64,000 bases of DNA from Bacteroidota bacterium. GTDB lineage: Bacteria; Bacteroidota; Bacteroidia; UKL13-3. A program made the position numbers and the translations under genes. Shown here in pieces: positions 1 through 64,000 of the stretch (positions are counted from its first letter, which is position 1; each line of letters begins with the position of its first letter). The notes below the pieces were generated by a model that worked only from the letters and a program-made list of their open reading frames with translations, did no database searches and was not told the origin of the DNA. The stretch is from NCBI GenBank assembly GCA_027491355.1, contig JAIXWI010000036.1:1-64000 (forward strand). Direction: 5' to 3'.

Positions 1-1
1 A

Positions 2-124
2 GCAATATGGATTGCTGCGTCAGACGCGCGAAGAACAAGGACGCAGATAGATTTTAAGCCGATTGGCGGAGGTCTTGATTTTTGGGGTACCTTTTTTATC
101 AAGAAAAAAGGTACGAAAAAATGA
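2..124 (+). other. open reading frame entering from the left edge, probably not a real protein end
   Basis: A frame open from the window edge runs about 40 codons to a TGA at 122-124. Its last part is spelled by a perfect hairpin (87-114), so residues such as GTFFIKKKGTKK come from the inverted repeat itself. It could be the 3-prime end of a gene lying to the left, or a non-coding repeat that happens to be open. No family is recognised. Confidence 0.25.
87..114. repeat. perfect 11-bp inverted repeat (hairpin)
   Basis: GTACCTTTTTT at 87-97 pairs exactly with AAAAAAGGTAC at 104-114 around a 6-nt loop (ATCAAG). It may act as a bidirectional transcription terminator for a gene ending left of the window, or be a member of a dispersed hairpin family. 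The stem is mostly A-T, so its strength as a terminator is uncertain. Confidence 0.6.
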
Positions 125-181
125 CTTTTAAACTTTTACCGTTCAAAAGCAGCAAACTCTTTTTTTAAATTATTATCAAGC

Positions 182-420
182 AAAAAGGGAGAATCAAACC
201 AAAAACTATCGAACGGCCCTTCACGTACATTTAGAATTTCTTAAACAATTCACTTCACCTAATTCATATTGAACCCCTAAAGGGGTTCTGTTTCCGTGGT
301 GATGCATTTGTCTATGAATATGCAGCTACTACGTAGCTAGGGAATTGTAATACGAAAACAGTTTGAATGGAGTCATTTTTAATCTAGAAAAAAGGGAGAA
401 TCAAACAAAAACTATCGAAC
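182..420. repeat. direct repeat, two copies of a 32-33 nt unit
   Basis: The unit AAAAAGGGAGAATCAAAC followed by AAAAACTATCGAAC occurs at 182-214 (with one extra C) and at 389-420. The copies differ by a single-base indel and are 207 bases apart. No ORF explains the conservation, so this looks like a duplicated non-coding element. Confidence 0.8.
271..288. repeat. 18-nt palindrome
   Basis: GAACCCCT and AGGGGTTC flank two bases (AA), giving a perfect dyad. The loop is too small for a classic terminator and only a short T-rich stretch follows, so function is unknown. A protein-binding dyad or part of the local repeat cluster is possible. Confidence 0.5.
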
Positions 421-445
421 AACAATTCACTAGCTAAATACTCGC

Positions 446-497
446 ACCAACAACTCGCAAGCGACCATACACGAACCAACAACTCGCAAGCGACCAT
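446..497. repeat. tandem direct repeat, 23-nt unit with 29-nt period
   Basis: ACCAACAACTCGCAAGCG plus ACCAT is present exactly at 446-468 and again at 475-497, separated by 6 bases. It lies 65 bases upstream of the ruvB start. It could be an expandable repeat or a paired binding site; there are too few copies and too little spacer for a CRISPR array. Confidence 0.8.
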
Positions 498-561
498 TCA
501 AATTCGACCATTAAAACTACCCTTCATTAAACAATCACAATAAAATCCATAAATTCGTACT

Positions 562-1584
562 GTGAGGAATCCGAATTTAGACCCTGAAGAAAGTAACCTA
601 AACAATACTGAAAAAGATATTGAGCGTGTATTGCGCCCGAAATCTTTCGATGATTTTACAGGACAAGCCAATATTCTAGCCAACTTACATGTATTTGTGC
701 AAGCTGCAAAACAACGCAAAGAAGCACTCGACCACGTATTGTTGCATGGCCCTCCAGGATTGGGGAAAACCACTTTGGCACATATCATTGCCAATGAATT
801 AGGCGCCAATATCAAAACCACCAGTGGCCCTGTACTTGAAAAACCAGGAGACTTGGCGGGCTTACTCACCAATCTAGAATTTGGAGATGTATTGTTCATA
901 GATGAAATACACCGATTGAGTGCCGTGGTTGAAGAGTTTTTATACTCGGCCATGGAAGACTACAAAATCGACATCATGATTGACAGTGGTCCCAATGCCC
1001 GCAGCATACAAATAGAAATTGCACCCTTTACTTTAATTGGTGCCACTACCCGTTCGGGTTTGTTAACAGCTCCATTGAGGGCTCGTTTTGGCATCAATGC
1101 CCGATTGGAATATTACGACAAAAACCTCATGCGCAGCATCATTGGACGCTCTGCCGATATTTTGAATTCTTTCATTGACGAAGAAGCCGCATTTGAAATT
1201 GCACGCAGAAGCAGAGGAACGCCACGTATTGGAAATGCCTTATTGAGAAGAACCAGAGATTTTGCGCAAATCAAAGGCGATGGCACCATCAATTTACCCA
1301 TTGCACAGTTTGCATTGAATGCCTTGAATGTGGACGAAGAAGGATTGGACGAAATGGACAGCCGTATTTTAAAAACCATCATCGAAAAATTCAAAGGTGG
1401 ACCAGTTGGCTTGAATACCATTGCCACAGCCATTGGAGAAGATTCAGGCACCATTGAAGAAGTGTATGAACCCTATTTGATTCAAGAAGGATTCATGGTA
1501 AGAACACCAAGAGGAAGAGAAATTACAGAAAAGGCATACCGTCATTTGGGCATGGGTCCTAACTATAAAAACAAATTGTTTTAG
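562..1584 (+). CDS. ruvB: Holliday junction branch migration DNA helicase RuvB
   Basis: RuvB is the AAA+ motor that, with RuvA, drives branch migration of Holliday junctions. The 340-residue product has the full family layout: Walker A GPPGLGKT at residues 63-70, Walker B LFIDEIH at 111-117, sensor 1 ATTR at 161-164, the arginine-containing LRARFG stretch at 172-177, and a winged-helix C-terminus ([12 protein letters not shown] to [10 protein letters not shown]). The start is a GTG at 562, giving the Bacteroidota-typical opening R-N-P-N-L-D-P; no in-frame ATG lies nearby and no Shine-Dalgarno is visible. The lipid-kinase gene follows after 8 bases and is probably co-transcribed. Identity is secure. 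Confidence 0.97.
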
Positions 1585-1592
1585 AGAACACC

Positions 1593-2471
1593 ATGGCTAA
1601 GCAAACAATTTGGTTTGTCATCAATCCAATATCAGGAGGAAAAAACAAAAAACATATTCCATCCATCATTGAAAAGTATCTGGATAAAGCGAAATACGAA
1701 GCCCAAATTTTAACCACACAATCGGCTGTTCATACTTTACAATTGGCAAAAGAAGCAGTTGAAAAAAAAGTAGCTGTATTGGTAGCGGTGGGTGGAGATG
1801 GGACCATTAACAATATTGCGCAGTTTACTGCATTTTCAGAAACCAAATTGGGTATTATCCCCTTGGGTTCAGGCAATGGATTTGCAAGAGAACTGAAGCT
1901 CTTCGGCTCTGTAAAAAGGGCCATTCATTATATCAACCAAGGCAAAACAAAAAGGCTTGATAGCGGCAAAATGAACAATGAGTTTTTCATTAATTTATGC
2001 GGCATAGGTTTTGATGCACACGTAGGATCATTGTTTGCAGGATCAAGCAAAAGGGGCTTACAAACGTACTTGCAAATAATTTGGAGAGAGCTGATTCATT
2101 TCAAAGCACAGGCAGTGGAAATTACCACTGAAACTGAAAGCATCAATTCATCTATTTTCATGGTAAGTATTTGCAATGGACCTCAATTTGGCAACAATGC
2201 TTTTATTGCACCCAATGCCCAATTAGACGATGCACTTTTTGACATGACCCTCATCCATGAATTTCCGAAATGGAAAACACCCTTTATTGCAGCATGTATA
2301 TTGTTCAGAAAAATTCATTGGGTAAAAGAAATACAACAAATCAAATGCAAACAAATTCAAATCAACAGGGCTGAACCTGGTTTTGTAAACATTGATGGAG
2401 AGCCGCTTTGGATGCAAAAAGAATTGGTCATTGAACTTAATGCCCAATCAATAGAAATCATTTGCCCTTAG
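1593..2471 (+). CDS. diacylglycerol kinase / YegS-type lipid kinase family protein
   Basis: The 292-residue protein belongs to the DAGK catalytic family (YegS/DgkB/BmrU-like), soluble kinases that phosphorylate diacylglycerol or a related lipid with ATP. Visible motifs are NPISGGK at residues 11-17, the nucleotide-binding GGDGT at 67-71, and GSGNGFAR at 92-99; the C-terminal half has the usual beta-sandwich with a late DGEPL-type motif. Length matches the family. It begins 8 bases after ruvB. Its stop overlaps the stop of the convergent LtaS-like gene by 4 bases. Exact lipid substrate cannot be told from sequence. Confidence 0.9.
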   Translation: MAKQTIWFVINPISGGKNKKHIPSIIEKYLDKAKYEAQILTTQSAVHTLQLAKEAVEKKVAVLVAVGGDGTINNIAQFTAFSETKLGIIPLGSGNGFARELKLFGSVKRAIHYINQGKTKRLDSGKMNNEFFINLCGIGFDAHVGSLFAGSSKRGLQTYLQIIWRELIHFKAQAVEITTETESINSSIFMVSICNGPQFGNNAFIAPNAQLDDALFDMTLIHEFPKWKTPFIAACILFRKIHWVKEIQQIKCKQIQINRAEPGFVNIDGEPLWMQKELVIELNAQSIEIICP

Positions 2472-4357
2472 TGAATTTGGGTTTGGTTATTTTTTAAACG
2501 ATTACAGTATTGCTGAATCACCGCTTTCATTTTTTTATCTAAAATATTTTGTTCGGGCAATTGGGTATTCACTAAATTTATTACTTGTAAACTATCTGCT
2601 GAAACATTAAATAAACCAAGGGCTTGTTTGCCATCAAACTGATACACCCAAGGGTATTGAACCAGCTGAAAATAGCCATCTTGAAACTGAACGGCAAAAC
2701 TATCATTAGGGTAAGAACCAAAACCAAAACAGGTATCCGGTATTTGTAATTCAGTTAAAGCAATTGGCAAAACATCTAACTGCGAAACACATCTACTGAT
2801 CTTTTGAGCTGCTGCTTTTGAACCGGGCTTAAATACCAAAAATGGAATTTGAAATTTGCCTTGACTGGTTTGAAAATAAGGTTTTTCATTTTCTGATGAA
2901 TGGTCGGCAGTAACAACAAATACTGTGTTCTTGTACCAATTGGTTTTTGCTGCTTGTTCAAAGAAATGGCGCAAGGCAAAATCTACATATTGAATGCTTT
3001 TGTGAATGGGCAAAGTACCCTCCGTAAATTTACCTTTCAATTCATTGGGTAAGGTATAAGGATGGTGCGATGAGAGTGTGAACAAACAAGAATAAAAAGG
3101 CGTTTTTTTCTGGTTCAATTCCTGCACCCAATAATTCAAATAGTGGTGATCGAAAATGCCCCAGTTACCATCAAAATGAGCTGGATTGGGGTATTCGTTT
3201 AGGCCAAAATAATTGCCACTATTGGTAATTGAAATTAAATTATCAAAACTCATGGTGCCATTTTTACCTCCATGATAAAAGCTACAATTGTAATTGTATT
3301 TTTTTAAGTAAGAACCCAATCCATCTAAATGGTTATTTTGGTAATAACTGTTGATGTATTCTATTCCTTTCCAACTTGGCATAGCTGTTACTATTGCAGG
3401 CACACCTTCAATTGAGCGTTTGCCATTGGCATAAGCATGCGTATAGTTATCTGAAAGCAATAGCAAGGAATCTAAAAAGGGGGTATAAGAAATACCACTG
3501 GCTTGTTTGCCTAAATATTCTTTTCCAAAACTTTCTAATACAATCACTACTAAATTTTTCAGGTTGGGATTTGAATTTTTTAATACATGAATAGGCGAAT
3601 AAAGTTGAGCCAATTCTTCTTCTTTAAAATAACTAACAGTTTCAAGACCTTGCTGTTGAACCGACATCAACACATTGAATCCTGTATTGAGCACCAATGC
3701 TGTATTTTTAGCCCCTGTGTATTTAGCGGCATCAGCTGCATTCAATGGCATCAAACCAGCTCCACCCCTCGCGCCTAAAAAGGCAAGCATTGAAATCAAA
3801 AAAAAACGAAAAGCAAATTGCAATTTGTTCCTGTTTTCAAACTGAGCTGCATCTATTTCGCTGCTTCCAATTTTGTTTAAATTCAAGACATAGATAATGG
3901 GCAAGAACAATAAAGGAATATACCAATAGTCTAAGAAATAAGCGGCCATTTGACCCGACCAATCTTTGCTGGCATAAAACAAATCAATGCCACTTCTTTT
4001 ACCAGAGAATTTCAGGTAGATGCTGTCGATGAAATTAAGAAATAAAAACAAAGCATTGATCAGGATAAACAACAAATGAGTGAAAGGTTGAATTCGTTGA
4101 TACCATTTTTTATTCCAAGGCATCAATTCAAGTAAAATAAGCCAAGCATTGGTATATACAATCACCGACAAATCAAAACGCATACCTACCCAAAACACTT
4201 TCAGAATTTGCGAAAATTCTTGCTGCATAAAACTCGGGTTCAGTATTAAAAAAACCAAACGCGCATAGGCATAGCAAATCAACAACAGCAATAAACTCCA
4301 GAAAATACTTTTGTTCTGTTTTAAAAAAGACAAGCTATGGGTACGCAACCAATTCAT
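2468..4357 (-). CDS. LTA synthase family / sulfatase-fold membrane phosphotransferase
   Basis: A 629-residue inner-membrane enzyme: about five membrane segments in the first 200 residues, then a periplasmic alkaline-phosphatase/sulfatase-fold domain. Family residues are recognisable: VVIVLESFGKE (metal-binding Glu near 275), NGKRSIEG near 311-318 (Ser in the nucleophile position where LtaS has Thr), FYHGGKNG, and TADHSSE close to the end of the domain. Relatives transfer phosphoglycerol or phosphoethanolamine to envelope glycans or lipids. In a Gram-negative host the acceptor is unknown. It is convergent with the lipid-kinase gene and followed upstream on the same strand (0-base gap) by the ABC permease gene, suggesting one minus-strand operon. 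Confidence 0.88.
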   Translation of the reverse strand: MNWLRTHSLSFLKQNKSIFWSLLLLLICYAYARLVFLILNPSFMQQEFSQILKVFWVGMRFDLSVIVYTNAWLILLELMPWNKKWYQRIQPFTHLLFILINALFLFLNFIDSIYLKFSGKRSGIDLFYASKDWSGQMAAYFLDYWYIPLLFLPIIYVLNLNKIGSSEIDAAQFENRNKLQFAFRFFLISMLAFLGARGGAGLMPLNAADAAKYTGAKNTALVLNTGFNVLMSVQQQGLETVSYFKEEELAQLYSPIHVLKNSNPNLKNLVVIVLESFGKEYLGKQASGISYTPFLDSLLLLSDNYTHAYANGKRSIEGVPAIVTAMPSWKGIEYINSYYQNNHLDGLGSYLKKYNYNCSFYHGGKNGTMSFDNLISITNSGNYFGLNEYPNPAHFDGNWGIFDHHYLNYWVQELNQKKTPFYSCLFTLSSHHPYTLPNELKGKFTEGTLPIHKSIQYVDFALRHFFEQAAKTNWYKNTVFVVTADHSSENEKPYFQTSQGKFQIPFLVFKPGSKAAAQKISRCVSQLDVLPIALTELQIPDTCFGFGSYPNDSFAVQFQDGYFQLVQYPWVYQFDGKQALGLFNVSADSLQVINLVNTQLPEQNILDKKMKAVIQQYCNRLKNNQTQIH

Positions 4358-5590
4358 TTATTCAAATCGAAGGGCTTCAATAGGGTCTAATTTTGATGCT
4401 TTGATAGCTGGGTAAATGCCACTGATTAAACCAACAAGTATACACAACACGATACCACTTCCCATCCATAACCAAGGCACGATGAATCCGCCACCCACCA
4501 GCGCAGAGACAATATTCCCTATACTGATTCCTAGAACAATGCCACCCAATCCACCTATTTGACAAATGACAATGGCTTCAATTAAGAATTGTTTTTTAAT
4601 TTCATTGCTGGTTGCACCAATGGCTTTTCTGATACCAATTTCTCGGGTTCTTTCTGTTACCGAAACCAACATGATATTCATCAAACCAACAGCTGCTCCT
4701 AATAAAGTAATCAAACCAATGATAGATGCAGCCATGGTCACATATTTGAGGTTATCAATTAAATCTTCAGAAACACTGTCGGCTTTAAACACTTCAAAAT
4801 TATTCGGAATCACAACAGGTAATTTTCTGATTTTCCTGAACAAGCTACTCGCCTCTTCAATGGCAAAATTAATTTGGGTTGCATCTTTGACCATTACAGT
4901 AATAACACTGCTCATATTGGGAGTAGAAAATGCCTGATAGGCCATATCAATTGGAACAATTACCAAACGGTCTCCACCAAATCCCATGCTTGAGCCTTTT
5001 TCTTTTAAAACACCAATAATTTTAAATTTTGCGCCCCCAATTAATATGGACTCGCCAACTGCTTCTTTGTTCCTGAATAATTTTTGTTTGATTTCTTTTC
5101 CAATCAATACATGGCTTGCTCCATGGTTGATTTCTTTGTCTTGAAAATTTCTACCTCTGTCTATTTCATAGCCAGCTACAGCCAAATAATTGGCATCAGC
5201 ACCCATTACCATCACATTCGGATCTGTTTTCAAAGATTCATGTTTGATGGTGCTTGCAAAACTCGCATTCACGCTCATAGAAACAGTAGCAGGAAAATGA
5301 AAATCATTTGCAAAAGTTTTGGCCTCTGTATAAGAAATGGTTTTATACTTTTTTTGCTGTCTATTTTTACCGGAAAAATGAACACTTTGACCTTTATTTT
5401 TAATGTTAAAGGTATTGGCACCCATGCTAGAAAAATTTGAGTTGATAGAAGCTTTGATGCCATCAATTGCCGTTAAAATACCTACCAAGGCCATGATCCC
5501 TAATGAAATAATCAATGCAGTAATGACAGCCCTCAAAGCATTGCCCCTGATAGAATTGATTGCAATCCCTATGTTTTCTTTGATAGTCAT
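4358..5590 (-). CDS. MacB/FtsX-type ABC transporter permease
   Basis: The 410-residue protein has one N-terminal membrane helix (residues about 20-42), a large periplasmic MacB_PCD-like domain, and three C-terminal helices including the ERTREIGIRKAIGA signature of the FtsX/MacB permease family. Such permeases work as mechanotransmission ABC systems in lipoprotein or peptide export. No partner ATPase gene is adjacent here, so it must pair with an ATPase encoded elsewhere. Its ATG overlaps the stop of the upstream IscA-fold gene by 4 bases (ATGA), which implies translational coupling. Confidence 0.9.
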   Translation of the reverse strand: MTIKENIGIAINSIRGNALRAVITALIISLGIMALVGILTAIDGIKASINSNFSSMGANTFNIKNKGQSVHFSGKNRQQKKYKTISYTEAKTFANDFHFPATVSMSVNASFASTIKHESLKTDPNVMVMGADANYLAVAGYEIDRGRNFQDKEINHGASHVLIGKEIKQKLFRNKEAVGESILIGGAKFKIIGVLKEKGSSMGFGGDRLVIVPIDMAYQAFSTPNMSSVITVMVKDATQINFAIEEASSLFRKIRKLPVVIPNNFEVFKADSVSEDLIDNLKYVTMAASIIGLITLLGAAVGLMNIMLVSVTERTREIGIRKAIGATSNEIKKQFLIEAIVICQIGGLGGIVLGISIGNIVSALVGGGFIVPWLWMGSGIVLCILVGLISGIYPAIKASKLDPIEALRFE

Positions 5591-5895
5591 GATTGGGAAT
5601 TGAGTTGATTGCGTTCAACCAATTGAAACCCTTTTTTGTCATTCTTTTCAACAAAATCAATGACCATACCTGCAAAGAAAAAAACCTGACCTGGGTGGTA
5701 AATCAATTGAATGCCATCGACTTCCGATTGTTGGTCTTTTTCAGTAGGTTCATCAAAACCAATGACCAAACCTTTATCTGTTGCATTTTTCTGTTTGATA
5801 CCAATTCTTAGCAAATGTGTAGCAGGCACCATGAGTTGATTTCGGTATGCTGATATGGCTTGTTTAGCTGCTGCTGTAAATTCAATGAGTTGCAT
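5587..5895 (-). CDS. HesB/IscA-fold protein lacking cysteines
   Basis: 102 residues align by eye with the A-type iron-sulfur carrier fold: an N-terminal FTAAAKQAI helix, LLRIGIK strand, a GFDEPTEKD segment matching the EFVDEPTPED region of IscA, then GIQLIYHPGQVFFFAGMVIDF and GFQL. All three cysteines that bind the cluster in IscA/SufA are missing and the protein contains no cysteine at all. It cannot be a standard cluster carrier; a structural or regulatory role is possible. It sits between pyrD (1-base gap upstream) and the ABC permease (4-base overlap downstream). Family assignment is by pattern recognition and should be confirmed by profile search. Confidence 0.7.
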   Translation of the reverse strand: MQLIEFTAAAKQAISAYRNQLMVPATHLLRIGIKQKNATDKGLVIGFDEPTEKDQQSEVDGIQLIYHPGQVFFFAGMVIDFVEKNDKKGFQLVERNQLNSQS

Positions 5896-5896
5896 G

Positions 5897-6952
5897 TTAT
5901 TTAATTTTTTTGAATGCCATACTGATTTGTTTCACCAATCCTGGACCTTCGTATATAAAGCCTGTGTAGAGTTGAACCAAAGACGCACCATTTTTTAATT
6001 TGTCAGTTGCACTAGAAACACTGTCAATGCCTCCAACACCAATCAATGGCAATTGCCCTTCTGTTTGCTGGTAAATATAATTCAAAACTTCGGTAGCATG
6101 CGTAAACAATGCTTTTCCACTGTAGCCTCCATTGCCAATTTTTTCTAATTTCTCAACAGCTGTTTGTAATTGTTTACGTTCTATAGTAGTATTGGTGGCT
6201 ACAATGCCATTGATACCCGTTTCTTTAACGATTTCAATGACATCATCCAATTGAGTGAAGGTTAAGTCTGGGGCAATTTTTAAGAAGATGGGCTTAGATG
6301 CAAAATCTTTTTTTACAAATTGGTTTCTCAAATCAACCAAGGTGCCTAAAATTTCAGTCAATGGACCTTTTTCTTGGAGGGCTCTTAATCCTGGGGTGTT
6401 GGGTGAACTGACATTGACAACAAAATAATCAACATACGCATACATTTTTTCAAAACAAATGCGGTAATCATTGACTGCTTGTTCGTTTGGTGTATTTTTA
6501 TTTTTACCAATATTTCCTCCAACAATTAGACCTTTGGGTCTTTTTTTCAAGCGTTCAACCACGGCTTCAACGCCATCATTGTTAAAGCCCATTCTGTTAA
6601 TGATTCCTCCATCCTTCTTAAGCCTGAACAACCTTGGCTTATCGTTACCAGCTTGTTCCAAAGGTGTTACCGTTCCAATTTCAACAAAACCAAAACCCAA
6701 TGCAGACAACTCATTCAAATAAGCTGCATTTTTATCGAATCCTGCAGCCAGGCCAACCCTGTTTGGAAAGCGAATGCCCTCAAATTCGAAAGAATTTTCA
6801 ACAAAATAATATTGTCGTATGAATGCCTTCAAAAAAGGCACTTTACACAGCATTTTCAGACAGTAGAATGTAAAATGATGCGCTGTTTCTGCTGGTAATA
6901 AAAATAATAGACTGCGGATAAACTTGTACAAAACGTTAATTTTAGCTAACAA
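5897..6952 (-). CDS. pyrD: dihydroorotate dehydrogenase (quinone), class 2
   Basis: PyrD oxidises dihydroorotate to orotate in pyrimidine synthesis, passing electrons to the membrane quinone pool. The 351-residue protein has the class 2 N-terminal membrane-associating helix (residues 1-50), NRVGLAAGFDKNA at 64-76, FVEIGTVTP at 89-97, NRMGFNN at 119-125 and VNVSSPNTPG at 179-188, which holds the catalytic serine characteristic of class 2 enzymes. FMN-phosphate-binding glycines occur in GVGGIDS and the final TGFIYEGP. Length is normal. It is the first gene of the minus-strand run and has about 220 bases of non-coding sequence between it and divergent sdhC. Confidence 0.96.
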   Translation of the reverse strand: MLAKINVLYKFIRSLLFLLPAETAHHFTFYCLKMLCKVPFLKAFIRQYYFVENSFEFEGIRFPNRVGLAAGFDKNAAYLNELSALGFGFVEIGTVTPLEQAGNDKPRLFRLKKDGGIINRMGFNNDGVEAVVERLKKRPKGLIVGGNIGKNKNTPNEQAVNDYRICFEKMYAYVDYFVVNVSSPNTPGLRALQEKGPLTEILGTLVDLRNQFVKKDFASKPIFLKIAPDLTFTQLDDVIEIVKETGINGIVATNTTIERKQLQTAVEKLEKIGNGGYSGKALFTHATEVLNYIYQQTEGQLPLIGVGGIDSVSSATDKLKNGASLVQLYTGFIYEGPGLVKQISMAFKKIK

Positions 6953-7174
6953 ATTTAACCCTTCCTACATCAATTATTCAAACTTTACAAAATTCTTGTG
7001 TTTACTAAACTTTTCTTTAGTTGCTTGGTTTATAGCATTGAAACAATTGTTTAAGTCAGTATTATTTAGAATGAGTATAAATATGAGCAAAATGTTCAAA
7101 ATAAATGAGCTGAAAACTTTTATAAATGACTAGGCATCTTAAATTCGCAGGCACTGAAAAAACTACAAACAAAC

Positions 7175-7963
7175 ATGAATTGGGTAACTAAATTATTTTC
7201 ATCATCATTGGGTAAGAAATTCATCATGGGTCTTACCGGATTATTTCTCTGTACCTTTTTGGTCGTTCACATGATTGGAAATTTACAATTGTTCAAAAAC
7301 GACCAAGGATTGGCATTCAATCTTTACGCTGTTTTAATGACAACCAATCCATTCATCAAAACAGTTTCTTACTTGTTGTATTTGTCTATCATTGGCCATG
7401 CCATTCAAGGTATTTATTTGGTTTTCAAAAACAAACAATCAAGACCCGTTGAGTACGCAGTTTATGATGGCAAAGCGAGTAGCACTTGGGCCAGCAGAAA
7501 CATGGGCTTACTAGGCACCATTCTATTGGTTTTTATTGCTGTTCATTTAAGTGATTTCTGGTTCGAATACAAATTTGGTCATGTGCCATATGCAACTTAC
7601 GCAACCAATTTGGAAAATGGCGAAGTAAAATTCATGCCTGCTCCCGCAGAATACAAACAATTCAACAAACTAGAGGAAACTACCATGAGCACACCCGAAG
7701 GTCAGTTCAAAATTACCATCGTTAAAAACTTGTACTTAGAAGTAGCAGAAGGCTTCAAAAACCCATGGTTGGTGATTGTGTATTTATTGTCTATGTGTGC
7801 TGTTAGTTTCCACTTGTATCATGGATTTCAAAGTGCTTTCAAAACTTTTGGTATCAACCATCCAAAAATAAACGGTGCGGTTAACTTTATTGGAACTTGG
7901 TTATTTGCAATTGCAATTCCTGCTGGTTTTGCTGCCATGCCATTGTACTTTTTCTTTAAGTAA
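7175..7963 (+). CDS. sdhC: succinate dehydrogenase cytochrome b subunit
   Basis: Membrane anchor of the B-type (single-subunit, di-heme) succinate:quinone oxidoreductase common in Bacteroidota. The 262-residue protein has five hydrophobic helices with the family histidines, for example LVVHMIGN near residue 30, IGHAIQG near 75, IAVHLSDF near 120 and FHLYHGFQSA near 213. An insertion between helices 3 and 4 (about residues 135-190) makes it somewhat longer than many relatives. It begins the sdhCAB operon, with sdhA 15 bases downstream. The ATG follows an A-rich leader without a Shine-Dalgarno, as usual in this phylum. Confidence 0.94.
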   Translation: MNWVTKLFSSSLGKKFIMGLTGLFLCTFLVVHMIGNLQLFKNDQGLAFNLYAVLMTTNPFIKTVSYLLYLSIIGHAIQGIYLVFKNKQSRPVEYAVYDGKASSTWASRNMGLLGTILLVFIAVHLSDFWFEYKFGHVPYATYATNLENGEVKFMPAPAEYKQFNKLEETTMSTPEGQFKITIVKNLYLEVAEGFKNPWLVIVYLLSMCAVSFHLYHGFQSAFKTFGINHPKINGAVNFIGTWLFAIAIPAGFAAMPLYFFFK

Positions 7964-7978
7964 AAAATAAACAGAGAT

Positions 7979-9988
7979 ATGAGTTCATCAAAAATAGCAT
8001 CAAAAATCCCTGAAGGGAACTTAGAACAAAAATGGAGCAAATACCGTTCTACGGTTCCATTGGTCAATCCGGCCAATAAAAGAAGTCTTGAAATTATTGT
8101 AGTAGGTTCAGGTTTGGCGGGTGCGTCAGCAGCATCAACTTTAGCTGAACTAGGTTATAAAGTAAAAGTATTTTGTTTCCAAGATTCTGCTCGTAGAGCC
8201 CATAGCATTGCAGCTCAAGGTGGTATCAATGCAGCAAAAAACTACCAAAATGATGGTGACTCTGTTTACCGTTTATTTTATGATACCATTAAAGGTGGCG
8301 ATTACCGCGCACGCGAGGCGAATGTTTACCGTTTAGCTGAAGTAAGCACCAACATCATTGACCAAAGTGTTGCTTCAGGTGTGCCTTTTGCACGCGAATA
8401 TGGTGGATTGCTATCTAACCGTTCATTTGGAGGTACTCAAGTACAGAGAACATTTTATGCTGCAGGTCAAACAGGTCAACAATTGTTACTAGGCGCATAC
8501 AGTGGCTTACAGAGACAAATTGGCATGGGTGCTGTACAAATGTTCGCCCGTCATGAAATGTTAGACGTAGTAAACATTGATGGTGTTTGTAGAGGTATCA
8601 TTGCCCGTGATTTGGTTACAGGAAAATTAGAAAGACATTTTGGACATGCAGTTTTATTGTGTACAGGAGGATACGGTAACGTATTTTTCTTGTCAACCAA
8701 TGCAATGGGTTCAAATGTAACAGCTGCATGGAAAGCTCATAAAAAAGGTGCCATGTTTGCCAATCCATGTTTTACACAAATTCACCCAACATGTATTCCG
8801 GTTTCAGGCGACCACCAATCAAAATTAACATTGATGTCTGAATCATTGAGAAATGATGGTAGAATTTGGGTTCCAAAACGCAAAGAAGACGCTGAAGCTA
8901 TCAGAGCTGGCAAATTGAATCCGAACCAACTCAAAGAAGAAGAAAGAGATTATTACTTAGAAAGAAGATACCCTGCATTTGGAAACTTGGTACCACGTGA
9001 TGTGGCCAGCCGTGCAGCAAAAGAAAGATGTGACGCTGGTTTTGGGGTAAACAAAACAGGTGAAGCGGTTTACCTCGACTTTGCATTCAACATGAAGTAC
9101 AAGTACGGTAAAACTGAAGCCACAAAAAAAGGTATCAGCAATCCAACTGAAGCACAGTTAAATGCTTTAGGTCATGAGGTCATCAAAGAAAAATACGGCA
9201 ACTTGTTTGATATGTACCAACAAATTACCGGAGTCAATCCATACGAAAATCCAATGATGATTTACCCTGCGGTTCACTATACTATGGGTGGCTTATGGGT
9301 TGATTACAACTTAATGACAACAGTTCCTGGTTTGTATGCTTTGGGAGAAGCTAACTTCTCTGACCACGGAGCAAACCGTTTGGGAGCATCCGCTTTGATG
9401 CAAGGTTTGGCAGATGGTTATTTCGTAATTCCTTACACTATTGGAGCCTACTTAAACAACGAAATCAGAACCAAAGCCATCTCAACTGACCACGAAGCAT
9501 TTGTTGAAGCTGAGAAAAATGTACAAGACAGAATTGACCGTTTTTTTGCTATCAAAGGCACAAAATCTGTAGATTATTTCCACAAGAAATTAGGCAAAAT
9601 CATGTGGGATAAATGCGGCATGGCACGAAACGAAGCTGGACTCATAGAAGCCATAGAAGATATCAAAGCATTGCGCAACGAATTTTGGAATGATGTAAGA
9701 GTTCCTGGTGCTGCCAATGAATTGAATCCAGAATTGGAAAAAGCAGGCAGAGTAGCCGATTTCTTGGAATTGGGCGAACTCATGTGCTTAGATGCCTTAA
9801 AAAGAAATGAATCTTGCGGTGGTCATTTTAGAGAAGAATACCAAACAGAAGAAGGTGAAGCCTTACGAGATGATGAGAACTTTAAATATGTGGCTGCATG
9901 GGAAATGTTAGAACTAGGAAACTGGGAGCTCAACAAAGAAGACCTCATTTACGACAACATCAAAATTGCACAGAGAAGTTATAAATAA
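7979..9988 (+). CDS. sdhA: succinate dehydrogenase flavoprotein subunit
   Basis: The 669-residue catalytic subunit oxidises succinate to fumarate. It has the dinucleotide fold GSGLAG at residues 43-48, the covalent-FAD region [11 protein letters not shown] with the histidine at 75, the substrate-site region around TQIHPTCIP, the RDVASRA segment, and the late [14 protein letters not shown] motif that closes the FAD site. N-terminal and capping domains are complete. It lies between sdhC and sdhB, separated by 15 and 19 bases, in one operon ended by the terminator at 10788-10816. Confidence 0.97.
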
Positions 9989-10007
9989 CCAATAGAACAA
10001 AACGAGT

Positions 10008-10769
10008 ATGAGTGAACAAAATATCAATGTGACCTTAAAAGTTTGGAGACAACGTAACAGTCAATCCAAAGGTGGTTTCGAAACTTATCCGCTGAATGAT
10101 GTTTCTACCGATATGTCATTTTTAGAGATGTTTGACGTATTGAACGAAAAACTGATTCAAGAAGGCAAAGACCCTGTTGCATTTGACCACGATTGTAGAG
10201 AAGGTATTTGTGGCATGTGTAGCATGTTTATCAATGGCCGTCCACACGGACCTAAACAAGCAGTTACAACCTGTCAATTACACATGAGGTCATTTAAAAA
10301 TGGTGAAACCATTGTAGTAGAACCATGGAGAGCGAAACCATTTAAAGTTATTAAAGACCTCGTTGTAGACCGTTCTGCATTTGATAGAATCATAGCAGCT
10401 GGTGGATTTATTTCTGTCAATACCGGAAATGCACAAGATGCAAATGCCATTCCTATCGCCAAAGAAAATGCCGATGAATCGTTTGCTGCGGCAGCTTGTA
10501 TTGGTTGTGGTGCTTGTGTTGCTGCATGTAAAAATGCATCAGCAATGTTATTTGTATCAGCAAAAGTTTCTCAATTGGCATTGCTTCCTCAAGGACAACC
10601 TGAAAGAAAGCAAAGGGTAATGGACATGGTTGCACAAATGGACAATGAAGGATTTGGCGCTTGTACCAATACTGGTGCATGCAGTGCTGAGTGCCCTAAA
10701 GAAATCTCATTGACCAATATTGCCAGAATGAACCGCGATTTTTTAGCAGCTGAAATTACCAACAAATAA
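10008..10769 (+). CDS. sdhB: succinate dehydrogenase iron-sulfur subunit
   Basis: The 253-residue electron-transfer subunit carries three clusters. Cysteines 63, 68, 71 and 89 (CREGICGMC and TTC) bind the [2Fe-2S] centre; [11 protein letters not shown] in the second half and [12 protein letters not shown] supply the [4Fe-4S] and [3Fe-4S] ligands. It passes electrons from SdhA to the heme anchor SdhC. It is the last gene of sdhCAB and is followed 18 bases later by a strong terminator hairpin. Confidence 0.96.
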
Positions 10770-10787
10770 GCTAAACAATATAAAGGA

Positions 10788-10816
10788 ACGCCTGCACCTT
10801 CGGTGCAGGCGTTTTT
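10788..10816 (+). terminator. Rho-independent terminator after sdhB
   Basis: A 10-11 bp GC-rich stem (ACGCCTGCAC paired with GTGCAGGCGT around a TTC-containing loop) is followed directly by TTTTTG TTT. It closes the succinate dehydrogenase operon. Confidence 0.93.
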
Positions 10817-10884
10817 GTTTAAAACAAACTTAATTGCAAGCTTGTTACAATATTACTTAAATTAGCAACTCATACAGAGCTATT

Positions 10885-13569
10885 GTGCGCCAACTCATCT
10901 ATGTAAGCATCTCCCTAATTTTTATCCTTATCAGCAGGAAAGGTTCAGCTACGCATTACAGAGCTGGCGAAATCACCTACAAACAAATTGCATTAACCAC
11001 TTATGAAATTACTGCAACAACTTACACAGACCCTAGAAACACTGCTGCCGATAGGCCAGAAATAGATATTAATTTAGGAGACAATACCATACGTACTGTT
11101 GCAAGATCAAACGGAAACGGAGAAATTGTCAATACTGACCCTAACAATATTATCAAAAAAAACATATACAGAACTACCCACACCTATCCCGGTCCAGGTA
11201 AATACCTCATCAGCATCTTTGACCAAAATAGAATTGCTGGTATCCGTAATATCAACAATGGAATTTCAGTAGACATTGCTTTTTATGTAGAATCTTATCT
11301 AAATATTTTTGCAGGCTTTGGTTTCAATCAAAGTCCAGTACTGCTCTTACCTCCTATAGATATTGGTTGCAAATTCCGCATATTTACTCACAACCCAGCT
11401 GCATATGACCCTGATGGAGACAGCTTGAGCTTCACACTTATTCCCCCCAAAAAAGCCAGAGGTACAGATGTTGAAAATTACACCACACCATTGTTCAGCG
11501 ACTCCTTTACACTCGATCAAAAAAACGGTCAAGTTACCTGGACCATGCCTACTGTTGCTGGACCCTACAATATTGCAATTAAAATTCAGGAATTCCGTAA
11601 AGGCATACTAATTGGTTTTGTTGTGCGTGACATGCAAATTTTCATCAATGACAATTGTCTCAATTTTCCACCTAAAATCAGTGCCATCAATGATACCTGT
11701 ATAGAAGCCAATCAATTGCTCAAAAAAACTTTCCTAACAACAGATCCAGATGCAGGTCAGCTTATTACCTTGAGCACTTATGGAGGACCATTTGTACAAA
11801 AAAATCAACCTGCTAGCATTAGTCCAATTCCCAATACAGGAACATCCCCATTGAGTACACAATTCAATTGGAAACCCTCTTGCAATGCTGTGAGGTTCAG
11901 ACCCCACCAAGCAGTTTTTAGGGCTACTGACAACCATCCCTCCGACCCATTGAGTGATATCCGATATTACAACATTCAAGTAGTAGCACCAGCTCCCAAA
12001 AACTTTCAAATCAAACAAGACAGCAATGGATTTCAATTAAATTGGAATCCAGATACTTGCGGCATGGCATACGGTTACAAAATTTACAGACGTATCGATT
12101 CTAGTTATTGGGAACATGCACTTTGTGAAACAGGCGTTCCTGATTATACAGGATTTAAGATATTAGATACAACCTCTGGGCTAAACAATACCAGTTATTT
12201 TGACAATGATTTTGGCAGAGGACTTTCTCCATTGGTTCGTTATTGTTATCGCATTACAGCCATGTACCCTCCAAGAAGCGAAAATGGTTCTATCATCTTC
12301 AGTGAGCCTGTTGAAAGTTACAGTAGTATCGAAATTTGTGATTTGATATTGCAAACAAAACCAATACTGACACAAGTTACAGTAGACAGCACATCTACTT
12401 CCAATGGGGTAATTACCATAAAATGGCTAAGTCCAAAACAAATTGATACACTGGATCAGTTCCCTCCTCCCTACCAAGCACAATTAGAAGTAGCCAACAA
12501 GAATCAAAACAATTTCAACGCAATTGGCAATCCTATTATATACCCAACTTATGCAGCTTTGAAAAAAGAAACCTATACAGACACTTTAAAGAATACCCTT
12601 CAAAACGCTTACGATTACAAGGTTGCCTTTTATTACACTAAAGCAGGACAATTCAAACCCTTGAATCAAAGCATACCAGCCAGTTCAGTTTTTTTAAAAT
12701 TGTTCAATTCCAATAAAAGCATTTTGTTAAGCTGGGAGGAAACGGTTCCCTGGACCAATACCCAAACTGTTATCTATAAAAAAATCAATGGACAATTTGA
12801 TTCTATTGGCACCACTGAAAAAACATTTTTCAAAGATTTACAATTAGAAAACGGCAAAACCTATTGTTACAAAATCAAACGAATTGGTTATTATAACAAG
12901 CAGTTGTATCCCAATGTGATTGAAAACTATTCACAAGAAAATTGTGGCATTCCAATAGATACCGTCAAACCTTGCCCTGTAGTTTTAAACATTGAAACCC
13001 CTTGCAACTCGAATGCACCACTCAACAATCAAGTATTGCTGAAATGGAAATATCCCGCTGATTGCGAACAAGACCAAGCTTTTTACAATGTTTACTGGAA
13101 GCAAAAAATAGTTGACAATTGGACTTTACTGGCAAAAGTGCCCAATACACAGTTACAATATGCCGACAATAGGACCATTTTAAACAAAGCCATTCATGGC
13201 TGTTATGCTGTAACTACAACCGATTCAAGTGGAAACGAAAGCAATATTATCAATCCTACTTGCATTGAAAATTGTCCATTTTACCAATTGCCAAATGTAT
13301 TTACTCCTGCCAAAGATGATTCCATTAACAGCACCTTTAAACCATTTCCATACAGATTTGTATCACAAGTAAAAACTCAAATTTTTAACCGTTGGGGTAA
13401 TTTGGTTTTCGAGAGCAATGATCCGGCTATCAATTGGGATGGCACAGACCAGCAATCAGGTATTGATTGCCCTGCAGGTGTGTATTATTATATTTGTGAA
13501 ATAGAAGAGAGTTATTTAAGTGGTGATCAACAAAGAACAAGCAGAGGCAGTATCCAATTAATCCGATAA
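10885..13569 (+). CDS. large secreted protein with gliding-motility-associated (CHU_C) C-terminal domain
   Basis: The 894-residue product begins with a signal peptide (about 1-22, ending near GSATHY) from a GTG start. The mature part is beta-rich: an N-terminal sandwich, a cadherin/PKD-like stretch around DPDGDSLSFTL near residue 175, then several fibronectin-III-like modules. The last 90 residues (LPNVFTPAKDDS, IFNRWGNLVFES, WDGTDQQ, AGVYYYIC) match the CHU_C type B sorting domain used for T9SS export and cell-surface attachment. Function is therefore probably adhesion or surface structure, unproven. The ribE gene starts 4 bases after its stop, although a shared role is not obvious. Confidence 0.85.
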   Translation: MRQLIYVSISLIFILISRKGSATHYRAGEITYKQIALTTYEITATTYTDPRNTAADRPEIDINLGDNTIRTVARSNGNGEIVNTDPNNIIKKNIYRTTHTYPGPGKYLISIFDQNRIAGIRNINNGISVDIAFYVESYLNIFAGFGFNQSPVLLLPPIDIGCKFRIFTHNPAAYDPDGDSLSFTLIPPKKARGTDVENYTTPLFSDSFTLDQKNGQVTWTMPTVAGPYNIAIKIQEFRKGILIGFVVRDMQIFINDNCLNFPPKISAINDTCIEANQLLKKTFLTTDPDAGQLITLSTYGGPFVQKNQPASISPIPNTGTSPLSTQFNWKPSCNAVRFRPHQAVFRATDNHPSDPLSDIRYYNIQVVAPAPKNFQIKQDSNGFQLNWNPDTCGMAYGYKIYRRIDSSYWEHALCETGVPDYTGFKILDTTSGLNNTSYFDNDFGRGLSPLVRYCYRITAMYPPRSENGSIIFSEPVESYSSIEICDLILQTKPILTQVTVDSTSTSNGVITIKWLSPKQIDTLDQFPPPYQAQLEVANKNQNNFNAIGNPIIYPTYAALKKETYTDTLKNTLQNAYDYKVAFYYTKAGQFKPLNQSIPASSVFLKLFNSNKSILLSWEETVPWTNTQTVIYKKINGQFDSIGTTEKTFFKDLQLENGKTYCYKIKRIGYYNKQLYPNVIENYSQENCGIPIDTVKPCPVVLNIETPCNSNAPLNNQVLLKWKYPADCEQDQAFYNVYWKQKIVDNWTLLAKVPNTQLQYADNRTILNKAIHGCYAVTTTDSSGNESNIINPTCIENCPFYQLPNVFTPAKDDSINSTFKPFPYRFVSQVKTQIFNRWGNLVFESNDPAINWDGTDQQSGIDCPAGVYYYICEIEESYLSGDQQRTSRGSIQLIR

Positions 13570-13573
13570 AAAA

Positions 13574-14167
13574 GTGTTTACAGGAATCATAGAAACTACA
13601 GCAACAATAAGTAGCATTGACCAAGAAGGCAGCAATGTTCATTTTTGGTTCAGCTCAAGCATCAGCGATGCATTAAAAATTGACCAATCTGTTGCACACA
13701 ACGGCATTTGTTTAACAGTTGTGGCATTGCAACCTGGCATGCATCAAGTAACTGCAATTGAAGAAACAATGCGCAAAACGAACCTAGGATCAATGATACT
13801 TGGAGAAAAAGTAAATTTAGAACGCTGCATGGCTGCAAATGGACGTTTTGACGGACATATAGTACAAGGTCATGTAGATGGATTGGCTAAATGTACAAAC
13901 ATCAAGGATTGTAACGGAAGTTGGGAATTGTCATTTGAATTGGCTTCTTCTGCCCAAACCCTGTTGGTGGTAGAAAAAGGAAGCATTTGCATCAATGGTA
14001 TCAGTTTAACAGTAGTTAGCTGCGAAGGCTTGATTGTTAAAGTTGCCATCATTCCCTATACCTGGGAGCATACCAATTTGGCTTCACTTGCAATTGGTAA
14101 AACTGTCAATATTGAATTTGACATCATTGGAAAGTACATTGCCAAACAAATGAGTTTAAGACAATAA
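13574..14167 (+). CDS. ribE: riboflavin synthase, alpha subunit
   Basis: The 197-residue enzyme dismutates two 6,7-dimethyl-8-ribityllumazine molecules into riboflavin. It shows the hallmark N-terminus MFTGIIE, two tandem lumazine-binding domains (about 1-95 and 96-190), GHIVQGHVDG near residue 95-104, and repeated GI-C/S-LTVV segments. The start is a GTG at 13574, fixed by the invariant MFTG opening. It follows the surface-protein gene by 4 bases and ends at a bidirectional terminator shared with the ribosomal operon. Confidence 0.95.
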   Translation: MFTGIIETTATISSIDQEGSNVHFWFSSSISDALKIDQSVAHNGICLTVVALQPGMHQVTAIEETMRKTNLGSMILGEKVNLERCMAANGRFDGHIVQGHVDGLAKCTNIKDCNGSWELSFELASSAQTLLVVEKGSICINGISLTVVSCEGLIVKVAIIPYTWEHTNLASLAIGKTVNIEFDIIGKYIAKQMSLRQ

Positions 14168-14196
14168 AAAAACCGATGTAAAACATCGGTTTTTTT
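14166..14196. terminator. bidirectional terminator between ribE and rplI
   Basis: AAAAAAACCGATGT at 14166-14179 pairs perfectly with ACATCGGTTTTTTT at 14183-14196 around AAA. With A and T tracts on the outer sides it can end transcription from ribE on the plus strand and from the rpsF operon on the minus strand. Confidence 0.92.
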
Positions 14197-14222
14197 ATCA
14201 ATAATGAATTGAAATGATTGGC

Positions 14223-14663
14223 TTATTCGCCCATTACTTCAACTTGGATGTTCACTGTTACATCACGGTGCAAGTTTAAAGTTGCTTCGTAAGTTCCCAA
14301 TGTTTTTACATCGCTGATTTCAATTTTACGTCTGTCAATTTCATAGCCTTTTAATTTCAAAGCTTGCGAAATTTGCAATGGCGTGATTGAACCAAATATT
14401 TTTCCATTAGCACCGGCTTTCATACCAATTTGGATAGAAACATCTTTCAATTGTTCAGATAAAGTCAAAGCATCAGCTTTTAACTTTTCACGTTTCATTG
14501 CACCTTGACGGTTGTTTTCAGCTAACATTTTTAAGTTACCAGGAGTTGCCATTGTAGCAATACCACGTGGGAACAAATAATTGTTTGCATAACCGTTTTT
14601 AACTTCTACTACATCACCTTGGTGACCTAGGTTTTTGAGGTTTTCTTTAAGAATAACTTTCAT
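14223..14663 (-). CDS. rplI: 50S ribosomal protein L9
   Basis: The 146-residue protein begins MKVILKENLKNLGHQGDVV and has the L9 architecture: N-terminal rRNA-binding domain with NGYANNYLFPRGIA near 23-36, a long connecting helix, and a C-terminal domain containing KIFGSITPLQI. It is the last gene of rpsF-rpsR-rplI. It is preceded by an unusually strong Shine-Dalgarno (AAAGGAGG, 7 bases before the ATG), which is rare in this phylum and contrasts with nearly every other gene in the window. Confidence 0.97.
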   Translation of the reverse strand: MKVILKENLKNLGHQGDVVEVKNGYANNYLFPRGIATMATPGNLKMLAENNRQGAMKREKLKADALTLSEQLKDVSIQIGMKAGANGKIFGSITPLQISQALKLKGYEIDRRKIEISDVKTLGTYEATLNLHRDVTVNIQVEVMGE

Positions 14664-14670
14664 GTGTAGG

Positions 14671-14678
14671 CCTCCTTT
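14671..14678 (-). promoter_or_regulatory. strong Shine-Dalgarno sequence before rplI
   Basis: On the minus strand AAAGGAGG ends 7 bases before the rplI ATG and begins within the rpsR stop codon. It is an essentially complete match to the anti-Shine-Dalgarno core. Confidence 0.85.
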
Positions 14679-14952
14679 ATTTTAATGAATCCCCTTCGAA
14701 AGGCAAAATAGCAATGTGTCTAGCACGTTTGATTGCTTGAGTTACCTTACGTTGGTATTTTAATGATGTACCAGTTAAACGACGTGGCAATACTTTACCT
14801 TGATCGTTTACAAATTTCATCAAGAAATTAGCGTCTTTGTAATCAATGAACTTGATTCCGTTTTTACGGAAACGACAGAATTTCTTTTTTTGTGGAGCTT
14901 CCGGAGTGGTATTGAATACCATAGCCGGGTTAATTTGCGACTTCTTTTTCAT
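14677..14952 (-). CDS. rpsR: 30S ribosomal protein S18
   Basis: The 91-residue protein carries the S18 core: [38 protein letters not shown] and [12 protein letters not shown]. It binds next to S6 on the 30S platform. An N-terminal extension of about 25 residues ([20 protein letters not shown]) is typical of Bacteroidota. It starts 2 bases after rpsF ends and has its own AAGGAG motif inside the rpsF 3-prime end. Confidence 0.97.
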
Positions 14953-14954
14953 AA

Positions 14955-15365
14955 TTACTTAACTCCTTCTTGTTTTTGGTCCTTCTTGCCTTGGTTGAAT
15001 TCACCATTGCGTTTACGGGTGTTGTAAATTAACGCATGTTTGTCAAGCGAAATTGTTAAATAACGCATAATGCGCTCGTCACGACGAAAAGCTAGTTCAA
15101 ATTTTGAAATAAACTCAGAAGCTGCTCTAAACTCGAATAAATGATAGAACCCGGTCGATTTTTTTTGGATCGGATAAGCAAGTTTAGTTAAACCCCAGTT
15201 TTCCTCATGAACCAGCTCTCCGCCATTTTCAGTGATAAGATTGCGGTATTTTGCTACCACATCTTTCAACTGATCTTCGGAGAGTACGGGAGTGAAAATA
15301 ATCACTGACTCATAGTCTTTTAAGACAACCGACTCTTTTTTAGTTGATTTGGTTTTAGTTGCCAT
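14955..15365 (-). CDS. rpsF: 30S ribosomal protein S6
   Basis: The 136-residue protein has the S6 ferredoxin-like core from about residue 17 ([16 protein letters not shown]) to about 112 ([12 protein letters not shown]), with a basic N-terminal extension ([10 protein letters not shown]) and a charged tail. It is the first gene of the operon and forms a heterodimer with S18 on the ribosome. There is no Shine-Dalgarno upstream of its ATG, unlike rpsR and rplI. About 290 bases separate it from divergent dnaX. Confidence 0.96.
14963..14971 (-). promoter_or_regulatory. Shine-Dalgarno sequence before rpsR
   Basis: The minus strand reads AAGAAGGAG ending 10 bases before the rpsR ATG. It lies inside the last codons of rpsF (the EGV residues), so it is constrained by two functions. 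Confidence 0.65.
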
Positions 15366-15657
15366 TTACTGGAAAAATTAATTTTTTAGGGCCACGAAGA
15401 TAGGCATAATTTTCTATGAATCAATAATTATCCCATTCTTTTTGCTAAAAAAAGCGCAAAACAAATAAAATTTCAACCAGAGCAAGCACTAACCGGCATT
15501 GTCAATTTCACAAAAAACTCACTTTCAAGCATTTAATGTAAATCCTATTGAACACATGGGCCATAAATCATTGAATCAAAATTACCTGAATTTTATCGTT
15601 GAAATTTGGTGCAGAAAATGTGGTAAAGGTTTGCACCTTTTGTTTTAGTTTAGCAGC

Positions 15658-16806
15658 ATGGAAAATTTTGTGGTGAGTGCCCGAAAGTACAGACCTTCTC
15701 GGTTTGATACTGTCATTGGGCAAGAACATGTGGTTCAAACACTTAAAAATGCAATAAGAAACAGGCATTTGGCCCATGCATTTTTATTTTGTGGTCCAAG
15801 AGGTGTGGGCAAAACTACCAGTGCCAGGTTATTGGCCAAAACTGTTAATTGTACCCAGTTATCTCCCGATTTTGAAGCCTGCGATCAATGTGACAGCTGC
15901 AAGGCATTTAACTCAAATGCCTCATTTAATATCTATGAATTAGATGCGGCCTCAAACAATTCAGTTGATGATATCAGGGCTTTGGTTGAACAAGTGAGAT
16001 ATGCTCCACAAGGTGCACAATACAAAATTTACATCATAGACGAGGTGCACATGCTCAGTGCTGCGGCATTCAATGCTTTTCTTAAAACATTGGAAGAACC
16101 CCCACCCTATGCCAAATTCATTTTAGCAACCACTGAAAAGCACAAAATTCTGCCAACTATACTATCTAGGTGTCAGATTTTCGATTTTCACCGCATTAAA
16201 ATTGAAGATGCCGTTAAACAGCTCAAAAAAATATGTGAAAACGAACAAATTGAAGCGGAAGAAGAAGCCCTGCATGTCATTGCTAAAAAAGCAGATGGGG
16301 CTATGCGTGATGCTTTGTCCATTTTTGACAGGATAGTCAGTTTCAGTGGCAACCAAATCAGCTACAAAGATGTTATTTCAAACCTCAATATTCTTGATTA
16401 CGATTATTATTTCAAAGCAACCAATTACCTACTCAACGAAGATTTAGCAGCAAGTTTATTGCTATTTGATGAAATCATTAACAATGGTTTTGAAGAGCAA
16501 CATTTTTTACAAGGCTTTGCAGAACATTTCAGAAACTTAATGGTATGTAAACATCCTGACACCCTGAAATTGCTGGAATTAGCCCCAAATGTAGCTGCAA
16601 AATTTGGTCAACAAGCACAAGCATGCTCCGCTAGTTGGTTATTGAATGCACTCAATCTATTGAACCAAACAGATTTCCAATTCAGACTTAGTAAAAATCA
16701 ACGTTTGCATGTAGAGTTGGCACTGATGAAGCTTTGTAACTTAAACAGAGCCATTCAATTGAGCAATTCGGGTCAACCCGACGATAAAAAAAAAAGCCTG
16801 AATTAA
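15658..16806 (+). CDS. dnaX: DNA polymerase III subunit gamma/tau, zero-frame product
   Basis: This frame encodes the clamp-loader ATPase: Walker A GPRGVGKT at residues 46-53, a zinc-binding set C65, C75, C78 and C81, Walker B with IIDEVHML, the sensor region LATTEKHKILPTILSRCQ, and the collar domain to about residue 360. The zero frame stops at 16804-16806 just after AAA AAA AAA AGC CTG AAT TAA, giving a 382-residue gamma-like protein. The tau C-terminus continues in the -1 frame from the A10 run (16786-16795), so the gene appears to use programmed slippage, or the run was miscounted. Start choice is firm; MENFVVSARKYRP is the standard opening. Confidence 0.93.
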   Translation: MENFVVSARKYRPSRFDTVIGQEHVVQTLKNAIRNRHLAHAFLFCGPRGVGKTTSARLLAKTVNCTQLSPDFEACDQCDSCKAFNSNASFNIYELDAASNNSVDDIRALVEQVRYAPQGAQYKIYIIDEVHMLSAAAFNAFLKTLEEPPPYAKFILATTEKHKILPTILSRCQIFDFHRIKIEDAVKQLKKICENEQIEAEEEALHVIAKKADGAMRDALSIFDRIVSFSGNQISYKDVISNLNILDYDYYFKATNYLLNEDLAASLLLFDEIINNGFEEQHFLQGFAEHFRNLMVCKHPDTLKLLELAPNVAAKFGQQAQACSASWLLNALNLLNQTDFQFRLSKNQRLHVELALMKLCNLNRAIQLSNSGQPDDKKKSLN

Positions 16807-16841
16807 ACCCTGAACCACTTGTAGCAAAAATTCAAGTGGTT
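16786..16841 (+). promoter_or_regulatory. putative slippage site with downstream stem-loop in dnaX
   Basis: Ten A residues (16786-16795) are read as three Lys codons in the zero frame. A stop follows at 16804-16806. A perfect 9-bp inverted repeat, AACCACTTG at 16813-16821 and CAAGTGGTT at 16833-16841, starts 17 bases after the run. A -1 shift (or one inserted A in the mRNA) joins the two dnaX frames. In other bacteria dnaX uses ribosomal -1 frameshifting (Escherichia coli) or transcript slippage on an A-run (Thermus). Confidence 0.6.
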
Positions 16842-17435
16842 GATACAAACACTGCCGAAAAAGCAATAGAGGCCCCTCCTCAAACGCCGGCAATACCTCC
16901 AAAAAATCAGGTTCAATTACAAGAAATCTCTGGTAACAATGCGGTCAACTTCAACTTAAACAGAGGCAGCCAAATTGAAAACCTTCGCAAACAACTCATA
17001 GAGAAACAACAAACTGCTCAAGAAAATGAGCAACCTTTGTTACAAAAAAATGAGCCAGAACTACGTTCTAATTTTACAGTTGAAGAATTTGCTTCTGTTT
17101 GGACAAACTACATCGTACACCTTGAAAATACGGCCAAATCCAGAATTGCAAGTTTCCTTAAAAACACCAAATACCGAATAAACCAATTCAAAATTGAATT
17201 GGAACTCAAAAGCAATTTGGAACAGGAATTAGTTGAAGAAGAAAAGTTAGATATGATTCCATTTTTTAGAAGTCAACTCAAAAACAATAAAATTGAATTC
17301 GAGTATACCATCAATACCGATTTGATTCAACAAACAAAAAAAATAAGCAAAACAGAAGTACTCAAAAACATGTCGGATAAACAACCACTCATAACTGAAT
17401 TGGTTCAATCACTCGGACTTGAAATTGAATATTAA
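16794..17435 (+). CDS. dnaX: DnaX tau-specific C-terminal region in the -1 frame
   Basis: From the end of the A10 run the -1 frame reads K-P-E-L-N-P-E-P-L-V-A-K-I-Q-V-V-D and stays open to the TAA at 17433-17435. It contains a proline/glutamine-rich linker and then an alpha-helical domain (from about FTVEEFASVWTNYIVHLE) like the C-terminal tau region that contacts the polymerase core in Bacteroidota DnaX. Joined to the zero frame by a -1 shift it makes a product of about 592 residues, close to normal tau length. A separate start (GTG at 16836) is possible but there is no ribosome site or independent promoter, so a fused product is preferred. Confidence 0.75.
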   Translation, partial: KPELNPEPLVAKIQVVDTNTAEKAIEAPPQTPAIPPKNQVQLQEISGNNAVNFNLNRGSQIENLRKQLIEKQQTAQENEQPLLQKNEPELRSNFTVEEFASVWTNYIVHLENTAKSRIASFLKNTKYRINQFKIELELKSNLEQELVEEEKLDMIPFFRSQLKNNKIEFEYTINTDLIQQTKKISKTEVLKNMSDKQPLITELVQSLGLEIEY

Positions 17436-17461
17436 TTTAGCATACCCTAACGCAATAAACT

Positions 17462-18064
17462 ATGTCAAAAAAATCATTTTTAAGACTGATTCAAATTAAA
17501 TTTAAAAAATTATTCAATTATTTCCTCAAAGGACTCCTCATTACCTTACCTGTCTATGCTACCTACAAAATTATGCGTTCTTTACTAGAAAGCATAGACC
17601 AAGTATTTGTGCTTGAAACACCCGGCCTTGGGTTTGTTATTGTCATTGCTGTTATTACCATTTTGGGGATGATTGGATCAAGTTTTATTACACGTCCAAT
17701 TTTTGAATTGTTAGACGAAGTACTCAATAAAATTCCGCTGGTAAAAACCATTTATGGAGCTGTAAAAGATTTGATTGAAGCCTTTGTGGGCGAGAAAAAT
17801 AAATTTTCTAAACCTGTCATTGTTGAACTTGCTGAAGGAGTTTATAAGCCTGGCTTTATTACACAAGAAGATTTTGAAGAATTGGTTTTAAAAGATTTGA
17901 TAGCTGTTTATTTACCTCATAGCTATGCCTTTTCGGGCAATTTATACTTGGTACACAAAAATAAGATCAGCATTTATGATGGCAGTTCAAGCGCCTTCAT
18001 GAAGCTCATCGTTTCTGGTGGTGTGAGCGATTTGAACCAACCTGAAAAAGAACAACAACTATGA
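17462..18064 (+). CDS. DUF502 family membrane protein
   Basis: 200 residues matching the DUF502 family: basic N-terminus, helix at about 20-45 (FLKGLLITLPVYATYKIM), second helix at about 55-77 (GFVIVIAVITILGMIGSSF), then the family-typical IPLVKTIYGAVKDLIEAF and a soluble beta-rich C-terminal part. The biochemical role of the family is unknown. Its stop overlaps the start of the UbiA-type gene (ATGA at 18061-18064), so the two are translationally coupled. It follows dnaX by 26 bases. Confidence 0.85.
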   Translation: MSKKSFLRLIQIKFKKLFNYFLKGLLITLPVYATYKIMRSLLESIDQVFVLETPGLGFVIVIAVITILGMIGSSFITRPIFELLDEVLNKIPLVKTIYGAVKDLIEAFVGEKNKFSKPVIVELAEGVYKPGFITQEDFEELVLKDLIAVYLPHSYAFSGNLYLVHKNKISIYDGSSSAFMKLIVSGGVSDLNQPEKEQQL

Positions 18065-18948
18065 TGAGTGTGCTTGTAAATTTCCTGAAGCTGATTCGAT
18101 ACAAAAACATCCTCATGATTGCCTTGACACAGGTATTCACTTTTTATTTTTTAAACCCAGACATACATCTTTTTCATTTATTAGATACTAGCTTTTTGCT
18201 ACTATTGGTTTGCACTGCAATGGTTGCTGCAGGTGGATACATCATCAACGATTACATGGATGTAAAACTCGATTTAATCAATAAGCCTGAGCAAGTAATT
18301 GTTGGTAAATCCATTTCTAGGAGATGGGCCATGTTCATGCATTTATTGTTTACTTCATTTTCATTTTTAATTGGCATAAGTATCAGTAAAAAAATAGCAG
18401 TTGCAGTAATGGCATGCTCATTTTTACTTTGGATTTATTCTCAGTTTTTAAAGAAAACATATTTAGCCGGAAATTTATTGGTTAGCTTTTTAAGTGCTTT
18501 TAGTTTAATTATTTTATTTGTATTTAAACCAAATGAATTACACGCCAATGGTATTTATTTGTTTGCTATGTTTGCTTTTTTAACGACGTTAATAAGAGAA
18601 ATCATCAAGGACATGGAAGACATAAAGGGCGATGTTTCCTACCAAAGCAGAACCATACCAATTGTATCGGGCATCAGAAAAACCAAAAAAATATTACTAC
18701 TATTAATTGTATTAGAAATGCTACTCTGCTTTTACAACTTACTTTTATTTGGTACTGTATCTTATAGTTCAAAATTATTAAACCATGCTTACCAAGTTTA
18801 TGTGGTTTTAATGCTGTTGCTTCCTCTGTTGTTGCTTTACAAGTTGATTCAAAAAGCAGATACCAAAAAAGCATTTACCAGGCTCAGTTTTTATTTTAAA
18901 TTGCTCATGCTATTGGGTATTTTAAGCATGGTTTTTTGGAGGTATTGA
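18061..18948 (+). CDS. UbiA-family prenyltransferase
   Basis: The 295-residue integral membrane enzyme shows about eight or nine helices and the two Asp-rich motifs of the superfamily: NDYMDVKLD near residues 63-71 and KDMEDIKGD near 182-190, which bind prenyl diphosphate through magnesium. In Bacteroidota, proteins of this type are often annotated as geranylgeranylglycerol-phosphate or 4-hydroxybenzoate-like prenyltransferases; the aromatic or polar acceptor cannot be assigned from this context. Two tandem ATG codons (18061 and 18064) could serve as start. Confidence 0.85.
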   Translation: MMSVLVNFLKLIRYKNILMIALTQVFTFYFLNPDIHLFHLLDTSFLLLLVCTAMVAAGGYIINDYMDVKLDLINKPEQVIVGKSISRRWAMFMHLLFTSFSFLIGISISKKIAVAVMACSFLLWIYSQFLKKTYLAGNLLVSFLSAFSLIILFVFKPNELHANGIYLFAMFAFLTTLIREIIKDMEDIKGDVSYQSRTIPIVSGIRKTKKILLLLIVLEMLLCFYNLLLFGTVSYSSKLLNHAYQVYVVLMLLLPLLLLYKLIQKADTKKAFTRLSFYFKLLMLLGILSMVFWRY

Positions 18949-18953
18949 ACTGC

Positions 18954-19415
18954 TTACAACAATGCTTTAAGGTAGTTTGCAGCACACCTTTCTACTATCA
19001 AATGTACTTCTTCAAATACAGCAATGTCCTTGTAATAAGGGTCAGGAACATCCGTGCCTGGCTGGTATGGGTCAAAATTTCTGAACAATTTAATTTGGGA
19101 TGAATCGAAATGAGGCGGTTTCATTTCCATTACTTTTGAAAAAACAGCTTCATCCATTACTAAAAGTTCGTCAAAATTATAAAAATCGTTAGCAGTTATA
19201 GGCCTGGACCTGTGCACAATTTCAAGCCCATATTTTATTGCTATTTGACGGGTTCTTGGATCTGCCAAATCACCTTTGTGAAAGTCTAACAATCCACAAG
19301 AGTCTGCTGCAAAACGATTGTTTAGCTGATTTTCATTTACCAATTTCATGAACAATGCTTCAGCCAGCGGAGACCTACATATGTTTCCAAGACAAATAAA
19401 TAAAACCTTGTACAT
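18954..19415 (-). CDS. low-molecular-weight protein tyrosine phosphatase
   Basis: 153 residues with the phosphatase loop CLGNICRS at residues 8-15 (C-x5-R, nucleophile C8) and the general-acid Asp in DVPDPYYKD near residue 126. These enzymes remove phosphate from tyrosine of proteins, commonly envelope polysaccharide kinases, or from small arginine phosphate substrates. It starts 2 bases after the stop of the COG3014-like lipoprotein gene and is the last gene of a three-gene minus-strand operon with lpoB. It faces the UbiA gene convergently. Confidence 0.92.
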   Translation of the reverse strand: MYKVLFICLGNICRSPLAEALFMKLVNENQLNNRFAADSCGLLDFHKGDLADPRTRQIAIKYGLEIVHRSRPITANDFYNFDELLVMDEAVFSKVMEMKPPHFDSSQIKLFRNFDPYQPGTDVPDPYYKDIAVFEEVHLIVERCAANYLKALL

Positions 19416-19417
19416 GC

Positions 19418-20827
19418 TCAGTGTTTATATCCTACAAAGTCTAAGGTTTGAACAAACTTAAACGGCTCATTTTCACTAATTGTCAAAGTTAAATTTGTGG
19501 GTGTTTTACCGTCTATGGGTTGTGCATAAAACGTCAATTTGTTTGTAGCTGAATCTAATGGAACACGCACATATTGTATTTGAGAGGGAAGTAATTGCCA
19601 ATTTCTGGTATCAGCTTGCTCAGAGAATGCGCCATACAAACTAACAGCCAAGGCTAAGCCATCTTTTTTATTTTTCTCGGCTTGGTAAACAGCCAATTGT
19701 TTCAAAAATGTTCTAAGTAATGATTCAGCCAGCTCCTTGATTATACGGTCAGATAATGACTTAAAGGCAATGGCATCGATGTTCTCAGCCATTTCAAAGT
19801 GGAACAAATTATTGTTTTTGCCTGCAATCCACGCATTGGAATACTTTAGGTTTCTGGAAACATATTTAGGAATTACTATTCTTATGAAACGCATGTCCAA
19901 TAAATCAGCGTTGGTTTTTTTGTCGGATGTGTAATACGGAACTGAAATACCTAAGTCTGTATTTACAATTTGATAAGCACCATTTTGTTGAGGTACGATT
20001 AAAAAATTGATACTCGAATTGTCTTTAATCGGACACAAGCCATTGTTCCAAAATACCAAAACCTGCTTTTGAGTCGAATATTTTTCTGGAGTTGTTTGAA
20101 GTTTAAATTCTTCTAGGTATTTCTCATACTCTTCTTTGAATCCACTCAAATAGGCCGTTCTCAAAATGTCTTTTTTTAGTTGAAGTGGTGTGGAGGTTCC
20201 AAAAAACTGTTTGTAATCTGATTCATAAATTTCCAAAGCATTGCGGTAAGCAATAAAGGCATCGTTGAAAGCACCTTGAGCATCATAAATAATCCCTAAT
20301 AAATTATGGGCAAAGGCATCTCTTTTGTATTTGTTTTTTGACTGGTACTTGTCTGTATTTTTTTGCATTTTGAGTAACATGCGTTTAGCTTCAATCAAAG
20401 CTTCATCTAAACTATTTAACTGAAGGTAATTCATGGCCGCATAATAGTGCAACAACACTTTTTCAAAATCTTCACCTTCATAAGTGCTGTAAGATTTATT
20501 GGTTACCATGGTTTCAAGATACTCTGCACTGTTCTTAGAAAAGTCTTCTATAAAATAATCAGCCTTTCTTAAATACAGCAAACTTGAATCTGGTTGATTG
20601 TTCAGTGTATACACACTGCCTTTGTTTAAATAATACAACAACCTGTTTCTTTTAACAGTAGCCATTTTTGATTTTTCACCCATCAAATCAAGCGCTTTGC
20701 TGTAATTCTGTTGATAAACAGCCTGCATCAGTGCATCATTTTGTTGGTAATAACTCATGCAAGAAACAAGGCTCAACATTAAAATTGCTGAGCAAAATCC
20801 AATAAACAATTTGCCCTTGAACATCAA
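19418..20827 (-). CDS. COG3014-like TPR lipoprotein
   Basis: A 469-residue lipoprotein: signal peptide with lipobox LVSC, lipidated cysteine at residue 23. Residues about 25-250 are helical tetratricopeptide-like repeats (for example YLNKGSVYTLNNQPDSSLLY and LLGIIYDAQGAFNDAFIAY), followed by a beta-rich C-terminal domain. The pattern resembles COG3014 proteins, which in proteobacteria are also encoded beside lpoB. It lies 3 bases downstream of lpoB and 2 bases before the phosphatase gene. A role in peptidoglycan synthase control is suggested only by neighbourhood. Confidence 0.8.
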   Translation of the reverse strand: MMFKGKLFIGFCSAILMLSLVSCMSYYQQNDALMQAVYQQNYSKALDLMGEKSKMATVKRNRLLYYLNKGSVYTLNNQPDSSLLYLRKADYFIEDFSKNSAEYLETMVTNKSYSTYEGEDFEKVLLHYYAAMNYLQLNSLDEALIEAKRMLLKMQKNTDKYQSKNKYKRDAFAHNLLGIIYDAQGAFNDAFIAYRNALEIYESDYKQFFGTSTPLQLKKDILRTAYLSGFKEEYEKYLEEFKLQTTPEKYSTQKQVLVFWNNGLCPIKDNSSINFLIVPQQNGAYQIVNTDLGISVPYYTSDKKTNADLLDMRFIRIVIPKYVSRNLKYSNAWIAGKNNNLFHFEMAENIDAIAFKSLSDRIIKELAESLLRTFLKQLAVYQAEKNKKDGLALAVSLYGAFSEQADTRNWQLLPSQIQYVRVPLDSATNKLTFYAQPIDGKTPTNLTLTISENEPFKFVQTLDFVGYKH

Positions 20828-20830
20828 AAC

Positions 20831-21418
20831 TTAATTCTTCACAAATTTTTTGATTTGTTTCTCACCCAACCAAACTTTCTCGTTGGTTTCTAAATCAGTC
20901 AACTCTAAATTGATTTGGTATGACACCACTTTCTCTTTTTTATATTCATCAATTACTGAAGTCATAACACCATTAAGCATAAAATCAGCACCTTTTTCCT
21001 TGGCCCATTTCTTTCGTGTTTCTTCGCTGGCAAAAGTTTGTTGATCGTTTCGTTCATTTCTAACTTCTACTCTTGCATCTCCACTTTGAACCACACTAAC
21101 AGTTCCAGTATTGATGAACTCTCTTTCAATATTTTTAATAAAATTAGTTGCATCAATATGCTCTGAAGTTTTGTTTTTAATTTGACCAACTATAACGGTA
21201 GGTTTTTTATTGAATTTTGCCTCATATATGCTTCTCCAAGGTCTGCTCAATACATCTTTGGTCATTTCTGCTGCTACCAATTTGGCATCTACATCATTCC
21301 ATCTTCCGCTCAAATCAATTACTTGATTAGGGTCAACACGTTGAACTTGCCTGGTTTGGTTACAATTTGAAAAGACCAAGGTAAAAGAAATGGCCGTCAG
21401 TAAAATTGAATGTTTCAT
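20831..21418 (-). CDS. lpoB: LpoB-like penicillin-binding protein activator
   Basis: 195 residues: signal peptide with lipidation cysteine at 19 (FSNC, an atypical lipobox with N at -1), then an LpoB-type domain (VDLSGRWND at the start, PTVIVGQIKNKTSEHIDA, FINTGTVSVVQ, EKGADFMLNGVMTSV, and QINLELTDLETNEKVW at the end). LpoB in enterobacteria is an outer-membrane lipoprotein that activates PBP1B; whether this holds in Bacteroidota is unknown. It is the first gene of the operon and diverges from the thioredoxin-like gene. Confidence 0.85.
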   Translation of the reverse strand: MKHSILLTAISFTLVFSNCNQTRQVQRVDPNQVIDLSGRWNDVDAKLVAAEMTKDVLSRPWRSIYEAKFNKKPTVIVGQIKNKTSEHIDATNFIKNIEREFINTGTVSVVQSGDARVEVRNERNDQQTFASEETRKKWAKEKGADFMLNGVMTSVIDEYKKEKVVSYQINLELTDLETNEKVWLGEKQIKKFVKN

Positions 21419-21517
21419 GATTGGTTAAATTATTGATTAATGCTTGTTTTACAAATACTATTCCAAAAGTAAAGAATTGCATTAGAATTTTAATATTTGT
21501 TGATTGGAATGCCAATT

Positions 21518-22036
21518 ATGAATAACAATTACAGCTTTTTTTCGTTCATTGTAACAGCCCTTTTGCTAATTACTGCCTGCTATTCAACAAAATCTGTTTA
21601 TTGGGAAAAATCAAAAAAAGAAAAGGTATTATTAGGATACACATCGTCAAGTCAATTAGACAATGCCAAAATTTTCCCTTGGTATTACTATGGTATAAGG
21701 GCTTACCACCCAAATGATAGCTTGGTTCAGCTCATCAAACCACTTTCAGACAGCTTAGGAGTTTTAATTGTGGCTGGAACTTGGTGTGGAGATACCCAAA
21801 CAGAATTACCTAAAATGATGCGCTTACTCCAAAAAATAAACACCAATGATAGCTTGGTTAATATTCAGTTAGTAAACCGAGCAAAATCAAACCTGTATTT
21901 TCAAGCTAAAACTATGCATGTAAAAGCCATTCCTTGTTTTATATTTTACAAACAAGGAAAAGAAATAGGCAGAATCATTGAACATGCAAACAACAGTTAT
22001 GAAGCCGATTTGTTGAAGATTTTATTAAACAGGTAA
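21518..22036 (+). CDS. thioredoxin-fold lipoprotein
   Basis: About 172 residues from the ATG at 21518 (in-frame alternatives at 21509 and TTG 21497). The chosen start gives a clean lipoprotein signal, with helix FIVTALLLITAC and lipobox ITAC. The thioredoxin-like part has GTWCGDTQTELPKM, where the usual C-x-x-C is reduced to one cysteine (WCGDTQ), and a cis-proline region KAIPCFIFY. Thiol-disulfide exchange by a single active cysteine, or a non-redox role, is inferred. It is next to surE but 30 bases before it with its own -7-like box between. Confidence 0.75.
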   Translation: MNNNYSFFSFIVTALLLITACYSTKSVYWEKSKKEKVLLGYTSSSQLDNAKIFPWYYYGIRAYHPNDSLVQLIKPLSDSLGVLIVAGTWCGDTQTELPKMMRLLQKINTNDSLVNIQLVNRAKSNLYFQAKTMHVKAIPCFIFYKQGKEIGRIIEHANNSYEADLLKILLNR

Positions 22037-22052
22037 CATATATAATTTGTAT

Positions 22053-22060
22053 TACATTTG
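22053..22060 (+). promoter_or_regulatory. -7-type box TACATTTG before surE
   Basis: TACATTTG matches the Bacteroidota TAnnTTTG consensus and ends only 6 bases before the surE ATG, implying a nearly leaderless transcript if it is used. No good -33 TTG is seen at the right distance. Confidence 0.4.
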
Positions 22061-22066
22061 TAGACC

Positions 22067-22834
22067 ATGGAAAACAAACCATTGATTCTTATTACCAATG
22101 ATGATGGCATTACAGCACCTGGTATGCATGCATTGGTTCATTCATTAAAAAGATTGGGTGAAATTGTAGTTGTTGCACCTGACGGTCCGCAGAGTGGAAT
22201 GGGGCATGCAGTAACCATTTCAAAACCTTTGAGATTAAGTGCTACAGAACACTTTGGAGAAATCAAATCTTATCAATGTAGCGGCACCCCTGCCGATTGT
22301 GTTAAAATTGCTGTTGATAAAGTGTTACACCGTAAACCAGACTTTGTTTTTTCAGGTATCAATCATGGCTCTAACAGTTCTATCAATGTCATTTATTCTG
22401 GCACCATGAGTGCAGCAGTTGAAGCTGCTATTGAAGGCATACCTGCTGCAGGATTTAGCTTATGTGATTTTGACTACCACGCTGATTTTGCTTTGGCGGC
22501 AGAAGTAGCATACCAAGTTGCCAGCAATGTCATTACAAATGGATTGCCGAAAGGGGTTTTATTGAATGTGAATGTTCCTAAAGTTGAGCATTCAAACTTC
22601 AAAGGCATAAAAATTGGTCGTCAGGCATTGGCAAAATGGGAAGAAAATTTTGACCATAGAACAGACCCAAATGGCAGAAGTTATTACTGGTTAACAGGTA
22701 AATTCAAAAACTTTGATGCTGGTGAAGATACAGATGAATGGGCTCTAGCAAACAACTATGCTTCCATTGTGCCTGTTCAATTCGATTTAACAGCACACAA
22801 TGCAATTGCTTACCTCAATCAATGGAAATTCTAA
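22067..22834 (+). CDS. surE: 5-prime/3-prime-nucleotidase SurE
   Basis: SurE dephosphorylates nucleoside monophosphates and is linked to stationary-phase survival. The 255-residue protein has the metal-binding opening LITNDDGITAPGM (D12 and D13), VVAPDGPQSGMGHAVT, the GTPADCVKIA and FSGINHGSN motifs (Asn metal ligand) and YSGTMSAAVEA. Length is normal. A small membrane protein gene follows immediately (1-base gap). Confidence 0.95.
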   Translation: MENKPLILITNDDGITAPGMHALVHSLKRLGEIVVVAPDGPQSGMGHAVTISKPLRLSATEHFGEIKSYQCSGTPADCVKIAVDKVLHRKPDFVFSGINHGSNSSINVIYSGTMSAAVEAAIEGIPAAGFSLCDFDYHADFALAAEVAYQVASNVITNGLPKGVLLNVNVPKVEHSNFKGIKIGRQALAKWEENFDHRTDPNGRSYYWLTGKFKNFDAGEDTDEWALANNYASIVPVQFDLTAHNAIAYLNQWKF

Positions 22835-22835
22835 A

Positions 22836-23126
22836 ATGAAAATAAAAGACTTACTTGTTTTTGGTTTCATGGCTGGGCTTCTTGCACCATCCATAGGTAT
22901 TTTTGGCTTTTATGCTTTCAATTTCAACACCCATGAATTAAGCGATTTTTTTCAGCTTTCAATCAAAGAAAAATTGCTATCTCCCTTGCTAAGTTTGTGC
23001 TGTGTGATCAACTTAGGTATCTTCTATTTATCCATCCATTTTGAACGGTTTAAAATTGCCAAAGGAATCATTTTAGCTACTTTCTTGTATGGCTTTGCCA
23101 TTGTCTTGCTGAAATTTTTTCTCTAG
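22836..23126 (+). CDS. small three-helix membrane protein of unknown function
   Basis: 96 residues from the ATG at 22836, directly after the surE stop (an upstream in-frame start inside surE is unlikely). Three hydrophobic segments: about 7-27 (LLVFGFMAGLLAPSIGIFGF), 46-66 and 76-95. No family is recognised. It is probably co-transcribed with surE. Confidence 0.7.
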   Translation: MKIKDLLVFGFMAGLLAPSIGIFGFYAFNFNTHELSDFFQLSIKEKLLSPLLSLCCVINLGIFYLSIHFERFKIAKGIILATFLYGFAIVLLKFFL

Positions 23127-23204
23127 GCCTACCATTTCATGTAAAATTTGCTGATTCAAAACATAAATTTTACAATCTACTGTATGTTTTTAATCGTGCA
23201 GTAG

Positions 23205-23212
23205 TATGTTTG
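23205..23212 (+). promoter_or_regulatory. -7-type box TATGTTTG before the WD40 gene
   Basis: An exact TAnnTTTG match followed by CAGT and then the ATG at 23217, the same tight layout seen before surE and at 32681. No convincing -33 element. Confidence 0.4.
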
Positions 23213-23216
23213 CAGT

Positions 23217-24398
23217 ATGAAGTTAATTTTTAACCTATTTTTATTCCTAAGCTTGGGTTTACAAGCTCAAGAATTGATTAAAAAACCTAGCGCCATTTTA
23301 AGTGAACAAACCAATGATGTTAGTTTTGCACAATTCGTACCTGGGAAAAACAAACATTTGGTAACTGGCACCTGGGACCAAAAAATAATGGTCTACAAAG
23401 CAGACAGTCCATTTAAATTGGTTAAAACATTTGTTGCACATGCTGCTCCATTAACGTGTATGAGCTTCACCCCTTCGGGTAGTTTCATTGCAACAGGCGG
23501 AAAAGATTTTCAAGTAAACATTTGGGATTCCTCATACAATGCTTACAAAATACCTGAAGATCCCAAAAATAAACACAACGCAAATATTACTGCTTTACAA
23601 TTTGACAGAACGGGTCGTTTTCTTTTCAGTGGATGCGAAGAAGGTAAAATAATTATCTGGGACTTATTGAATAAAAAAACAATCAAAACCATACCAAACA
23701 CTGTTGCTGTTTCTGCATTTGCAACATACACAAACACCAGTAGTTTGTTTGTAGCCGGTGCAGAACCCACAATCAAATTGCTTAATTTGAGCAATGGTCA
23801 AGTGTTTAAAAAATTAGATGGTCACAAAGACCATGTAAACGCTATTGCCATCAGTAGAAATTACAAATATTTAATCAGTGGATCAAACGACAAAACAGCT
23901 ATCATCTGGGATTTAAAAACCTTCAAACCTTTTAAAGTTTTATCCGTTGGATGTTGGAAAATTACAGCCGTTGCATTTAGTGACGATTCAAAGTATTGCA
24001 TCACTGGTTGCAATGATGGCTCTTTAAAAATTTGGGAAACTGAAACAGGAAATTTACTACGCAGTGTTGAAGAACAAAATCTGATCATCAATGACCTTAG
24101 TTTCAATGCCAATGGTAAATACTTTGCAGCTGCAACAACTTTGAAAAGCGAAGCTAATTATGGAACACGTATATACAATTCAGGTTTAGCTTCAGATAAC
24201 AGCTTGCTCAAAACAACTGAATCTTTAAAAATAAGTACAGGTAAAAATGCATTGAAAGACTCCACTGTTTTAGCAAACAAAGCCAAAGATTCAAAAGAAA
24301 CCACTGATAAAATGCCTAAGAAAACTACAGGTCAACTGGACTCCGCTAGAATTTACAAAACTCCAATTCCACTTAAAATCAATAAGATAAACAAATAA
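23217..24398 (+). CDS. secreted WD40-repeat protein
   Basis: 393 residues with an N-terminal signal peptide (LFLFLSLGLQAQ) and then about six to seven WD40 blades, ending in recognisable motifs: GTWDQKI near 45, NIWDSS near 103, IIWDLLN near 147, IIWDLKT near 231, KIWETET near 273. The last 70 residues are Lys/Thr/Ser-rich and low in structure. WD40 propellers are protein-interaction platforms; the partner is unknown. It lies just upstream of the cytochrome oxidase genes but with 120 bases of spacing. Confidence 0.85.
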   Translation: MKLIFNLFLFLSLGLQAQELIKKPSAILSEQTNDVSFAQFVPGKNKHLVTGTWDQKIMVYKADSPFKLVKTFVAHAAPLTCMSFTPSGSFIATGGKDFQVNIWDSSYNAYKIPEDPKNKHNANITALQFDRTGRFLFSGCEEGKIIIWDLLNKKTIKTIPNTVAVSAFATYTNTSSLFVAGAEPTIKLLNLSNGQVFKKLDGHKDHVNAIAISRNYKYLISGSNDKTAIIWDLKTFKPFKVLSVGCWKITAVAFSDDSKYCITGCNDGSLKIWETETGNLLRSVEEQNLIINDLSFNANGKYFAAATTLKSEANYGTRIYNSGLASDNSLLKTTESLKISTGKNALKDSTVLANKAKDSKETTDKMPKKTTGQLDSARIYKTPIPLKINKINK

Positions 24399-24518
24399 TG
24401 CAGATTTCAACAGTGTTTATTGAATTCTTTTTTAGCAAATAATCTTAAACAAAAAGATTACTTTCATATATTGCAACGCAAAATAAACCAAACAGGAACC
24501 TCACAAAAAGTAAGCAAA

Positions 24519-25946
24519 ATGAAGATTTTCAAATCATTAACTAAAAGTCTTTTCTTTTTATCCATTTTAATCTCTTTTGGTTTTTCTACAAAAGCCCAAA
24601 GTGCTGATGAAGGAAAAACCCTTTTCAACGCAAATTGTACCGCTTGTCATGCTATCAACGATAAAATTGTTGGTCCAGCATTGAAAGATGTTCACAAACG
24701 CAGAGAAGAATCTTGGTTGATTAAATGGATAAAAAATTCCCAAGCAATGGTAAAATCAGGAGATGCCACCGCTGTTCAGTTGTACAAAGAAAACAACGAA
24801 AGCGTCATGACATCATTCGAAAATTTATCAGATGTACAAATCAAATCAATCATTGCATACATCAAAGCTGAAAGTGAAGCGCCTGCTGCTCAAGCTGCAA
24901 CAGCAACTGTAGCTGGTTCAAATACCAATACAGATAGTAACATTAATGATTACAAAACACCCATTAATTGGTTATTGGTAATTATTGCATCGCTCTTGAT
25001 TGCCATTATTGCCAGAATTTTTGGCATCTTAAATAAGATTGGAGAAATTCAAGGAAAACCAGTTATCAATTGGACCAAAACCAACGGCATGTTAGTAATG
25101 GCATTCATGGTAATTGGATTGATAGCAACCTTCTGGGAATTCTATGTTCATGGAAAGCTTACCGTTTTCTCAATGGGTGCTGCATCAGCACATGGAGAAG
25201 AATACGATAATATGTTCATGATTACACTTGGCTTAACTGGTGTTGTATTTGTTATCACTCAAATCCTGTTGTTTTGGTATGCTTACAAATACAAAAACGA
25301 TGGTAAAAGAAAAGCCATGTATTTCCCAGATAACCATAAATTAGAATTCATTTGGACCATCGTACCTGCAGTTGTTTTAACTGTTTTAGTGATCAGAGGT
25401 TTAATGACATGGAACAATATCATGTACAACAAAGATGAGAATGCAAGAGAAATAGAAGTATTCGGATACCAATTTGCTTGGGATGCCCGTTTGGCTGGTG
25501 CTGACAACAAATTAGGTGCACACAACTTCAGAGAAATTGGTAAAGTGAATGCGTTAGGTGTTGATACCACAGATGAAAAATCAAAAGATGATGTTGTTGT
25601 AAAAGAATTGCATTTAGAAGTAGGCAAACCTGTCAATTTCAACTTCAGAGCAAAAGATGTCATTCATAGTGCATATTTCCCTCATTTCCGCGCACAAATG
25701 AACGTTGTACCCGGATTACCAACTAAATTCTCTTTCACACCTACAGTTACCACTGCAGATATGAGAAACAAATTGGGCAAACCAGAATTTGATTATGTTT
25801 TGCTTTGTAACAAAATATGTGGAAGTGCACATTACAGAATGAAAATGGTTGTGGTGGTTGATACCAAAGAAGCATACGAAAAATGGTTAGCTAGTCAAAA
25901 AACAATCACAAACCAACCTGTAAACAATTCAATTGCATCTAAATAA
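24519..25946 (+). CDS. coxB: cytochrome c oxidase subunit II with N-terminal cytochrome c domain
   Basis: From the ATG at 24519 the product is 475 residues. Signal peptide (about 1-27), then a mono-heme cytochrome c domain (C40-x-x-C43-H44; likely axial Met near 97), an Ala-rich linker, membrane segments at about 150-172, 191-209 and 235-255 (plus about 277-297), and a periplasmic CuA domain: H383 and C430, C434, H438, M441 in CNKICGSAHYRM. It donates electrons to subunit I. The cytochrome c lies at the N-terminus, whereas caa3 enzymes usually carry it at the C-terminus. An upstream in-frame TTG at 24420 would add 33 residues and destroy the signal peptide, so it was rejected. First gene of a long cox operon. 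Confidence 0.92.
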   Translation: MKIFKSLTKSLFFLSILISFGFSTKAQSADEGKTLFNANCTACHAINDKIVGPALKDVHKRREESWLIKWIKNSQAMVKSGDATAVQLYKENNESVMTSFENLSDVQIKSIIAYIKAESEAPAAQAATATVAGSNTNTDSNINDYKTPINWLLVIIASLLIAIIARIFGILNKIGEIQGKPVINWTKTNGMLVMAFMVIGLIATFWEFYVHGKLTVFSMGAASAHGEEYDNMFMITLGLTGVVFVITQILLFWYAYKYKNDGKRKAMYFPDNHKLEFIWTIVPAVVLTVLVIRGLMTWNNIMYNKDENAREIEVFGYQFAWDARLAGADNKLGAHNFREIGKVNALGVDTTDEKSKDDVVVKELHLEVGKPVNFNFRAKDVIHSAYFPHFRAQMNVVPGLPTKFSFTPTVTTADMRNKLGKPEFDYVLLCNKICGSAHYRMKMVVVVDTKEAYEKWLASQKTITNQPVNNSIASK

Positions 25947-25974
25947 ATTAATCAGAAAAGAAAACAATAGGTAT

Positions 25975-27813
25975 ATGAGCGATCACAATATGAACAATCA
26001 TCACGAAGATCACGGTCACCACAAAGAGACTTTCATTTCAAAGTACATCTTTAGCATGGACCACAAAATGATTTCCCGTCAATTTTTGATTACGGGTATC
26101 ATCATGGGAACATTGGGTATGTTAATGTCTATGATATTCAGGTTACAATTGGCCTATCCTGACATGAAGTTCAGCTTCTTAGAGGGAATTCTTGGACATT
26201 GGGGTAAAGATGGGAAATTGGATCCAAACTTTTATTTGGCCTTGATTACCATTCATGGTACCATCATGGTGTTTTTTGTACTAACAGCTGGCTTGAGTGG
26301 AACATTTAGTAACTTACTCATTCCATTACAGGTTGGAGCCCGAGACATGGCATCTCCTTTTATGAACATGTTGTCTTACTGGTTCTTCTTCCTTTCATCA
26401 GCAGTTTTGGTGTTTTCTTTATTTGTTGACGGTGGTCCTGCTTCTGCTGGATGGACAGTATACCCTCCACTTTCTGCTTTGCCTAAAGCCATTCCAGGTT
26501 CGGGCACTGGTATGACATTGTGGTTGGTATCAATGATTTTGTTCATTGCCTCTTCATTATTGGGAGGTATCAATTACATTGCTACCATTTTAAACATGCG
26601 AACCAAGGGTATGAAAATGACCCGTTTGCCATTGACTATTTGGGCTTTTTTAGTAACTGCAGTTCTAGGGTTGTTATCTTTCCCAGTTTTGTTAGGTGGT
26701 TCATTGTTATTGGTATTCGATAGAAGTTTTGGTACTTCGTTCTATTTGTCTGAAATTGTTGCAGAATTTGCTGGCGGAATTGAAAGAACTGGTGGTTCAC
26801 CAATATTGTTCCAACACTTGTTCTGGTTCTTAGGTCACCCTGAGGTATACATCATTTTGTTACCTGCTTTGGGTATTACATCTGAAGTCATTGCTACCAA
26901 TTCTCGTAAACCTATTTTCGGATACAGAGCCATGATTGGTTCAATTTTAGCCATTGGAGTATTGAGCTTTATTGTTTGGGGTCACCACATGTTCTTAACA
27001 GGAATGAATCCTTTCTTAGGTTCAGTGTTTATGTTAGGCACATTGATCATTGCAGTTCCATCTGCAGTTAAAACCTTCAACTATTTAGCTACACTTTGGC
27101 AAGGAAATTTACAATTGACGCCAGCAATGATGTTTGCAATTGGATTGGTTTCTTTGTTCATATCTGGAGGTTTAACGGGTATTTACCTTGGTAATGCCGC
27201 ATTAGATATCAACTTACATGATACTTATTTTGTAGTTGCGCATTTCCATTTGGTAATGGGTAGTGCCGCTATTTTTGGAATGATGAGTGGTATTTACCAC
27301 TGGTTCCCAAGAATGTTTGGCCGTATGATGAACGAAACAGCTGGTCAAATTCACTTCTGGTTAACCTTGGTTTCTGCCTATTGTGTATTCTTCCCAATGC
27401 ACTTCATGGGATTAGCTGGTGTACCAAGAAGATACTATGCTAATACTGCGTATGACCAATTCAATGTTTTCATTGATATGAACCAATTCATTACCATTGC
27501 TGCATTGTTAGGAGGTTTGGCTCAAGTGATATTCTTGGTAAATTTCTTCTATTCTGCATTGAAAGGTAAAAGAGCTCCTCAAAACCCTTGGAATTCGAAC
27601 ACATTGGAATGGACTGCCCCAGTAGAACATTTACATGGCAACTGGCCAGGAGAAATTCCACATGTATACCGTTGGGCTTATGATTACAGCAAACCTGGAC
27701 ACAACGAAGATTTTATTCCTCAGAATGTACCAGATAAAGGTCAAGTTGATCCATTAGAAGAAGCTACTGGATTGCCTGAACCTGTTAAGACAGAAAATTC
27801 AGCAAGCCATTAA
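25975..27813 (+). CDS. coxA: cytochrome c oxidase subunit I
   Basis: The 612-residue catalytic subunit has 12 or more membrane helices. Key residues: heme a ligand H94 in TIHGTIMVF, GHPEVYIILLPALG (CuB His and the cross-linked Tyr), GHHMF (CuB histidines), and HDTYFVVAHFHLVMG with the heme a and a3 histidines. The N-terminus is His-rich (HHEDHGHH), possibly metal-binding. Start is the ATG at 25975; the longer open frame begins inside coxB with a TTG. 28 bases after coxB. Confidence 0.97.
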   Translation: MSDHNMNNHHEDHGHHKETFISKYIFSMDHKMISRQFLITGIIMGTLGMLMSMIFRLQLAYPDMKFSFLEGILGHWGKDGKLDPNFYLALITIHGTIMVFFVLTAGLSGTFSNLLIPLQVGARDMASPFMNMLSYWFFFLSSAVLVFSLFVDGGPASAGWTVYPPLSALPKAIPGSGTGMTLWLVSMILFIASSLLGGINYIATILNMRTKGMKMTRLPLTIWAFLVTAVLGLLSFPVLLGGSLLLVFDRSFGTSFYLSEIVAEFAGGIERTGGSPILFQHLFWFLGHPEVYIILLPALGITSEVIATNSRKPIFGYRAMIGSILAIGVLSFIVWGHHMFLTGMNPFLGSVFMLGTLIIAVPSAVKTFNYLATLWQGNLQLTPAMMFAIGLVSLFISGGLTGIYLGNAALDINLHDTYFVVAHFHLVMGSAAIFGMMSGIYHWFPRMFGRMMNETAGQIHFWLTLVSAYCVFFPMHFMGLAGVPRRYYANTAYDQFNVFIDMNQFITIAALLGGLAQVIFLVNFFYSALKGKRAPQNPWNSNTLEWTAPVEHLHGNWPGEIPHVYRWAYDYSKPGHNEDFIPQNVPDKGQVDPLEEATGLPEPVKTENSASH

Positions 27814-27834
27814 TTGAATGAAGTTGCATAGCGG

Positions 27835-28809
27835 ATGTTAAATACAGAACCTAGCTATATCATTCGATTCAGACGATTTGGAATTGCAACCATTTTCGCC
27901 TTGTTCTTTCTCATATTTGTTGGTGGACTAGTAAGAAGTACTGGTAGTGGAATGGGTTGTCCTGATTGGCCAAAATGTTTTGGGAAATGGATACCTCCTA
28001 CTCAAGTAACTGAATTACCTGAAAACTACCAAGAGCTTTATGCTGTTGCAGGGAAATCAATTGCACCTTTTGACGCTTTTAAAACCTGGACTGAATACAT
28101 CAATCGTTTGATTGGAGTTGTGATTGGCTTCTTGATTTTATTGACAGTCGTATTTGCACTTCCTTACAGAAAATCAGACCCAAAAATCTTTTGGTTGAGT
28201 TTTTTAGCATTTTTGCTTGTTGGTTTTCAAGGTTGGATTGGTTCAAAAGTAGTAGCAACTGATTTGGCAACATGGATGATTACCATACACATGGTCATTG
28301 CACTCATCATTGTTGGACTGCTCATATATACCATTACACGTAGTCAATCTTTTAAAATACAGCAAAAACAAGTAAACAAGCATTTACACAAATTCTTGTT
28401 GCTTAGCCTTTTAATTGGATTGGTTCAAACTATCAGCGGAACTCAAGTTCGTGAATGGGTAGACCAAATTGCCAAGATGATTGATAACCGCAACCGTTGG
28501 ATTGATCATGCCTCAGCTGTGTTTTACTTTCACAGGAGTTTAAGTAGTTTGAATTTGGTTGTGAGTTTCTATCTCTTTTTACAGTACAAAAAGCTTTTCT
28601 ATCGCCACCAACTCATATACAAATCAGGTTTAGCCTTATTGTTGTTAATGAGTTTACAAGCATTTACGGGTGCAATTCTGAGTAATTTAGGATTTCCCGG
28701 ACAATTGCAGAGTATTCACTTAACATTAGGGAGCTTAACCATAGGACTGCAATTGTTTATTGCAATCTTAGTATTTACAAAAACTGAAATTGAAACGCAC
28801 AACGCGTAA
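27835..28809 (+). CDS. ctaA: heme A synthase, COX15/CtaA family
   Basis: Membrane enzyme that oxidises the C8 methyl of heme O to make heme A for the oxidase. 324 residues, about eight helices in two repeats, with the Cys pair in GMGCPDWPKC near residues 40-50, the conserved Glu in TEYINRLIG, and histidines in ITIHMVIAL, YFHRSL and SIHLTLG. It sits between coxA and ctaB with short gaps (21 and 8 bases), as expected for an oxidase biogenesis operon. Confidence 0.93.
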   Translation: MLNTEPSYIIRFRRFGIATIFALFFLIFVGGLVRSTGSGMGCPDWPKCFGKWIPPTQVTELPENYQELYAVAGKSIAPFDAFKTWTEYINRLIGVVIGFLILLTVVFALPYRKSDPKIFWLSFLAFLLVGFQGWIGSKVVATDLATWMITIHMVIALIIVGLLIYTITRSQSFKIQQKQVNKHLHKFLLLSLLIGLVQTISGTQVREWVDQIAKMIDNRNRWIDHASAVFYFHRSLSSLNLVVSFYLFLQYKKLFYRHQLIYKSGLALLLLMSLQAFTGAILSNLGFPGQLQSIHLTLGSLTIGLQLFIAILVFTKTEIETHNA

Positions 28810-28817
28810 ATAAAAAA

Positions 28818-29714
28818 ATGATAACAACAGAAAAACAAATCGGTACCTTGAACTTGCTCAATAGCAAATTCCAAGATTACGGACAATTGGTTAAGTTAAG
28901 ACTTAGCTCTTTGGTGGTTTTTTCTTCAGTTGTGACCTATTTCACAGCCAGCCATGGCGGCATCAATTGGACAGAAATCAGTATGTTATCAATTGGTGGA
29001 TTTATGGTAACAGGTGCAGCAAATGGTATCAATCAAGTCATAGAAAAAGATTATGACAAGTTGATGCTAAGAACCGCAAATAGGCCTGTAGCTACTAATA
29101 GAATGTCTGTATTTGAGGCAGCTTTATTTAGCAGTATTATTGGAATCATTGGAATTGCATTGATTGCACTTTTCTTGAATCAATTGGCAGGAATTTTAGC
29201 ATTGGCTGCTTTACTTTCATACGCATTTATTTACACGCCATTAAAACGAATTACACCCATTTCTGTATTTGTAGGAGCATTTCCTGGGGCACTCCCTACC
29301 CTTTTAGGTTGGGTAGCATTTACTGGGAAAATAGATACTGCCGGATTGGCCTTATTTGGCATTCAATTTTTTTGGCAGTTTCCTCATTTCTGGAGTATTG
29401 CTTGGATTTTGGATGATGACTACAAAAGAGCTGGTTTTAAAATGTTGCCTTCTCATTCAGGCAGAGACAAGATTACAGCTTTACAAACCCTCGCTTTCAG
29501 TTTGGTATTGATTCCATTCGGATTTATTCCAGTTCAATTGGGAATTTCTGGACCAATAGCAGGAATTGTAGGCATATTAGGCGGTTTAATGTTGAGCTAT
29601 TTCGCCTTTAAACTTTATAAAACCTGTGAAATGAAAGAAGCAAAAAAACTAATGTTTGCCTCTTTCATATACCTACCTATTGTTCAACTTGCATACTTAA
29701 TTGATAAAATCTAA
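28818..29714 (+). CDS. ctaB: protoheme IX farnesyltransferase (heme O synthase)
   Basis: UbiA-superfamily membrane enzyme of 298 residues that farnesylates heme B to heme O. It has the prenyl-diphosphate motif NQVIEKDYDKLMLRTANRP near residues 75-94 and the second Asp-rich region ILDDDYKRAGFKMLP near 194-208. It immediately precedes the first subunit III gene (1-base gap). Confidence 0.95.
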   Translation: MITTEKQIGTLNLLNSKFQDYGQLVKLRLSSLVVFSSVVTYFTASHGGINWTEISMLSIGGFMVTGAANGINQVIEKDYDKLMLRTANRPVATNRMSVFEAALFSSIIGIIGIALIALFLNQLAGILALAALLSYAFIYTPLKRITPISVFVGAFPGALPTLLGWVAFTGKIDTAGLALFGIQFFWQFPHFWSIAWILDDDYKRAGFKMLPSHSGRDKITALQTLAFSLVLIPFGFIPVQLGISGPIAGIVGILGGLMLSYFAFKLYKTCEMKEAKKLMFASFIYLPIVQLAYLIDKI

Positions 29715-29715
29715 G

Positions 29716-30297
29716 ATGAATATGAATACCATCCAAAATGCATCTGAGACAGACTTTGTCATCAACCCAAGAAAATTTGTTTTGTGGTTAATTATTGTGG
29801 CGAGCGTTATGTTGTTTGCAGGATTTACAAGTGCTTACATTGTTAGAAGAGGAGAAGGAAACTGGGAATTGTTTAATTTACCATCGAATTTCATTTATTC
29901 AACAATGGTAATTGTACTTTCATCAGTTAGCATGCAACTGTCTACCGTATTTGCTAAAAAAACAAATTATTCAAAAGCAAGTTTGAGTTTATGGATAACA
30001 CTCGGTTTAGGAATCTTTTTCTGCTTGTTACAATATTTGGGATGGAAGCAACTGATAGCAGACAATGTTTATTTTGCTTTTTCTAATCCCTCCAATTCAT
30101 TTGTATACGTCATTACAGGTGTGCATTTAGCGCATGTGATTGGTGGAATTGTATTTCTAACCATTGTCAGTTTTCAATCACTATCAAAAAATAAAATTAA
30201 TGGTATCAATGTATACCATAGCATGTGTAACACCTACTGGCATTTCATAGGTATACTTTGGGTATACTTGTATTTTTTCTTATACTTAAACAGATAA
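29716..30297 (+). CDS. cytochrome c oxidase subunit III (first copy)
   Basis: 193 residues from the ATG at 29716, directly after ctaB; a TTG start at 29701 would overlap ctaB. Five helices with subunit III features: FTSAYIVRR near residue 40, WKQLIADNVYF, and GVHLAHVIGGIVFL followed by CNTYWHFIGILWVYLYFF. It associates with subunit I and helps proton uptake. A second, longer subunit III gene follows; the pair is common in Bacteroidota oxidases. Confidence 0.88.
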   Translation: MNMNTIQNASETDFVINPRKFVLWLIIVASVMLFAGFTSAYIVRRGEGNWELFNLPSNFIYSTMVIVLSSVSMQLSTVFAKKTNYSKASLSLWITLGLGIFFCLLQYLGWKQLIADNVYFAFSNPSNSFVYVITGVHLAHVIGGIVFLTIVSFQSLSKNKINGINVYHSMCNTYWHFIGILWVYLYFFLYLNR

Positions 30298-30337
30298 CAA
30301 ATAAAATAACAACCCTATAACAGCAATCGATTCAAAC

Positions 30338-31093
30338 ATGGCTAACACAACTAACTTAAGTACCGACAAGAAAACAGCTTGGGGTGGAGGCAAATCTCCT
30401 TTCAGCGTGAGTTATGGAAAATTAATGATGTGGATTTTCCTTCTTTCAGATGCATTTACTTTTTCGTCTTTGCTTATTGCGTATGGATTTATCAGGTATA
30501 GCTTCCCTAGTCCAATTGAAAATACAATTGTAAAACCGCTATCTCATGTAGCTGAAAATTTCACTGAAGCAATGAACAAGGCTGGTTTGTTTGTACAAGA
30601 CCATTGGCCTGCTCCTGAATTAGTGTTCAATCATTTCCCATTCATTCACGGCATTCACTTACCGTTATTTTTTGTGAGTTTGATGACCTTTATCCTCATT
30701 TTTAGTTCGGTTACAATGGTATTAGCTGTAGAAGCCGGACACAGAATGCAGAAAAAGGAAGTAGCAAATTATATGTTACTGACAATTATTGGAGGAGCTG
30801 CATTTTTAGGATGTCAAGCATGGGAATGGACAACTTTTATCCATGAAGGAGCAAGGTTGTATGGCAATCCATTTGGCCCTAGATCGTTTGCTGCATTGTT
30901 TTTCATTGTAACTGGTTTTCATGGGTTTCACGTATTCTCAGGAGTTGTTTTGAATGTAATTATCTACTTGAATGTATTGAATGGAACTTATGAAAAAAGA
31001 GGTCATTACGAAATGGTTGAAAAGGTTGGCTTGTACTGGCACTTTGTAGACCTAGTTTGGGTATTTGTATTTACTTTTTTCTATTTAATTTGA
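30338..31093 (+). CDS. cytochrome c oxidase subunit III (second copy)
   Basis: 251 residues with about six helices. Subunit III signatures: FLLSDAFTFSSLLIAYGF near residue 36, QAWEWTTFIHEGARLYGNPFG near 165, TGFHGFHVFSGVV near 192 and YWHFVDLVWVFVFTFFYL at the end. Compared with the first copy it has an insertion after helix 1 (about residues 55-95). Forty bases after the first copy and 28 before the subunit IV gene. Confidence 0.9.
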   Translation: MANTTNLSTDKKTAWGGGKSPFSVSYGKLMMWIFLLSDAFTFSSLLIAYGFIRYSFPSPIENTIVKPLSHVAENFTEAMNKAGLFVQDHWPAPELVFNHFPFIHGIHLPLFFVSLMTFILIFSSVTMVLAVEAGHRMQKKEVANYMLLTIIGGAAFLGCQAWEWTTFIHEGARLYGNPFGPRSFAALFFIVTGFHGFHVFSGVVLNVIIYLNVLNGTYEKRGHYEMVEKVGLYWHFVDLVWVFVFTFFYLI

Positions 31094-31121
31094 TTTAGTA
31101 AGCATTAAAATTATTAAGATA

Positions 31122-31457
31122 ATGGAACACATGGATCACACAGAACATTTAGAACACACTGAAACTCCAGCAGATATGAAAAGTAAAATCTGGAACACTT
31201 TCTGGATTTTATTGGGACTAACCATTGTAGACATTGCATTGTATTTTGCTTTGTTAAGTACACATTCAATGCTTAAAAACGCGTTGTTCATTGTATTAGG
31301 AGTGGTTAAAGCATGGTATATTGTTGGTATTTTCATGCACATGAAATTTGAAAGAAAAGTATTGATGTACATGATTATTCTTCCAATGATTTTTGTGGTC
31401 TTCTTTATTGCTTTGATGTTAATAGAAGGAGATTTTACATTTCATTTGAGATGGTAA
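31122..31457 (+). CDS. cytochrome c oxidase subunit IV family protein
   Basis: 111 residues with three membrane helices and the subunit IV signature KAWYIVGIFMHMKFE near residues 65-80. The N-terminus is His/Glu-rich (MEHMDHTEHLEHTE), similar in character to the CoxA N-terminus. Stabilises the subunit I-III module in bacterial oxidases. Its stop overlaps the start region of the SCO gene. Confidence 0.9.
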   Translation: MEHMDHTEHLEHTETPADMKSKIWNTFWILLGLTIVDIALYFALLSTHSMLKNALFIVLGVVKAWYIVGIFMHMKFERKVLMYMIILPMIFVVFFIALMLIEGDFTFHLRW

Positions 31458-32119
31458 AAAGTATGAAAAGAAAAGGTTTTTGGTTGGCAACCGGAATACT
31501 CGTTATTCCGGTTGTCTTTTTTTATGTATTCAATGCTGGAACTCAGCATTTTGAAAGATTACCCATTTTAGGAGAACGCATACCGCCAGATGGTGTTCAA
31601 ACAACCGATACTACCTATTATTCTGTTCCAGACTTTCAAATGATAGACCAAACAGGAAATGTATTTTCACATAAGAATTTAAATAACGGTATCGGGATCT
31701 ACAATTTCTTCTTTGCATCCTGCAAAGAAGTTTGCCCAAAAATGAATAGGCGTTTACAAACAGTTTATGACAAATACAAAGAATTCACAGAGGTGCATTT
31801 TGTATCAATCACTGTAGACCCATCCAATGACAGTGTACCTGTTTTAGAAGCATATGCAAAACAATACAATGCTGATTCAAAAATTTGGCATTTCTTAACC
31901 GGAAGCAACGATGCTGTGGTGAATTTAGGTAAAGGACTATTATTACCCATATCTAAAGAGAGCAAAACAATTGATCATAGTCAGCAGTTTATATTGGTAG
32001 ACAAATCAAACAGAATTAGGGGCGTATATGACAGTGAGAGCGATGCTGAAATTAAACGTCTAGAAGGAGACATTAAATTATTACTATATGAATACCACGC
32101 ACCAGGCTCAGCAAGATAA
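31451..32119 (+). CDS. SCO1/SenC family copper chaperone
   Basis: 222 residues: N-terminal membrane anchor (about 9-28), then a thioredoxin-like domain with the copper site C91-x3-C95 (ASCKEVCPK) and H176 in IDHSQQF. SCO proteins deliver copper to, or reduce, the CuA site of subunit II, which fits its place inside the cox operon. The ATG at 31451 overlaps the previous gene by 7 bases; an ATG at 31463 is an equally good start. Its end overlaps the DUF420 gene by 32 bases. Confidence 0.93.
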   Translation: MVKSMKRKGFWLATGILVIPVVFFYVFNAGTQHFERLPILGERIPPDGVQTTDTTYYSVPDFQMIDQTGNVFSHKNLNNGIGIYNFFFASCKEVCPKMNRRLQTVYDKYKEFTEVHFVSITVDPSNDSVPVLEAYAKQYNADSKIWHFLTGSNDAVVNLGKGLLLPISKESKTIDHSQQFILVDKSNRIRGVYDSESDAEIKRLEGDIKLLLYEYHAPGSAR

Positions 32120-32678
32120 ACTCATCTTTAGAATTGCTATTAGCATCAGTATTGTTGTATTGATTGCAGTCATTGTTTTGAACCAACAGGTATTACCAAA
32201 GCCTGATGTATTGCCATCATGGACATACCTTTTGCCTAAATTGAATGCTTGGATAAACGGCACATGCAGTATTCTATTGATGCTTTCTCTGTATTTTATC
32301 AAACAAAAAAATATTCAAGCACATAAAATAACCAATTTAACTGCTTTTGGATTGTCATCTTTGTTTCTTGTTTCTTATGTATTGTATCATTGGTTAGCTG
32401 CAAGTACAGAATTTCCAAATAACAACCCCAGTTTAAGAATGACTTACTTGTTGATTTTAATTTCACATATCATACTAGCTGCAGTTGTACTTCCATTGAT
32501 TTTAATGAGCTTTTACAGAGGTCTACAAATGCAAGTAGCATTACATAAAAAAATTGTTCGTTTTGCCTATCCAATTTGGTTGTATGTAACCATTACTGGG
32601 GTAATTGTATATTTGATGATCAGCCCATATTACCCTATTGAAACGGGAACAATTGTTACAGAAACACTTACCAAATAA
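32088..32678 (+). CDS. DUF420 family membrane protein
   Basis: 196 residues with about five helices; the family features are LPSWTYLLPKLNAWINGTCS near 40-60, ASTEFPNNNP, a His in LISHIILAAVVLPL and HKKIVRFAYPIWLYVTITGVIVYLM. DUF420 proteins are frequently encoded with cytochrome oxidase genes and are thought to help oxidase assembly, by context only. Its start lies 32 bases inside the SCO gene. Confidence 0.88.
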   Translation: MNTTHQAQQDKLIFRIAISISIVVLIAVIVLNQQVLPKPDVLPSWTYLLPKLNAWINGTCSILLMLSLYFIKQKNIQAHKITNLTAFGLSSLFLVSYVLYHWLAASTEFPNNNPSLRMTYLLILISHIILAAVVLPLILMSFYRGLQMQVALHKKIVRFAYPIWLYVTITGVIVYLMISPYYPIETGTIVTETLTK

Positions 32679-32680
32679 AT

Positions 32681-32688
32681 TACATTTG
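32681..32688 (+). promoter_or_regulatory. -7-type box TACATTTG before the small CxxC gene
   Basis: Exact TAnnTTTG match with the ATG only 4 bases away (TAGT in between reads TACATTTGTAGTATG). It would allow internal transcription of the downstream half of the cox cluster from a nearly leaderless mRNA. The nearest upstream TTG is 25 bases off, so the -33 partner is poor. Confidence 0.35.
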
Positions 32689-32692
32689 TAGT

Positions 32693-32956
32693 ATGTATTT
32701 CAAGCAGAATTGGATGTTGATAACAGCAGTTATTGTTGGGGTTTGTTTAATCAATGAATCCGTTTTTGCGCAATGCGCAATGTGTAAAAGCAATATTGAA
32801 ATGGCAAGAACCAATGGAGGAACCTCTGTTGGAAATACCCTCAACAATGGTATCTTATACTTATTGGCATTGCCTTATTTGATTGCCTCAGTATTTGGCA
32901 TCATTTATTACAGAAATTACCGTTTAAGAAAAACAAAAAACAACCCTAGCTTGTAA
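32693..32956 (+). CDS. small membrane protein with QCAMCK motif
   Basis: 87 residues: cleavable-looking signal helix (about 8-25, ending SVFAQ), then CAMCKSNIEMARTNGG with a C-x-x-C just after the presumed cleavage site, and a membrane helix (about 50-70) followed by a basic tail. Seen in this position in other Bacteroidota cox clusters as far as I recall. The C-x-x-C in the periplasm suggests copper or thiol chemistry, which is inference only. Confidence 0.75.
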   Translation: MYFKQNWMLITAVIVGVCLINESVFAQCAMCKSNIEMARTNGGTSVGNTLNNGILYLLALPYLIASVFGIIYYRNYRLRKTKNNPSL

Positions 32957-32958
32957 CT

Positions 32959-33360
32959 ATGTGTGATGCATATGAACCTTCAAAAACTTTGGCTATTGTA
33001 AAAGGGAAATGTCCTCAATGTCAAAGTGGAAAAATGTTTACACATTCATTTTATAAGCTCAATCTATTTACCAACATGCATGCTGATTGTCCTGTATGTG
33101 GTTTACATTTTGAAATTGAACCTGGTTTTTTTTGGGGAGCCATGTATGTCAGTTATGCCTTAACAGTTGGTTTGATGCTACTAATGGGAGGACTAATATT
33201 GGCAATTTGGGGAGCCTCAGCTGGATTTTATGGCTACGTCATTCCTATTGTGGTTGCTTTGGTATTGTCCTCACCACTCACCTACCGATATGCTCGTATC
33301 ATGATGATTTATTGGTTCTCTCCTATCCGATTCAAACCTGAATTTGCCAATAAAAAATAG
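32959..33360 (+). CDS. DUF983 family protein
   Basis: 133 residues with a double zinc-ribbon-like N-terminus (C18-x2-C21 and C44-x2-C47) and two membrane helices after the family motif EIEPGFFWGAMYVSYAL (about 51-67). DUF983 proteins are commonly next to oxidase genes; the function is unknown, possibly metal handling in assembly. 2 bases after the preceding gene. Confidence 0.88.
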   Translation: MCDAYEPSKTLAIVKGKCPQCQSGKMFTHSFYKLNLFTNMHADCPVCGLHFEIEPGFFWGAMYVSYALTVGLMLLMGGLILAIWGASAGFYGYVIPIVVALVLSSPLTYRYARIMMIYWFSPIRFKPEFANKK

Positions 33361-33377
33361 ATAAATACATACCTAAA

Positions 33378-33755
33378 ATGGTAATTTATTTTGATGCAAC
33401 ATGTATGTACTGTAACAGAGCAGTATCTTTCATTGCTGGCAATTCTAAAAGTGAGAAAATATACTTTGCAAAAATTGGGGGTATCACTTACCAAAAATTA
33501 TTAAAAAACAATCCACATTTAAAAGAAAAAGATTCAGTAATAGTTGAATCCAATAATGAAATTTTTGTAGCAAGTGATGCAATTTTTAAAATTATTCAAC
33601 AACTGAAATGGCCTTATCAGTTATTGTTAATAGCGAAAATTATACCTCAATTTGTAAACAACTATTTGTATCATTGTTTTGCCAAGCACCGACATCTATT
33701 AAATTCAAAAAAAAATGTGTGTTTACTCAAACATCAAATTCAACTGCTTCCGTAA
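33378..33755 (+). CDS. DCC1-like thiol-disulfide oxidoreductase family protein (DUF393)
   Basis: 125 residues starting MVIYFDATCMYCNRAV, with the family C-x-x-C at residues 9 and 12 near the N-terminus and a thioredoxin-like fold; the later CLLKHQIQLLP end is unremarkable. Possible role in thiol redox of copper or heme proteins, by neighbourhood. Its last 41 bases overlap the start of the TonB-dependent receptor gene in another frame. Confidence 0.8.
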   Translation: MVIYFDATCMYCNRAVSFIAGNSKSEKIYFAKIGGITYQKLLKNNPHLKEKDSVIVESNNEIFVASDAIFKIIQQLKWPYQLLLIAKIIPQFVNNYLYHCFAKHRHLLNSKKNVCLLKHQIQLLP

Positions 33756-35937
33756 AGTTTACACATTAATTGTTTGTTTTTTTTTCTTGGTTGTTGAACA
33801 TCAACAAACATACGCTCAACAAAGAGACACCCTAGAAGAAATGGTTGTTTCTGCCAACAGAATTTGGGAAAAAAAAATAGACATCCCTCAACAAATTAAT
33901 ATATTATCACAAAAGAAAATACAAGAAATTAAACCACTCACCAACGCTGATTTATTAGAAAATACTGGTACTGCATTCATACAAAAAAGTCAACAAGGCG
34001 GTGGTAGTCCTGTGTTGAGAGGATTTGAAGCAAATAAAATTTTATTGGTCATAGATGGTGTTAGAATGAACAATGCTATTTATAGATCTGGGCATTTACA
34101 AAATATATTACGTATTGACCCATTTATGCTAGAGCGGATTGAAATAGTATATGGACCATCAAGCGTAATGTACGGATCTGATGCTTTGGGCGGGGTGATT
34201 CATTTAATGACTAAAAAACCTGTCTTCAATAAAGCATTTAAAGGGGAAGCCGTTTACAGGTATAACAGCATCAACAATGGCAATACTTTTCATTTAGATT
34301 TTCAAAAGGGTTTCAAAAAAATAGGTTTCTTAACAGGCATCACTTACAATGAATTTGATGATTTACTACAAGGAGCTAATAGAACAAAAGAAATAGGTAA
34401 TCTGGGATTAAGAAAAATATACCAAAGTCAACTAAATGGTAAAGATATACTCATTCAAAACGCCAATCCAAATTTACAAGTTGGATCTGCTTATAGTCAG
34501 TTAGATTTATTTCAATCAATTGTATTTCAAAAAAACAAAGCAAAAAAACATTTATTAAATTTCCAATTGAGTAGAACTGGGAATGTACCGAGATACGACC
34601 GATTGTCAGAATTTAAAAACGATACGCCTGTATTTGCCAATTGGCATTATGGGCCAGAAATAAGAATGCTGGTAAATTATCAGATAGAGCATAATACCAA
34701 ACATTTATTTGTAGATCATTGGAAATGGAACACCGCATACCAATGGATTGAAGAGAGTAGAATCAATAGAAATTTTGGAAAACTAAATGAAAACAACCGT
34801 ATAGAAAATGTACAAGTTATTAGTTCAACATTAGATTTATACAAACAAATCAATAAACATGAGTTGAGGTATGGAATAGATTTTCAATGGAACGATATTC
34901 AATCCAAAGCATTTGCTAGAAATATTAGCAATGGTATTCAAACTCCAATAAGTACTCGCTACCCAGACAATGGTTCACAACTTTTTATGGCAGGCATTTA
35001 CATGAGTCATAGCACAGAAATTTCAAATCATTTGATTTTGAACCAAGGAATACGATTGACGTTAAATCAGTTACAAGCCCGTTTTAAAAACAAAAATTTT
35101 TATTCCTTTTTACCTGATCAATTTAACCAGCAATATTGGGGCATATGTGGCAATATAGGATTGGTATGGATGCCATTAAAAAAATGGAAATTTACAGCTC
35201 AATCAGGGAATGGATTTCGTGCACCAAATATGGACGATTTGAGTAAAATTTTTGACAGCCAATCAGGAAAACAATTGATTCTACCAAACCCAAATCTAAA
35301 GCCAGAAATTGCTTGGACAAACGAAATTGGAATTGCCTATAAACCATTTAAAGGATGCAATGTAAGCGCACAATTTTTTTACACCTATTTATTTGATGTC
35401 ATTGTTGTTTCACCCTTTCAAGTAAACCTATTAGATAGTTTAGTTTATGATGATAAGCTCACTCGAACTTTTGCACAACAGAACAAGCAATTCGCTACAA
35501 TTAAAGGGTTGTCAATTGAACTTTCGTATCAACCAATGCAACAACTAATAATTGATGCAAGTATCAATACAACATACGGAAGGTTGAATGCAGATAGTAC
35601 CATGCCCTTAGATCATATTCCTCCTACGTATGGAAGAATGGGATTAAACTTCATGCACAAAAAATGGAACATTGGTATTTGGAGTATTTTTAATGGCTCT
35701 AAAAATGTAGCAGATTACTATTTAAACGGTGAAGATAATTTCCAATATGCAACCCCCAATGGACTGCCAGGTTGGTATACTCTTAACACTCAACTGAATT
35801 GGTTTCCAGACAAGAAAAAGAAAATTCAACTTACCGGTGGAATTGAAAATTGTTTAGATAAAAATTACAGAACTTTTAGTAGTGGAATTAGTGCACCTGG
35901 TAGAAATTTCAAATTGGGCATTTCAATTCAATTATAA
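33715..35937 (+). CDS. TonB-dependent receptor
   Basis: 740-residue outer-membrane receptor: signal peptide (about 14-35, ending TYAQ), plug domain from EEMVVSANR with GGGSPVLRGFEANKILLVIDGVR and PSSVMYGSDALGGVIHL, then a 22-strand-type barrel ending in an aromatic-rich C-terminus. FRAPNMDD and LPNPNLKPE near residues 502-535 resemble the FRAP/NPNL motifs of heme and siderophore receptors. Its overlap with the DCC gene and place at the end of the cox cluster suggest a copper or heme substrate, inferred. The stop overlaps the convergent dioxygenase gene by 6 bases. Confidence 0.9.
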   Translation: MCVYSNIKFNCFRKVYTLIVCFFFLVVEHQQTYAQQRDTLEEMVVSANRIWEKKIDIPQQINILSQKKIQEIKPLTNADLLENTGTAFIQKSQQGGGSPVLRGFEANKILLVIDGVRMNNAIYRSGHLQNILRIDPFMLERIEIVYGPSSVMYGSDALGGVIHLMTKKPVFNKAFKGEAVYRYNSINNGNTFHLDFQKGFKKIGFLTGITYNEFDDLLQGANRTKEIGNLGLRKIYQSQLNGKDILIQNANPNLQVGSAYSQLDLFQSIVFQKNKAKKHLLNFQLSRTGNVPRYDRLSEFKNDTPVFANWHYGPEIRMLVNYQIEHNTKHLFVDHWKWNTAYQWIEESRINRNFGKLNENNRIENVQVISSTLDLYKQINKHELRYGIDFQWNDIQSKAFARNISNGIQTPISTRYPDNGSQLFMAGIYMSHSTEISNHLILNQGIRLTLNQLQARFKNKNFYSFLPDQFNQQYWGICGNIGLVWMPLKKWKFTAQSGNGFRAPNMDDLSKIFDSQSGKQLILPNPNLKPEIAWTNEIGIAYKPFKGCNVSAQFFYTYLFDVIVVSPFQVNLLDSLVYDDKLTRTFAQQNKQFATIKGLSIELSYQPMQQLIIDASINTTYGRLNADSTMPLDHIPPTYGRMGLNFMHKKWNIGIWSIFNGSKNVADYYLNGEDNFQYATPNGLPGWYTLNTQLNWFPDKKKKIQLTGGIENCLDKNYRTFSSGISAPGRNFKLGISIQL

Positions 35938-36819
35938 TTCATATAAATCTGGACTAAAGATAACAGACTTCATAGACACAGAAGCCAAATCAAATTGGTT
36001 ATTGAAAAATTGGTGTTTATCGTTTTTGTCACTCAAACCTATAGCATACAACAATGGTATGTAATGATCGTTACTCGGATGGGCTAAACTTGCAATGCTA
36101 CCTAGTTTTTGATAATTGATAAGTTCGTTGTATTGATGTGCATCAATACTATTTTTAACAAATTCGTCAAAAGTATGGGCCCAATCATAGTCACCACCTT
36201 CCCATTTTACTTTTTGCAAATTGTGTACAACATTTCCACTTGCTATAATTAGTACACCCTTGGTTCTTAAAAATTGTAATTGTTGCCCTAAATCAAAATG
36301 GTATTGTAAGGGTTGATAATAATCTATACTTAATTGAAAAACGGGTATATCAGCCATTGGATACATTGGTTTTAGTACAGACCATGTACCATGGTCTAAA
36401 CCCCATTCCTCTGTTCCATGAATTTGAGGTTCTTTAATGGCTTTAATTGTATCATTGGCAAAATTTACAGCACCTTGAGCCGGGTATTGTTGACGAAACA
36501 AATCATCGGGAAAACCACCAAAATCATGAATGGTTTTTGGATGTGCATTGGTAGTAACAAAACTTCCTCGTGTTAGCCAATGAGCAGAAATACACAAGAT
36601 GGCTTTGGGATGCGGTAATTCTTTTCCAAGTGTTTTCCATGTTCTACTGAATGTGTTGTCAAGGATAGCATTCATTGGATTGCCATGTCCTATAAAAACA
36701 ACTGGCATTTTGGGAGTACTTCTTAAATCAGTCATATCTTGACCGAAAGCTTCTATTTTTTGCATGGCAGTATAAAAAGACAAGGAAGAGGATAATTTAA
36801 TGAATTCTTTGCGTTGCAT
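35932..36819 (-). CDS. ygiD: extradiol ring-cleavage dioxygenase (YgiD/4,5-DOPA-dioxygenase-like)
   Basis: 295 residues of the LigB/YgiD family, which open catechol rings such as DOPA using Fe(II) or Zn. Visible sites: FIGHGNPMNAI near residue 42, CISAHWLTRGS near 76, HDFGGFP near 95-101, GLDHGTWSVLKPMYP near 135 and SGNVVHNL near 195. An N-terminal RKEFIKLSSSL stretch resembles a weak secretion or Tat-type leader seen in Bacteroidota members. The physiological substrate is unknown. It converges on the TonB receptor gene. Confidence 0.9.
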   Translation of the reverse strand: MQRKEFIKLSSSLSFYTAMQKIEAFGQDMTDLRSTPKMPVVFIGHGNPMNAILDNTFSRTWKTLGKELPHPKAILCISAHWLTRGSFVTTNAHPKTIHDFGGFPDDLFRQQYPAQGAVNFANDTIKAIKEPQIHGTEEWGLDHGTWSVLKPMYPMADIPVFQLSIDYYQPLQYHFDLGQQLQFLRTKGVLIIASGNVVHNLQKVKWEGGDYDWAHTFDEFVKNSIDAHQYNELINYQKLGSIASLAHPSNDHYIPLLYAIGLSDKNDKHQFFNNQFDLASVSMKSVIFSPDLYEL

Positions 36820-36907
36820 CTACCAAACGAAATTAAACGTTTACAAACGGATAACAAACGAATCCTCTAGGTTATAAAACTGACCTTTGTTGCCTAATTT
36901 TTATACT

Positions 36908-37258
36908 ATGAATTCATTAAGAAACAATGTGCACCTCATTGGATATGTTGGTGCAAGCCCTGAAATCAAGACAACTACTTCTGGTAAGAAAGTTGCAAAT
37001 TTTGACATCGCTACAACAGAAGTATTTTATGATCCCAATGGCGAAAAACAAACAGAAACAATGTGGCACAATATGGTAGCTTGGGGAAAAACTGCTGAAA
37101 TTGTAGAAAAATTCCTATCAAAAGGCAAAGAAGTAGTGATCCAAGGTAAAATTGCTAACAGAAGTTACACTGATAAAAATGGTGTTAAAAAATATGTCTC
37201 GGAAATCCTCGTACAAGAAATGTTACTTGTTGGTGGTCCTAAAAAAGAAGAAGGGTAA
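36908..37258 (+). CDS. ssb: single-stranded DNA-binding protein without acidic tip
   Basis: 116 residues from the ATG at 36908 (in-frame TTG at 36887 was rejected). The OB-fold is complete: NNVHLIGYVGASPEIK, KKVANFDIATTE, WHNMVAWGKTAEIVEKFL and GKEVVIQGKI. The protein ends GGPKKEEG and lacks the usual flexible linker and the D-D-D-I-P-F-type tip that recruits partner proteins. This may be a secondary SSB or a lineage variant. recA follows about 185 bases downstream. Confidence 0.92.
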   Translation: MNSLRNNVHLIGYVGASPEIKTTTSGKKVANFDIATTEVFYDPNGEKQTETMWHNMVAWGKTAEIVEKFLSKGKEVVIQGKIANRSYTDKNGVKKYVSEILVQEMLLVGGPKKEEG

Positions 37259-37413
37259 ATTGTACCAATCTGATTTACTGACAAATGAAACTTAAACTTT
37301 CATAAATAATTATAAAGTTTGGGCTGAAAATAAGAGGCATTCTGCTGAAAAAGTAGGTATAACTTGTGGATACTTATTACGCAGCAAGCATCTTTTTAAC
37401 TCAAAGTTGCATG

Positions 37414-37421
37414 TATTTTTG
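37414..37421 (+). promoter_or_regulatory. -7-type box TATTTTTG before recA
   Basis: An exact TAnnTTTG match 21 bases before the recA ATG. No TTG is found at the normal -33 distance, so the assignment is tentative. No SOS-type dyad could be recognised. Confidence 0.35.
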
Positions 37422-37442
37422 GTAAGACATAAAAAGAAAGAA

Positions 37443-38468
37443 ATGAGCACCGACGTAAAAGAAAAATTAAAAGCACTGCAGCTTACTATGGATAAGCTTG
37501 ACAAAGCTTATGGTAAAGGAACAGTAATGAAAATGGGTGACCAAAAAATTGACAATGTGGAATCATTGTCAACTGGGTCTTTGTCCTTGGATATTGCATT
37601 GGGAATAGGCGGATTTCCAACAGGAAGAATCATTGAAATTTACGGTCCGGAGTCATCAGGTAAAACAACATTGTCTATGCATGCAATTGCTGAAGCTCAA
37701 AAAAAGGGTGGTATTGCCGCATTTATTGACGCTGAACATGCTTTTGATCGAAACTATGCTGAAAAACTTGGAATAGATGTAGAAAACTTAATTATATCAC
37801 AACCTGATGATGGTGAGCAAGCGCTAGAAATAGCTGATGCATTAATCCGCTCAGGGGCAATCGATATAATAGTGATTGACTCTGTTGCAGCTTTGGTTCC
37901 GAAGGCAGAATTAGAAGGTGACATGGGTGAAAGTAAAATGGGATTGCAGGCTCGCTTAATGTCACAAGCGCTAAGAAAGCTCACCGGAACAATTAACAAA
38001 ACTGGATGTATCTGTATCTTTATTAACCAGCTTAGAGATAAAATAGGTGTTATGTTTGGAAGTCCTGAAACTACAACTGGCGGAAATGCATTGAAATTCT
38101 ATGCTTCAGTTCGTTTAGATATTAGAAGAATAGGACAATTGAAAGATGGATTAGATGTAGTAGGAAACCGAACTAAAGTAAAGGTAGCAAAAAACAAAGT
38201 TGCTCCACCATTTAGAACAGTTGAATTCGATATCATTTACGGAGAAGGTATTTCAAAACTTGGTGAAATTATCGACTTAGGTGTAGACTTAGAAATTATC
38301 AAAAAGAGTGGATCTTGGTTTAGTTACAATGAAACAAAATTGGGTCAAGGTAGAGATGCCGTAAAACAATTGCTTTCAGACAACCCAGAACTTTGTAATG
38401 AAATTGAAGGTTTAATTAGAGAAAAAGCCAATGGTGGTGAAGTTTTCAAATCAAACGAAAATGAATAA
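37443..38468 (+). CDS. recA: recombinase RecA
   Basis: 341 residues from the ATG at 37443; the longer open frame (from 37407) adds 12 residues not found in RecA. Catalyses homologous pairing and LexA-type self-cleavage. Walker [10 protein letters not shown] near residue 69, the DAEHAFD segment, the DNA-binding loops around [22 protein letters not shown] and [17 protein letters not shown], and a normal C-terminal domain. Followed 22 bases later by a strong terminator. Confidence 0.98.
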
Positions 38469-38490
38469 ACCCAATGGTTTTTAAAAATCA

Positions 38491-38515
38491 GGCCGAGCAA
38501 ATGCTCGGCCTTTTT
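38491..38515 (+). terminator. Rho-independent terminator after recA
   Basis: GGCCGAGCA at 38491-38499 pairs perfectly with TGCTCGGCC at 38502-38510 and is followed by TTTTTG. Ends the recA transcript. Confidence 0.94.
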
Positions 38516-38548
38516 GTTTTAAGAGAGGGGTAAATTGAGCTTAATTTT

Positions 38549-39340
38549 TTATCTACACGTGTAGGAATAAGTTGTTTCAGATACTATGTAAAAATTTTCT
38601 CTAATTATTTCTTTGGTGATTTTACCATTTGAGTCAAATTCATAAGCAAAAGTTGAACTGAATTTATTCTGTGAATCTTTGACAGAAGAAACAGGATAAA
38701 TACTGTATTGCGAAATTTCCTTAATTGGATTAGAATCAAAAATGATTGGAGACAATAGTTTTTGCATAGTCAACACTCTACTATCGGTGTATTTGTTTAA
38801 ATACTTGTATTCAAAAGTGCCCTTGGTTAGTGCAATATCTTTTGACAAATTCAAAAACTCATAATTTGCATTCGTTATGATATCTCCAACATAGGTAAAA
38901 TTAAGTTTGTAATAGTAAGACAACCTATTTTGCTTTAGACTGTCTATTGAATAGGCATACAATTCAACTGAACTAATTTTATTGCTTGTTCCAACATACT
39001 TAAATACTTTTTTAGAGCTTGTATCACTATTGAATCTAATCTGTTCAGGCCTATTTAACTTATCATAAACTACATAGCCATAAGGAAAGCCAAGTAATTG
39101 AGTATAAAGGGTATCTCCAAAACGCTTAAATAATAAGTATCTATAAGCACTCACTGAACTATCTGGATTGTATCTGATAGAATCTGAAGACACTTTTGTG
39201 ATTAAACAAGATTGAGCCTGAATGATATTTGAATTATTAGAAGTAATTGTAGATGGGATTTCATCTTTTTTACATGCATAAAATGAAACCAAAAGCAATG
39301 AAAATATAGAAACGTATAAATTAGAAAAAGTTGTTTTCAT
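38549..39340 (-). CDS. uncharacterised beta-rich lipoprotein
   Basis: 263 residues from the ATG at 39340 (an upstream in-frame start at 39379 would hide the signal). Signal peptide with lipobox FYAC and lipidated cysteine near residue 23. The mature part is a run of alternating beta-hairpin-like phrases (YDKLNRPEQIRF, KVFKYVGTSNKISSVELY, YEFDSNGKITKEI) reminiscent of DUF4595-type or YD-like proteins found in Bacteroidota. No function is known. Confidence 0.75.
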   Translation of the reverse strand: MKTTFSNLYVSIFSLLLVSFYACKKDEIPSTITSNNSNIIQAQSCLITKVSSDSIRYNPDSSVSAYRYLLFKRFGDTLYTQLLGFPYGYVVYDKLNRPEQIRFNSDTSSKKVFKYVGTSNKISSVELYAYSIDSLKQNRLSYYYKLNFTYVGDIITNANYEFLNLSKDIALTKGTFEYKYLNKYTDSRVLTMQKLLSPIIFDSNPIKEISQYSIYPVSSVKDSQNKFSSTFAYEFDSNGKITKEIIRENFYIVSETTYSYTCR

Positions 39341-39489
39341 GATTTGAAAATTAGCTTCAACAAATTTAAAAAGTTCCAATGCCAGAAACCAATTGAATTA
39401 AACAAACCACCTACAAATGAATTGCGAGTTTTGCTTATGTAAACTGTTTAAAATATATGATTTGCAAAAAATGCAAAAGGAAGGTTGTC

Positions 39490-40470
39490 TTAACTCAAAA
39501 AATAATAAATTGGTGCTAAGAAAACTTCAGACTGATTAGAATGATATTGGCTTTTAAATTCAGTTTGTTCAGCTAAAATTGGGCTTGTATGACAAATATG
39601 ATTCAAAGCATCATCAGTTGAATCAACAATAATTGATTGGCTTATTTTTAACAAATCGGACAAACCTCCATTAGCATATCCGATTACAGGAGTCCCGAGT
39701 AAAATACTTTCATGTGCCACTCTATTCCAACCCTCTTTGTATTGAGTTAGTGCCAATGTCCAGCTAGCTGCTGCCATTCTTTTTAAATAAGCCAATCGGT
39801 CTTCATAAATAACCGAATAATGAGCATGAATGCATTGCTCATCTGGAATATTGGTACTAAAATAACAAGTAAAGCCTTTTTGGTGCAATTGAAGCGCCAA
39901 ATCTAAAATTGATGAATCGTTTTTCCAGCTCCATTGTCCTAAATGTATGCAGTTGGATTTTGTAATGATTGTATCGATTTTATAATCATTTGGATTCAAT
40001 AAATTAGGAAATAAAAAAACAGATACCTTGTTGTAATTTTTTTGAACCTCATTGAGCCAAAAAGGAGAAACTACAATTAAGCCGATGCGTTGAGTTTTAA
40101 AAGTATTTAATAAAAATAAAAATACTTTGATGTAAAAATGATGAAAAAATGAAAAAGGAACAGACCAATCCAAATGATGCAATACAATAAAAGATTTAAA
40201 TTGCCTATTGAAAATTACTTTGACCAAAACAGGCCAAGCCATTCTGCTAACAACAACAGCAATGTTAACATTTTTTAATGCCTTAAATGTATTAATCTGA
40301 AGTTTTAAATAAGCAAAGAAACCAATAAAAAGTTGAGGAAAGCGGATTTCTAAAAATTCAATTTTTGAACCTTTGCTTTTAAGCCCATCACAGAGAGCAT
40401 TTACGAAAAACAATTCATGTAAATATCCCCCCGTAATGTGTTTACCATAGGAAATATATTTGACTTTCAA
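39490..40470 (-). CDS. GT-B glycosyltransferase-like protein
   Basis: 326 residues. N-terminal Rossmann-like half (MKVKYISYGKHITGGYLHELF) and a C-terminal half with the GT4-type donor-binding phrase EGWNRVAHESILLGTPVIGYANGG near residues 248-272. No signal peptide. It probably adds a sugar to an envelope glycan or to a small acceptor; acceptor and sugar are not predictable. It starts 1 base after the SPFH gene stops. Confidence 0.8.
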   Translation of the reverse strand: MKVKYISYGKHITGGYLHELFFVNALCDGLKSKGSKIEFLEIRFPQLFIGFFAYLKLQINTFKALKNVNIAVVVSRMAWPVLVKVIFNRQFKSFIVLHHLDWSVPFSFFHHFYIKVFLFLLNTFKTQRIGLIVVSPFWLNEVQKNYNKVSVFLFPNLLNPNDYKIDTIITKSNCIHLGQWSWKNDSSILDLALQLHQKGFTCYFSTNIPDEQCIHAHYSVIYEDRLAYLKRMAAASWTLALTQYKEGWNRVAHESILLGTPVIGYANGGLSDLLKISQSIIVDSTDDALNHICHTSPILAEQTEFKSQYHSNQSEVFLAPIYYFLS

Positions 40471-40471
40471 A

Positions 40472-41395
40472 TTACTTTTTTGAAATACTATCTAATTGAG
40501 AGAAAGCCATCATATCTTTCATAGATTTTTGCATGCCATCAAGTGAACCATCTAGAAAAATAACATTGCCTTTTCCATGCTCAGCAAAATTCTTCACAGA
40601 TTCAGTCCACATACTGAATAAAATAAAAGAAGCATCTAAATTATTGTCTTGCATTGTCTTAGCTGCAACACTCATACCCTTTGCAACCTCTTCTCTAAAT
40701 AAAGCTATGCCTTGACCTCTTAATTGTGCTGCTTCCATTTCAGCCTGTGCAGCAATTTTAATGGCATTACCTTCTGCTTCAGCGGCTTTAGTTTTGGTAA
40801 TTAACAATGCCTGACCCTCATTTTCAGCAGCTGACTTCATGTTATTTGATGCCACTACTTTTGCCATTGATTTCATCACTTCTTCATCAAAATTGATGTC
40901 ATTGATTTGTAAATCAATTAAATGGTAGCCCCATTCTTCGAGTGTTTTATCCATATTTTCTTTTACTGCTTCAGTAATTTCTCTGCGAAGTCCAAGTATT
41001 TCAGCTTGTTTTTTGGTTGCAACATAAGCCCTAATAGACCCTTCAACCGAACGGGTTAAAGCTTGCATAAAATTTCCTGTATCAATAAATTTAAATGCTA
41101 CATTTTTAATGGTTTCTTCATCTTGATTCAAAACTGAATACAGCAACATTGCTGTAAAATTAACATTGGCTTGATCAATGGTTGTTGCATTGAAGCCCAA
41201 TTCAACAGACCTATTTTGTATTGAAATTTTTCTAAAAACAACTTCAATAAAAGGCACTTTAAAATTTAATCCTGGATAGAGAATTCTATTGTATTTTCCA
41301 AAGATTGTAGTTACGGCGACTAAGCCCTGCTGAACAGTTGTTACAGAAAGGACAACAACAAGAACAGCAATAGATATGAGAATCAATGTAGACAT
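40472..41395 (-). CDS. SPFH/band 7 (slipin/stomatin-like) membrane protein
   Basis: 307 residues: N-terminal membrane helix (about 3-20), SPFH domain with GKYNRILYPGLNFKVPFIE and the RSVELGFNATTIDQANVNF segment, and an Ala/Glu-rich coiled-coil region (about 200-260, AAENEGQALLITKTKAAEAE). Such proteins form membrane rings and microdomains and sometimes control proteases. It is upstream of, and probably co-transcribed with, the glycosyltransferase gene. Confidence 0.88.
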   Translation of the reverse strand: MSTLILISIAVLVVVLSVTTVQQGLVAVTTIFGKYNRILYPGLNFKVPFIEVVFRKISIQNRSVELGFNATTIDQANVNFTAMLLYSVLNQDEETIKNVAFKFIDTGNFMQALTRSVEGSIRAYVATKKQAEILGLRREITEAVKENMDKTLEEWGYHLIDLQINDINFDEEVMKSMAKVVASNNMKSAAENEGQALLITKTKAAEAEGNAIKIAAQAEMEAAQLRGQGIALFREEVAKGMSVAAKTMQDNNLDASFILFSMWTESVKNFAEHGKGNVIFLDGSLDGMQKSMKDMMAFSQLDSISKK

Positions 41396-41439
41396 AGGAT
41401 TTGAATTTAATGAGGTAAAATTAACTATTAATTTGCAGA

Positions 41440-44400
41440 TTATCGCATGAAATAAATCTTACCAATATTTGCTTTGAAATACTTTTCATCTTCTTTGTTA
41501 TTCACTGTATTTATATCCATTGACCTACCTTTTAATTGAGTATTTACTGTATAAAAATAAACACCATTGGCCAATTGCTCACCAAATTGATCTTTACCAT
41601 CCCAGTACCAAGAACTGATATTATTACCAATGTGTAACTCTCCCAATTCAGACTGATTCACTTCTTTGACCAACCTACCATCAACTGTAAAAATTCGGAC
41701 AATAATTCGCTCTGGAATTTCTGAACCAGTTAATGTAAATACAAATCTCATTTGCGTAGTAAAAGGATTCGGATAAGGATAAAAATGTGAAATTGCTGCT
41801 GCATTTTTCACTTCCATCTGAAGTTCAGTTGGAGCACCACTCCAATTACCAATTGCATCGATGGTTCTTGTGCTAAGGGTATAAACACCATCCAAATCAA
41901 AGTTTGGATTGTAAGTCAAAACAGCTTGTTTTTTTTGCCCACTCGGTGAATGGTACTTGACATTGCTTCCACGTAAATTGATACTTTCGAATGTACTTTG
42001 ATTGGGCTTTCTGATTTTTAGTTCAAAAGGTATGCTATCTGGATAAAGTGTTGTAAAATATGAATCCGTCAAGCGCAATTCTATAGTAGGTTTAGCGGAA
42101 ATTAATTCGCCTGAAATGATTTTTCTTCCATCAACAAGTACTTCTATATTTGGAACCGATTGGTTTGGTATGACTTGAAAGTAGGTTTTGAAATAATTAT
42201 TTGAATAATCAATTTCTTGGAACAAACGATTTGGATTGATTTCTATAACCAAGGCACATTTACCTGTTATAAATTGACTTGAAAAATTCACATCAAAATA
42301 AGTTGTATCCATAGCATAAACAGGAGGTATTGTTTTATAGCCTGAGTATACCTGCCTTTGCATGCTATCTAATACCATCCAATGAATTTGACATGAATCT
42401 GATATTTGACTTGAAATATTTCTAATTGGGAGCTGAACAGAAACTTGATCTCCTTGTATCATCTGATTTGGATTGAATTGAACTCCTTTAAATGGATCAA
42501 CTAATAATTCTGTCAAAGGCAAGAATGTAAGCCGCCAATTTGCTAATTGAGCCGGTGTTCTGTTGACACTGTCAGTATAAATAAACTTAAATTGAACAAA
42601 TGGATAGTTCCCCTTGGTTAACATTCCTATAGAAATGGCATCTAATGAAGTAGTCTCTATGAGCAATGAATCTTCATTCATTTTATTTTTAACATAGCAT
42701 TGAATAGTAATTTTATCGTTTGGCTCAAGCTCTTTAAAAACTGCATTAAAAATTTTGAAGTCGGCAACTGGACCAATCCATGGAGTTGTAAAACTTCCTT
42801 GGTACCATTTTCCAGTAATTTGCTTTTTTAGCTTAAGGAAATTTACATCCTGCGGTTCATTTGGTAAAGGGGGTAATTGAACATTGCCAGCCAAAGCTGC
42901 ATTGCTCACTGTATCTTCAACAGTTAATAAGGGATTTGATTTTGAACCAATGAGTGCCCAAGCAGTATAGTCTGTTTGAATAGCAAGTAATTTAATAGCT
43001 CCCAATGCAGCTAAAACTTGTTTGGTTGTTGCTTGCCATGAATGAATATTGCTGGCATATCTTGAAAACAAAGCAATTTCAAATTGAGCAGGAACAGCCT
43101 GAATGAATTGAACCAATTGTTGTTCTCCTAAAACTGTATTGGTATTGAAAGTATAATAACGGTTACTAATATTGCTTTTATTATTCTGAACATAACTACA
43201 ATTAAACGGATAATGATTGAGTTCTACAGGCCTTGAACCTGTATTTGGATCAAAAACCAATGCAACTACACCTTGAGACATACAATTCCCAACACCCTCA
43301 TTCAACAAATAAGGCTCTGTAATACCCATCATTCGGTGATCCCATCTTCTGTTCTCAATACCTAAACTCCAAACATCATTGGCAAAATTAAAACGCTTCA
43401 GCTCCTTGTCTGCTATGAGTTGATGCAAAGAGCTTTGATGTATGAATTGGTTGAAATCTGATTGTGTAAAACTATTGAAAAGTTGGCTGTCATTTTTAAA
43501 AGTTCCCGTAACCAATACCGAATCTTCTATTGTTTTAACTCTCCACCAATAAACTGTGTTTTTCAGCAATTGAGTATCTAGTTGTTGTTGGTACAAATTG
43601 GTATTTGATGTTTTAATAAATTGATGATATGTTGCATTGTTAGGCAAAAATGAAGGTGTAGTATCAATTTCAAACACCAAAGCACCTGAAACAATATCTT
43701 GTTTGAGTCTTTGAACAGAAAGCACAATAGAATCTTTGGCAATACTTTCAAATTTTAATGGCAACAATGACTGAATGCCACTTCCAGGTAAATAAAACAC
43801 CAATTGAGTACTGTTATTTTCTAAATTGAATTCATTGAGCGAATCGGCAATTGATAACCGAATAACCAGTTCATTTAATCCAGCTTGTTCAGGCAAAATG
43901 CCATCAATGTTGTAAACAACAGTATCAACGTTTTTGGGAATGGGTACTCGTTTATTTACCAATTGAATGATTTGTTGATTGGGTAAAATTCTTTTCACTG
44001 AAATATTAGCTGAATCATCAATAGCCCTTCCTAAATTTTTTACAACAATGGCTATTTGAATTTGACTCATTTGCGCATGAATTGATGGTGTTTGAACCCA
44101 AACTGATTGGGCATCTAATTGTAAATCGGGATCTGTTGGTTGGTACAACTCAATGGCTGGATCTCCTTGTAAAATTAGCTGTCTAGCATGTTCAATTTTA
44201 TACAAATCCAAATCTTCAGTATAGTGTCTCAATGCGTCTTGCATTTGCACTCCTATTGCTCCTTTGATAGTAGCAATTGATTGATAGATTTCATCCATTT
44301 GGTCGAATAAAGGACCGTTCAATGTTAAACTTGAATGGGCTAACCAACCTAGAGCTCCTTTATTGGCATTGCATAAATAATCTTTAGCGTAAATTTTTCC

Positions 44401-46443
44401 TGAACCCTTAGGTGATAAGGTAGCTGGATTACCTATGGCACATCCATTAAGATAATAAAAGGCAGGTTTCTTTGTATCATTTAATTCATTGATACTACCA
44501 ATTGGGACATCTAATACACTCAATGAACCATGTCCTAAAAAAGTAAACATTTGTAAACCTTCATTTTGATACTTGAGCAGTTGTAACAAAGGATTCTCTG
44601 ATTGTGGGAGATTATTGTTTTGGTTGTATGTATGAACCAAATAGCCCAATCTACTTTTTTCAAGGTAGGGTTTGAGTCTGTATAATTGTTGGGTATAGGG
44701 CAATTGTTCTGTTTGGTAATCGGATCCTCCACTCACATGCAATACCTGTTTTTTCCACCACGCGACTGAACTAGATTGGCTCTCTAAAGCTTTAATTTTA
44801 GTCAGGTATTGCAGAACTTCTTCATTGTTAGATGCTGGCAATCGACCAGTTGCATAAGCAGGAAAATGCTGGTTAATTTTTGAGTATTCAGTATACAATT
44901 GATCTGACGGAGGATCACCAATAGTTGGTACAAGATTGTCATCATACAATTGGCTATTTTGCTTCAACAAATCAAGCTGATAGCCTTTACCCAATAAAAA
45001 TAAAAAACGTGGTGGTGGTTGTTGTAAATGGTTCAGATGATTGCACAATTTTTGAATGGCAATTGGGTGCAAGTGACCAAATGCGTATGTATTGGCTAAA
45101 TCTTCAATGAAATACAATTTGGTATTGAACTTTGCTGAACGGTAATTGGCATATTCCATAGCAGCTGGTTCTATTTTCTTGCTACTTACTATGACATAAT
45201 CTATTAACTCATCTGAAAAGTTTGTTTGAACCTGCGCTACTTTTAAGTCAGTAACTGGTAAGATAGAATCGTGGGGTATCAACAACATTTCTGCTGGTGT
45301 ATTTACCAATTTTATACCAATATTATTTTTGACCCAAGCTGCATTCAAATCAGAGACATTGAGCAACAATGTAGAATCATTGGGATGTGAATTGGCAGTT
45401 AAAACGCCTTTGCTCCCAGCAACAGCCAGCAGTTTTTGAATTTGTTTTGAGCAAAAAAGCTGTTGGTGTTTTGTTTGAAATTCAAGCAATGCAATAACTT
45501 GAACATCTGAACCTAATCCCAAATCATCAATCACCCGACACTGCACTTGAAAATCGGTATCAAGTAAATCTGCACTGAATTGTGTTTGAACTTCAATGGG
45601 CACTGCTCCTTTGTACAATGTATCAATGTTTACAACTACCTGTGACAATCGGTTTAGAACTCGAATATTGATATGATGATTGGGTGTGTTTGACCCACCA
45701 ACATAATAATCTGAAACACCCATTACAACTGCTTTCATTGTAATGACTGAATTTAATTGCAAAGGGTTAACATGAACATTGAACAACCTGGTTTGACCTT
45801 TTTCGATTGGGCCACTTGTCCAAGATTCGCCACCTGCATAAGCAGCAACATAATAAGACTCATTGGAAGGAAGTCGTTTTCCTCTGTAATAGAACTCCTG
45901 AGGAGCAATGGCAGTAACCTGCTCAAAATTTTGAAAGGGCAACAGCCCAATCGTATCAATTGTATTGATTTGTTGGTACCTCAATGTGTTTTGTTGACTG
46001 GCATCAACAATTGCCAAAAAATACCATGCAGTGTCTTCAAAAAGACCATTATACATGTGTGGTTGATCAATTTCTTGTTGGTACAAAGGCTGATCAATTT
46101 TTCCATTGTTTCTGTTGGCATAAAAGACAACAGCGTCATTTGCTTGTAATTGAGAATTATTTTCTAATTGTAATAGAACAGGTACTTCTTGCCCAAGTCT
46201 ATATAACGCAATTTGACTGGGATTGAATGTATTCAATGACCAACCTGCTGCTTGAATTTGTATGCCTTTAATTTGATAGACACCTGCTTTAACAATTGGG
46301 AATTTTAACAATTTACTGGCATTTGAAGCCCACTCAAACCCAAAATTATTTTGGGCTTTTGATACAAAGAAAAAGCCCAAACAAAAGCAGGTGAATACCA
46401 TCCATTGTTTGAGCTTATTCTGATATGTGAGCTTCCGAAACAT
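41440..46443 (-). CDS. PorU2-like T9SS sortase/gingipain-fold giant protein
   Basis: 1667 residues. Signal peptide (about 10-30, ending SKAQ), an N-terminal beta domain, then a gingipain-type C25 peptidase domain with FTFLGHGS (catalytic His 638) and YLNGCAIG (catalytic Cys 668), and a region VGDPPSD-like near 510. C-terminally there are long immunoglobulin-like and FlgD-like beta modules ending with a T9SS type A-like sorting domain (YPYPNPF, RIFTVDGRLV, WDGKDQFG, LANGVYFYTV). It fits the family named PorU2, thought to process or attach T9SS cargo. It faces the SPFH gene and is near the M20 gene upstream. Confidence 0.85.
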   Translation of the reverse strand: MFRKLTYQNKLKQWMVFTCFCLGFFFVSKAQNNFGFEWASNASKLLKFPIVKAGVYQIKGIQIQAAGWSLNTFNPSQIALYRLGQEVPVLLQLENNSQLQANDAVVFYANRNNGKIDQPLYQQEIDQPHMYNGLFEDTAWYFLAIVDASQQNTLRYQQINTIDTIGLLPFQNFEQVTAIAPQEFYYRGKRLPSNESYYVAAYAGGESWTSGPIEKGQTRLFNVHVNPLQLNSVITMKAVVMGVSDYYVGGSNTPNHHINIRVLNRLSQVVVNIDTLYKGAVPIEVQTQFSADLLDTDFQVQCRVIDDLGLGSDVQVIALLEFQTKHQQLFCSKQIQKLLAVAGSKGVLTANSHPNDSTLLLNVSDLNAAWVKNNIGIKLVNTPAEMLLIPHDSILPVTDLKVAQVQTNFSDELIDYVIVSSKKIEPAAMEYANYRSAKFNTKLYFIEDLANTYAFGHLHPIAIQKLCNHLNHLQQPPPRFLFLLGKGYQLDLLKQNSQLYDDNLVPTIGDPPSDQLYTEYSKINQHFPAYATGRLPASNNEEVLQYLTKIKALESQSSSVAWWKKQVLHVSGGSDYQTEQLPYTQQLYRLKPYLEKSRLGYLVHTYNQNNNLPQSENPLLQLLKYQNEGLQMFTFLGHGSLSVLDVPIGSINELNDTKKPAFYYLNGCAIGNPATLSPKGSGKIYAKDYLCNANKGALGWLAHSSLTLNGPLFDQMDEIYQSIATIKGAIGVQMQDALRHYTEDLDLYKIEHARQLILQGDPAIELYQPTDPDLQLDAQSVWVQTPSIHAQMSQIQIAIVVKNLGRAIDDSANISVKRILPNQQIIQLVNKRVPIPKNVDTVVYNIDGILPEQAGLNELVIRLSIADSLNEFNLENNSTQLVFYLPGSGIQSLLPLKFESIAKDSIVLSVQRLKQDIVSGALVFEIDTTPSFLPNNATYHQFIKTSNTNLYQQQLDTQLLKNTVYWWRVKTIEDSVLVTGTFKNDSQLFNSFTQSDFNQFIHQSSLHQLIADKELKRFNFANDVWSLGIENRRWDHRMMGITEPYLLNEGVGNCMSQGVVALVFDPNTGSRPVELNHYPFNCSYVQNNKSNISNRYYTFNTNTVLGEQQLVQFIQAVPAQFEIALFSRYASNIHSWQATTKQVLAALGAIKLLAIQTDYTAWALIGSKSNPLLTVEDTVSNAALAGNVQLPPLPNEPQDVNFLKLKKQITGKWYQGSFTTPWIGPVADFKIFNAVFKELEPNDKITIQCYVKNKMNEDSLLIETTSLDAISIGMLTKGNYPFVQFKFIYTDSVNRTPAQLANWRLTFLPLTELLVDPFKGVQFNPNQMIQGDQVSVQLPIRNISSQISDSCQIHWMVLDSMQRQVYSGYKTIPPVYAMDTTYFDVNFSSQFITGKCALVIEINPNRLFQEIDYSNNYFKTYFQVIPNQSVPNIEVLVDGRKIISGELISAKPTIELRLTDSYFTTLYPDSIPFELKIRKPNQSTFESINLRGSNVKYHSPSGQKKQAVLTYNPNFDLDGVYTLSTRTIDAIGNWSGAPTELQMEVKNAAAISHFYPYPNPFTTQMRFVFTLTGSEIPERIIVRIFTVDGRLVKEVNQSELGELHIGNNISSWYWDGKDQFGEQLANGVYFYTVNTQLKGRSMDINTVNNKEDEKYFKANIGKIYFMR

Positions 46444-46517
46444 CTTTGAACGAATACTACTTGTAAAAGCAGCTTGCTTGTAAAGATACGGACAATCTGT
46501 TTGGATTGCTTAACTAA

Positions 46518-47900
46518 TTACTTATTCAGCTTTGCAAAATTTTCAAAGAAATAAGGAATGGTTTCAATGCCCTTCAGGTAATTGAAAACACCATAATGTT
46601 CATTAGGGCTGTGCAAAGCATCACTGTCCAAACCAAATCCAAACAATACAGATTTGAGCCCTAGTTCTTTCTCAAACAAGGCTACAATAGGAATACTGCC
46701 ACCACCTCTAGTTGGCACAGGCTTTTTGCCAAAAGTTGTTTCCATGGCTGCTTCAGCAGCTTTATAGGCAACTGAATCAATAGGTGTAACAACAGGTTCA
46801 CCACCATGGTGCGGTTTCACCACAACTTTTACTCCTGCTGGTGCAATTGCTTCAAAATGTTTTTTAAACAAGGCAGTGATTTCGTCGGAAACTTGATGTG
46901 GCACCAAACGCATGCTGATTTTAGCAAATGCTTTTGAAGGCAATACAGTTTTTGAACCTTCACCGGTGTATCCACCCCATATACCATTGCAATCTAAGGT
47001 AGGTCTGATACCAGTTCTTTCTAAGGTATTGTATCCTTTTTCTCCCCAAACTGCATCTATTTCCAAATCCTTTTGGTAGGCATTTAAATCAAATGGTGCT
47101 TTGTTCAACTCTGCTCTTTCATTGGCTGTTAATTCTTGCACTGCATCATAAAAACCAGGAATGGTAATATGGTTGTTTTCATCGTGCATACTTGCAATCA
47201 TTTTTGCCAAAATATTGATTGGATTGGCAACTGCACCTCCATAAACACCACTGTGTAAATCGCGGTTAGGACCCGTCACTTCTACTTCAACATAGCTCAA
47301 TCCTCTTAAACCTGAATCGATACTTGGTACATCATTTGCAATCATTGAGGTATCTGAAATCAATACCACATCTGCTTTTAACAATGCTTTGTTGGCAATA
47401 CAAAATGGACCCAAGTTTGAAGAACCAACTTCTTCTTCCCCTTCAATCATAAATTTCACATTGCAATGCATTTGGTGTTTGGCCATCATGTATTCAAAGG
47501 CTTTTACATGCATGTATACTTGTCCTTTGTCATCACAAGCACCTCTAGCAAAAATGGCACCTTCCGGATGAATAGCTGTTTTACGAATTTCTGGTTCAAA
47601 TGGAGGCGAATCCCATAATTCTAATGGTACTGCCGGTTGCACATCGTAATGACCATAAACCAATACTGTAGGTAATTTGGGATCAATTATTTTTTCTCCG
47701 TAAACTATTGGAAAACCAGGTGTAGGAAACAATTGAACATTGTCTGCACCTGCAGCAATTAATTTTTCTTTGATGTATTCTGCAGCTTTGTGTACTTCAT
47801 ATTTAAATGCGGCATCTGCACTAATAGATGGAATACGAAGCAATTCAAACAATTCATCTAAAAATCTTTGTTGATTTTCTTGGATATAGGATTTAATCAT
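46518..47900 (-). CDS. M20-family dipeptidase
   Basis: 460 residues of the M20 metallopeptidase clan. Zinc-site residues appear in VYGHYDVQPA (His), ARGACDDKGQVYMH (bridging Asp), MIEGEEEVGSSNLG (Glu pair) and the dimerisation-domain His in LHSGVYGG. A lid or dimerisation domain spans roughly residues 190-330. Related dipeptidases cleave di- and tripeptides after import. No signal peptide, so it is cytoplasmic. 48 bases upstream of the DUF6141-like gene start. Confidence 0.93.
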   Translation of the reverse strand: MIKSYIQENQQRFLDELFELLRIPSISADAAFKYEVHKAAEYIKEKLIAAGADNVQLFPTPGFPIVYGEKIIDPKLPTVLVYGHYDVQPAVPLELWDSPPFEPEIRKTAIHPEGAIFARGACDDKGQVYMHVKAFEYMMAKHQMHCNVKFMIEGEEEVGSSNLGPFCIANKALLKADVVLISDTSMIANDVPSIDSGLRGLSYVEVEVTGPNRDLHSGVYGGAVANPINILAKMIASMHDENNHITIPGFYDAVQELTANERAELNKAPFDLNAYQKDLEIDAVWGEKGYNTLERTGIRPTLDCNGIWGGYTGEGSKTVLPSKAFAKISMRLVPHQVSDEITALFKKHFEAIAPAGVKVVVKPHHGGEPVVTPIDSVAYKAAEAAMETTFGKKPVPTRGGGSIPIVALFEKELGLKSVLFGFGLDSDALHSPNEHYGVFNYLKGIETIPYFFENFAKLNK

Positions 47901-47948
47901 AATTAGAATTTGAGGGTAAAAATAATGAATTTTAAGTTATCAAAGTGA

Positions 47949-48419
47949 TTACTTGTTCATTTGCGCAATGAATGTACTCAACTTTTCTGACTGTTGTGTG
48001 CCAATTAAAAGTTTTTGTCCATTTGTAAAATACAACTGCAGTCCTTTATTTCCGCTAATATTCAATGCTTTTCCGGCACCAAACAAACCTATTCGATAGC
48101 CCCAACCACCAAATTCTAGAAGAGCTGAGTAGGTTCTTATTTCAGCTTTTTGTATGCTATCCCAATTGTAAAATTTAGGTTTGAAATGGATTGGAAAAAA
48201 TTGAACCGATATGCCTTCATTGTGAACAGTTGTTGTAAGGCGAACACTCAAAATAAAAACTGTAACTAGTAACAAAACACACATTGGAAACAACCTATCA
48301 TTGAACCAAATTTGGTCAGCAATTGCAGCGCTCAACCATTGGTAAAAAGACAAAGTAAAAATACCCCCCAATAAAAGTAATAGCCAAATTTGTCTGAATT
48401 GTTGTGTTTCGCTGAACAT
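47949..48419 (-). CDS. DUF6141-like membrane protein
   Basis: 156 residues with two membrane helices (about 12-32 and 44-62) followed by a cytoplasmic PH-like domain carrying LEFGGWGYRIGLFGAGKALN and NGQKLLIGTQQSEKL, which I associate with the DUF6141 family. Function unknown. It directly follows the desaturase-like gene on the same strand (1-base gap). Confidence 0.65.
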   Translation of the reverse strand: MFSETQQFRQIWLLLLLGGIFTLSFYQWLSAAIADQIWFNDRLFPMCVLLLVTVFILSVRLTTTVHNEGISVQFFPIHFKPKFYNWDSIQKAEIRTYSALLEFGGWGYRIGLFGAGKALNISGNKGLQLYFTNGQKLLIGTQQSEKLSTFIAQMNK

Positions 48420-48420
48420 G

Positions 48421-48975
48421 TCATTTATTTTTTAAATCTTCTCTTCTTGGAGCACCAAATATAGGAACCATTATTTTCTCTAAAAACCTCCAAAAATAAA
48501 AACAGTCTAGTAAAGGATTCAAATAAGGTGTAATGACACAGTATGCAGTGTTTTTAAGACCTTGGTGGTGTAAGGCATGGTGTTTAGCTTTTTGAAACAA
48601 TCCAATTTGCTGAAAAAACCTAACAACAACAGGTACATTTACAGACGACATGTGTGCATATTTATGCAATTGATTGGCATTAGCGCCTAAAAATGCAAAC
48701 AAAACAATATGCCAAGTCAAGGCACCATTTAGGTAAAAAATAAGCACAATCAACCCCGAAACAAGGGTTAAATCCCAGGAACTTTGCCACCAAGTTTTAT
48801 TAATGAAGGCTGCCGGTTGTTCATGGTGCAACGTATTGGGTTCGACAATCCATTTGCCATAAATTGGTGTGGATGCTGAGCCAAAAGTATCTTCCGCCCA
48901 ATGAATCCATCCTGATACAAAATCAATGGCAAAAATGGTGAGTACTAATTCAATTGTGCAATAAAGTATATTCAT
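48421..48975 (-). CDS. CarF/TMEM189-type plasmanylethanolamine desaturase homologue
   Basis: 184 residues from the ATG at 48975 (a longer frame from 49056 overlaps the neighbouring gene and was not chosen). It has about three to four membrane helices and the family His pattern: H25 in GWIHWAEDT, H50-H51 in LHHEQP, H104 and H108 in LHKYAHM, and the pair of histidine doublets H132-H133 and H136-H137 in KHHALHH, followed by FFWRFLE-like end (FYFWRFLEKIM). In animals and myxobacteria this family makes the vinyl-ether bond of plasmalogens. Whether this protein acts on ether lipids here is inference. Its neighbours are a galactanase and DUF6141, giving no metabolic clue. Confidence 0.82.
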   Translation of the reverse strand: MNILYCTIELVLTIFAIDFVSGWIHWAEDTFGSASTPIYGKWIVEPNTLHHEQPAAFINKTWWQSSWDLTLVSGLIVLIFYLNGALTWHIVLFAFLGANANQLHKYAHMSSVNVPVVVRFFQQIGLFQKAKHHALHHQGLKNTAYCVITPYLNPLLDCFYFWRFLEKIMVPIFGAPRREDLKNK

Positions 48976-49043
48976 CTTGTTGGGGTTGTTTGTTTTGGTA
49001 TAATTTTTTTGAATAAATGTTAATGATTCAGTTGTACATCCCA

Positions 49044-50105
49044 TCAATGCATCCATTCAAGAACAGGCAAAGCTTTACCCGTAAAATCAAACCAAGCTTG
49101 GTTTTCCCATGAAGAACCTTGTGTAGATTGAGTCCCCTTATAGCTAACCCATTCTGCTCCCCAATAGCAAATTCCCAATACATTTTTCACTGGCTTGATT
49201 TGTTTAATCAATGCTTCCATATAAGCTTTTTGACCTGCAGGCGTAGCAGGAAATTCAGGAATCAACTGGGAATTCAACCCAATGACATTGTGTGTTTGAT
49301 CGTTCCATGAAAGGGTAAATGGATAGGCTGTTTCACAAATAAAAACAGATTTATTGTAAGCTATGGCTAGCGCATTCATATTCATTACAAGCGTGTCAAT
49401 GCTTTTACCATGCCAATTTGGATAATAACTCAAACCAATGACATCGTAATCCGTTTGTTTGAACAAATTGAAAAACCATTTGGCTGAAGAATGACCTGCA
49501 TAATGCAAAACTATTTTAGTTTGAGGACTGCATTTCCTTACAGCTAGAATGGCTGTATCTATGCATGATACAAATTGCGATGGCTGATTGATATGGCCTA
49601 ATGGCCACAAAAAACCATTGTTGATTTCGTTTCCAATTTGAATGTAATCGGGTTGAAATTCCTTGCTCAATTGTGCGGTATAATCATATACTTGTTTTTT
49701 CAGTAAAAAAAGATTGGTTTGACTCCAATTGGAAGGAATTGATTGAGCAGAGGGGTCGGCCCAAGTATCTGAATAATGCACAGACAACAGCGTTTTGAAA
49801 CCAAGTGCTTTGGCTTGAAAATTTAGAAGCTTCATTGTTTCGTTCCCTGCAAGAGAGTCGGCTGGGTTCACCCAAATACGAAGCCGAATCAAGTTGATAT
49901 GGGCATCCTTCAATTGAAGCAAAAGTGGTTTTGGATTGCCTTTTGCGTCTAAAAACTGAAAACCAGTTTTTTCAATAGCAGGTAGAAATGAAATATCTGC
50001 CCCATACAAACTCAAAATAGCTGCTTGGTTGGCATCAGGTTGATTTGTATTCTTATCCTTACAACCTAAAATAAAAATCAAAAAAAGAAAAAAAATATGA
50101 CGCAT
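49044..50105 (-). CDS. glycoside hydrolase family 53 arabinogalactan endo-beta-1,4-galactanase
   Basis: About 353 residues from the ATG at 50105 (in-frame alternatives at 50117 and 50129). Lipoprotein signal with lipobox ILGC. The TIM-barrel has the GH53 marks: LRLRIWVNPAD-like strand, LSVHYSDTWADPSAQ, the acid/base Glu in IQIGNEINNG and the nucleophile Glu in VFICETAYPF, plus GICYWGAEWV near the end. It cuts beta-1,4-galactan in plant pectin or arabinogalactan. No SusC/SusD pair or other sugar genes adjoin it, so it is an isolated surface enzyme. Confidence 0.9.
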   Translation of the reverse strand: MRHIFFLFLIFILGCKDKNTNQPDANQAAILSLYGADISFLPAIEKTGFQFLDAKGNPKPLLLQLKDAHINLIRLRIWVNPADSLAGNETMKLLNFQAKALGFKTLLSVHYSDTWADPSAQSIPSNWSQTNLFLLKKQVYDYTAQLSKEFQPDYIQIGNEINNGFLWPLGHINQPSQFVSCIDTAILAVRKCSPQTKIVLHYAGHSSAKWFFNLFKQTDYDVIGLSYYPNWHGKSIDTLVMNMNALAIAYNKSVFICETAYPFTLSWNDQTHNVIGLNSQLIPEFPATPAGQKAYMEALIKQIKPVKNVLGICYWGAEWVSYKGTQSTQGSSWENQAWFDFTGKALPVLEWMH

Positions 50106-50118
50106 GGTATGGTTCATT

Positions 50119-50604
50119 TTAAATGGCAATCATGTCTATTTTGTCTATTCCGAAACCATAGCCATTGGGAGTAATTTCTTGGACAATAAAACCCATTTTT
50201 TCATAAAACTGATAAGTATGTTGGCTGGTGCCTAGTGTGATTTGATGGGCAGGCCATTTTTCGTTGATAAGCGCCTTTCTGAATTCAAACAATGCTGTTC
50301 CCAAACCCTGATGATGGCAATCTGCATGAACCATTCCCCAAGCCAATCTGGCTTCAGAAATTCCTTTGACTATATAAAAGCCTGCACAAGCCAACACCTT
50401 TTCATCTTCATTGACTGCAACAAAATAAGCATCAGATACAGCATCTGAATAAGTTGGACTTTCATAGTCAGCCCCCCCAGATTGGTGCATCAACCATTTG
50501 ACAAATAATGACCTTTCAGATGCATCAAAGTACTTGGGACAGTTGCTATCAAAAATGGCCAAACTAGCTTGTTTGTAATGGTCTTTATAGGGTCTTATAT
50601 TCAT
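50119..50604 (-). CDS. GNAT family N-acetyltransferase
   Basis: 161 residues with the GNAT acetyl-CoA signature HHQGLGTALFEF near residues 96-107 and QFYEKMGF near 131-138. It transfers acetyl to an amine of unknown substrate. Its ATG overlaps the stop of a 44-codon frame (ATGA), consistent with coupling, and the galactanase gene starts 1-13 bases after its stop. Confidence 0.88.
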   Translation of the reverse strand: MNIRPYKDHYKQASLAIFDSNCPKYFDASERSLFVKWLMHQSGGADYESPTYSDAVSDAYFVAVNEDEKVLACAGFYIVKGISEARLAWGMVHADCHHQGLGTALFEFRKALINEKWPAHQITLGTSQHTYQFYEKMGFIVQEITPNGYGFGIDKIDMIAI

Positions 50605-50735
50605 TTTAATGAGGTTGCGATTATGCGAACTACAGCACTCCTACCCTTGTGGTATATGCCTTCATTCAATTCAACAATTTCTTCTTTCAAACAACTGAAT
50701 TCAAAATTATAAAAATCGGCTTTCAGTTCTTCCAT
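50601..50735 (-). CDS. candidate 44-residue small protein
   Basis: An ATG at 50735 opens a 44-codon frame whose product runs MEELKADFYNFEFSC to IIATSLK. It overlaps the last 13 bases of the upstream 100-residue gene and its TGA overlaps the GNAT start codon. This fits translational coupling but no family is recognised and there is no Shine-Dalgarno. It may instead be the degenerate or frameshifted end of the upstream gene. Confidence 0.4.
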   Translation of the reverse strand: MEELKADFYNFEFSCLKEEIVELNEGIYHKGRSAVVRIIATSLK

Positions 50736-51025
50736 TGTTCCCAGTATTGATTGATTTCTTCTTGGTTCTTGCATTGAATCATCAATGAGGTGACTGTATT
50801 GAATTCAAATAAATGGCTCGAACTCATGGCTCTGTATTTTTTTAATGCTAACGCAAATTGTACCATTTCAACTGTGGTTTCAGGAGTTGGGCTCATGGTA
50901 CTTACATGCAGTATCTTTGAATTTGGAATGATAGTCACATCATGATTGGCAGCAGCAATGTTATTTTCATTGAACCTAAAATTCAAATGTATTTCCGGAC
51001 TGCTAAAGGTTTGTATTGCACTCAT
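50723..51025 (-). CDS. hypothetical protein, 100 residues
   Basis: No signal or membrane helix. Sequence such as NFRFNENNIAAANHDVTIIPNSKILHV and EEINQYWEQWKN gives no recognisable family. Neighbouring frames are tightly packed: it follows the small lipoprotein gene by 6 bases and overlaps the candidate 44-codon frame. Reality is supported by position in the operon-like row only. Confidence 0.55.
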   Translation of the reverse strand: MSAIQTFSSPEIHLNFRFNENNIAAANHDVTIIPNSKILHVSTMSPTPETTVEMVQFALALKKYRAMSSSHLFEFNTVTSLMIQCKNQEEINQYWEQWKN

Positions 51026-51031
51026 TAATTT

Positions 51032-51277
51032 TTAGCTTTTTCTTCTTCTGTATTTTCCTCTTGTATGGTAATAATACCTCGAACGTGCTCTGTTTTTAAA
51101 GGCATTTTTATGGGTACTGACTGATTTTCTAAAATGTCCCTTCCTAAACCTTCCTCTTGAATCAATTGAAGGGGAAACATAACGGTAATTGCCTTTATCG
51201 TTTTCATCTAAAGGTTCAATATCGCATGCATTTAACAAGACACAAAGAAAAAAAACAACTCCGAATTTCCATTTCAT
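51032..51277 (-). CDS. small lipoprotein with a strongly basic tail
   Basis: 81 residues: signal helix (FGVVFFLCVLLNAC) with lipobox LNAC and lipidated cysteine at 18, then a short acidic stretch (DIEPLDENDKGN) and a C-terminal half extremely rich in Arg, Lys and Tyr (RSRYYYHTRGKYRRRKS). The basic tail could contact nucleic acid or anionic surface polymer. A competing frame at 51025-51207 on the same strand has no such features. Nothing similar is known to me. Confidence 0.6.
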   Translation of the reverse strand: MKWKFGVVFFLCVLLNACDIEPLDENDKGNYRYVSPSIDSRGRFRKGHFRKSVSTHKNAFKNRARSRYYYHTRGKYRRRKS

Positions 51278-51365
51278 AGGGCTGCAAATTGAGGTTTTTA
51301 AAATCTTGCTGAATTTAATTGAAATGCAGCAAATGCAAAATAATTACTAGCAACTAAAAAAAATC

Positions 51366-51397
51366 TTGCAAAATTAAATCTAACAGTTTTACCTTTG
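51366..51397 (+). promoter_or_regulatory. Bacteroidota-type promoter (TTG, 21 bases, TACCTTTG)
   Basis: TTG at 51366-51368 and an exact TAnnTTTG box TACCTTTG at 51390-51397 are separated by 21 bases, the best -33/-7 pair found in the window. Transcription would start near 51404, about 250 bases before the next good start codon. Confidence 0.6.
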
Positions 51398-51651
51398 TAG
51401 TGCATTAAGAATTCTTGAAAAAGAATACCAACCGAGTTAGATCCACGGTGGTAGAGCAATGCGGACCTCATGGTCAAAAAATCTAGAAATAACCCTTCCT
51501 GATTTTAGCAAAAGCCTTCTTCATGCAAAAAATATTTTTGCCATGAAAAAAATCTATTGTATCCGTTTGCCATCTGAGCTAAACAAACACCTGAAACACT
51601 TTAACCCTTTGTTAAAGCTAACAACTCATCTACTCATTCTAAGAAAATAAC
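51398..51651 (+). ncRNA. candidate long leader or small RNA upstream of two unknown genes
   Basis: After the promoter the sequence forms recognisable local pairs: ATTCTT and AAGAAT around a GAAA tetraloop at 51411-51426, and GACC with GGTC around TCAT at 51464-51475. The open frame at 51459-51650 lacks recognisable features and may be chance. It could be a structured 5-prime leader or a separate small RNA; a terminator with a T-run is not seen. Confidence 0.35.
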
Positions 51652-52020
51652 ATGAAACAAACATCAAAAAAAAACGTAGCCAGCCTGAGCTACAAAAACA
51701 AAAAGGCAGCAAACTTGGCAATTGAATTGGTTGAATTACCATCACCGTATTTACATGTCAATAAAAATCAGATTGCTGAAGACAGAGGTCTGCTCATTCA
51801 TTGTAAACATGGGCATTTGAACACCCTCATTGATTTGTACGGCATCAAAGAAAGTTTGTTGTTGTATTTTAATGAAAACAAACAATTTACTGGCGCCATA
51901 GCAGTGAACAAAAAAGCCAGACAGGTTTACCAAGTATCGGTACAACAGCGCTATGTATTGTTGGTAAAAGGAAACATCAGTACAATCACCAGTCAGTTAA
52001 ATGGCATTCAATATTTGTAA
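51652..52020 (+). CDS. hypothetical protein, 122 residues
   Basis: 122 residues, no signal peptide or membrane helix. The first 20 residues are very basic (KQTSKKNVASLSYKNKK). The rest is mixed alpha/beta with phrases such as LIHCKHGHLNTLIDLYGIK and QQRYVLLVKGNISTI. Family not recognised. It lies after a long leader and is followed 3 bases later by a second unknown gene, so the pair looks like an operon. Confidence 0.7.
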   Translation: MKQTSKKNVASLSYKNKKAANLAIELVELPSPYLHVNKNQIAEDRGLLIHCKHGHLNTLIDLYGIKESLLLYFNENKQFTGAIAVNKKARQVYQVSVQQRYVLLVKGNISTITSQLNGIQYL

Positions 52021-52023
52021 ACC

Positions 52024-52329
52024 ATGATAGATTATTCAAAACTCAGCAGAGAATTCAGGGAATACCATGCAGCCTGTACTGACAAAGAATTGTTGCGTTG
52101 CTACAACATGGAAATTACCAAACAAGGATGGGGCGCTAGCCGTTCTTATTATTTGAGTTCTTTGCAATGTGAAATGCACAATAGAGGCTGGGATATATCA
52201 GTCATTCGCAATGAAAGTGGAGGATTCAATTTGCATCCGAGTAACAATTGTAAACTTGAAGGAAAGCGACTGGTAAAAACCAATTTGATTTATACGTACA
52301 AGGATTTTGAAAACAATCCTGATTTGTAA
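52024..52329 (+). CDS. hypothetical protein, 101 residues
   Basis: 101 residues, soluble, with the phrases TDKELLRCYNMEITKQGWGASR and YLSSLQCEMHNRGWDIS. No family is recognised. It follows the previous gene by 3 bases and is ended by the terminator at 52337-52367, giving a compact two-gene unit. Confidence 0.7.
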   Translation: MIDYSKLSREFREYHAACTDKELLRCYNMEITKQGWGASRSYYLSSLQCEMHNRGWDISVIRNESGGFNLHPSNNCKLEGKRLVKTNLIYTYKDFENNPDL

Positions 52330-52336
52330 ATTCTGA

Positions 52337-52367
52337 AAAAATGGGGGTAATTTTTATCCCCATTTTT
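52337..52367 (+). terminator. terminator after the two-gene unit
   Basis: AAAAATGGGG at 52337-52346 pairs with CCCCATTTTT at 52358-52367; the bases between can extend the stem. The T-tract after the C-run fits an intrinsic terminator for the 52024 gene. Confidence 0.8.
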
Positions 52368-52438
52368 ACAATTTTCAAGCCTTTGTTTTGTTGAAATCTT
52401 AAAACCCAATGCTGAACTTTCTGCCTTATTTTCGTAAG

Positions 52439-54733
52439 GTGGATTACCTTCAAACTTTGAATCCGGCTCAGAGAGCTGCTGTTGAACAAATTAACGGACC
52501 TGTGATGATTGTTGCAGGTGCAGGTTCTGGAAAAACCAGGGTATTGACTTACCGCATTGTACACATGCTCAGGCATGATGTAGATCCTTTCCAAATTTTG
52601 TCTTTGACCTTTACCAACAAAGCTGCAAAAGAAATGAGGCACCGGGTTCAGCAAGCTGTTGGAACGGAAGCTAAAAATATCTGGATGGGTACGTTTCACA
52701 GTATTTTTTCACGCATTTTAAGATCTGAAAGTGAACGATTGGGCTATCCCAAAAACTTTACCATTTACGACAATGATGACAGTAAAAGTTTGATCAAAAC
52801 CATCGTCAATGAAATGAACCTAGACGAAAAATTGTACAAACCAGGCAACATGTTAAGCCGCATTTCATCTGCAAAAAATGGACTGATTACTGCCGAGGAA
52901 TACTTAATGAACGATGAGCTGTCTGCTTATGACAACGAAAGTGGCAGACCTAAATTTGGGATCCTTTTTAAAACTTACCAAGACCGCTGTTTCAGAGCTG
53001 GAGCAATGGATTTTGACGATTTATTGGTAAACACACATAAACTTTTTACCAATCATTTAGATGTGCTAAACAAGTACCAACATTTGTTCCGTTACATCAT
53101 GGTGGATGAGTTTCAAGATACCAACCATGCACAGTATATGATTGTAAAAAAATTAGCTGCAGTGCATCAAAACATTGCTGTTGTTGGGGATGATGCGCAA
53201 AGTATTTATGCCTTCAGGGGTGCTAACATTAAGAACATTTTGGGTTTTCAGAAAGATTTCCCAGACGTCAAAACTTTTAAGTTAGAGCAAAACTACAGAA
53301 GTACGCAAACCATTGTGAATGCAGCTTCTAGTGTGATTGATAAAAACAAGGACCAAATAAAAAAAGAAGTTTGGACGGACAATGAGAATGGCGACCGCAT
53401 TAAGGTGATCAAAGCATTGACCGATAACGAAGAAGGCAAATTGGTTGCTTCATCTATTTTCCAAGAGAAGATGAACAGCCATGTGATGAATGAAGATTTT
53501 GCTATTTTGTACAGAACCAATGCGCAAAGCAGAGCGCTTGAAGAAGCTTTAAGAAAAATGAACATTCCTTATAAAATTTATGGAGGCATGTCATTCTACC
53601 AACGCAAAGAAATCAAAGATTTGCTGGCTTATTTCAGGGTTGTATTGAACCCTAACGATGAAGAAGCTTTGAAACGCATTATCAATTACCCTACTAGAGG
53701 TATCGGTAAAACAAGTATGGACAAGCTGATGGTACTTGCAGACCGAGAACAAAAAAGCCTTTGGGCAGTCATGGAAAACTTGGAACAATATGGCATCAAA
53801 GGTGCAACTGCTATTGCTGATTTTGTAACCATGATTCAAAGCTTTCAAACACTCTTGAATAAAAATGCTTATGATGTGGCCATGTACATAGCTAAACAGA
53901 GTGGTGTTTTAAAAAACCTTTACGAGGACAAAACCGTTGAAGGCATAGCCCGCTATGAAAACATTGAAGAATTACTGAGTGGTATCAAAGAATTCAGTGT
54001 GCAAGAAACAGCAGACGACGATGGGGTTTTGGAGCCTAAATTGTTAGCAGATTTCATGTCAGATGTGGCCTTGTTAACCAACGATGACCAAAACAAAAAT
54101 GAGGACAAAGACCATGTAAGTTTAATGACCATCCACTCTGCAAAAGGACTTGAATTTAAATATGTTTATGTGGTGGGATTAGAAGAAAATTTGTTCCCAT
54201 CTCAATTGGCTCTGAATAGCAGGCAAGAACTTGAAGAAGAAAGACGTTTGTTTTATGTGGCATTGACCCGTGCCATGAAAAAATTAACCTTGACCTTTGC
54301 AACATCTAGGTTCAGATTTGGCTCCATTGTATATGCAGAACCGAGCCGATTCCTTCAAGAAATCAGTCCTGAGTTTTTGAATTTTGAGCATACAACAAAC
54401 AAAGCCAACCAATCTGACAGCAACAATTTGGACAGAGGGGGTAGAACCTTGAGTGGATTACCCAAAAAGGTATTGTCCGGAGGACTGAAACCCCTTCCAA
54501 AAAGAAATGATTCAACCAGCAAACCGGCTGCAGCTCCAGATCCAGATTTTGTAGGAGATGATACTTCAAAATTGGCACAAGGCATGCATGTTGAACACCA
54601 AAGGTTTGGCAAAGGGATTGTTTTGCAAATTGATGGCGCCGGTGATAACCGAAAAGCAAACATTGAATTTGAAGCAAGCGGAAAAAAAATGCTGGTCTTG
54701 AAATTTGCTAAACTTAAAATTATTGGGGCTTAA
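52439..54733 (+). CDS. pcrA: UvrD/PcrA-type DNA helicase
   Basis: From the GTG at 52439 (764 residues) the protein opens V-D-Y-L-Q-T-L-N, the usual beginning of this family; an ATG at 52409 would add ten residues and is the alternative. Superfamily 1A motifs: AGAGSGKTRVL (Walker A), VDEFQDTNHAQY (motif II), GDDAQSIYAFRGA (motif III), LEQNYRSTQTI (motif IV), SLMTIHSAKGLEF (motif V) and RRLFYVALTRA (motif VI). The C-terminus has a Tudor-like GMHVEHQRFGKG segment. Roles: DNA repair and replication restart. Its stop overlaps the convergent coaE stop by 4 bases. Confidence 0.95.
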   Translation: MDYLQTLNPAQRAAVEQINGPVMIVAGAGSGKTRVLTYRIVHMLRHDVDPFQILSLTFTNKAAKEMRHRVQQAVGTEAKNIWMGTFHSIFSRILRSESERLGYPKNFTIYDNDDSKSLIKTIVNEMNLDEKLYKPGNMLSRISSAKNGLITAEEYLMNDELSAYDNESGRPKFGILFKTYQDRCFRAGAMDFDDLLVNTHKLFTNHLDVLNKYQHLFRYIMVDEFQDTNHAQYMIVKKLAAVHQNIAVVGDDAQSIYAFRGANIKNILGFQKDFPDVKTFKLEQNYRSTQTIVNAASSVIDKNKDQIKKEVWTDNENGDRIKVIKALTDNEEGKLVASSIFQEKMNSHVMNEDFAILYRTNAQSRALEEALRKMNIPYKIYGGMSFYQRKEIKDLLAYFRVVLNPNDEEALKRIINYPTRGIGKTSMDKLMVLADREQKSLWAVMENLEQYGIKGATAIADFVTMIQSFQTLLNKNAYDVAMYIAKQSGVLKNLYEDKTVEGIARYENIEELLSGIKEFSVQETADDDGVLEPKLLADFMSDVALLTNDDQNKNEDKDHVSLMTIHSAKGLEFKYVYVVGLEENLFPSQLALNSRQELEEERRLFYVALTRAMKKLTLTFATSRFRFGSIVYAEPSRFLQEISPEFLNFEHTTNKANQSDSNNLDRGGRTLSGLPKKVLSGGLKPLPKRNDSTSKPAAAPDPDFVGDDTSKLAQGMHVEHQRFGKGIVLQIDGAGDNRKANIEFEASGKKMLVLKFAKLKIIGA

Positions 54734-55329
54734 TTCTCAAGCGAAGCACGCTCCAAAATGGCTGCATGAATTGCAAGCACTTGAGGAATCAGCATCTGAA
54801 CCCCATCATTGTTTACAAGATAATTGGCATAAGGAACTTTGAGCGCTTCATCCATTTGATTGCTCATTCTAGCCAAAACAGCTGCTTTACTTGCTGCATC
54901 TCTGTTCATGGTTCGCTCTAAACGCAATGATTCTGGAGCACATACCAATATCAATTCATCCAATTGTTTGTATGATTCACTTTCAATTAACAATGCGGCT
55001 TCTTTAACTATATAAGGAGCATCTTGTTCTGTAAGCCATTGGTCAAAATCTGCAAACACCTTTGGATGCACCAATGTATTGAGTTTGGCCAATAATTCGG
55101 GTTGTTTGAACACCAAATTGGCTATGAATGCTTTGTTTAAAGTTTGGTCTGAATGGTATACATCCTTTCCAAAAATATGAAGTAGCCCTTCTTTGATTGC
55201 TGGGTGATGTTGCATGAGCCATTTGGCTCTGGAATCGGCATCGTAAACAGGAATACCAATAATTGAAAACAATTTTGTAAGGGTAGATTTACCACTTCCA
55301 ATATTGCCTGTAATGCCTATTTTTTTCAT
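54730..55329 (-). CDS. coaE: dephospho-CoA kinase
   Basis: CoaE phosphorylates dephospho-CoA in the last step of coenzyme A synthesis. 199 residues from the ATG at 55329 (a TTG at 55338 precedes it): Walker A GNIGSGKST at 8-16, the YDADSRAKWLM substrate region and the KEAALLIES segment near 110. It is the last gene of the row nusB, DUF1573, yajC, coaE. A perfect 15-bp hairpin lies 7 bases before the start. Confidence 0.94.
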   Translation of the reverse strand: MKKIGITGNIGSGKSTLTKLFSIIGIPVYDADSRAKWLMQHHPAIKEGLLHIFGKDVYHSDQTLNKAFIANLVFKQPELLAKLNTLVHPKVFADFDQWLTEQDAPYIVKEAALLIESESYKQLDELILVCAPESLRLERTMNRDAASKAAVLARMSNQMDEALKVPYANYLVNNDGVQMLIPQVLAIHAAILERASLEN

Positions 55330-55336
55330 GAGAATC

Positions 55337-55369
55337 AATTGCGGAAAGAGCTTTGCTCTTTCCGCAATT
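55337..55369 (-). repeat. perfect 15-bp hairpin between yajC and coaE
   Basis: AATTGCGGAAAGAGC at 55337-55351 pairs exactly with GCTCTTTCCGCAATT at 55355-55369 around TTT. On the minus strand it lies between the yajC stop and the coaE ATG. It has no following T-run in the transcription direction, so it is more like a leader structure or processing site than a terminator. Confidence 0.8.
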
Positions 55370-55380
55370 TAAACTAAAAA

Positions 55381-55716
55381 CTAATCTTTTTTTGCTGGTT
55401 GGTTCAAAGCTTGTGAAGCTTCCATTGATACAGCTGTTCTGTCAATTCTTAACTTACTACCTTCGCTTTCAATTAAGAAAGTGGTTTCGTTGGCTTCGAT
55501 AATTTTGGCATGAACACCACCAATGGTGATAATTTTATCACCTTTACCTAACGCTTCTCTGAATTTCTTTTGGGCTTTGTTCTTTTTCATTTGCGGATAA
55601 ATCATGAAAAAATAGAAAACCACAAAAATCAATACAAATGGCAATAGACTCATTAAGCCGCCACCACCTTGAGCACCACCCGGAGGAGGACCCATTAAAA
55701 ATAAACTGTTCATCAT
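55381..55716 (-). CDS. yajC: preprotein translocase subunit YajC
   Basis: 111 residues with a single N-terminal membrane helix (about 22-42, LLPFVLIFVVFYFFMIYPQ), followed by the conserved KKNKAQKKFREALGKGDKIITIGGVHAKI. It is part of the SecDF-YajC complex. The start region has a Gly/Pro run (GPPPGGAQGGGG). Confidence 0.95.
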   Translation of the reverse strand: MMNSLFLMGPPPGGAQGGGGLMSLLPFVLIFVVFYFFMIYPQMKKNKAQKKFREALGKGDKIITIGGVHAKIIEANETTFLIESEGSKLRIDRTAVSMEASQALNQPAKKD

Positions 55717-55733
55717 ATTTGTATGTCTTTAAA

Positions 55734-56201
55734 TTAGTTGATTGATGCTGAAATTACCTCTCCCTTTATTGCCAAGTGGTTATCACTAGGGATGGTGTTG
55801 GCAATGATTGTAATGGTTTTATCGAACATGCCCGATTTGTCTTTGCTATTGAATTGCACATCTATGCCGGCTTCTGCTCCTGGGGCAATTGGCTCTTTGG
55901 GATAACTAGGAACAGTACAACCACATGATGCAGAGGCACTGGCAATAAGCAAATCTGATTGACCTGTATTTTTAAACTTGAAACGATAAGTAATGATTTC
56001 TCCCTCTTTAATTTGACCAAAATCATGGGTCAATTCTTCAAAACTCATCATTGGAGCCTTGTCTACCACACTTGCATTTGGATTGTTGGCTGATACTGGA
56101 TTCTCAACCAAATCAGAGGATGCCTTTTGTGGATTGTTTGAGCATGATTGCATGCTTGTCAACAGTACCAAATTTGCTGCTAAAATGTAAATCTTTTTCA
56201 T
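55734..56201 (-). CDS. DUF1573 family lipoprotein
   Basis: 155 residues: signal with lipidation cysteine at 20 (MQSC), low-complexity linker, then the DUF1573 immunoglobulin-like domain (FEELTHDFGQIKEGEIITYRFKFKNTG, ASASCGCTVPSYPKEPIAPG, VQFNSKDKSGMFDKTITI). Widespread in Bacteroidota; function unknown. It lies between nusB and yajC with short spacers. Confidence 0.9.
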   Translation of the reverse strand: MKKIYILAANLVLLTSMQSCSNNPQKASSDLVENPVSANNPNASVVDKAPMMSFEELTHDFGQIKEGEIITYRFKFKNTGQSDLLIASASASCGCTVPSYPKEPIAPGAEAGIDVQFNSKDKSGMFDKTITIIANTIPSDNHLAIKGEVISASIN

Positions 56202-56230
56202 GAGTGATTGTTTTTACAATTTTAAAGTTC

Positions 56231-57172
56231 TTATTCAACCAAACCCCTACCTTGTTTGTTAATTTTCTGGTCGGATTTCAATTGCATTTGAATTTTGTCT
56301 AAAACCCCATTGATAAAACCATGGCTATTAGGTGTGCTGTATAACTTAGCCAATTCAAGGTATTCGTTGATGCTAACCTTCACTGGAATATAAGGAAAAT
56401 ACAACAATTCACACAAAGCCATACGCATCAATAATATATCTACCATGGCAATGCGGTCTTGCTCCCAATTTTGTGTTTTGGCATTGATCAATTCATTGAA
56501 AGCTTGTTGGTGAGCTATAGTAAGCTCAAACAAATCTCTCATGAACTTGAGGTCTTCCTCTTCATCTTTATGAGGTTCTGTAATGAACTGTTTTTGGCCA
56601 CTCTTGCTCGCATTGATCATTTTTTGAATGGTACTTAAAACAATGACTTGGTCATCTTCCCAATTATAAAAAACTTCTTCAATGTAATTGTTAAAATTTT
56701 CTGAATCGGCAAATAAATACTCAAAAAAAGTGAGCAAGAATTGCTTGTCTTCAGTAAAAGTATGGCTTGATTTGGTAGCGTATTCCTTAAAAAAATCTTG
56801 GGTTCTAACTTCTTGGTAAATTTTTCGAGAAAATTCTACCACATCTTGCCAGCGATTTTTAACAGCTTTTAAACTGTCTTGGAAATTTTGGTTGGTATGT
56901 AGTAACTGTATAACCTGATTGTTTTTGATAGCCTGAAGGCCTTGAATCAATTGTTCAGCTGGAAAATACTTTGCATGTTGCATTTCCAATTCCAAATCAA
57001 TGAAATGAAGCAATTCAGATGGAAAGCTCAGAACGAACAAATACAATTCGTAGGTTTTCTCCAAATTGGAAAAAAGTTGTTTTTTGCTAGTTGCCAATGA
57101 TACTTGTTCTTCATGGGCAACACCATACAGTGCTTGAAACACCTTAATTCTTAAAAACCTTCTATTGAGCAT
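56231..57172 (-). CDS. nusB: transcription antitermination protein NusB (long Bacteroidota form)
   Basis: 313 residues: the N-terminal MLNRRFLRIKVFQALYG opening of NusB, a long helical middle (about 60-200) that is specific to Bacteroidota, and the C-terminal NusB core with the phrase WEQDRIAMVDILLMRMALCELLYFPYIPVKVSINEYLELAK. NusB binds boxA RNA in rRNA transcription. It heads the DUF1573, yajC, coaE row. Confidence 0.92.
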   Translation of the reverse strand: MLNRRFLRIKVFQALYGVAHEEQVSLATSKKQLFSNLEKTYELYLFVLSFPSELLHFIDLELEMQHAKYFPAEQLIQGLQAIKNNQVIQLLHTNQNFQDSLKAVKNRWQDVVEFSRKIYQEVRTQDFFKEYATKSSHTFTEDKQFLLTFFEYLFADSENFNNYIEEVFYNWEDDQVIVLSTIQKMINASKSGQKQFITEPHKDEEEDLKFMRDLFELTIAHQQAFNELINAKTQNWEQDRIAMVDILLMRMALCELLYFPYIPVKVSINEYLELAKLYSTPNSHGFINGVLDKIQMQLKSDQKINKQGRGLVE

Positions 57173-57188
57173 ATATGTTGTTTAAACA

Positions 57189-57252
57189 GCAGTACTGCGC
57201 CAACGAACTATTGATAGAAACAAAAACACAAAGAACGTTGGCGGAGTACCGC
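57189..57252. repeat. imperfect 17-bp inverted repeat with 30-base loop
   Basis: GCAGTACTGCGCCAACG (57189-57205) and CGTTGGCGGAGTACCGC (57236-57252) pair at 15 of 17 positions. It lies between the Leu/Phe/Val dehydrogenase stop and the nusB start on the minus strand. The loop is large for a terminator; a regulatory leader or small RNA is possible. Confidence 0.7.
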
Positions 57253-57267
57253 TTTTATTTGAATTAA

Positions 57268-58341
57268 TTAATAGGTTGATTGAACGGATGCAATGGCTTG
57301 AATTCTCTTTTCAGCCAACATGGTAGCAGCTTTTTGAGAATGGATTTTTTGATCAACAGAAGTTTTTAAAATTTCGAGTGTTACATCAAAAATATGTTCA
57401 GCCTGACGGTAGGCAGTTTCTTTGTTGTACCCTATGTGTTCTTGGTATACATTGATCAAACCACCGGCATTAATTAAAAAGTCTGGAGCATAGGTAATGC
57501 CCTTTGATAACAACATTGGACCATGAACATTTTCATCAGCCAATTGGTTATTGGCAGCACCTGCAATAACGCCGGCTTTGAGAGCAGCAATGTTTTGATC
57601 GTTTAAAATAGCACCCAAAGCACATGGAGCAAAAATATCTACGTCTTGTGCATAGATTTCGTTACCATTGACAACTTTAGCACCATGTGTTGATGCATAT
57701 TGCTTCAAAGTTGCTTCGTTGATATCTGAAATAACTAATTGTGCGCCTTCTTTGTGTAAGAAATCCAATAGGTGTCCGCCTACTTTACCAACACCCTGAA
57801 CAGCAACTTTTTTGCCAGCTAAGCTGTCTGAACCCCAAGCATGTTTAGCACTGGCTTTCATACCCATGTAAACACCATAAGCTGTAACTGGTGATGGATC
57901 TCCTCCCCCACCCATGCTTTCAGGTAATCCTACCACATGAGAAGTTTCCATGTGAACATATTCCATGTCTCTGGTGGTTGTATTGACATCCTCTGCAGTA
58001 ATGTATTTGCCGTTTAAGTTCTCTACAAATCTTCCAAACTTACGCATCAGTGCTTCTGTTTTGATTTGGTTAGCATCACCAATAATTACTGCTTTGGCAC
58101 CACCTAAATTCAAACCTGAAATGGCTGCTTTGTATGTCATGCCACGTGAAAGTCTTAGCACATCATTGAGTGCTTCTGTTTCTGAGGCATAATTCCAAAC
58201 CCTTGTACCACCTAATCCAGGTCCAAGAACAGTGTTGTGAATGGCAATAATGGCTTTTAACCCAGTTGCGTTGTCGTTACAGAATACAACTTGTTCGTGA
58301 TCGTAAGTTACTAATTCTGCAAAAATTTCTGATTTTGACAT
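57268..58341 (-). CDS. Leu/Phe/Val dehydrogenase family protein
   Basis: 357 residues from the ATG at 58341; an upstream in-frame start at 58485 adds 48 residues not found in the family. It oxidatively deaminates branched-chain or aromatic amino acids with NAD. Motifs: GLGGTRVW near 42-49, catalytic Lys 71 (MTYKAAISG) and Lys 83 (NLGGAKAVI), catalytic Asp near 118 in TAEDVNTTT, and the NAD loop VQGVGKVGGHLL. Which amino acid it prefers is not predictable. Confidence 0.92.
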   Translation of the reverse strand: MSKSEIFAELVTYDHEQVVFCNDNATGLKAIIAIHNTVLGPGLGGTRVWNYASETEALNDVLRLSRGMTYKAAISGLNLGGAKAVIIGDANQIKTEALMRKFGRFVENLNGKYITAEDVNTTTRDMEYVHMETSHVVGLPESMGGGGDPSPVTAYGVYMGMKASAKHAWGSDSLAGKKVAVQGVGKVGGHLLDFLHKEGAQLVISDINEATLKQYASTHGAKVVNGNEIYAQDVDIFAPCALGAILNDQNIAALKAGVIAGAANNQLADENVHGPMLLSKGITYAPDFLINAGGLINVYQEHIGYNKETAYRQAEHIFDVTLEILKTSVDQKIHSQKAATMLAEKRIQAIASVQSTY

Positions 58342-58371
58342 AGTTAGAAAATTGTCTTGTTTTAAGTGGCG

Positions 58372-58379
58372 CAAAAGTA
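58372..58379 (-). promoter_or_regulatory. -7-type box TACTTTTG before the dehydrogenase gene
   Basis: On the minus strand TACTTTTG matches TAnnTTTG and would place the start of transcription near 58366, about 25 bases before the chosen ATG. A possible -33 TTG lies 23 bases further upstream. This supports the shorter protein start. Confidence 0.45.
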
Positions 58380-58465
58380 ACTGATATTTTCGGTTTTTAA
58401 ACCAATCCGTAAAAAAGCTCTTAAAATACAGAAAAACAGGGCTATAAAATTGGAAACAAATAAGT

Positions 58466-58498
58466 TTGGAGAGAATTAATGGCATTGGACTTACTTTG
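58466..58498 (+). promoter_or_regulatory. possible promoter before the ABC exporter
   Basis: TTG at 58466-58468 and TTACTTTG at 58491-58498 (one mismatch to TAnnTTTG) are 22 bases apart, giving a start near 58505 and a short leader before the TTG start codon at 58516. Confidence 0.4.
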
Positions 58499-58515
58499 CA
58501 GCTGAATTAAACATC

Positions 58516-60300
58516 TTGAAACCGCTTTTCACACTCAATAAATATTTTTTAGCTTACAAATGGCACCTGCTTGGAGGTATATTGTTTGTGAGTCTCTCTA
58601 ACTTATTTGCAGTATTCCCAGCACAATCGGTGAGGTTGGCCATTGATATGGTTTTAACAAACCTAAAATTACACAAATTGTATACGGGTACCGCCTTGAG
58701 TGCTGAAATTGAATCAGCAACTTTCGAGAACCTACTTTACTTTGGGGCATTGATTATTGGACTGGCCTTATTTAGAGGCATTTTCATGTTTTTGATGCGT
58801 CAAACCATTATTGTGATGAGTAGGCACATTGAATATGATTTGAAAAATGAAATTTATCAGAAATACCAAAAATTACCCAGTTCCTTTTACAGAAAAAATA
58901 GCACTGGAGACTTAATGGCCCGTATCAGTGACGATGTTAGTAGGGTAAGAATGTATGTTGGACCAGCAGTCATGTATGCCATTAATTTAATTGGCACCAT
59001 CGTTTTGGTTATGTGGGCCATGCTTGAAGTAAACCCCAAATTAACCCTGATGGTGATCATTCCATTACCTTTTTTGTCACTGGCTATTTTTTATGTCAAC
59101 CACCTCATCAACAAAAAAAGCGATGCCATTCAACAACAGCTCTCTAAATTGAATTCATTTGTTCAAGAAGCATTTTCAGGCATACGCATTTTGAAATCTT
59201 TTGGATTAGAAAAGGCTTTTGAAAGAGCTTTTGAAGCAGAAAGTGAAGTATACAGAAGCAAGCAAATGGATTTGGCCAAAACAGATGCTCAATTTTTTCC
59301 ATTAATGTTTTTTTTAACAGGATTGAGTACACTCATCACATTGTATGCAGGCGGCATAGAAGTCATTGAAGGACGTGCAACAACAGGAAACATAGCTGAG
59401 TTTATCATGTATGTGTATTTATTAACATGGCCTGTAACAAGTTTAGGCTATACCAGCAGTTTAATTCAAAGAGCAGCTGTTTCTATGAAACGCATCAATG
59501 AATTTTTAGATATTCCAATTGAAGTAAACACTATCAACCATGAAAATTTTACTTTCAACAAGCATATTGAATTCAAAGCGGTTTCATTGAAATTTCCGGG
59601 TAAAAATGATTACGCCTTACAAGACCTCAGTTTCACCATTCAAAAAGGAGAAAAAATAGCAATTTTAGGCAATACTGGTTCAGGGAAAAGTACACTGGCT
59701 CAACTTTTACTTGGTTTGATAAAACCCACAAGTGGTACGATTTACATTGACGGCATTGCATTTGACAATATCAATATAACTGCCTATAGAAATGCAATTG
59801 GTTATGTACCCCAAGATGTATTTTTATTTAGTGACAGCATTGCAAACAATATAGCTTTTGGCATTGACAGTGCATTTTTTTCAGATAAAAAAGTAAAAGA
59901 AGCAGCTGAATTGGCTGAATTCCCTGAAGATTTTGATATTTTAAAAGATGGCTACAAAACTGTAATAGGCGAGAGAGGGATTACCCTCTCGGGTGGGCAA
60001 AAACAACGCATTTCAATTGCTAGAGCCCTCATTAAAAATCCTGAAATATTGGTTTTGGATGATTGTTTGAGTGCTTTAGACACAAAAACTGAATCTAAGA
60101 TTTTGCAAAATTTAAGAACGGTTTTAATGAACAAAACTGGCATTATCATTAGCCACAGGGTTAGCAGCGTTGGAAATGCCGATACTGTGTTGATTTTAGA
60201 AAATGGCAAAATTGCTGAAATGGGTAAAAGAACTGAGCTTGAAAACTTCAAAGGTAAATATGCTGAAATGATTCAAAATCAGCACAAAAATCAAGGCTAA
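58516..60300 (+). CDS. ABC exporter (MsbA-like), fused membrane and ATPase domains
   Basis: 594 residues with six membrane helices in the first 320 residues, then a nucleotide-binding domain: Walker A LGNTGSGKST near 392-401, signature LSGGQKQR near 494-501 and Walker B LVLDDCLSALD near 516-526. Works as a dimer exporting lipids, lipopolysaccharide precursors or drugs. The start is a TTG at 58516; the first internal Met lies well within helix 1, so an ATG start would truncate the protein. Confidence 0.9.
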   Translation: MKPLFTLNKYFLAYKWHLLGGILFVSLSNLFAVFPAQSVRLAIDMVLTNLKLHKLYTGTALSAEIESATFENLLYFGALIIGLALFRGIFMFLMRQTIIVMSRHIEYDLKNEIYQKYQKLPSSFYRKNSTGDLMARISDDVSRVRMYVGPAVMYAINLIGTIVLVMWAMLEVNPKLTLMVIIPLPFLSLAIFYVNHLINKKSDAIQQQLSKLNSFVQEAFSGIRILKSFGLEKAFERAFEAESEVYRSKQMDLAKTDAQFFPLMFFLTGLSTLITLYAGGIEVIEGRATTGNIAEFIMYVYLLTWPVTSLGYTSSLIQRAAVSMKRINEFLDIPIEVNTINHENFTFNKHIEFKAVSLKFPGKNDYALQDLSFTIQKGEKIAILGNTGSGKSTLAQLLLGLIKPTSGTIYIDGIAFDNINITAYRNAIGYVPQDVFLFSDSIANNIAFGIDSAFFSDKKVKEAAELAEFPEDFDILKDGYKTVIGERGITLSGGQKQRISIARALIKNPEILVLDDCLSALDTKTESKILQNLRTVLMNKTGIIISHRVSSVGNADTVLILENGKIAEMGKRTELENFKGKYAEMIQNQHKNQG

Positions 60301-60399
60301 AAATACAGTTTTCAACAAGTGTGCATACCCCAAACAGAAAAAGTTTTGAAATCAGCAAATTAGGGTATAATTTGCCAACATATTTAGAGATCAAGCGCA

Positions 60400-60735
60400 A
60401 TGGACGAGTTTAACAGAAATGACAAACAAGAAATCTTTTCGAAGAAAATAAGGGCAGGTAAAAGAACTTATTTTTTTGATGTAAAAGCAACTAAAAGCAA
60501 AGATTATTTCATTACCATCACAGAAAGTAAGAAAAGTTTCGAAGATGGAAATTTTGTAAAACATAAAATCTTTTTGTACAAAGAAGACTTCAATAAATTT
60601 GTAGAAGCATTGAACGAAACAGTAAATCACATCAAAACAGATTTAATGCCAGATTATAATTTTGAAGAATTCAATCATGAACACACATTTGACATGAATT
60701 TTGACGATATCAACGGAGAAAACAACCAAGCCTAA
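60400..60735 (+). CDS. DUF3276 / PUR-alpha-like nucleic-acid-binding protein
   Basis: 111 residues with the family features IFSKKIRAGKRTYFFDVKATKSKDYFITITESKK and FEDGNFVKHKIFLYKEDFNKFVEAL, then an acidic C-terminal tail (NFEEFNHEHTFDMNFDDING). Relatives have a PUR repeat fold that binds single-stranded nucleic acid. Abundant in Bacteroidota. A -7-like ATAATTTG lies upstream. Confidence 0.92.
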   Translation: MDEFNRNDKQEIFSKKIRAGKRTYFFDVKATKSKDYFITITESKKSFEDGNFVKHKIFLYKEDFNKFVEALNETVNHIKTDLMPDYNFEEFNHEHTFDMNFDDINGENNQA

Positions 60736-60750
60736 TTTAACACAAACAAT

Positions 60751-61680
60751 ATGAAAAATTTATTTAAAATGATGATGGTAATGACCGTTTTAGCGGGTAC
60801 TATCTTTACATCTTGCAAAAAAGCAGAAGATGCTTTAACAACTTCAAAATCGCCTACGGTAATCATCAACAAAGATGTTGCCTCAGTAGAAATGTCAGCA
60901 AATGTTGATACCATTTTCGTAAAGATGGTTGCTACTGCTGATACTGATAGAAAAATCACAAAATTAACTTTAACACGTACCTTCAATGGCGACAGCACAA
61001 CAAAATTGATGGAAACTACTTACAACCAGAGCACAGTTGATTTTACATATGAGGATTTAGTTAAAGCTGACGGATTGCCTCTAACGGACAACGACAAATT
61101 AAAGTACACCGTAGTTGCTACTGATGACAAAGGAAACACTGCTACTGCTTCTTTTGAAGTTAAATTCAATAGCGTATCAGTTTCAGGACAGATTGTTTTG
61201 GGCACACCTGGTAACACTTCAAATCTTTTCAAATTTTTTGGTGTAGCTAATAACTTCATGCGTTACAGTGCTGGAGGTGATGCTGGAACAGCCAAAGCAA
61301 ACAGCGATAAAATAGATTTCTTGTATTTTTACAATTCAGCTGGTGCTGTAGGTAACGGTTTGTATTCTCCTGATCATGCTTTTGTAGCAGGAACAGGATG
61401 GGCTTCTGAAGTTTCTACTTGGCCAACTAGAAATACCACATTGTTCTTGACAACTGATTTAAACCTTTCTGCTTTTGATGCGTTAGCAGGTACCCAAATG
61501 ATTACTGAATTAGATAACCTAACTTGGACATCTGGTACATCAAAAATCAACAACTTAGAAGCTGGTAATGTGATTGCCTACAAAAAGAATGATGGCAAAA
61601 GAGGTTTCATTTACATTGCACAAAAAGCAATTGATGGAACTGTTGGTGTAATGACCGTAAAGGTTAAAGCAGAACTTTAA
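60751..61680 (+). CDS. uncharacterised lipoprotein with Ig-like repeats
   Basis: 309 residues: signal and lipobox (IFTSC, cysteine near 22) followed by two or three beta-sandwich modules; LKYTVVATDDKGNTATASFEVKF near 115-137 is cadherin/Ig-like. The second half is rich in Gly, Asn and aromatic residues. No family name. It ends with its own terminator and precedes pfkA. Confidence 0.78.
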   Translation: MKNLFKMMMVMTVLAGTIFTSCKKAEDALTTSKSPTVIINKDVASVEMSANVDTIFVKMVATADTDRKITKLTLTRTFNGDSTTKLMETTYNQSTVDFTYEDLVKADGLPLTDNDKLKYTVVATDDKGNTATASFEVKFNSVSVSGQIVLGTPGNTSNLFKFFGVANNFMRYSAGGDAGTAKANSDKIDFLYFYNSAGAVGNGLYSPDHAFVAGTGWASEVSTWPTRNTTLFLTTDLNLSAFDALAGTQMITELDNLTWTSGTSKINNLEAGNVIAYKKNDGKRGFIYIAQKAIDGTVGVMTVKVKAEL

Positions 61681-61701
61681 TCTTCAATAAATATTTAATT
61701 G

Positions 61702-61735
61702 AAAGCCGCTTCCTTTTTGAAGCGGCTTTTTTTAT
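61702..61735 (+). terminator. Rho-independent terminator before pfkA
   Basis: AAAGCCGCTTC at 61702-61712 pairs exactly with GAAGCGGCTTT at 61719-61729 and is followed by a T-run. Ends the lipoprotein transcript only 10 bases before the pfkA start. Confidence 0.92.
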
Positions 61736-61744
61736 TTTTAACCC

Positions 61745-62722
61745 ATGAAAAAAATAGCGGTTTTTACTTCAGGCGGCGATTCTCCTGGAATGAATGCATG
61801 TATCAGAGCAGTAGTTAGAACAGCCATTGCCAATAATTTAGAAGTATGTGGCATTATGCAAGGCTACAAAGGTATGATTGAAGGAGGCGATAACTTTGTA
61901 GAAATGAATTCGCGTTCTGTGGGCAATATCATTCAAAGAGGTGGTACCATTTTAAAATCATCGAGGAGTAAGGAATTCATGACTCCTGAAGGTCGTAAAA
62001 AAGCCTATGAGAATTTAGTAGCCAATAAAATTGATGGCATTGTTTGCATAGGTGGTAACGGCACTTTCACCGGAGCAGAAACCTTTTACAACGAATATGG
62101 CATTCCCTCTATAGGAGCGCCGGGAACCATTGACAATGATTTGTATGGAACGGATTTTACCATTGGCTTTGATACAGCCATTAATACCGCTGTAGAAGCC
62201 ATTGACAAAATTCGTGATACTGCAGATAGCCATGGCCGTGTATTTTTAGTTGAATTGATGGGCAGACATGCTGGATTTATTTCTTTAGCTGCAACCATAG
62301 CTGGAGGAGCTGAATTGGTATTGTTACCCGAGGTAAATGAAGACCACAACAAAGTAGTGAACTTTTTCAAAGGCCGAACAAACAGTAAAAAATCATTTTC
62401 TATTGTTATAGTTGCAGAAGGCAATGTTGAAGGTGGCGCTTTTAAAATAGATGAAATGCTCAAAGCTGAAATACCAAATTTTGAATCGAGGGTGGTTATT
62501 TTAGGACATATTCAAAGAGGTGGCAGCCCAACAGCCTATGACCGTGTATTGGCCAGCAGATTGGGAGCTGGGGCTGTTGAAGCACTTTTAAAAGGAGAAA
62601 AAAACAAAATGGCAGGCCTCATGAACAACAAGTTTTGCCTAACTTCTTTCTATGATGCCATCAATTCTAAAAAAGAACTGAACCCTGATTTGATCAGACT
62701 GGTGGATGTTTTCAATTGCTAG
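61745..62722 (+). CDS. pfkA: 6-phosphofructokinase
   Basis: 325 residues of ATP-dependent PFK: GGDSPGMNA near 10-18 (ATP loop), GGNGTFTGA near 102 where the second position of the usual GGDGS motif is Asn, APGTIDNDLYGTDFT near 122 with the catalytic Asp, and VELMGRHAGFIS near 167. It commits fructose-6-phosphate to glycolysis. Its stop overlaps the convergent methyltransferase stop by 4 bases. Confidence 0.94.
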   Translation: MKKIAVFTSGGDSPGMNACIRAVVRTAIANNLEVCGIMQGYKGMIEGGDNFVEMNSRSVGNIIQRGGTILKSSRSKEFMTPEGRKKAYENLVANKIDGIVCIGGNGTFTGAETFYNEYGIPSIGAPGTIDNDLYGTDFTIGFDTAINTAVEAIDKIRDTADSHGRVFLVELMGRHAGFISLAATIAGGAELVLLPEVNEDHNKVVNFFKGRTNSKKSFSIVIVAEGNVEGGAFKIDEMLKAEIPNFESRVVILGHIQRGGSPTAYDRVLASRLGAGAVEALLKGEKNKMAGLMNNKFCLTSFYDAINSKKELNPDLIRLVDVFNC

Positions 62723-63999
62723 ATTGCTTTCAATACCCTGTACGAAGCAGGCAAGTAATTGTTGATCCTGTTACCGAGTACTTTTACCCATCCCAAGGCA
62801 AAACCATTGTACCGGACTATATGCCACCCGAGGGCTGCTTCAGTTATTTGTAGAACGTCTTTACGAAGAAACTGTTTGGCTTGGGTTAAATTCAATTCTA
62901 TATTGGGTAAATTTTTATTGTGAAAAATACTCATTGCCAATTCATGTGCAGGCATTAAGGCTTTGTTTTTATCGAGTTCTCCAATTGGCATGCCCACTTG
63001 AAATACCATTGCTGAACCCAATAATTGTTCCCAAATGGTCTCGTGCTTTTTGTGCAAGGCAAAATAAGTACCATTGTGTTCAATGAAACTGAGTGAAGCA
63101 CCTTTGTCAAACCATTCAGATAAATATGCCGAGATACTTTTGTTACAATAAGGCAATGATTTGCTTTTGGGTATAGGGTGATTGATGTTGTCGTTAGAAG
63201 GCTTTCGCAAACAAGCTATATAAAAACCCTCACCAGGAGTCAAATGAAAAGGGAATTTAAATGTATGCTGCATACATTGTTGAATTTGCCATGTATCAGG
63301 AATTGTAATTGGAACAGGTTCATAACCCATTTCCACTAACCTGTTTATTTGATCTTCATCTTCTTTTGTATTGAAGGTGCATGTTGAGTAAATAAGGTAT
63401 CCGCCTGAACGTAAACTAGGCAACACATCTTCTAAAATTCTGCTTTGACGGGCTGCGCATAAATCAACATTTTCAGGACTCCATTGGTTCCTGGATTCTA
63501 AATCTTTTCTGAACATGCCCTCTCCACTACATGGGGCATCTACAACCAATAAATCAAAGTAATGAGGTAATGCCTGAAATTGCTTAGGATCCAATGAGGT
63601 ACAAGCATAGTTGAGTGTCCCCCACTTTTGCATGTTTTCTTTTAAAACTGGCATCCTACTTTTAATGATTTCATTGGCAACTAAGAAATCTTGTTCTTCT
63701 AAAACAGATGCCAACAAGGTGCTCTTACCACCCGGTGCTGCACATAAATCTAAGACTTTTATTGCGCTCGTATGCTTTTTTAATTCAGGTAAAATTTGAC
63801 GTACAACCCAATACAAAAACATACTACTTGCTTCTTGCACATAATAAGTACCTGCATGAAACAATGGATCAGCAATGAATGAGGGCCTTTCTTTGAGATG
63901 CTTTCCTAATTCACACCATTCAATGTTTTCGGCATCTTGAAATACATGTGCATTTTTAAAAGGATTGATTCGAATCGATGTTTGAGCCGCAGCCTCCAT
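62719..63999 (-). CDS. 16S rRNA m5C methyltransferase (RsmF/NOP family), 5-prime truncated by the window
   Basis: At least 426 residues; the window ends just before the first Met seen, and the N-terminal 20-30 residues of this family are missing, so the real start is probably outside. SAM-binding DLCAAPGGKSTLLASVL, catalytic DAPCSGEGMF and the second catalytic cysteine in YSTCTFNTKEDE are present. A C-terminal PUA-like extension follows. Methylates 16S rRNA cytosine. Confidence 0.92.
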   Translation of the reverse strand: MEAAAQTSIRINPFKNAHVFQDAENIEWCELGKHLKERPSFIADPLFHAGTYYVQEASSMFLYWVVRQILPELKKHTSAIKVLDLCAAPGGKSTLLASVLEEQDFLVANEIIKSRMPVLKENMQKWGTLNYACTSLDPKQFQALPHYFDLLVVDAPCSGEGMFRKDLESRNQWSPENVDLCAARQSRILEDVLPSLRSGGYLIYSTCTFNTKEDEDQINRLVEMGYEPVPITIPDTWQIQQCMQHTFKFPFHLTPGEGFYIACLRKPSNDNINHPIPKSKSLPYCNKSISAYLSEWFDKGASLSFIEHNGTYFALHKKHETIWEQLLGSAMVFQVGMPIGELDKNKALMPAHELAMSIFHNKNLPNIELNLTQAKQFLRKDVLQITEAALGWHIVRYNGFALGWVKVLGNRINNYLPASYRVLKAI

Positions 64000-64000
64000 G

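Follow-up and report, generated by a model that had tools for sequence, protein, structure and literature searches.

A predicted SAM-I/IV riboswitch ahead of two orphan genes in Bacteroidota, one of which shares its domain with extended MetK proteins

The closest described counterpart of the locus reported here is the SAM-I/IV riboswitch (Rfam RF01725; Weinberg et al., 2010, PMC2864571). In the order to which our genome belongs, this aptamer is present in 22 of the 62 genomes searched. Of the 28 sites listed there, 21 lie before metK, six (ours included) before homologues of a small gene termed gene 1 here, and one before another gene; these downstream genes were assigned by reading the first ORFs and, for L017, by its coding sequence. 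The 248-aa protein encoded behind a SAM-I/IV aptamer on the minus strand of L020 (G038) is unrelated and belongs to no Pfam family. Our copy is found in a 64,000-nt stretch of Bacteroidota DNA (hereafter the window), and the genome that carries it (2.44 Mb, 44 contigs) has one further RF01725 copy, on contig C38, directly before metK. With a full-length match above the cut-off, it is of one class with the copies that precede metK in its own genome and order. It differs from them in its targets, two orphan genes in place of metK, which it would control, and in its expression platform, which would act one step ahead of the first gene by hiding the start of a short ORF.

Two further families bear on the products of these genes. 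The DUF192 proteins (PF02643; structures 3PJY and 3M7A) have a fold that gene 1 is predicted to share; unlike them, the gene 1 family shows neither a Pfam match nor a profile-profile relation to DUF192 sequences. No assigned role for DUF192 was found among open-access articles listed as mentioning it. The other comparison is with MetK proteins bearing a C-terminal extension (L109 and L076), relative to which gene 2 of the window appears as the extension domain alone.

The aptamer and its transcription unit

RF01725 is the sole Rfam 15 family that matches the 64-kb window above its cut-off: the aptamer lies on the plus strand at 51397-51491, scores 62.5 bits against a cut-off of 41.1 (E 5.9e-8) and covers the model in full (1-99 of 99). 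This is the highest RF01725 score among the 28 sites listed in the order, above those of the metK copies. Helix P1 has its 5' strand at 51402-51411 and its 3' strand at 51458-51462, both on the plus strand. A pseudoknot between the P3 loop and the 3' tail is expected for this class, and on the same strand of the window a candidate of five Watson-Crick pairs joins the P3 loop TAGAT (51438-51442) to ATCTA (51481-51485). Class-wide the pseudoknot signal is modest: the longest run averages 3.40 over 136 distinct loop/tail combinations, whereas after permutation of the tails the average is 2.90 and the highest value in 50 permutations 3.04. The leader spans 250 nt (51402-51651); the stretch 51400-51651 folds better than its shuffles (z -2.74; 4 of 200 shuffles as good), and the minimum-energy fold of the whole leader lacks P1 and displays no SAM-bound form. 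The identification of the leader as a SAM-I/IV riboswitch is as firm as sequence can make it, and the RNA would be expected to bind SAM.

The aptamer is part of a complete small transcription unit at 51365-52367, comprising a promoter box, the leader, two genes and an intrinsic terminator. The promoter is of the Bacteroidota type, with CTTG at 51365-51368 and TACCTTTG at 51390-51397 on the plus strand, as judged from the sequence and the published consensus. The flavobacterial consensus TAnnTTTG is placed at -12 to -5 (PMC9723704), so the RNA probably starts near 51402, the first base of P1. A box just 5' of P1 recurs in leaders of the gene 1 type, in its exact TAnnTTTG form in 17 of 35 and in a relaxed form in 32. 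A generic sigma-70 scan of 50400-53400 gave 11 sites versus 9.6 +/- 3.3 in shuffles, none of them above chance. The unit closes just 3' of gene 2 with a plus-strand terminator hairpin at about 52337-52367 (-17.3 kcal/mol); it was not listed by a terminator scan that allowed only loops of 3-8 and applied rules of its own.

An earlier note, made from the sequence by a model, had anticipated much of this architecture. The promoter it placed 5' of the leader is the Bacteroidota box; the two small hairpins correspond to P2 of the aptamer and a start-codon hairpin at 51520-51547; the ORFs for proteins of 122 and 101 residues are present at 51652-52020 and 52024-52329, with the terminator it described behind them; and the regulatory RNA it suspected in the leader is accounted for by the RF01725 match. 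Its interval of about 250 bases without a convincing gene has the right length, though it may hold a short translated ORF (51543-51650).

Divergent to the riboswitch, the minus strand at 51032-51277 encodes a small Cys-containing lipoprotein-like protein of 81 aa with the motif '..RGRFRKGH.RK..ST.KNA.KN.ARSRYYYH'; this gene has the same divergent position in the window, G026 and G027, and also in G403, from another family (L054:8975-9211). Beside it, at 50723-51025 on the same strand, lies a 3-dmu-9_3-mt family protein of 100 aa, versus 185 aa in G026 and G027, which may be truncated in the window.

Competing pairings in the leaders

Between the aptamer and gene 1 the plus strand offers two structures that are mutually exclusive. 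The anti-P1 strand TTCTTCATGC at 51517-51526 can pair with the 5' P1 strand 51402-51411 at 9 of 10 positions and overlaps the 5' arm of the start-codon hairpin (51520-51547; 12 pairs and one bulge, fold of -8.5 kcal/mol), whose 3' arm contains the ATG at 51543-51545; other leaders are arranged alike. The comparison drew on 35 leaders, which are not independent, some being near copies: 28 from the pattern scan that stand before gene 1 homologues, together with those of the window, G026, G027, G011, G403, G754 and L131, the gene of the last running off its locus. The anti-P1 and 5' P1 strands can form at least 8 of 10 pairs in all 35 and at least 9 in 34. Three of these pairs change on both sides: pair 2 (19 TA, 8 CG, 7 TG, 1 unpaired), pair 6 (22 TA, 8 AT, 4 TG, 1 CG) and pair 7 (26 CG, 8 AT, 1 unpaired). 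The P1 strands of the two large classes pair well with their own linkers and poorly with those of the other class: GTATTTCGAA reaches a mean energy of -10.8 with its own 26 linkers and -3.6 with the other 8, while GCATTAAGAA reaches -8.6 with its own 8 and -4.1 with the other 26. L056, the only linker in a third class, does not discriminate: its pairing is good with each of the three P1 strands (-13.4, -10.6 and -8.8), the value of -8.8 being obtained even with the foreign GCATTAAGAA. When linkers were dinucleotide-shuffled, the pairing of 26 of the 35 leaders was matched by at most 2 of 200 shuffles; the figure was 25 of 200 for L165 and 11 of 200 for the window, which by itself is thus insufficient as proof of the pairing. 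Folding only the segment that runs from anti-P1 to the start gives, in 35 of 35 leaders, a hairpin that extends with its 3' arm to the start codon, a weak one in L163 (-2.6 kcal/mol) and L094 (-3.1 kcal/mol); within longer stretches L094, L134 and L163 fold otherwise. As one strand can serve only one of two partners at a time, the 5' P1 strand or the arm over the start codon, SAM should block translation. The predicted switching mechanism is well supported by this comparison of leaders, and the expression platform would couple ligand binding to expression.

The buried ATG at 51543 opens a plus-strand ORF of 35 codons (51543-51650), proposed from its translation as a coupling ORF, that stops 1 nt before gene 1. 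Its counterpart in G027 has 39 codons and runs into the gene 1 start, that in G026 overlaps gene 1, and the short ORFs are alike only over about their first ten codons. In G001, G011 and G050, unlike the window, the buried ATG is itself the start of gene 1. The short ORF would be translated, and its translation coupled to that of gene 1.

We favor the reading, with a probability of nearly 0.8, that the leader is a translational OFF switch for SAM, which would silence genes 1 and 2 when SAM is plentiful; it is the simplest reading of the two exclusive pairings. When SAM is scarce, the 5' P1 strand would pair with the anti-P1 strand, the start-codon hairpin would be blocked and ribosomes would start at the ATG at 51543; the short ORF, which stops beside gene 1, would then pass them on to genes 1 and 2. 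With SAM bound, P1 would close, the anti-P1 strand would become free and the hairpin would bury the ATG, leaving both genes silent.

The stable hairpin that follows the aptamer could also be taken as a device that ends transcription and leaves the start codon out of play, and such attenuation is common for SAM-I riboswitches of other phyla. Here, however, the hairpin extends no further than the start codon and has no T run behind it, which makes attenuation unlikely, and no terminator-like site is listed on the plus strand across 51402-51651; we regard this reading as improbable. The same lack of a terminator-like site ahead of gene 1 speaks against a stand-alone small RNA such as the 6S-type RNA entertained by the earlier note: the leader is indeed structured and close to its own promoter, but the Rfam covariance search returned no 6S family among 13 matches up to E 5, and a 6S-like RNA or another Rfam class for the leader was rejected on these grounds. 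To this alternative we give practically no credence. Another way to depart from the OFF switch would be for the aptamer to have changed its ligand or lost its function, so that the genes are constitutive or sense a relative of SAM; small variations in riboswitch cores can change the ligand, and SAM binding by the window RNA is a prediction from its sequence. That the window aptamer outscores the metK copies, and that the expression platform is intact in relatives, argue for a retained function, and a change of this kind seems very unlikely.

Two protein families and the link to MetK

Gene 1 (51652-52020, plus strand) encodes a 122-aa protein that is kept at 79% in the related genomes G026 and G027, and for which no Pfam or NCBIfam family lies above its curated cut-off and PHROG matches are weak. 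Protein-led searches found the family in 5 of 64 genomes of the order, 8 of 395 of the class and 5 of 395 of the phylum; these searches overlap and together give 13 loci, three weak class matches being left out. These matches, within proteins of 1113 to 1129 aa in three genomes (E 8e-6 to 7e-4), were set aside as probable chance. RF01725 lies directly upstream on the same strand at 9 of the 13 loci; both G186 copies and the second G168 copy lack an aptamer of their own, and the G525 locus starts too near the contig end for an upstream aptamer to be judged. The AlphaFold2 model, built with 18 sequences, is all-beta (pLDDT 86, pTM 0.80) and superimposes on 3PJY with a Z of 12.0 and an rmsd of 2.9 over 118 aligned residues, and on 3M7A with a Z of 10.3. 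A Bacteroidota DUF192 protein matches both structures by sequence (E 2.5e-18 for 3PJY and 2.1e-17 for 3M7A); hence the predicted fold of gene 1 is a DUF192-like beta fold. Sequence comparison yielded no such tie: the DUF192 Pfam profile matches none of the 18 family members up to E 5, hhalign of the gene 1 profile gave a probability of 0.2 versus a set of only five Bacteroidota DUF192 sequences, a PDB sequence search with the gene 1 profile returned nothing to E 10, and a search for DUF192 proteins in the genome itself found none. Septu PtuB (PADLOC PDLC00357) was considered for gene 1 and rejected, one of the 18 members matching it at E 3.6e-5. The gene 1 operon of L094 includes, on the minus strand at 5301-5852, a 184-aa protein that begins like the C-terminus of MetK ('PTAIYGHFG') and looks as if derived from a metK gene; it has no Pfam match at E 0.1.

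Gene 2 (52024-52329, plus strand) encodes a protein of 101 aa that is kept at 77% in G027 and matches no curated Pfam, NCBIfam or PHROGs family. In the close relative G026 the gene is broken near its C-terminus (L005/L006, G026:C11:7248-7549) and may therefore be dispensable there. Three helices and a beta hairpin make up its model (pLDDT 84, pTM 0.73), and comparison with the PDB gave no usable match (Foldseek best E 4.2; VIA best Z 3.0, 40 chains). The link to MetK comes from an HMM iterated from six stand-alone seeds, the window gene 2 among them and no MetK. It recognises the gene 2 domain in the C-terminal extension of the MetK of L109 (475 aa; residues 386-468, E 2.8e-16) and of L076 (473 aa; residues 391-467, E 4.3e-13), in both of which Pfam places all three SAM-synthetase domains before residue 368. 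The window protein alone finds these extensions by phmmer at about 1e-7 in a set of four. In L073 MetK is split over two ORFs and the gene 2 domain follows its C-terminal part, which brings the in-frame gene 2-MetK fusions to two complete genes and one split gene. The L109 and L076 fusion genes are themselves behind SAM-I/IV aptamers, and family members lie downstream of metK in L082 and L087. Elsewhere the family provides the first gene near SAM-I/IV aptamers (e.g. L072, L088, L104, L156, L166 and L171) or follows gene 1, as in the window (L094, L096, L100, L124, L162 and L167). Among these loci, L124 is from Flavobacterium aciduliphilum DSM 25663 and L156 from Sphingobacterium olei, both cultured.

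In the genome of the window the domain was detected only on contigs C28 and C41, and not in its metK. A protein-led search of 345 genomes matched gene 2 in three: this genome, G102, where the homologue has an aptamer just upstream, and G251, where the match is a weak fragment. The paralogue on C41 (L186, G000:C41:13576-13809) is without a SAM aptamer and adjoins an HNH endonuclease-type protein and a 'NRIPLFLGSQFGI' protein.

The earlier note had seen no recognised family in either protein, and the profile searches agree. The homologues of known function that it envisaged were found in part: the gene 2 domain is fused to MetK, and any function of its own is putative. Its view of the unit as something not yet described holds for the regulated gene families and their MetK link, and not for the RNA, which is of the known SAM-I/IV class.

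The wider set of aptamer loci and the proposed role

A pattern scan for the aptamer over a collection of 84,980 genomes and one viral stretch gave at least 126 sites. The 126 among the matches listed are followed by the gene 1 family (28), a weak match to it (3), metK (9), the end of the locus (4) or other genes (82). Within 4 kb downstream on the same strand, 67 of the 125 non-viral sites listed have at least one of nine recurrent families: gene 1 at 30 sites, gene 2 at 23, a 'GYGxFPY' family at 22, MetK at 16, an N-formylglutamate-amidohydrolase-like family at 11, DUF3293 at 9 and three more at fewer, all as raw counts over partly redundant sites. Counts from the HMM of a 'RIPLF' domain were dropped because it pulled in gene 1 through real fusions; the figure of 67 is without it, and only L170 had rested on it. 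Rfam confirms the aptamer above cut-off in 18 of 19 loci checked (L072 misses) and in a further 7 of 7 pattern-scan loci.

Several of these loci have features of their own. Aptamers occur in clusters: three at L076:3422-3949, 5' of the MetK fusion; four at L073:4890-6424, around metK and gene 2; and three at L064:1-903, with divergent operons. MoxR-like ATPase genes lie directly behind SAM-I/IV aptamers in L081, L108 and L115. The viral contig IMGVR_UViG_2898721816_000001 (L182) has one match to the aptamer pattern, with no downstream ORF called by the ORF script.

The gene content around the aptamers raises the alternative that genes 1 and 2 are parts of mobile or defence islands unrelated to SAM metabolism, for which the riboswitch serves as a promoter-like cassette. 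Copies of gene 1 do lie near C5 DNA methyltransferase genes (L058, L057, L094), SspB/SspC or SspC/SspD (L096, L052) and McrBC-like genes (L056, L053), and the family content differs from site to site. We compared 107 proteins of at least 150 aa around gene 1, from 23 of the 28 pattern-scan loci (leaving out the near copies or fragments L085, L133, L165, L174 and L180, and the gene 1 and gene 2 proteins themselves), with a control of 78 proteins taken from seven metK-type loci and the window. With E limited to 1e-20, the gene 1 loci have at least three cytosine methyltransferases and at least two SspB among the first 25 of 92 families, versus at least a UvrD-type protein (GajB) and one RT/helicase model among the first 25 of 32 families in the control, which is small, uneven and too limited to establish defence enrichment. 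Against an island origin, the neighbourhoods in the window, G026, G001, G011, G050 and G403 are housekeeping-like, and the gene 2 domain is fused to MetK and found in metK operons. Moreover, searches at E 1e-3 matched the gene 2 homologue of L104 to no phage or plasmid record and the gene 1 homologue of L162 to no plasmid record. We therefore consider the island explanation doubtful.

The reading we prefer places both proteins, by reasoned inference, in a SAM-shortage response linked to MetK. Less certainly, the products would be small accessory proteins of SAM shortage that cooperate with or act upon the machinery by which SAM is made or used, and gene 2 may be a stand-alone version of the MetK extension domain. 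Relatives of gene 2 are fused to the SAM-making enzyme itself, an indication of a group of SAM-shortage proteins not described before; these small, variable accessory proteins linked to MetK would together make up a SAM-shortage regulon. On a more speculative note, Bacteroidota might possess a SAM-shortage regulon of fast-evolving small proteins that act as exchangeable partners of SAM synthetase and may protect or retune MetK and methylation-dependent defence. Its putative members, proposed just as tentatively, would be gene 1, gene 2, the 'GYGxFPY', N-formylglutamate-amidohydrolase-like and DUF3293 families, and others. Phage enzymes that destroy SAM exist, and a fall in SAM brought about in this way may be one example of a trigger.

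In the open-access literature, the supplementary gene lists of PMC2864571 aside, we found no genes of these families under a SAM riboswitch. What is new in this locus is its targets: a known sensor is attached to undescribed small protein families linked to MetK. A metabolite sensor whose ligand is known gives direct access to proteins without an assigned function: both genes are expected to respond to SAM. SAM synthetase becomes a concrete candidate partner through the occurrence of the gene 2 domain in MetK fusions. If the regulon is real across the phylum, it would represent a layer of SAM control that is hidden from enzyme-based annotation.
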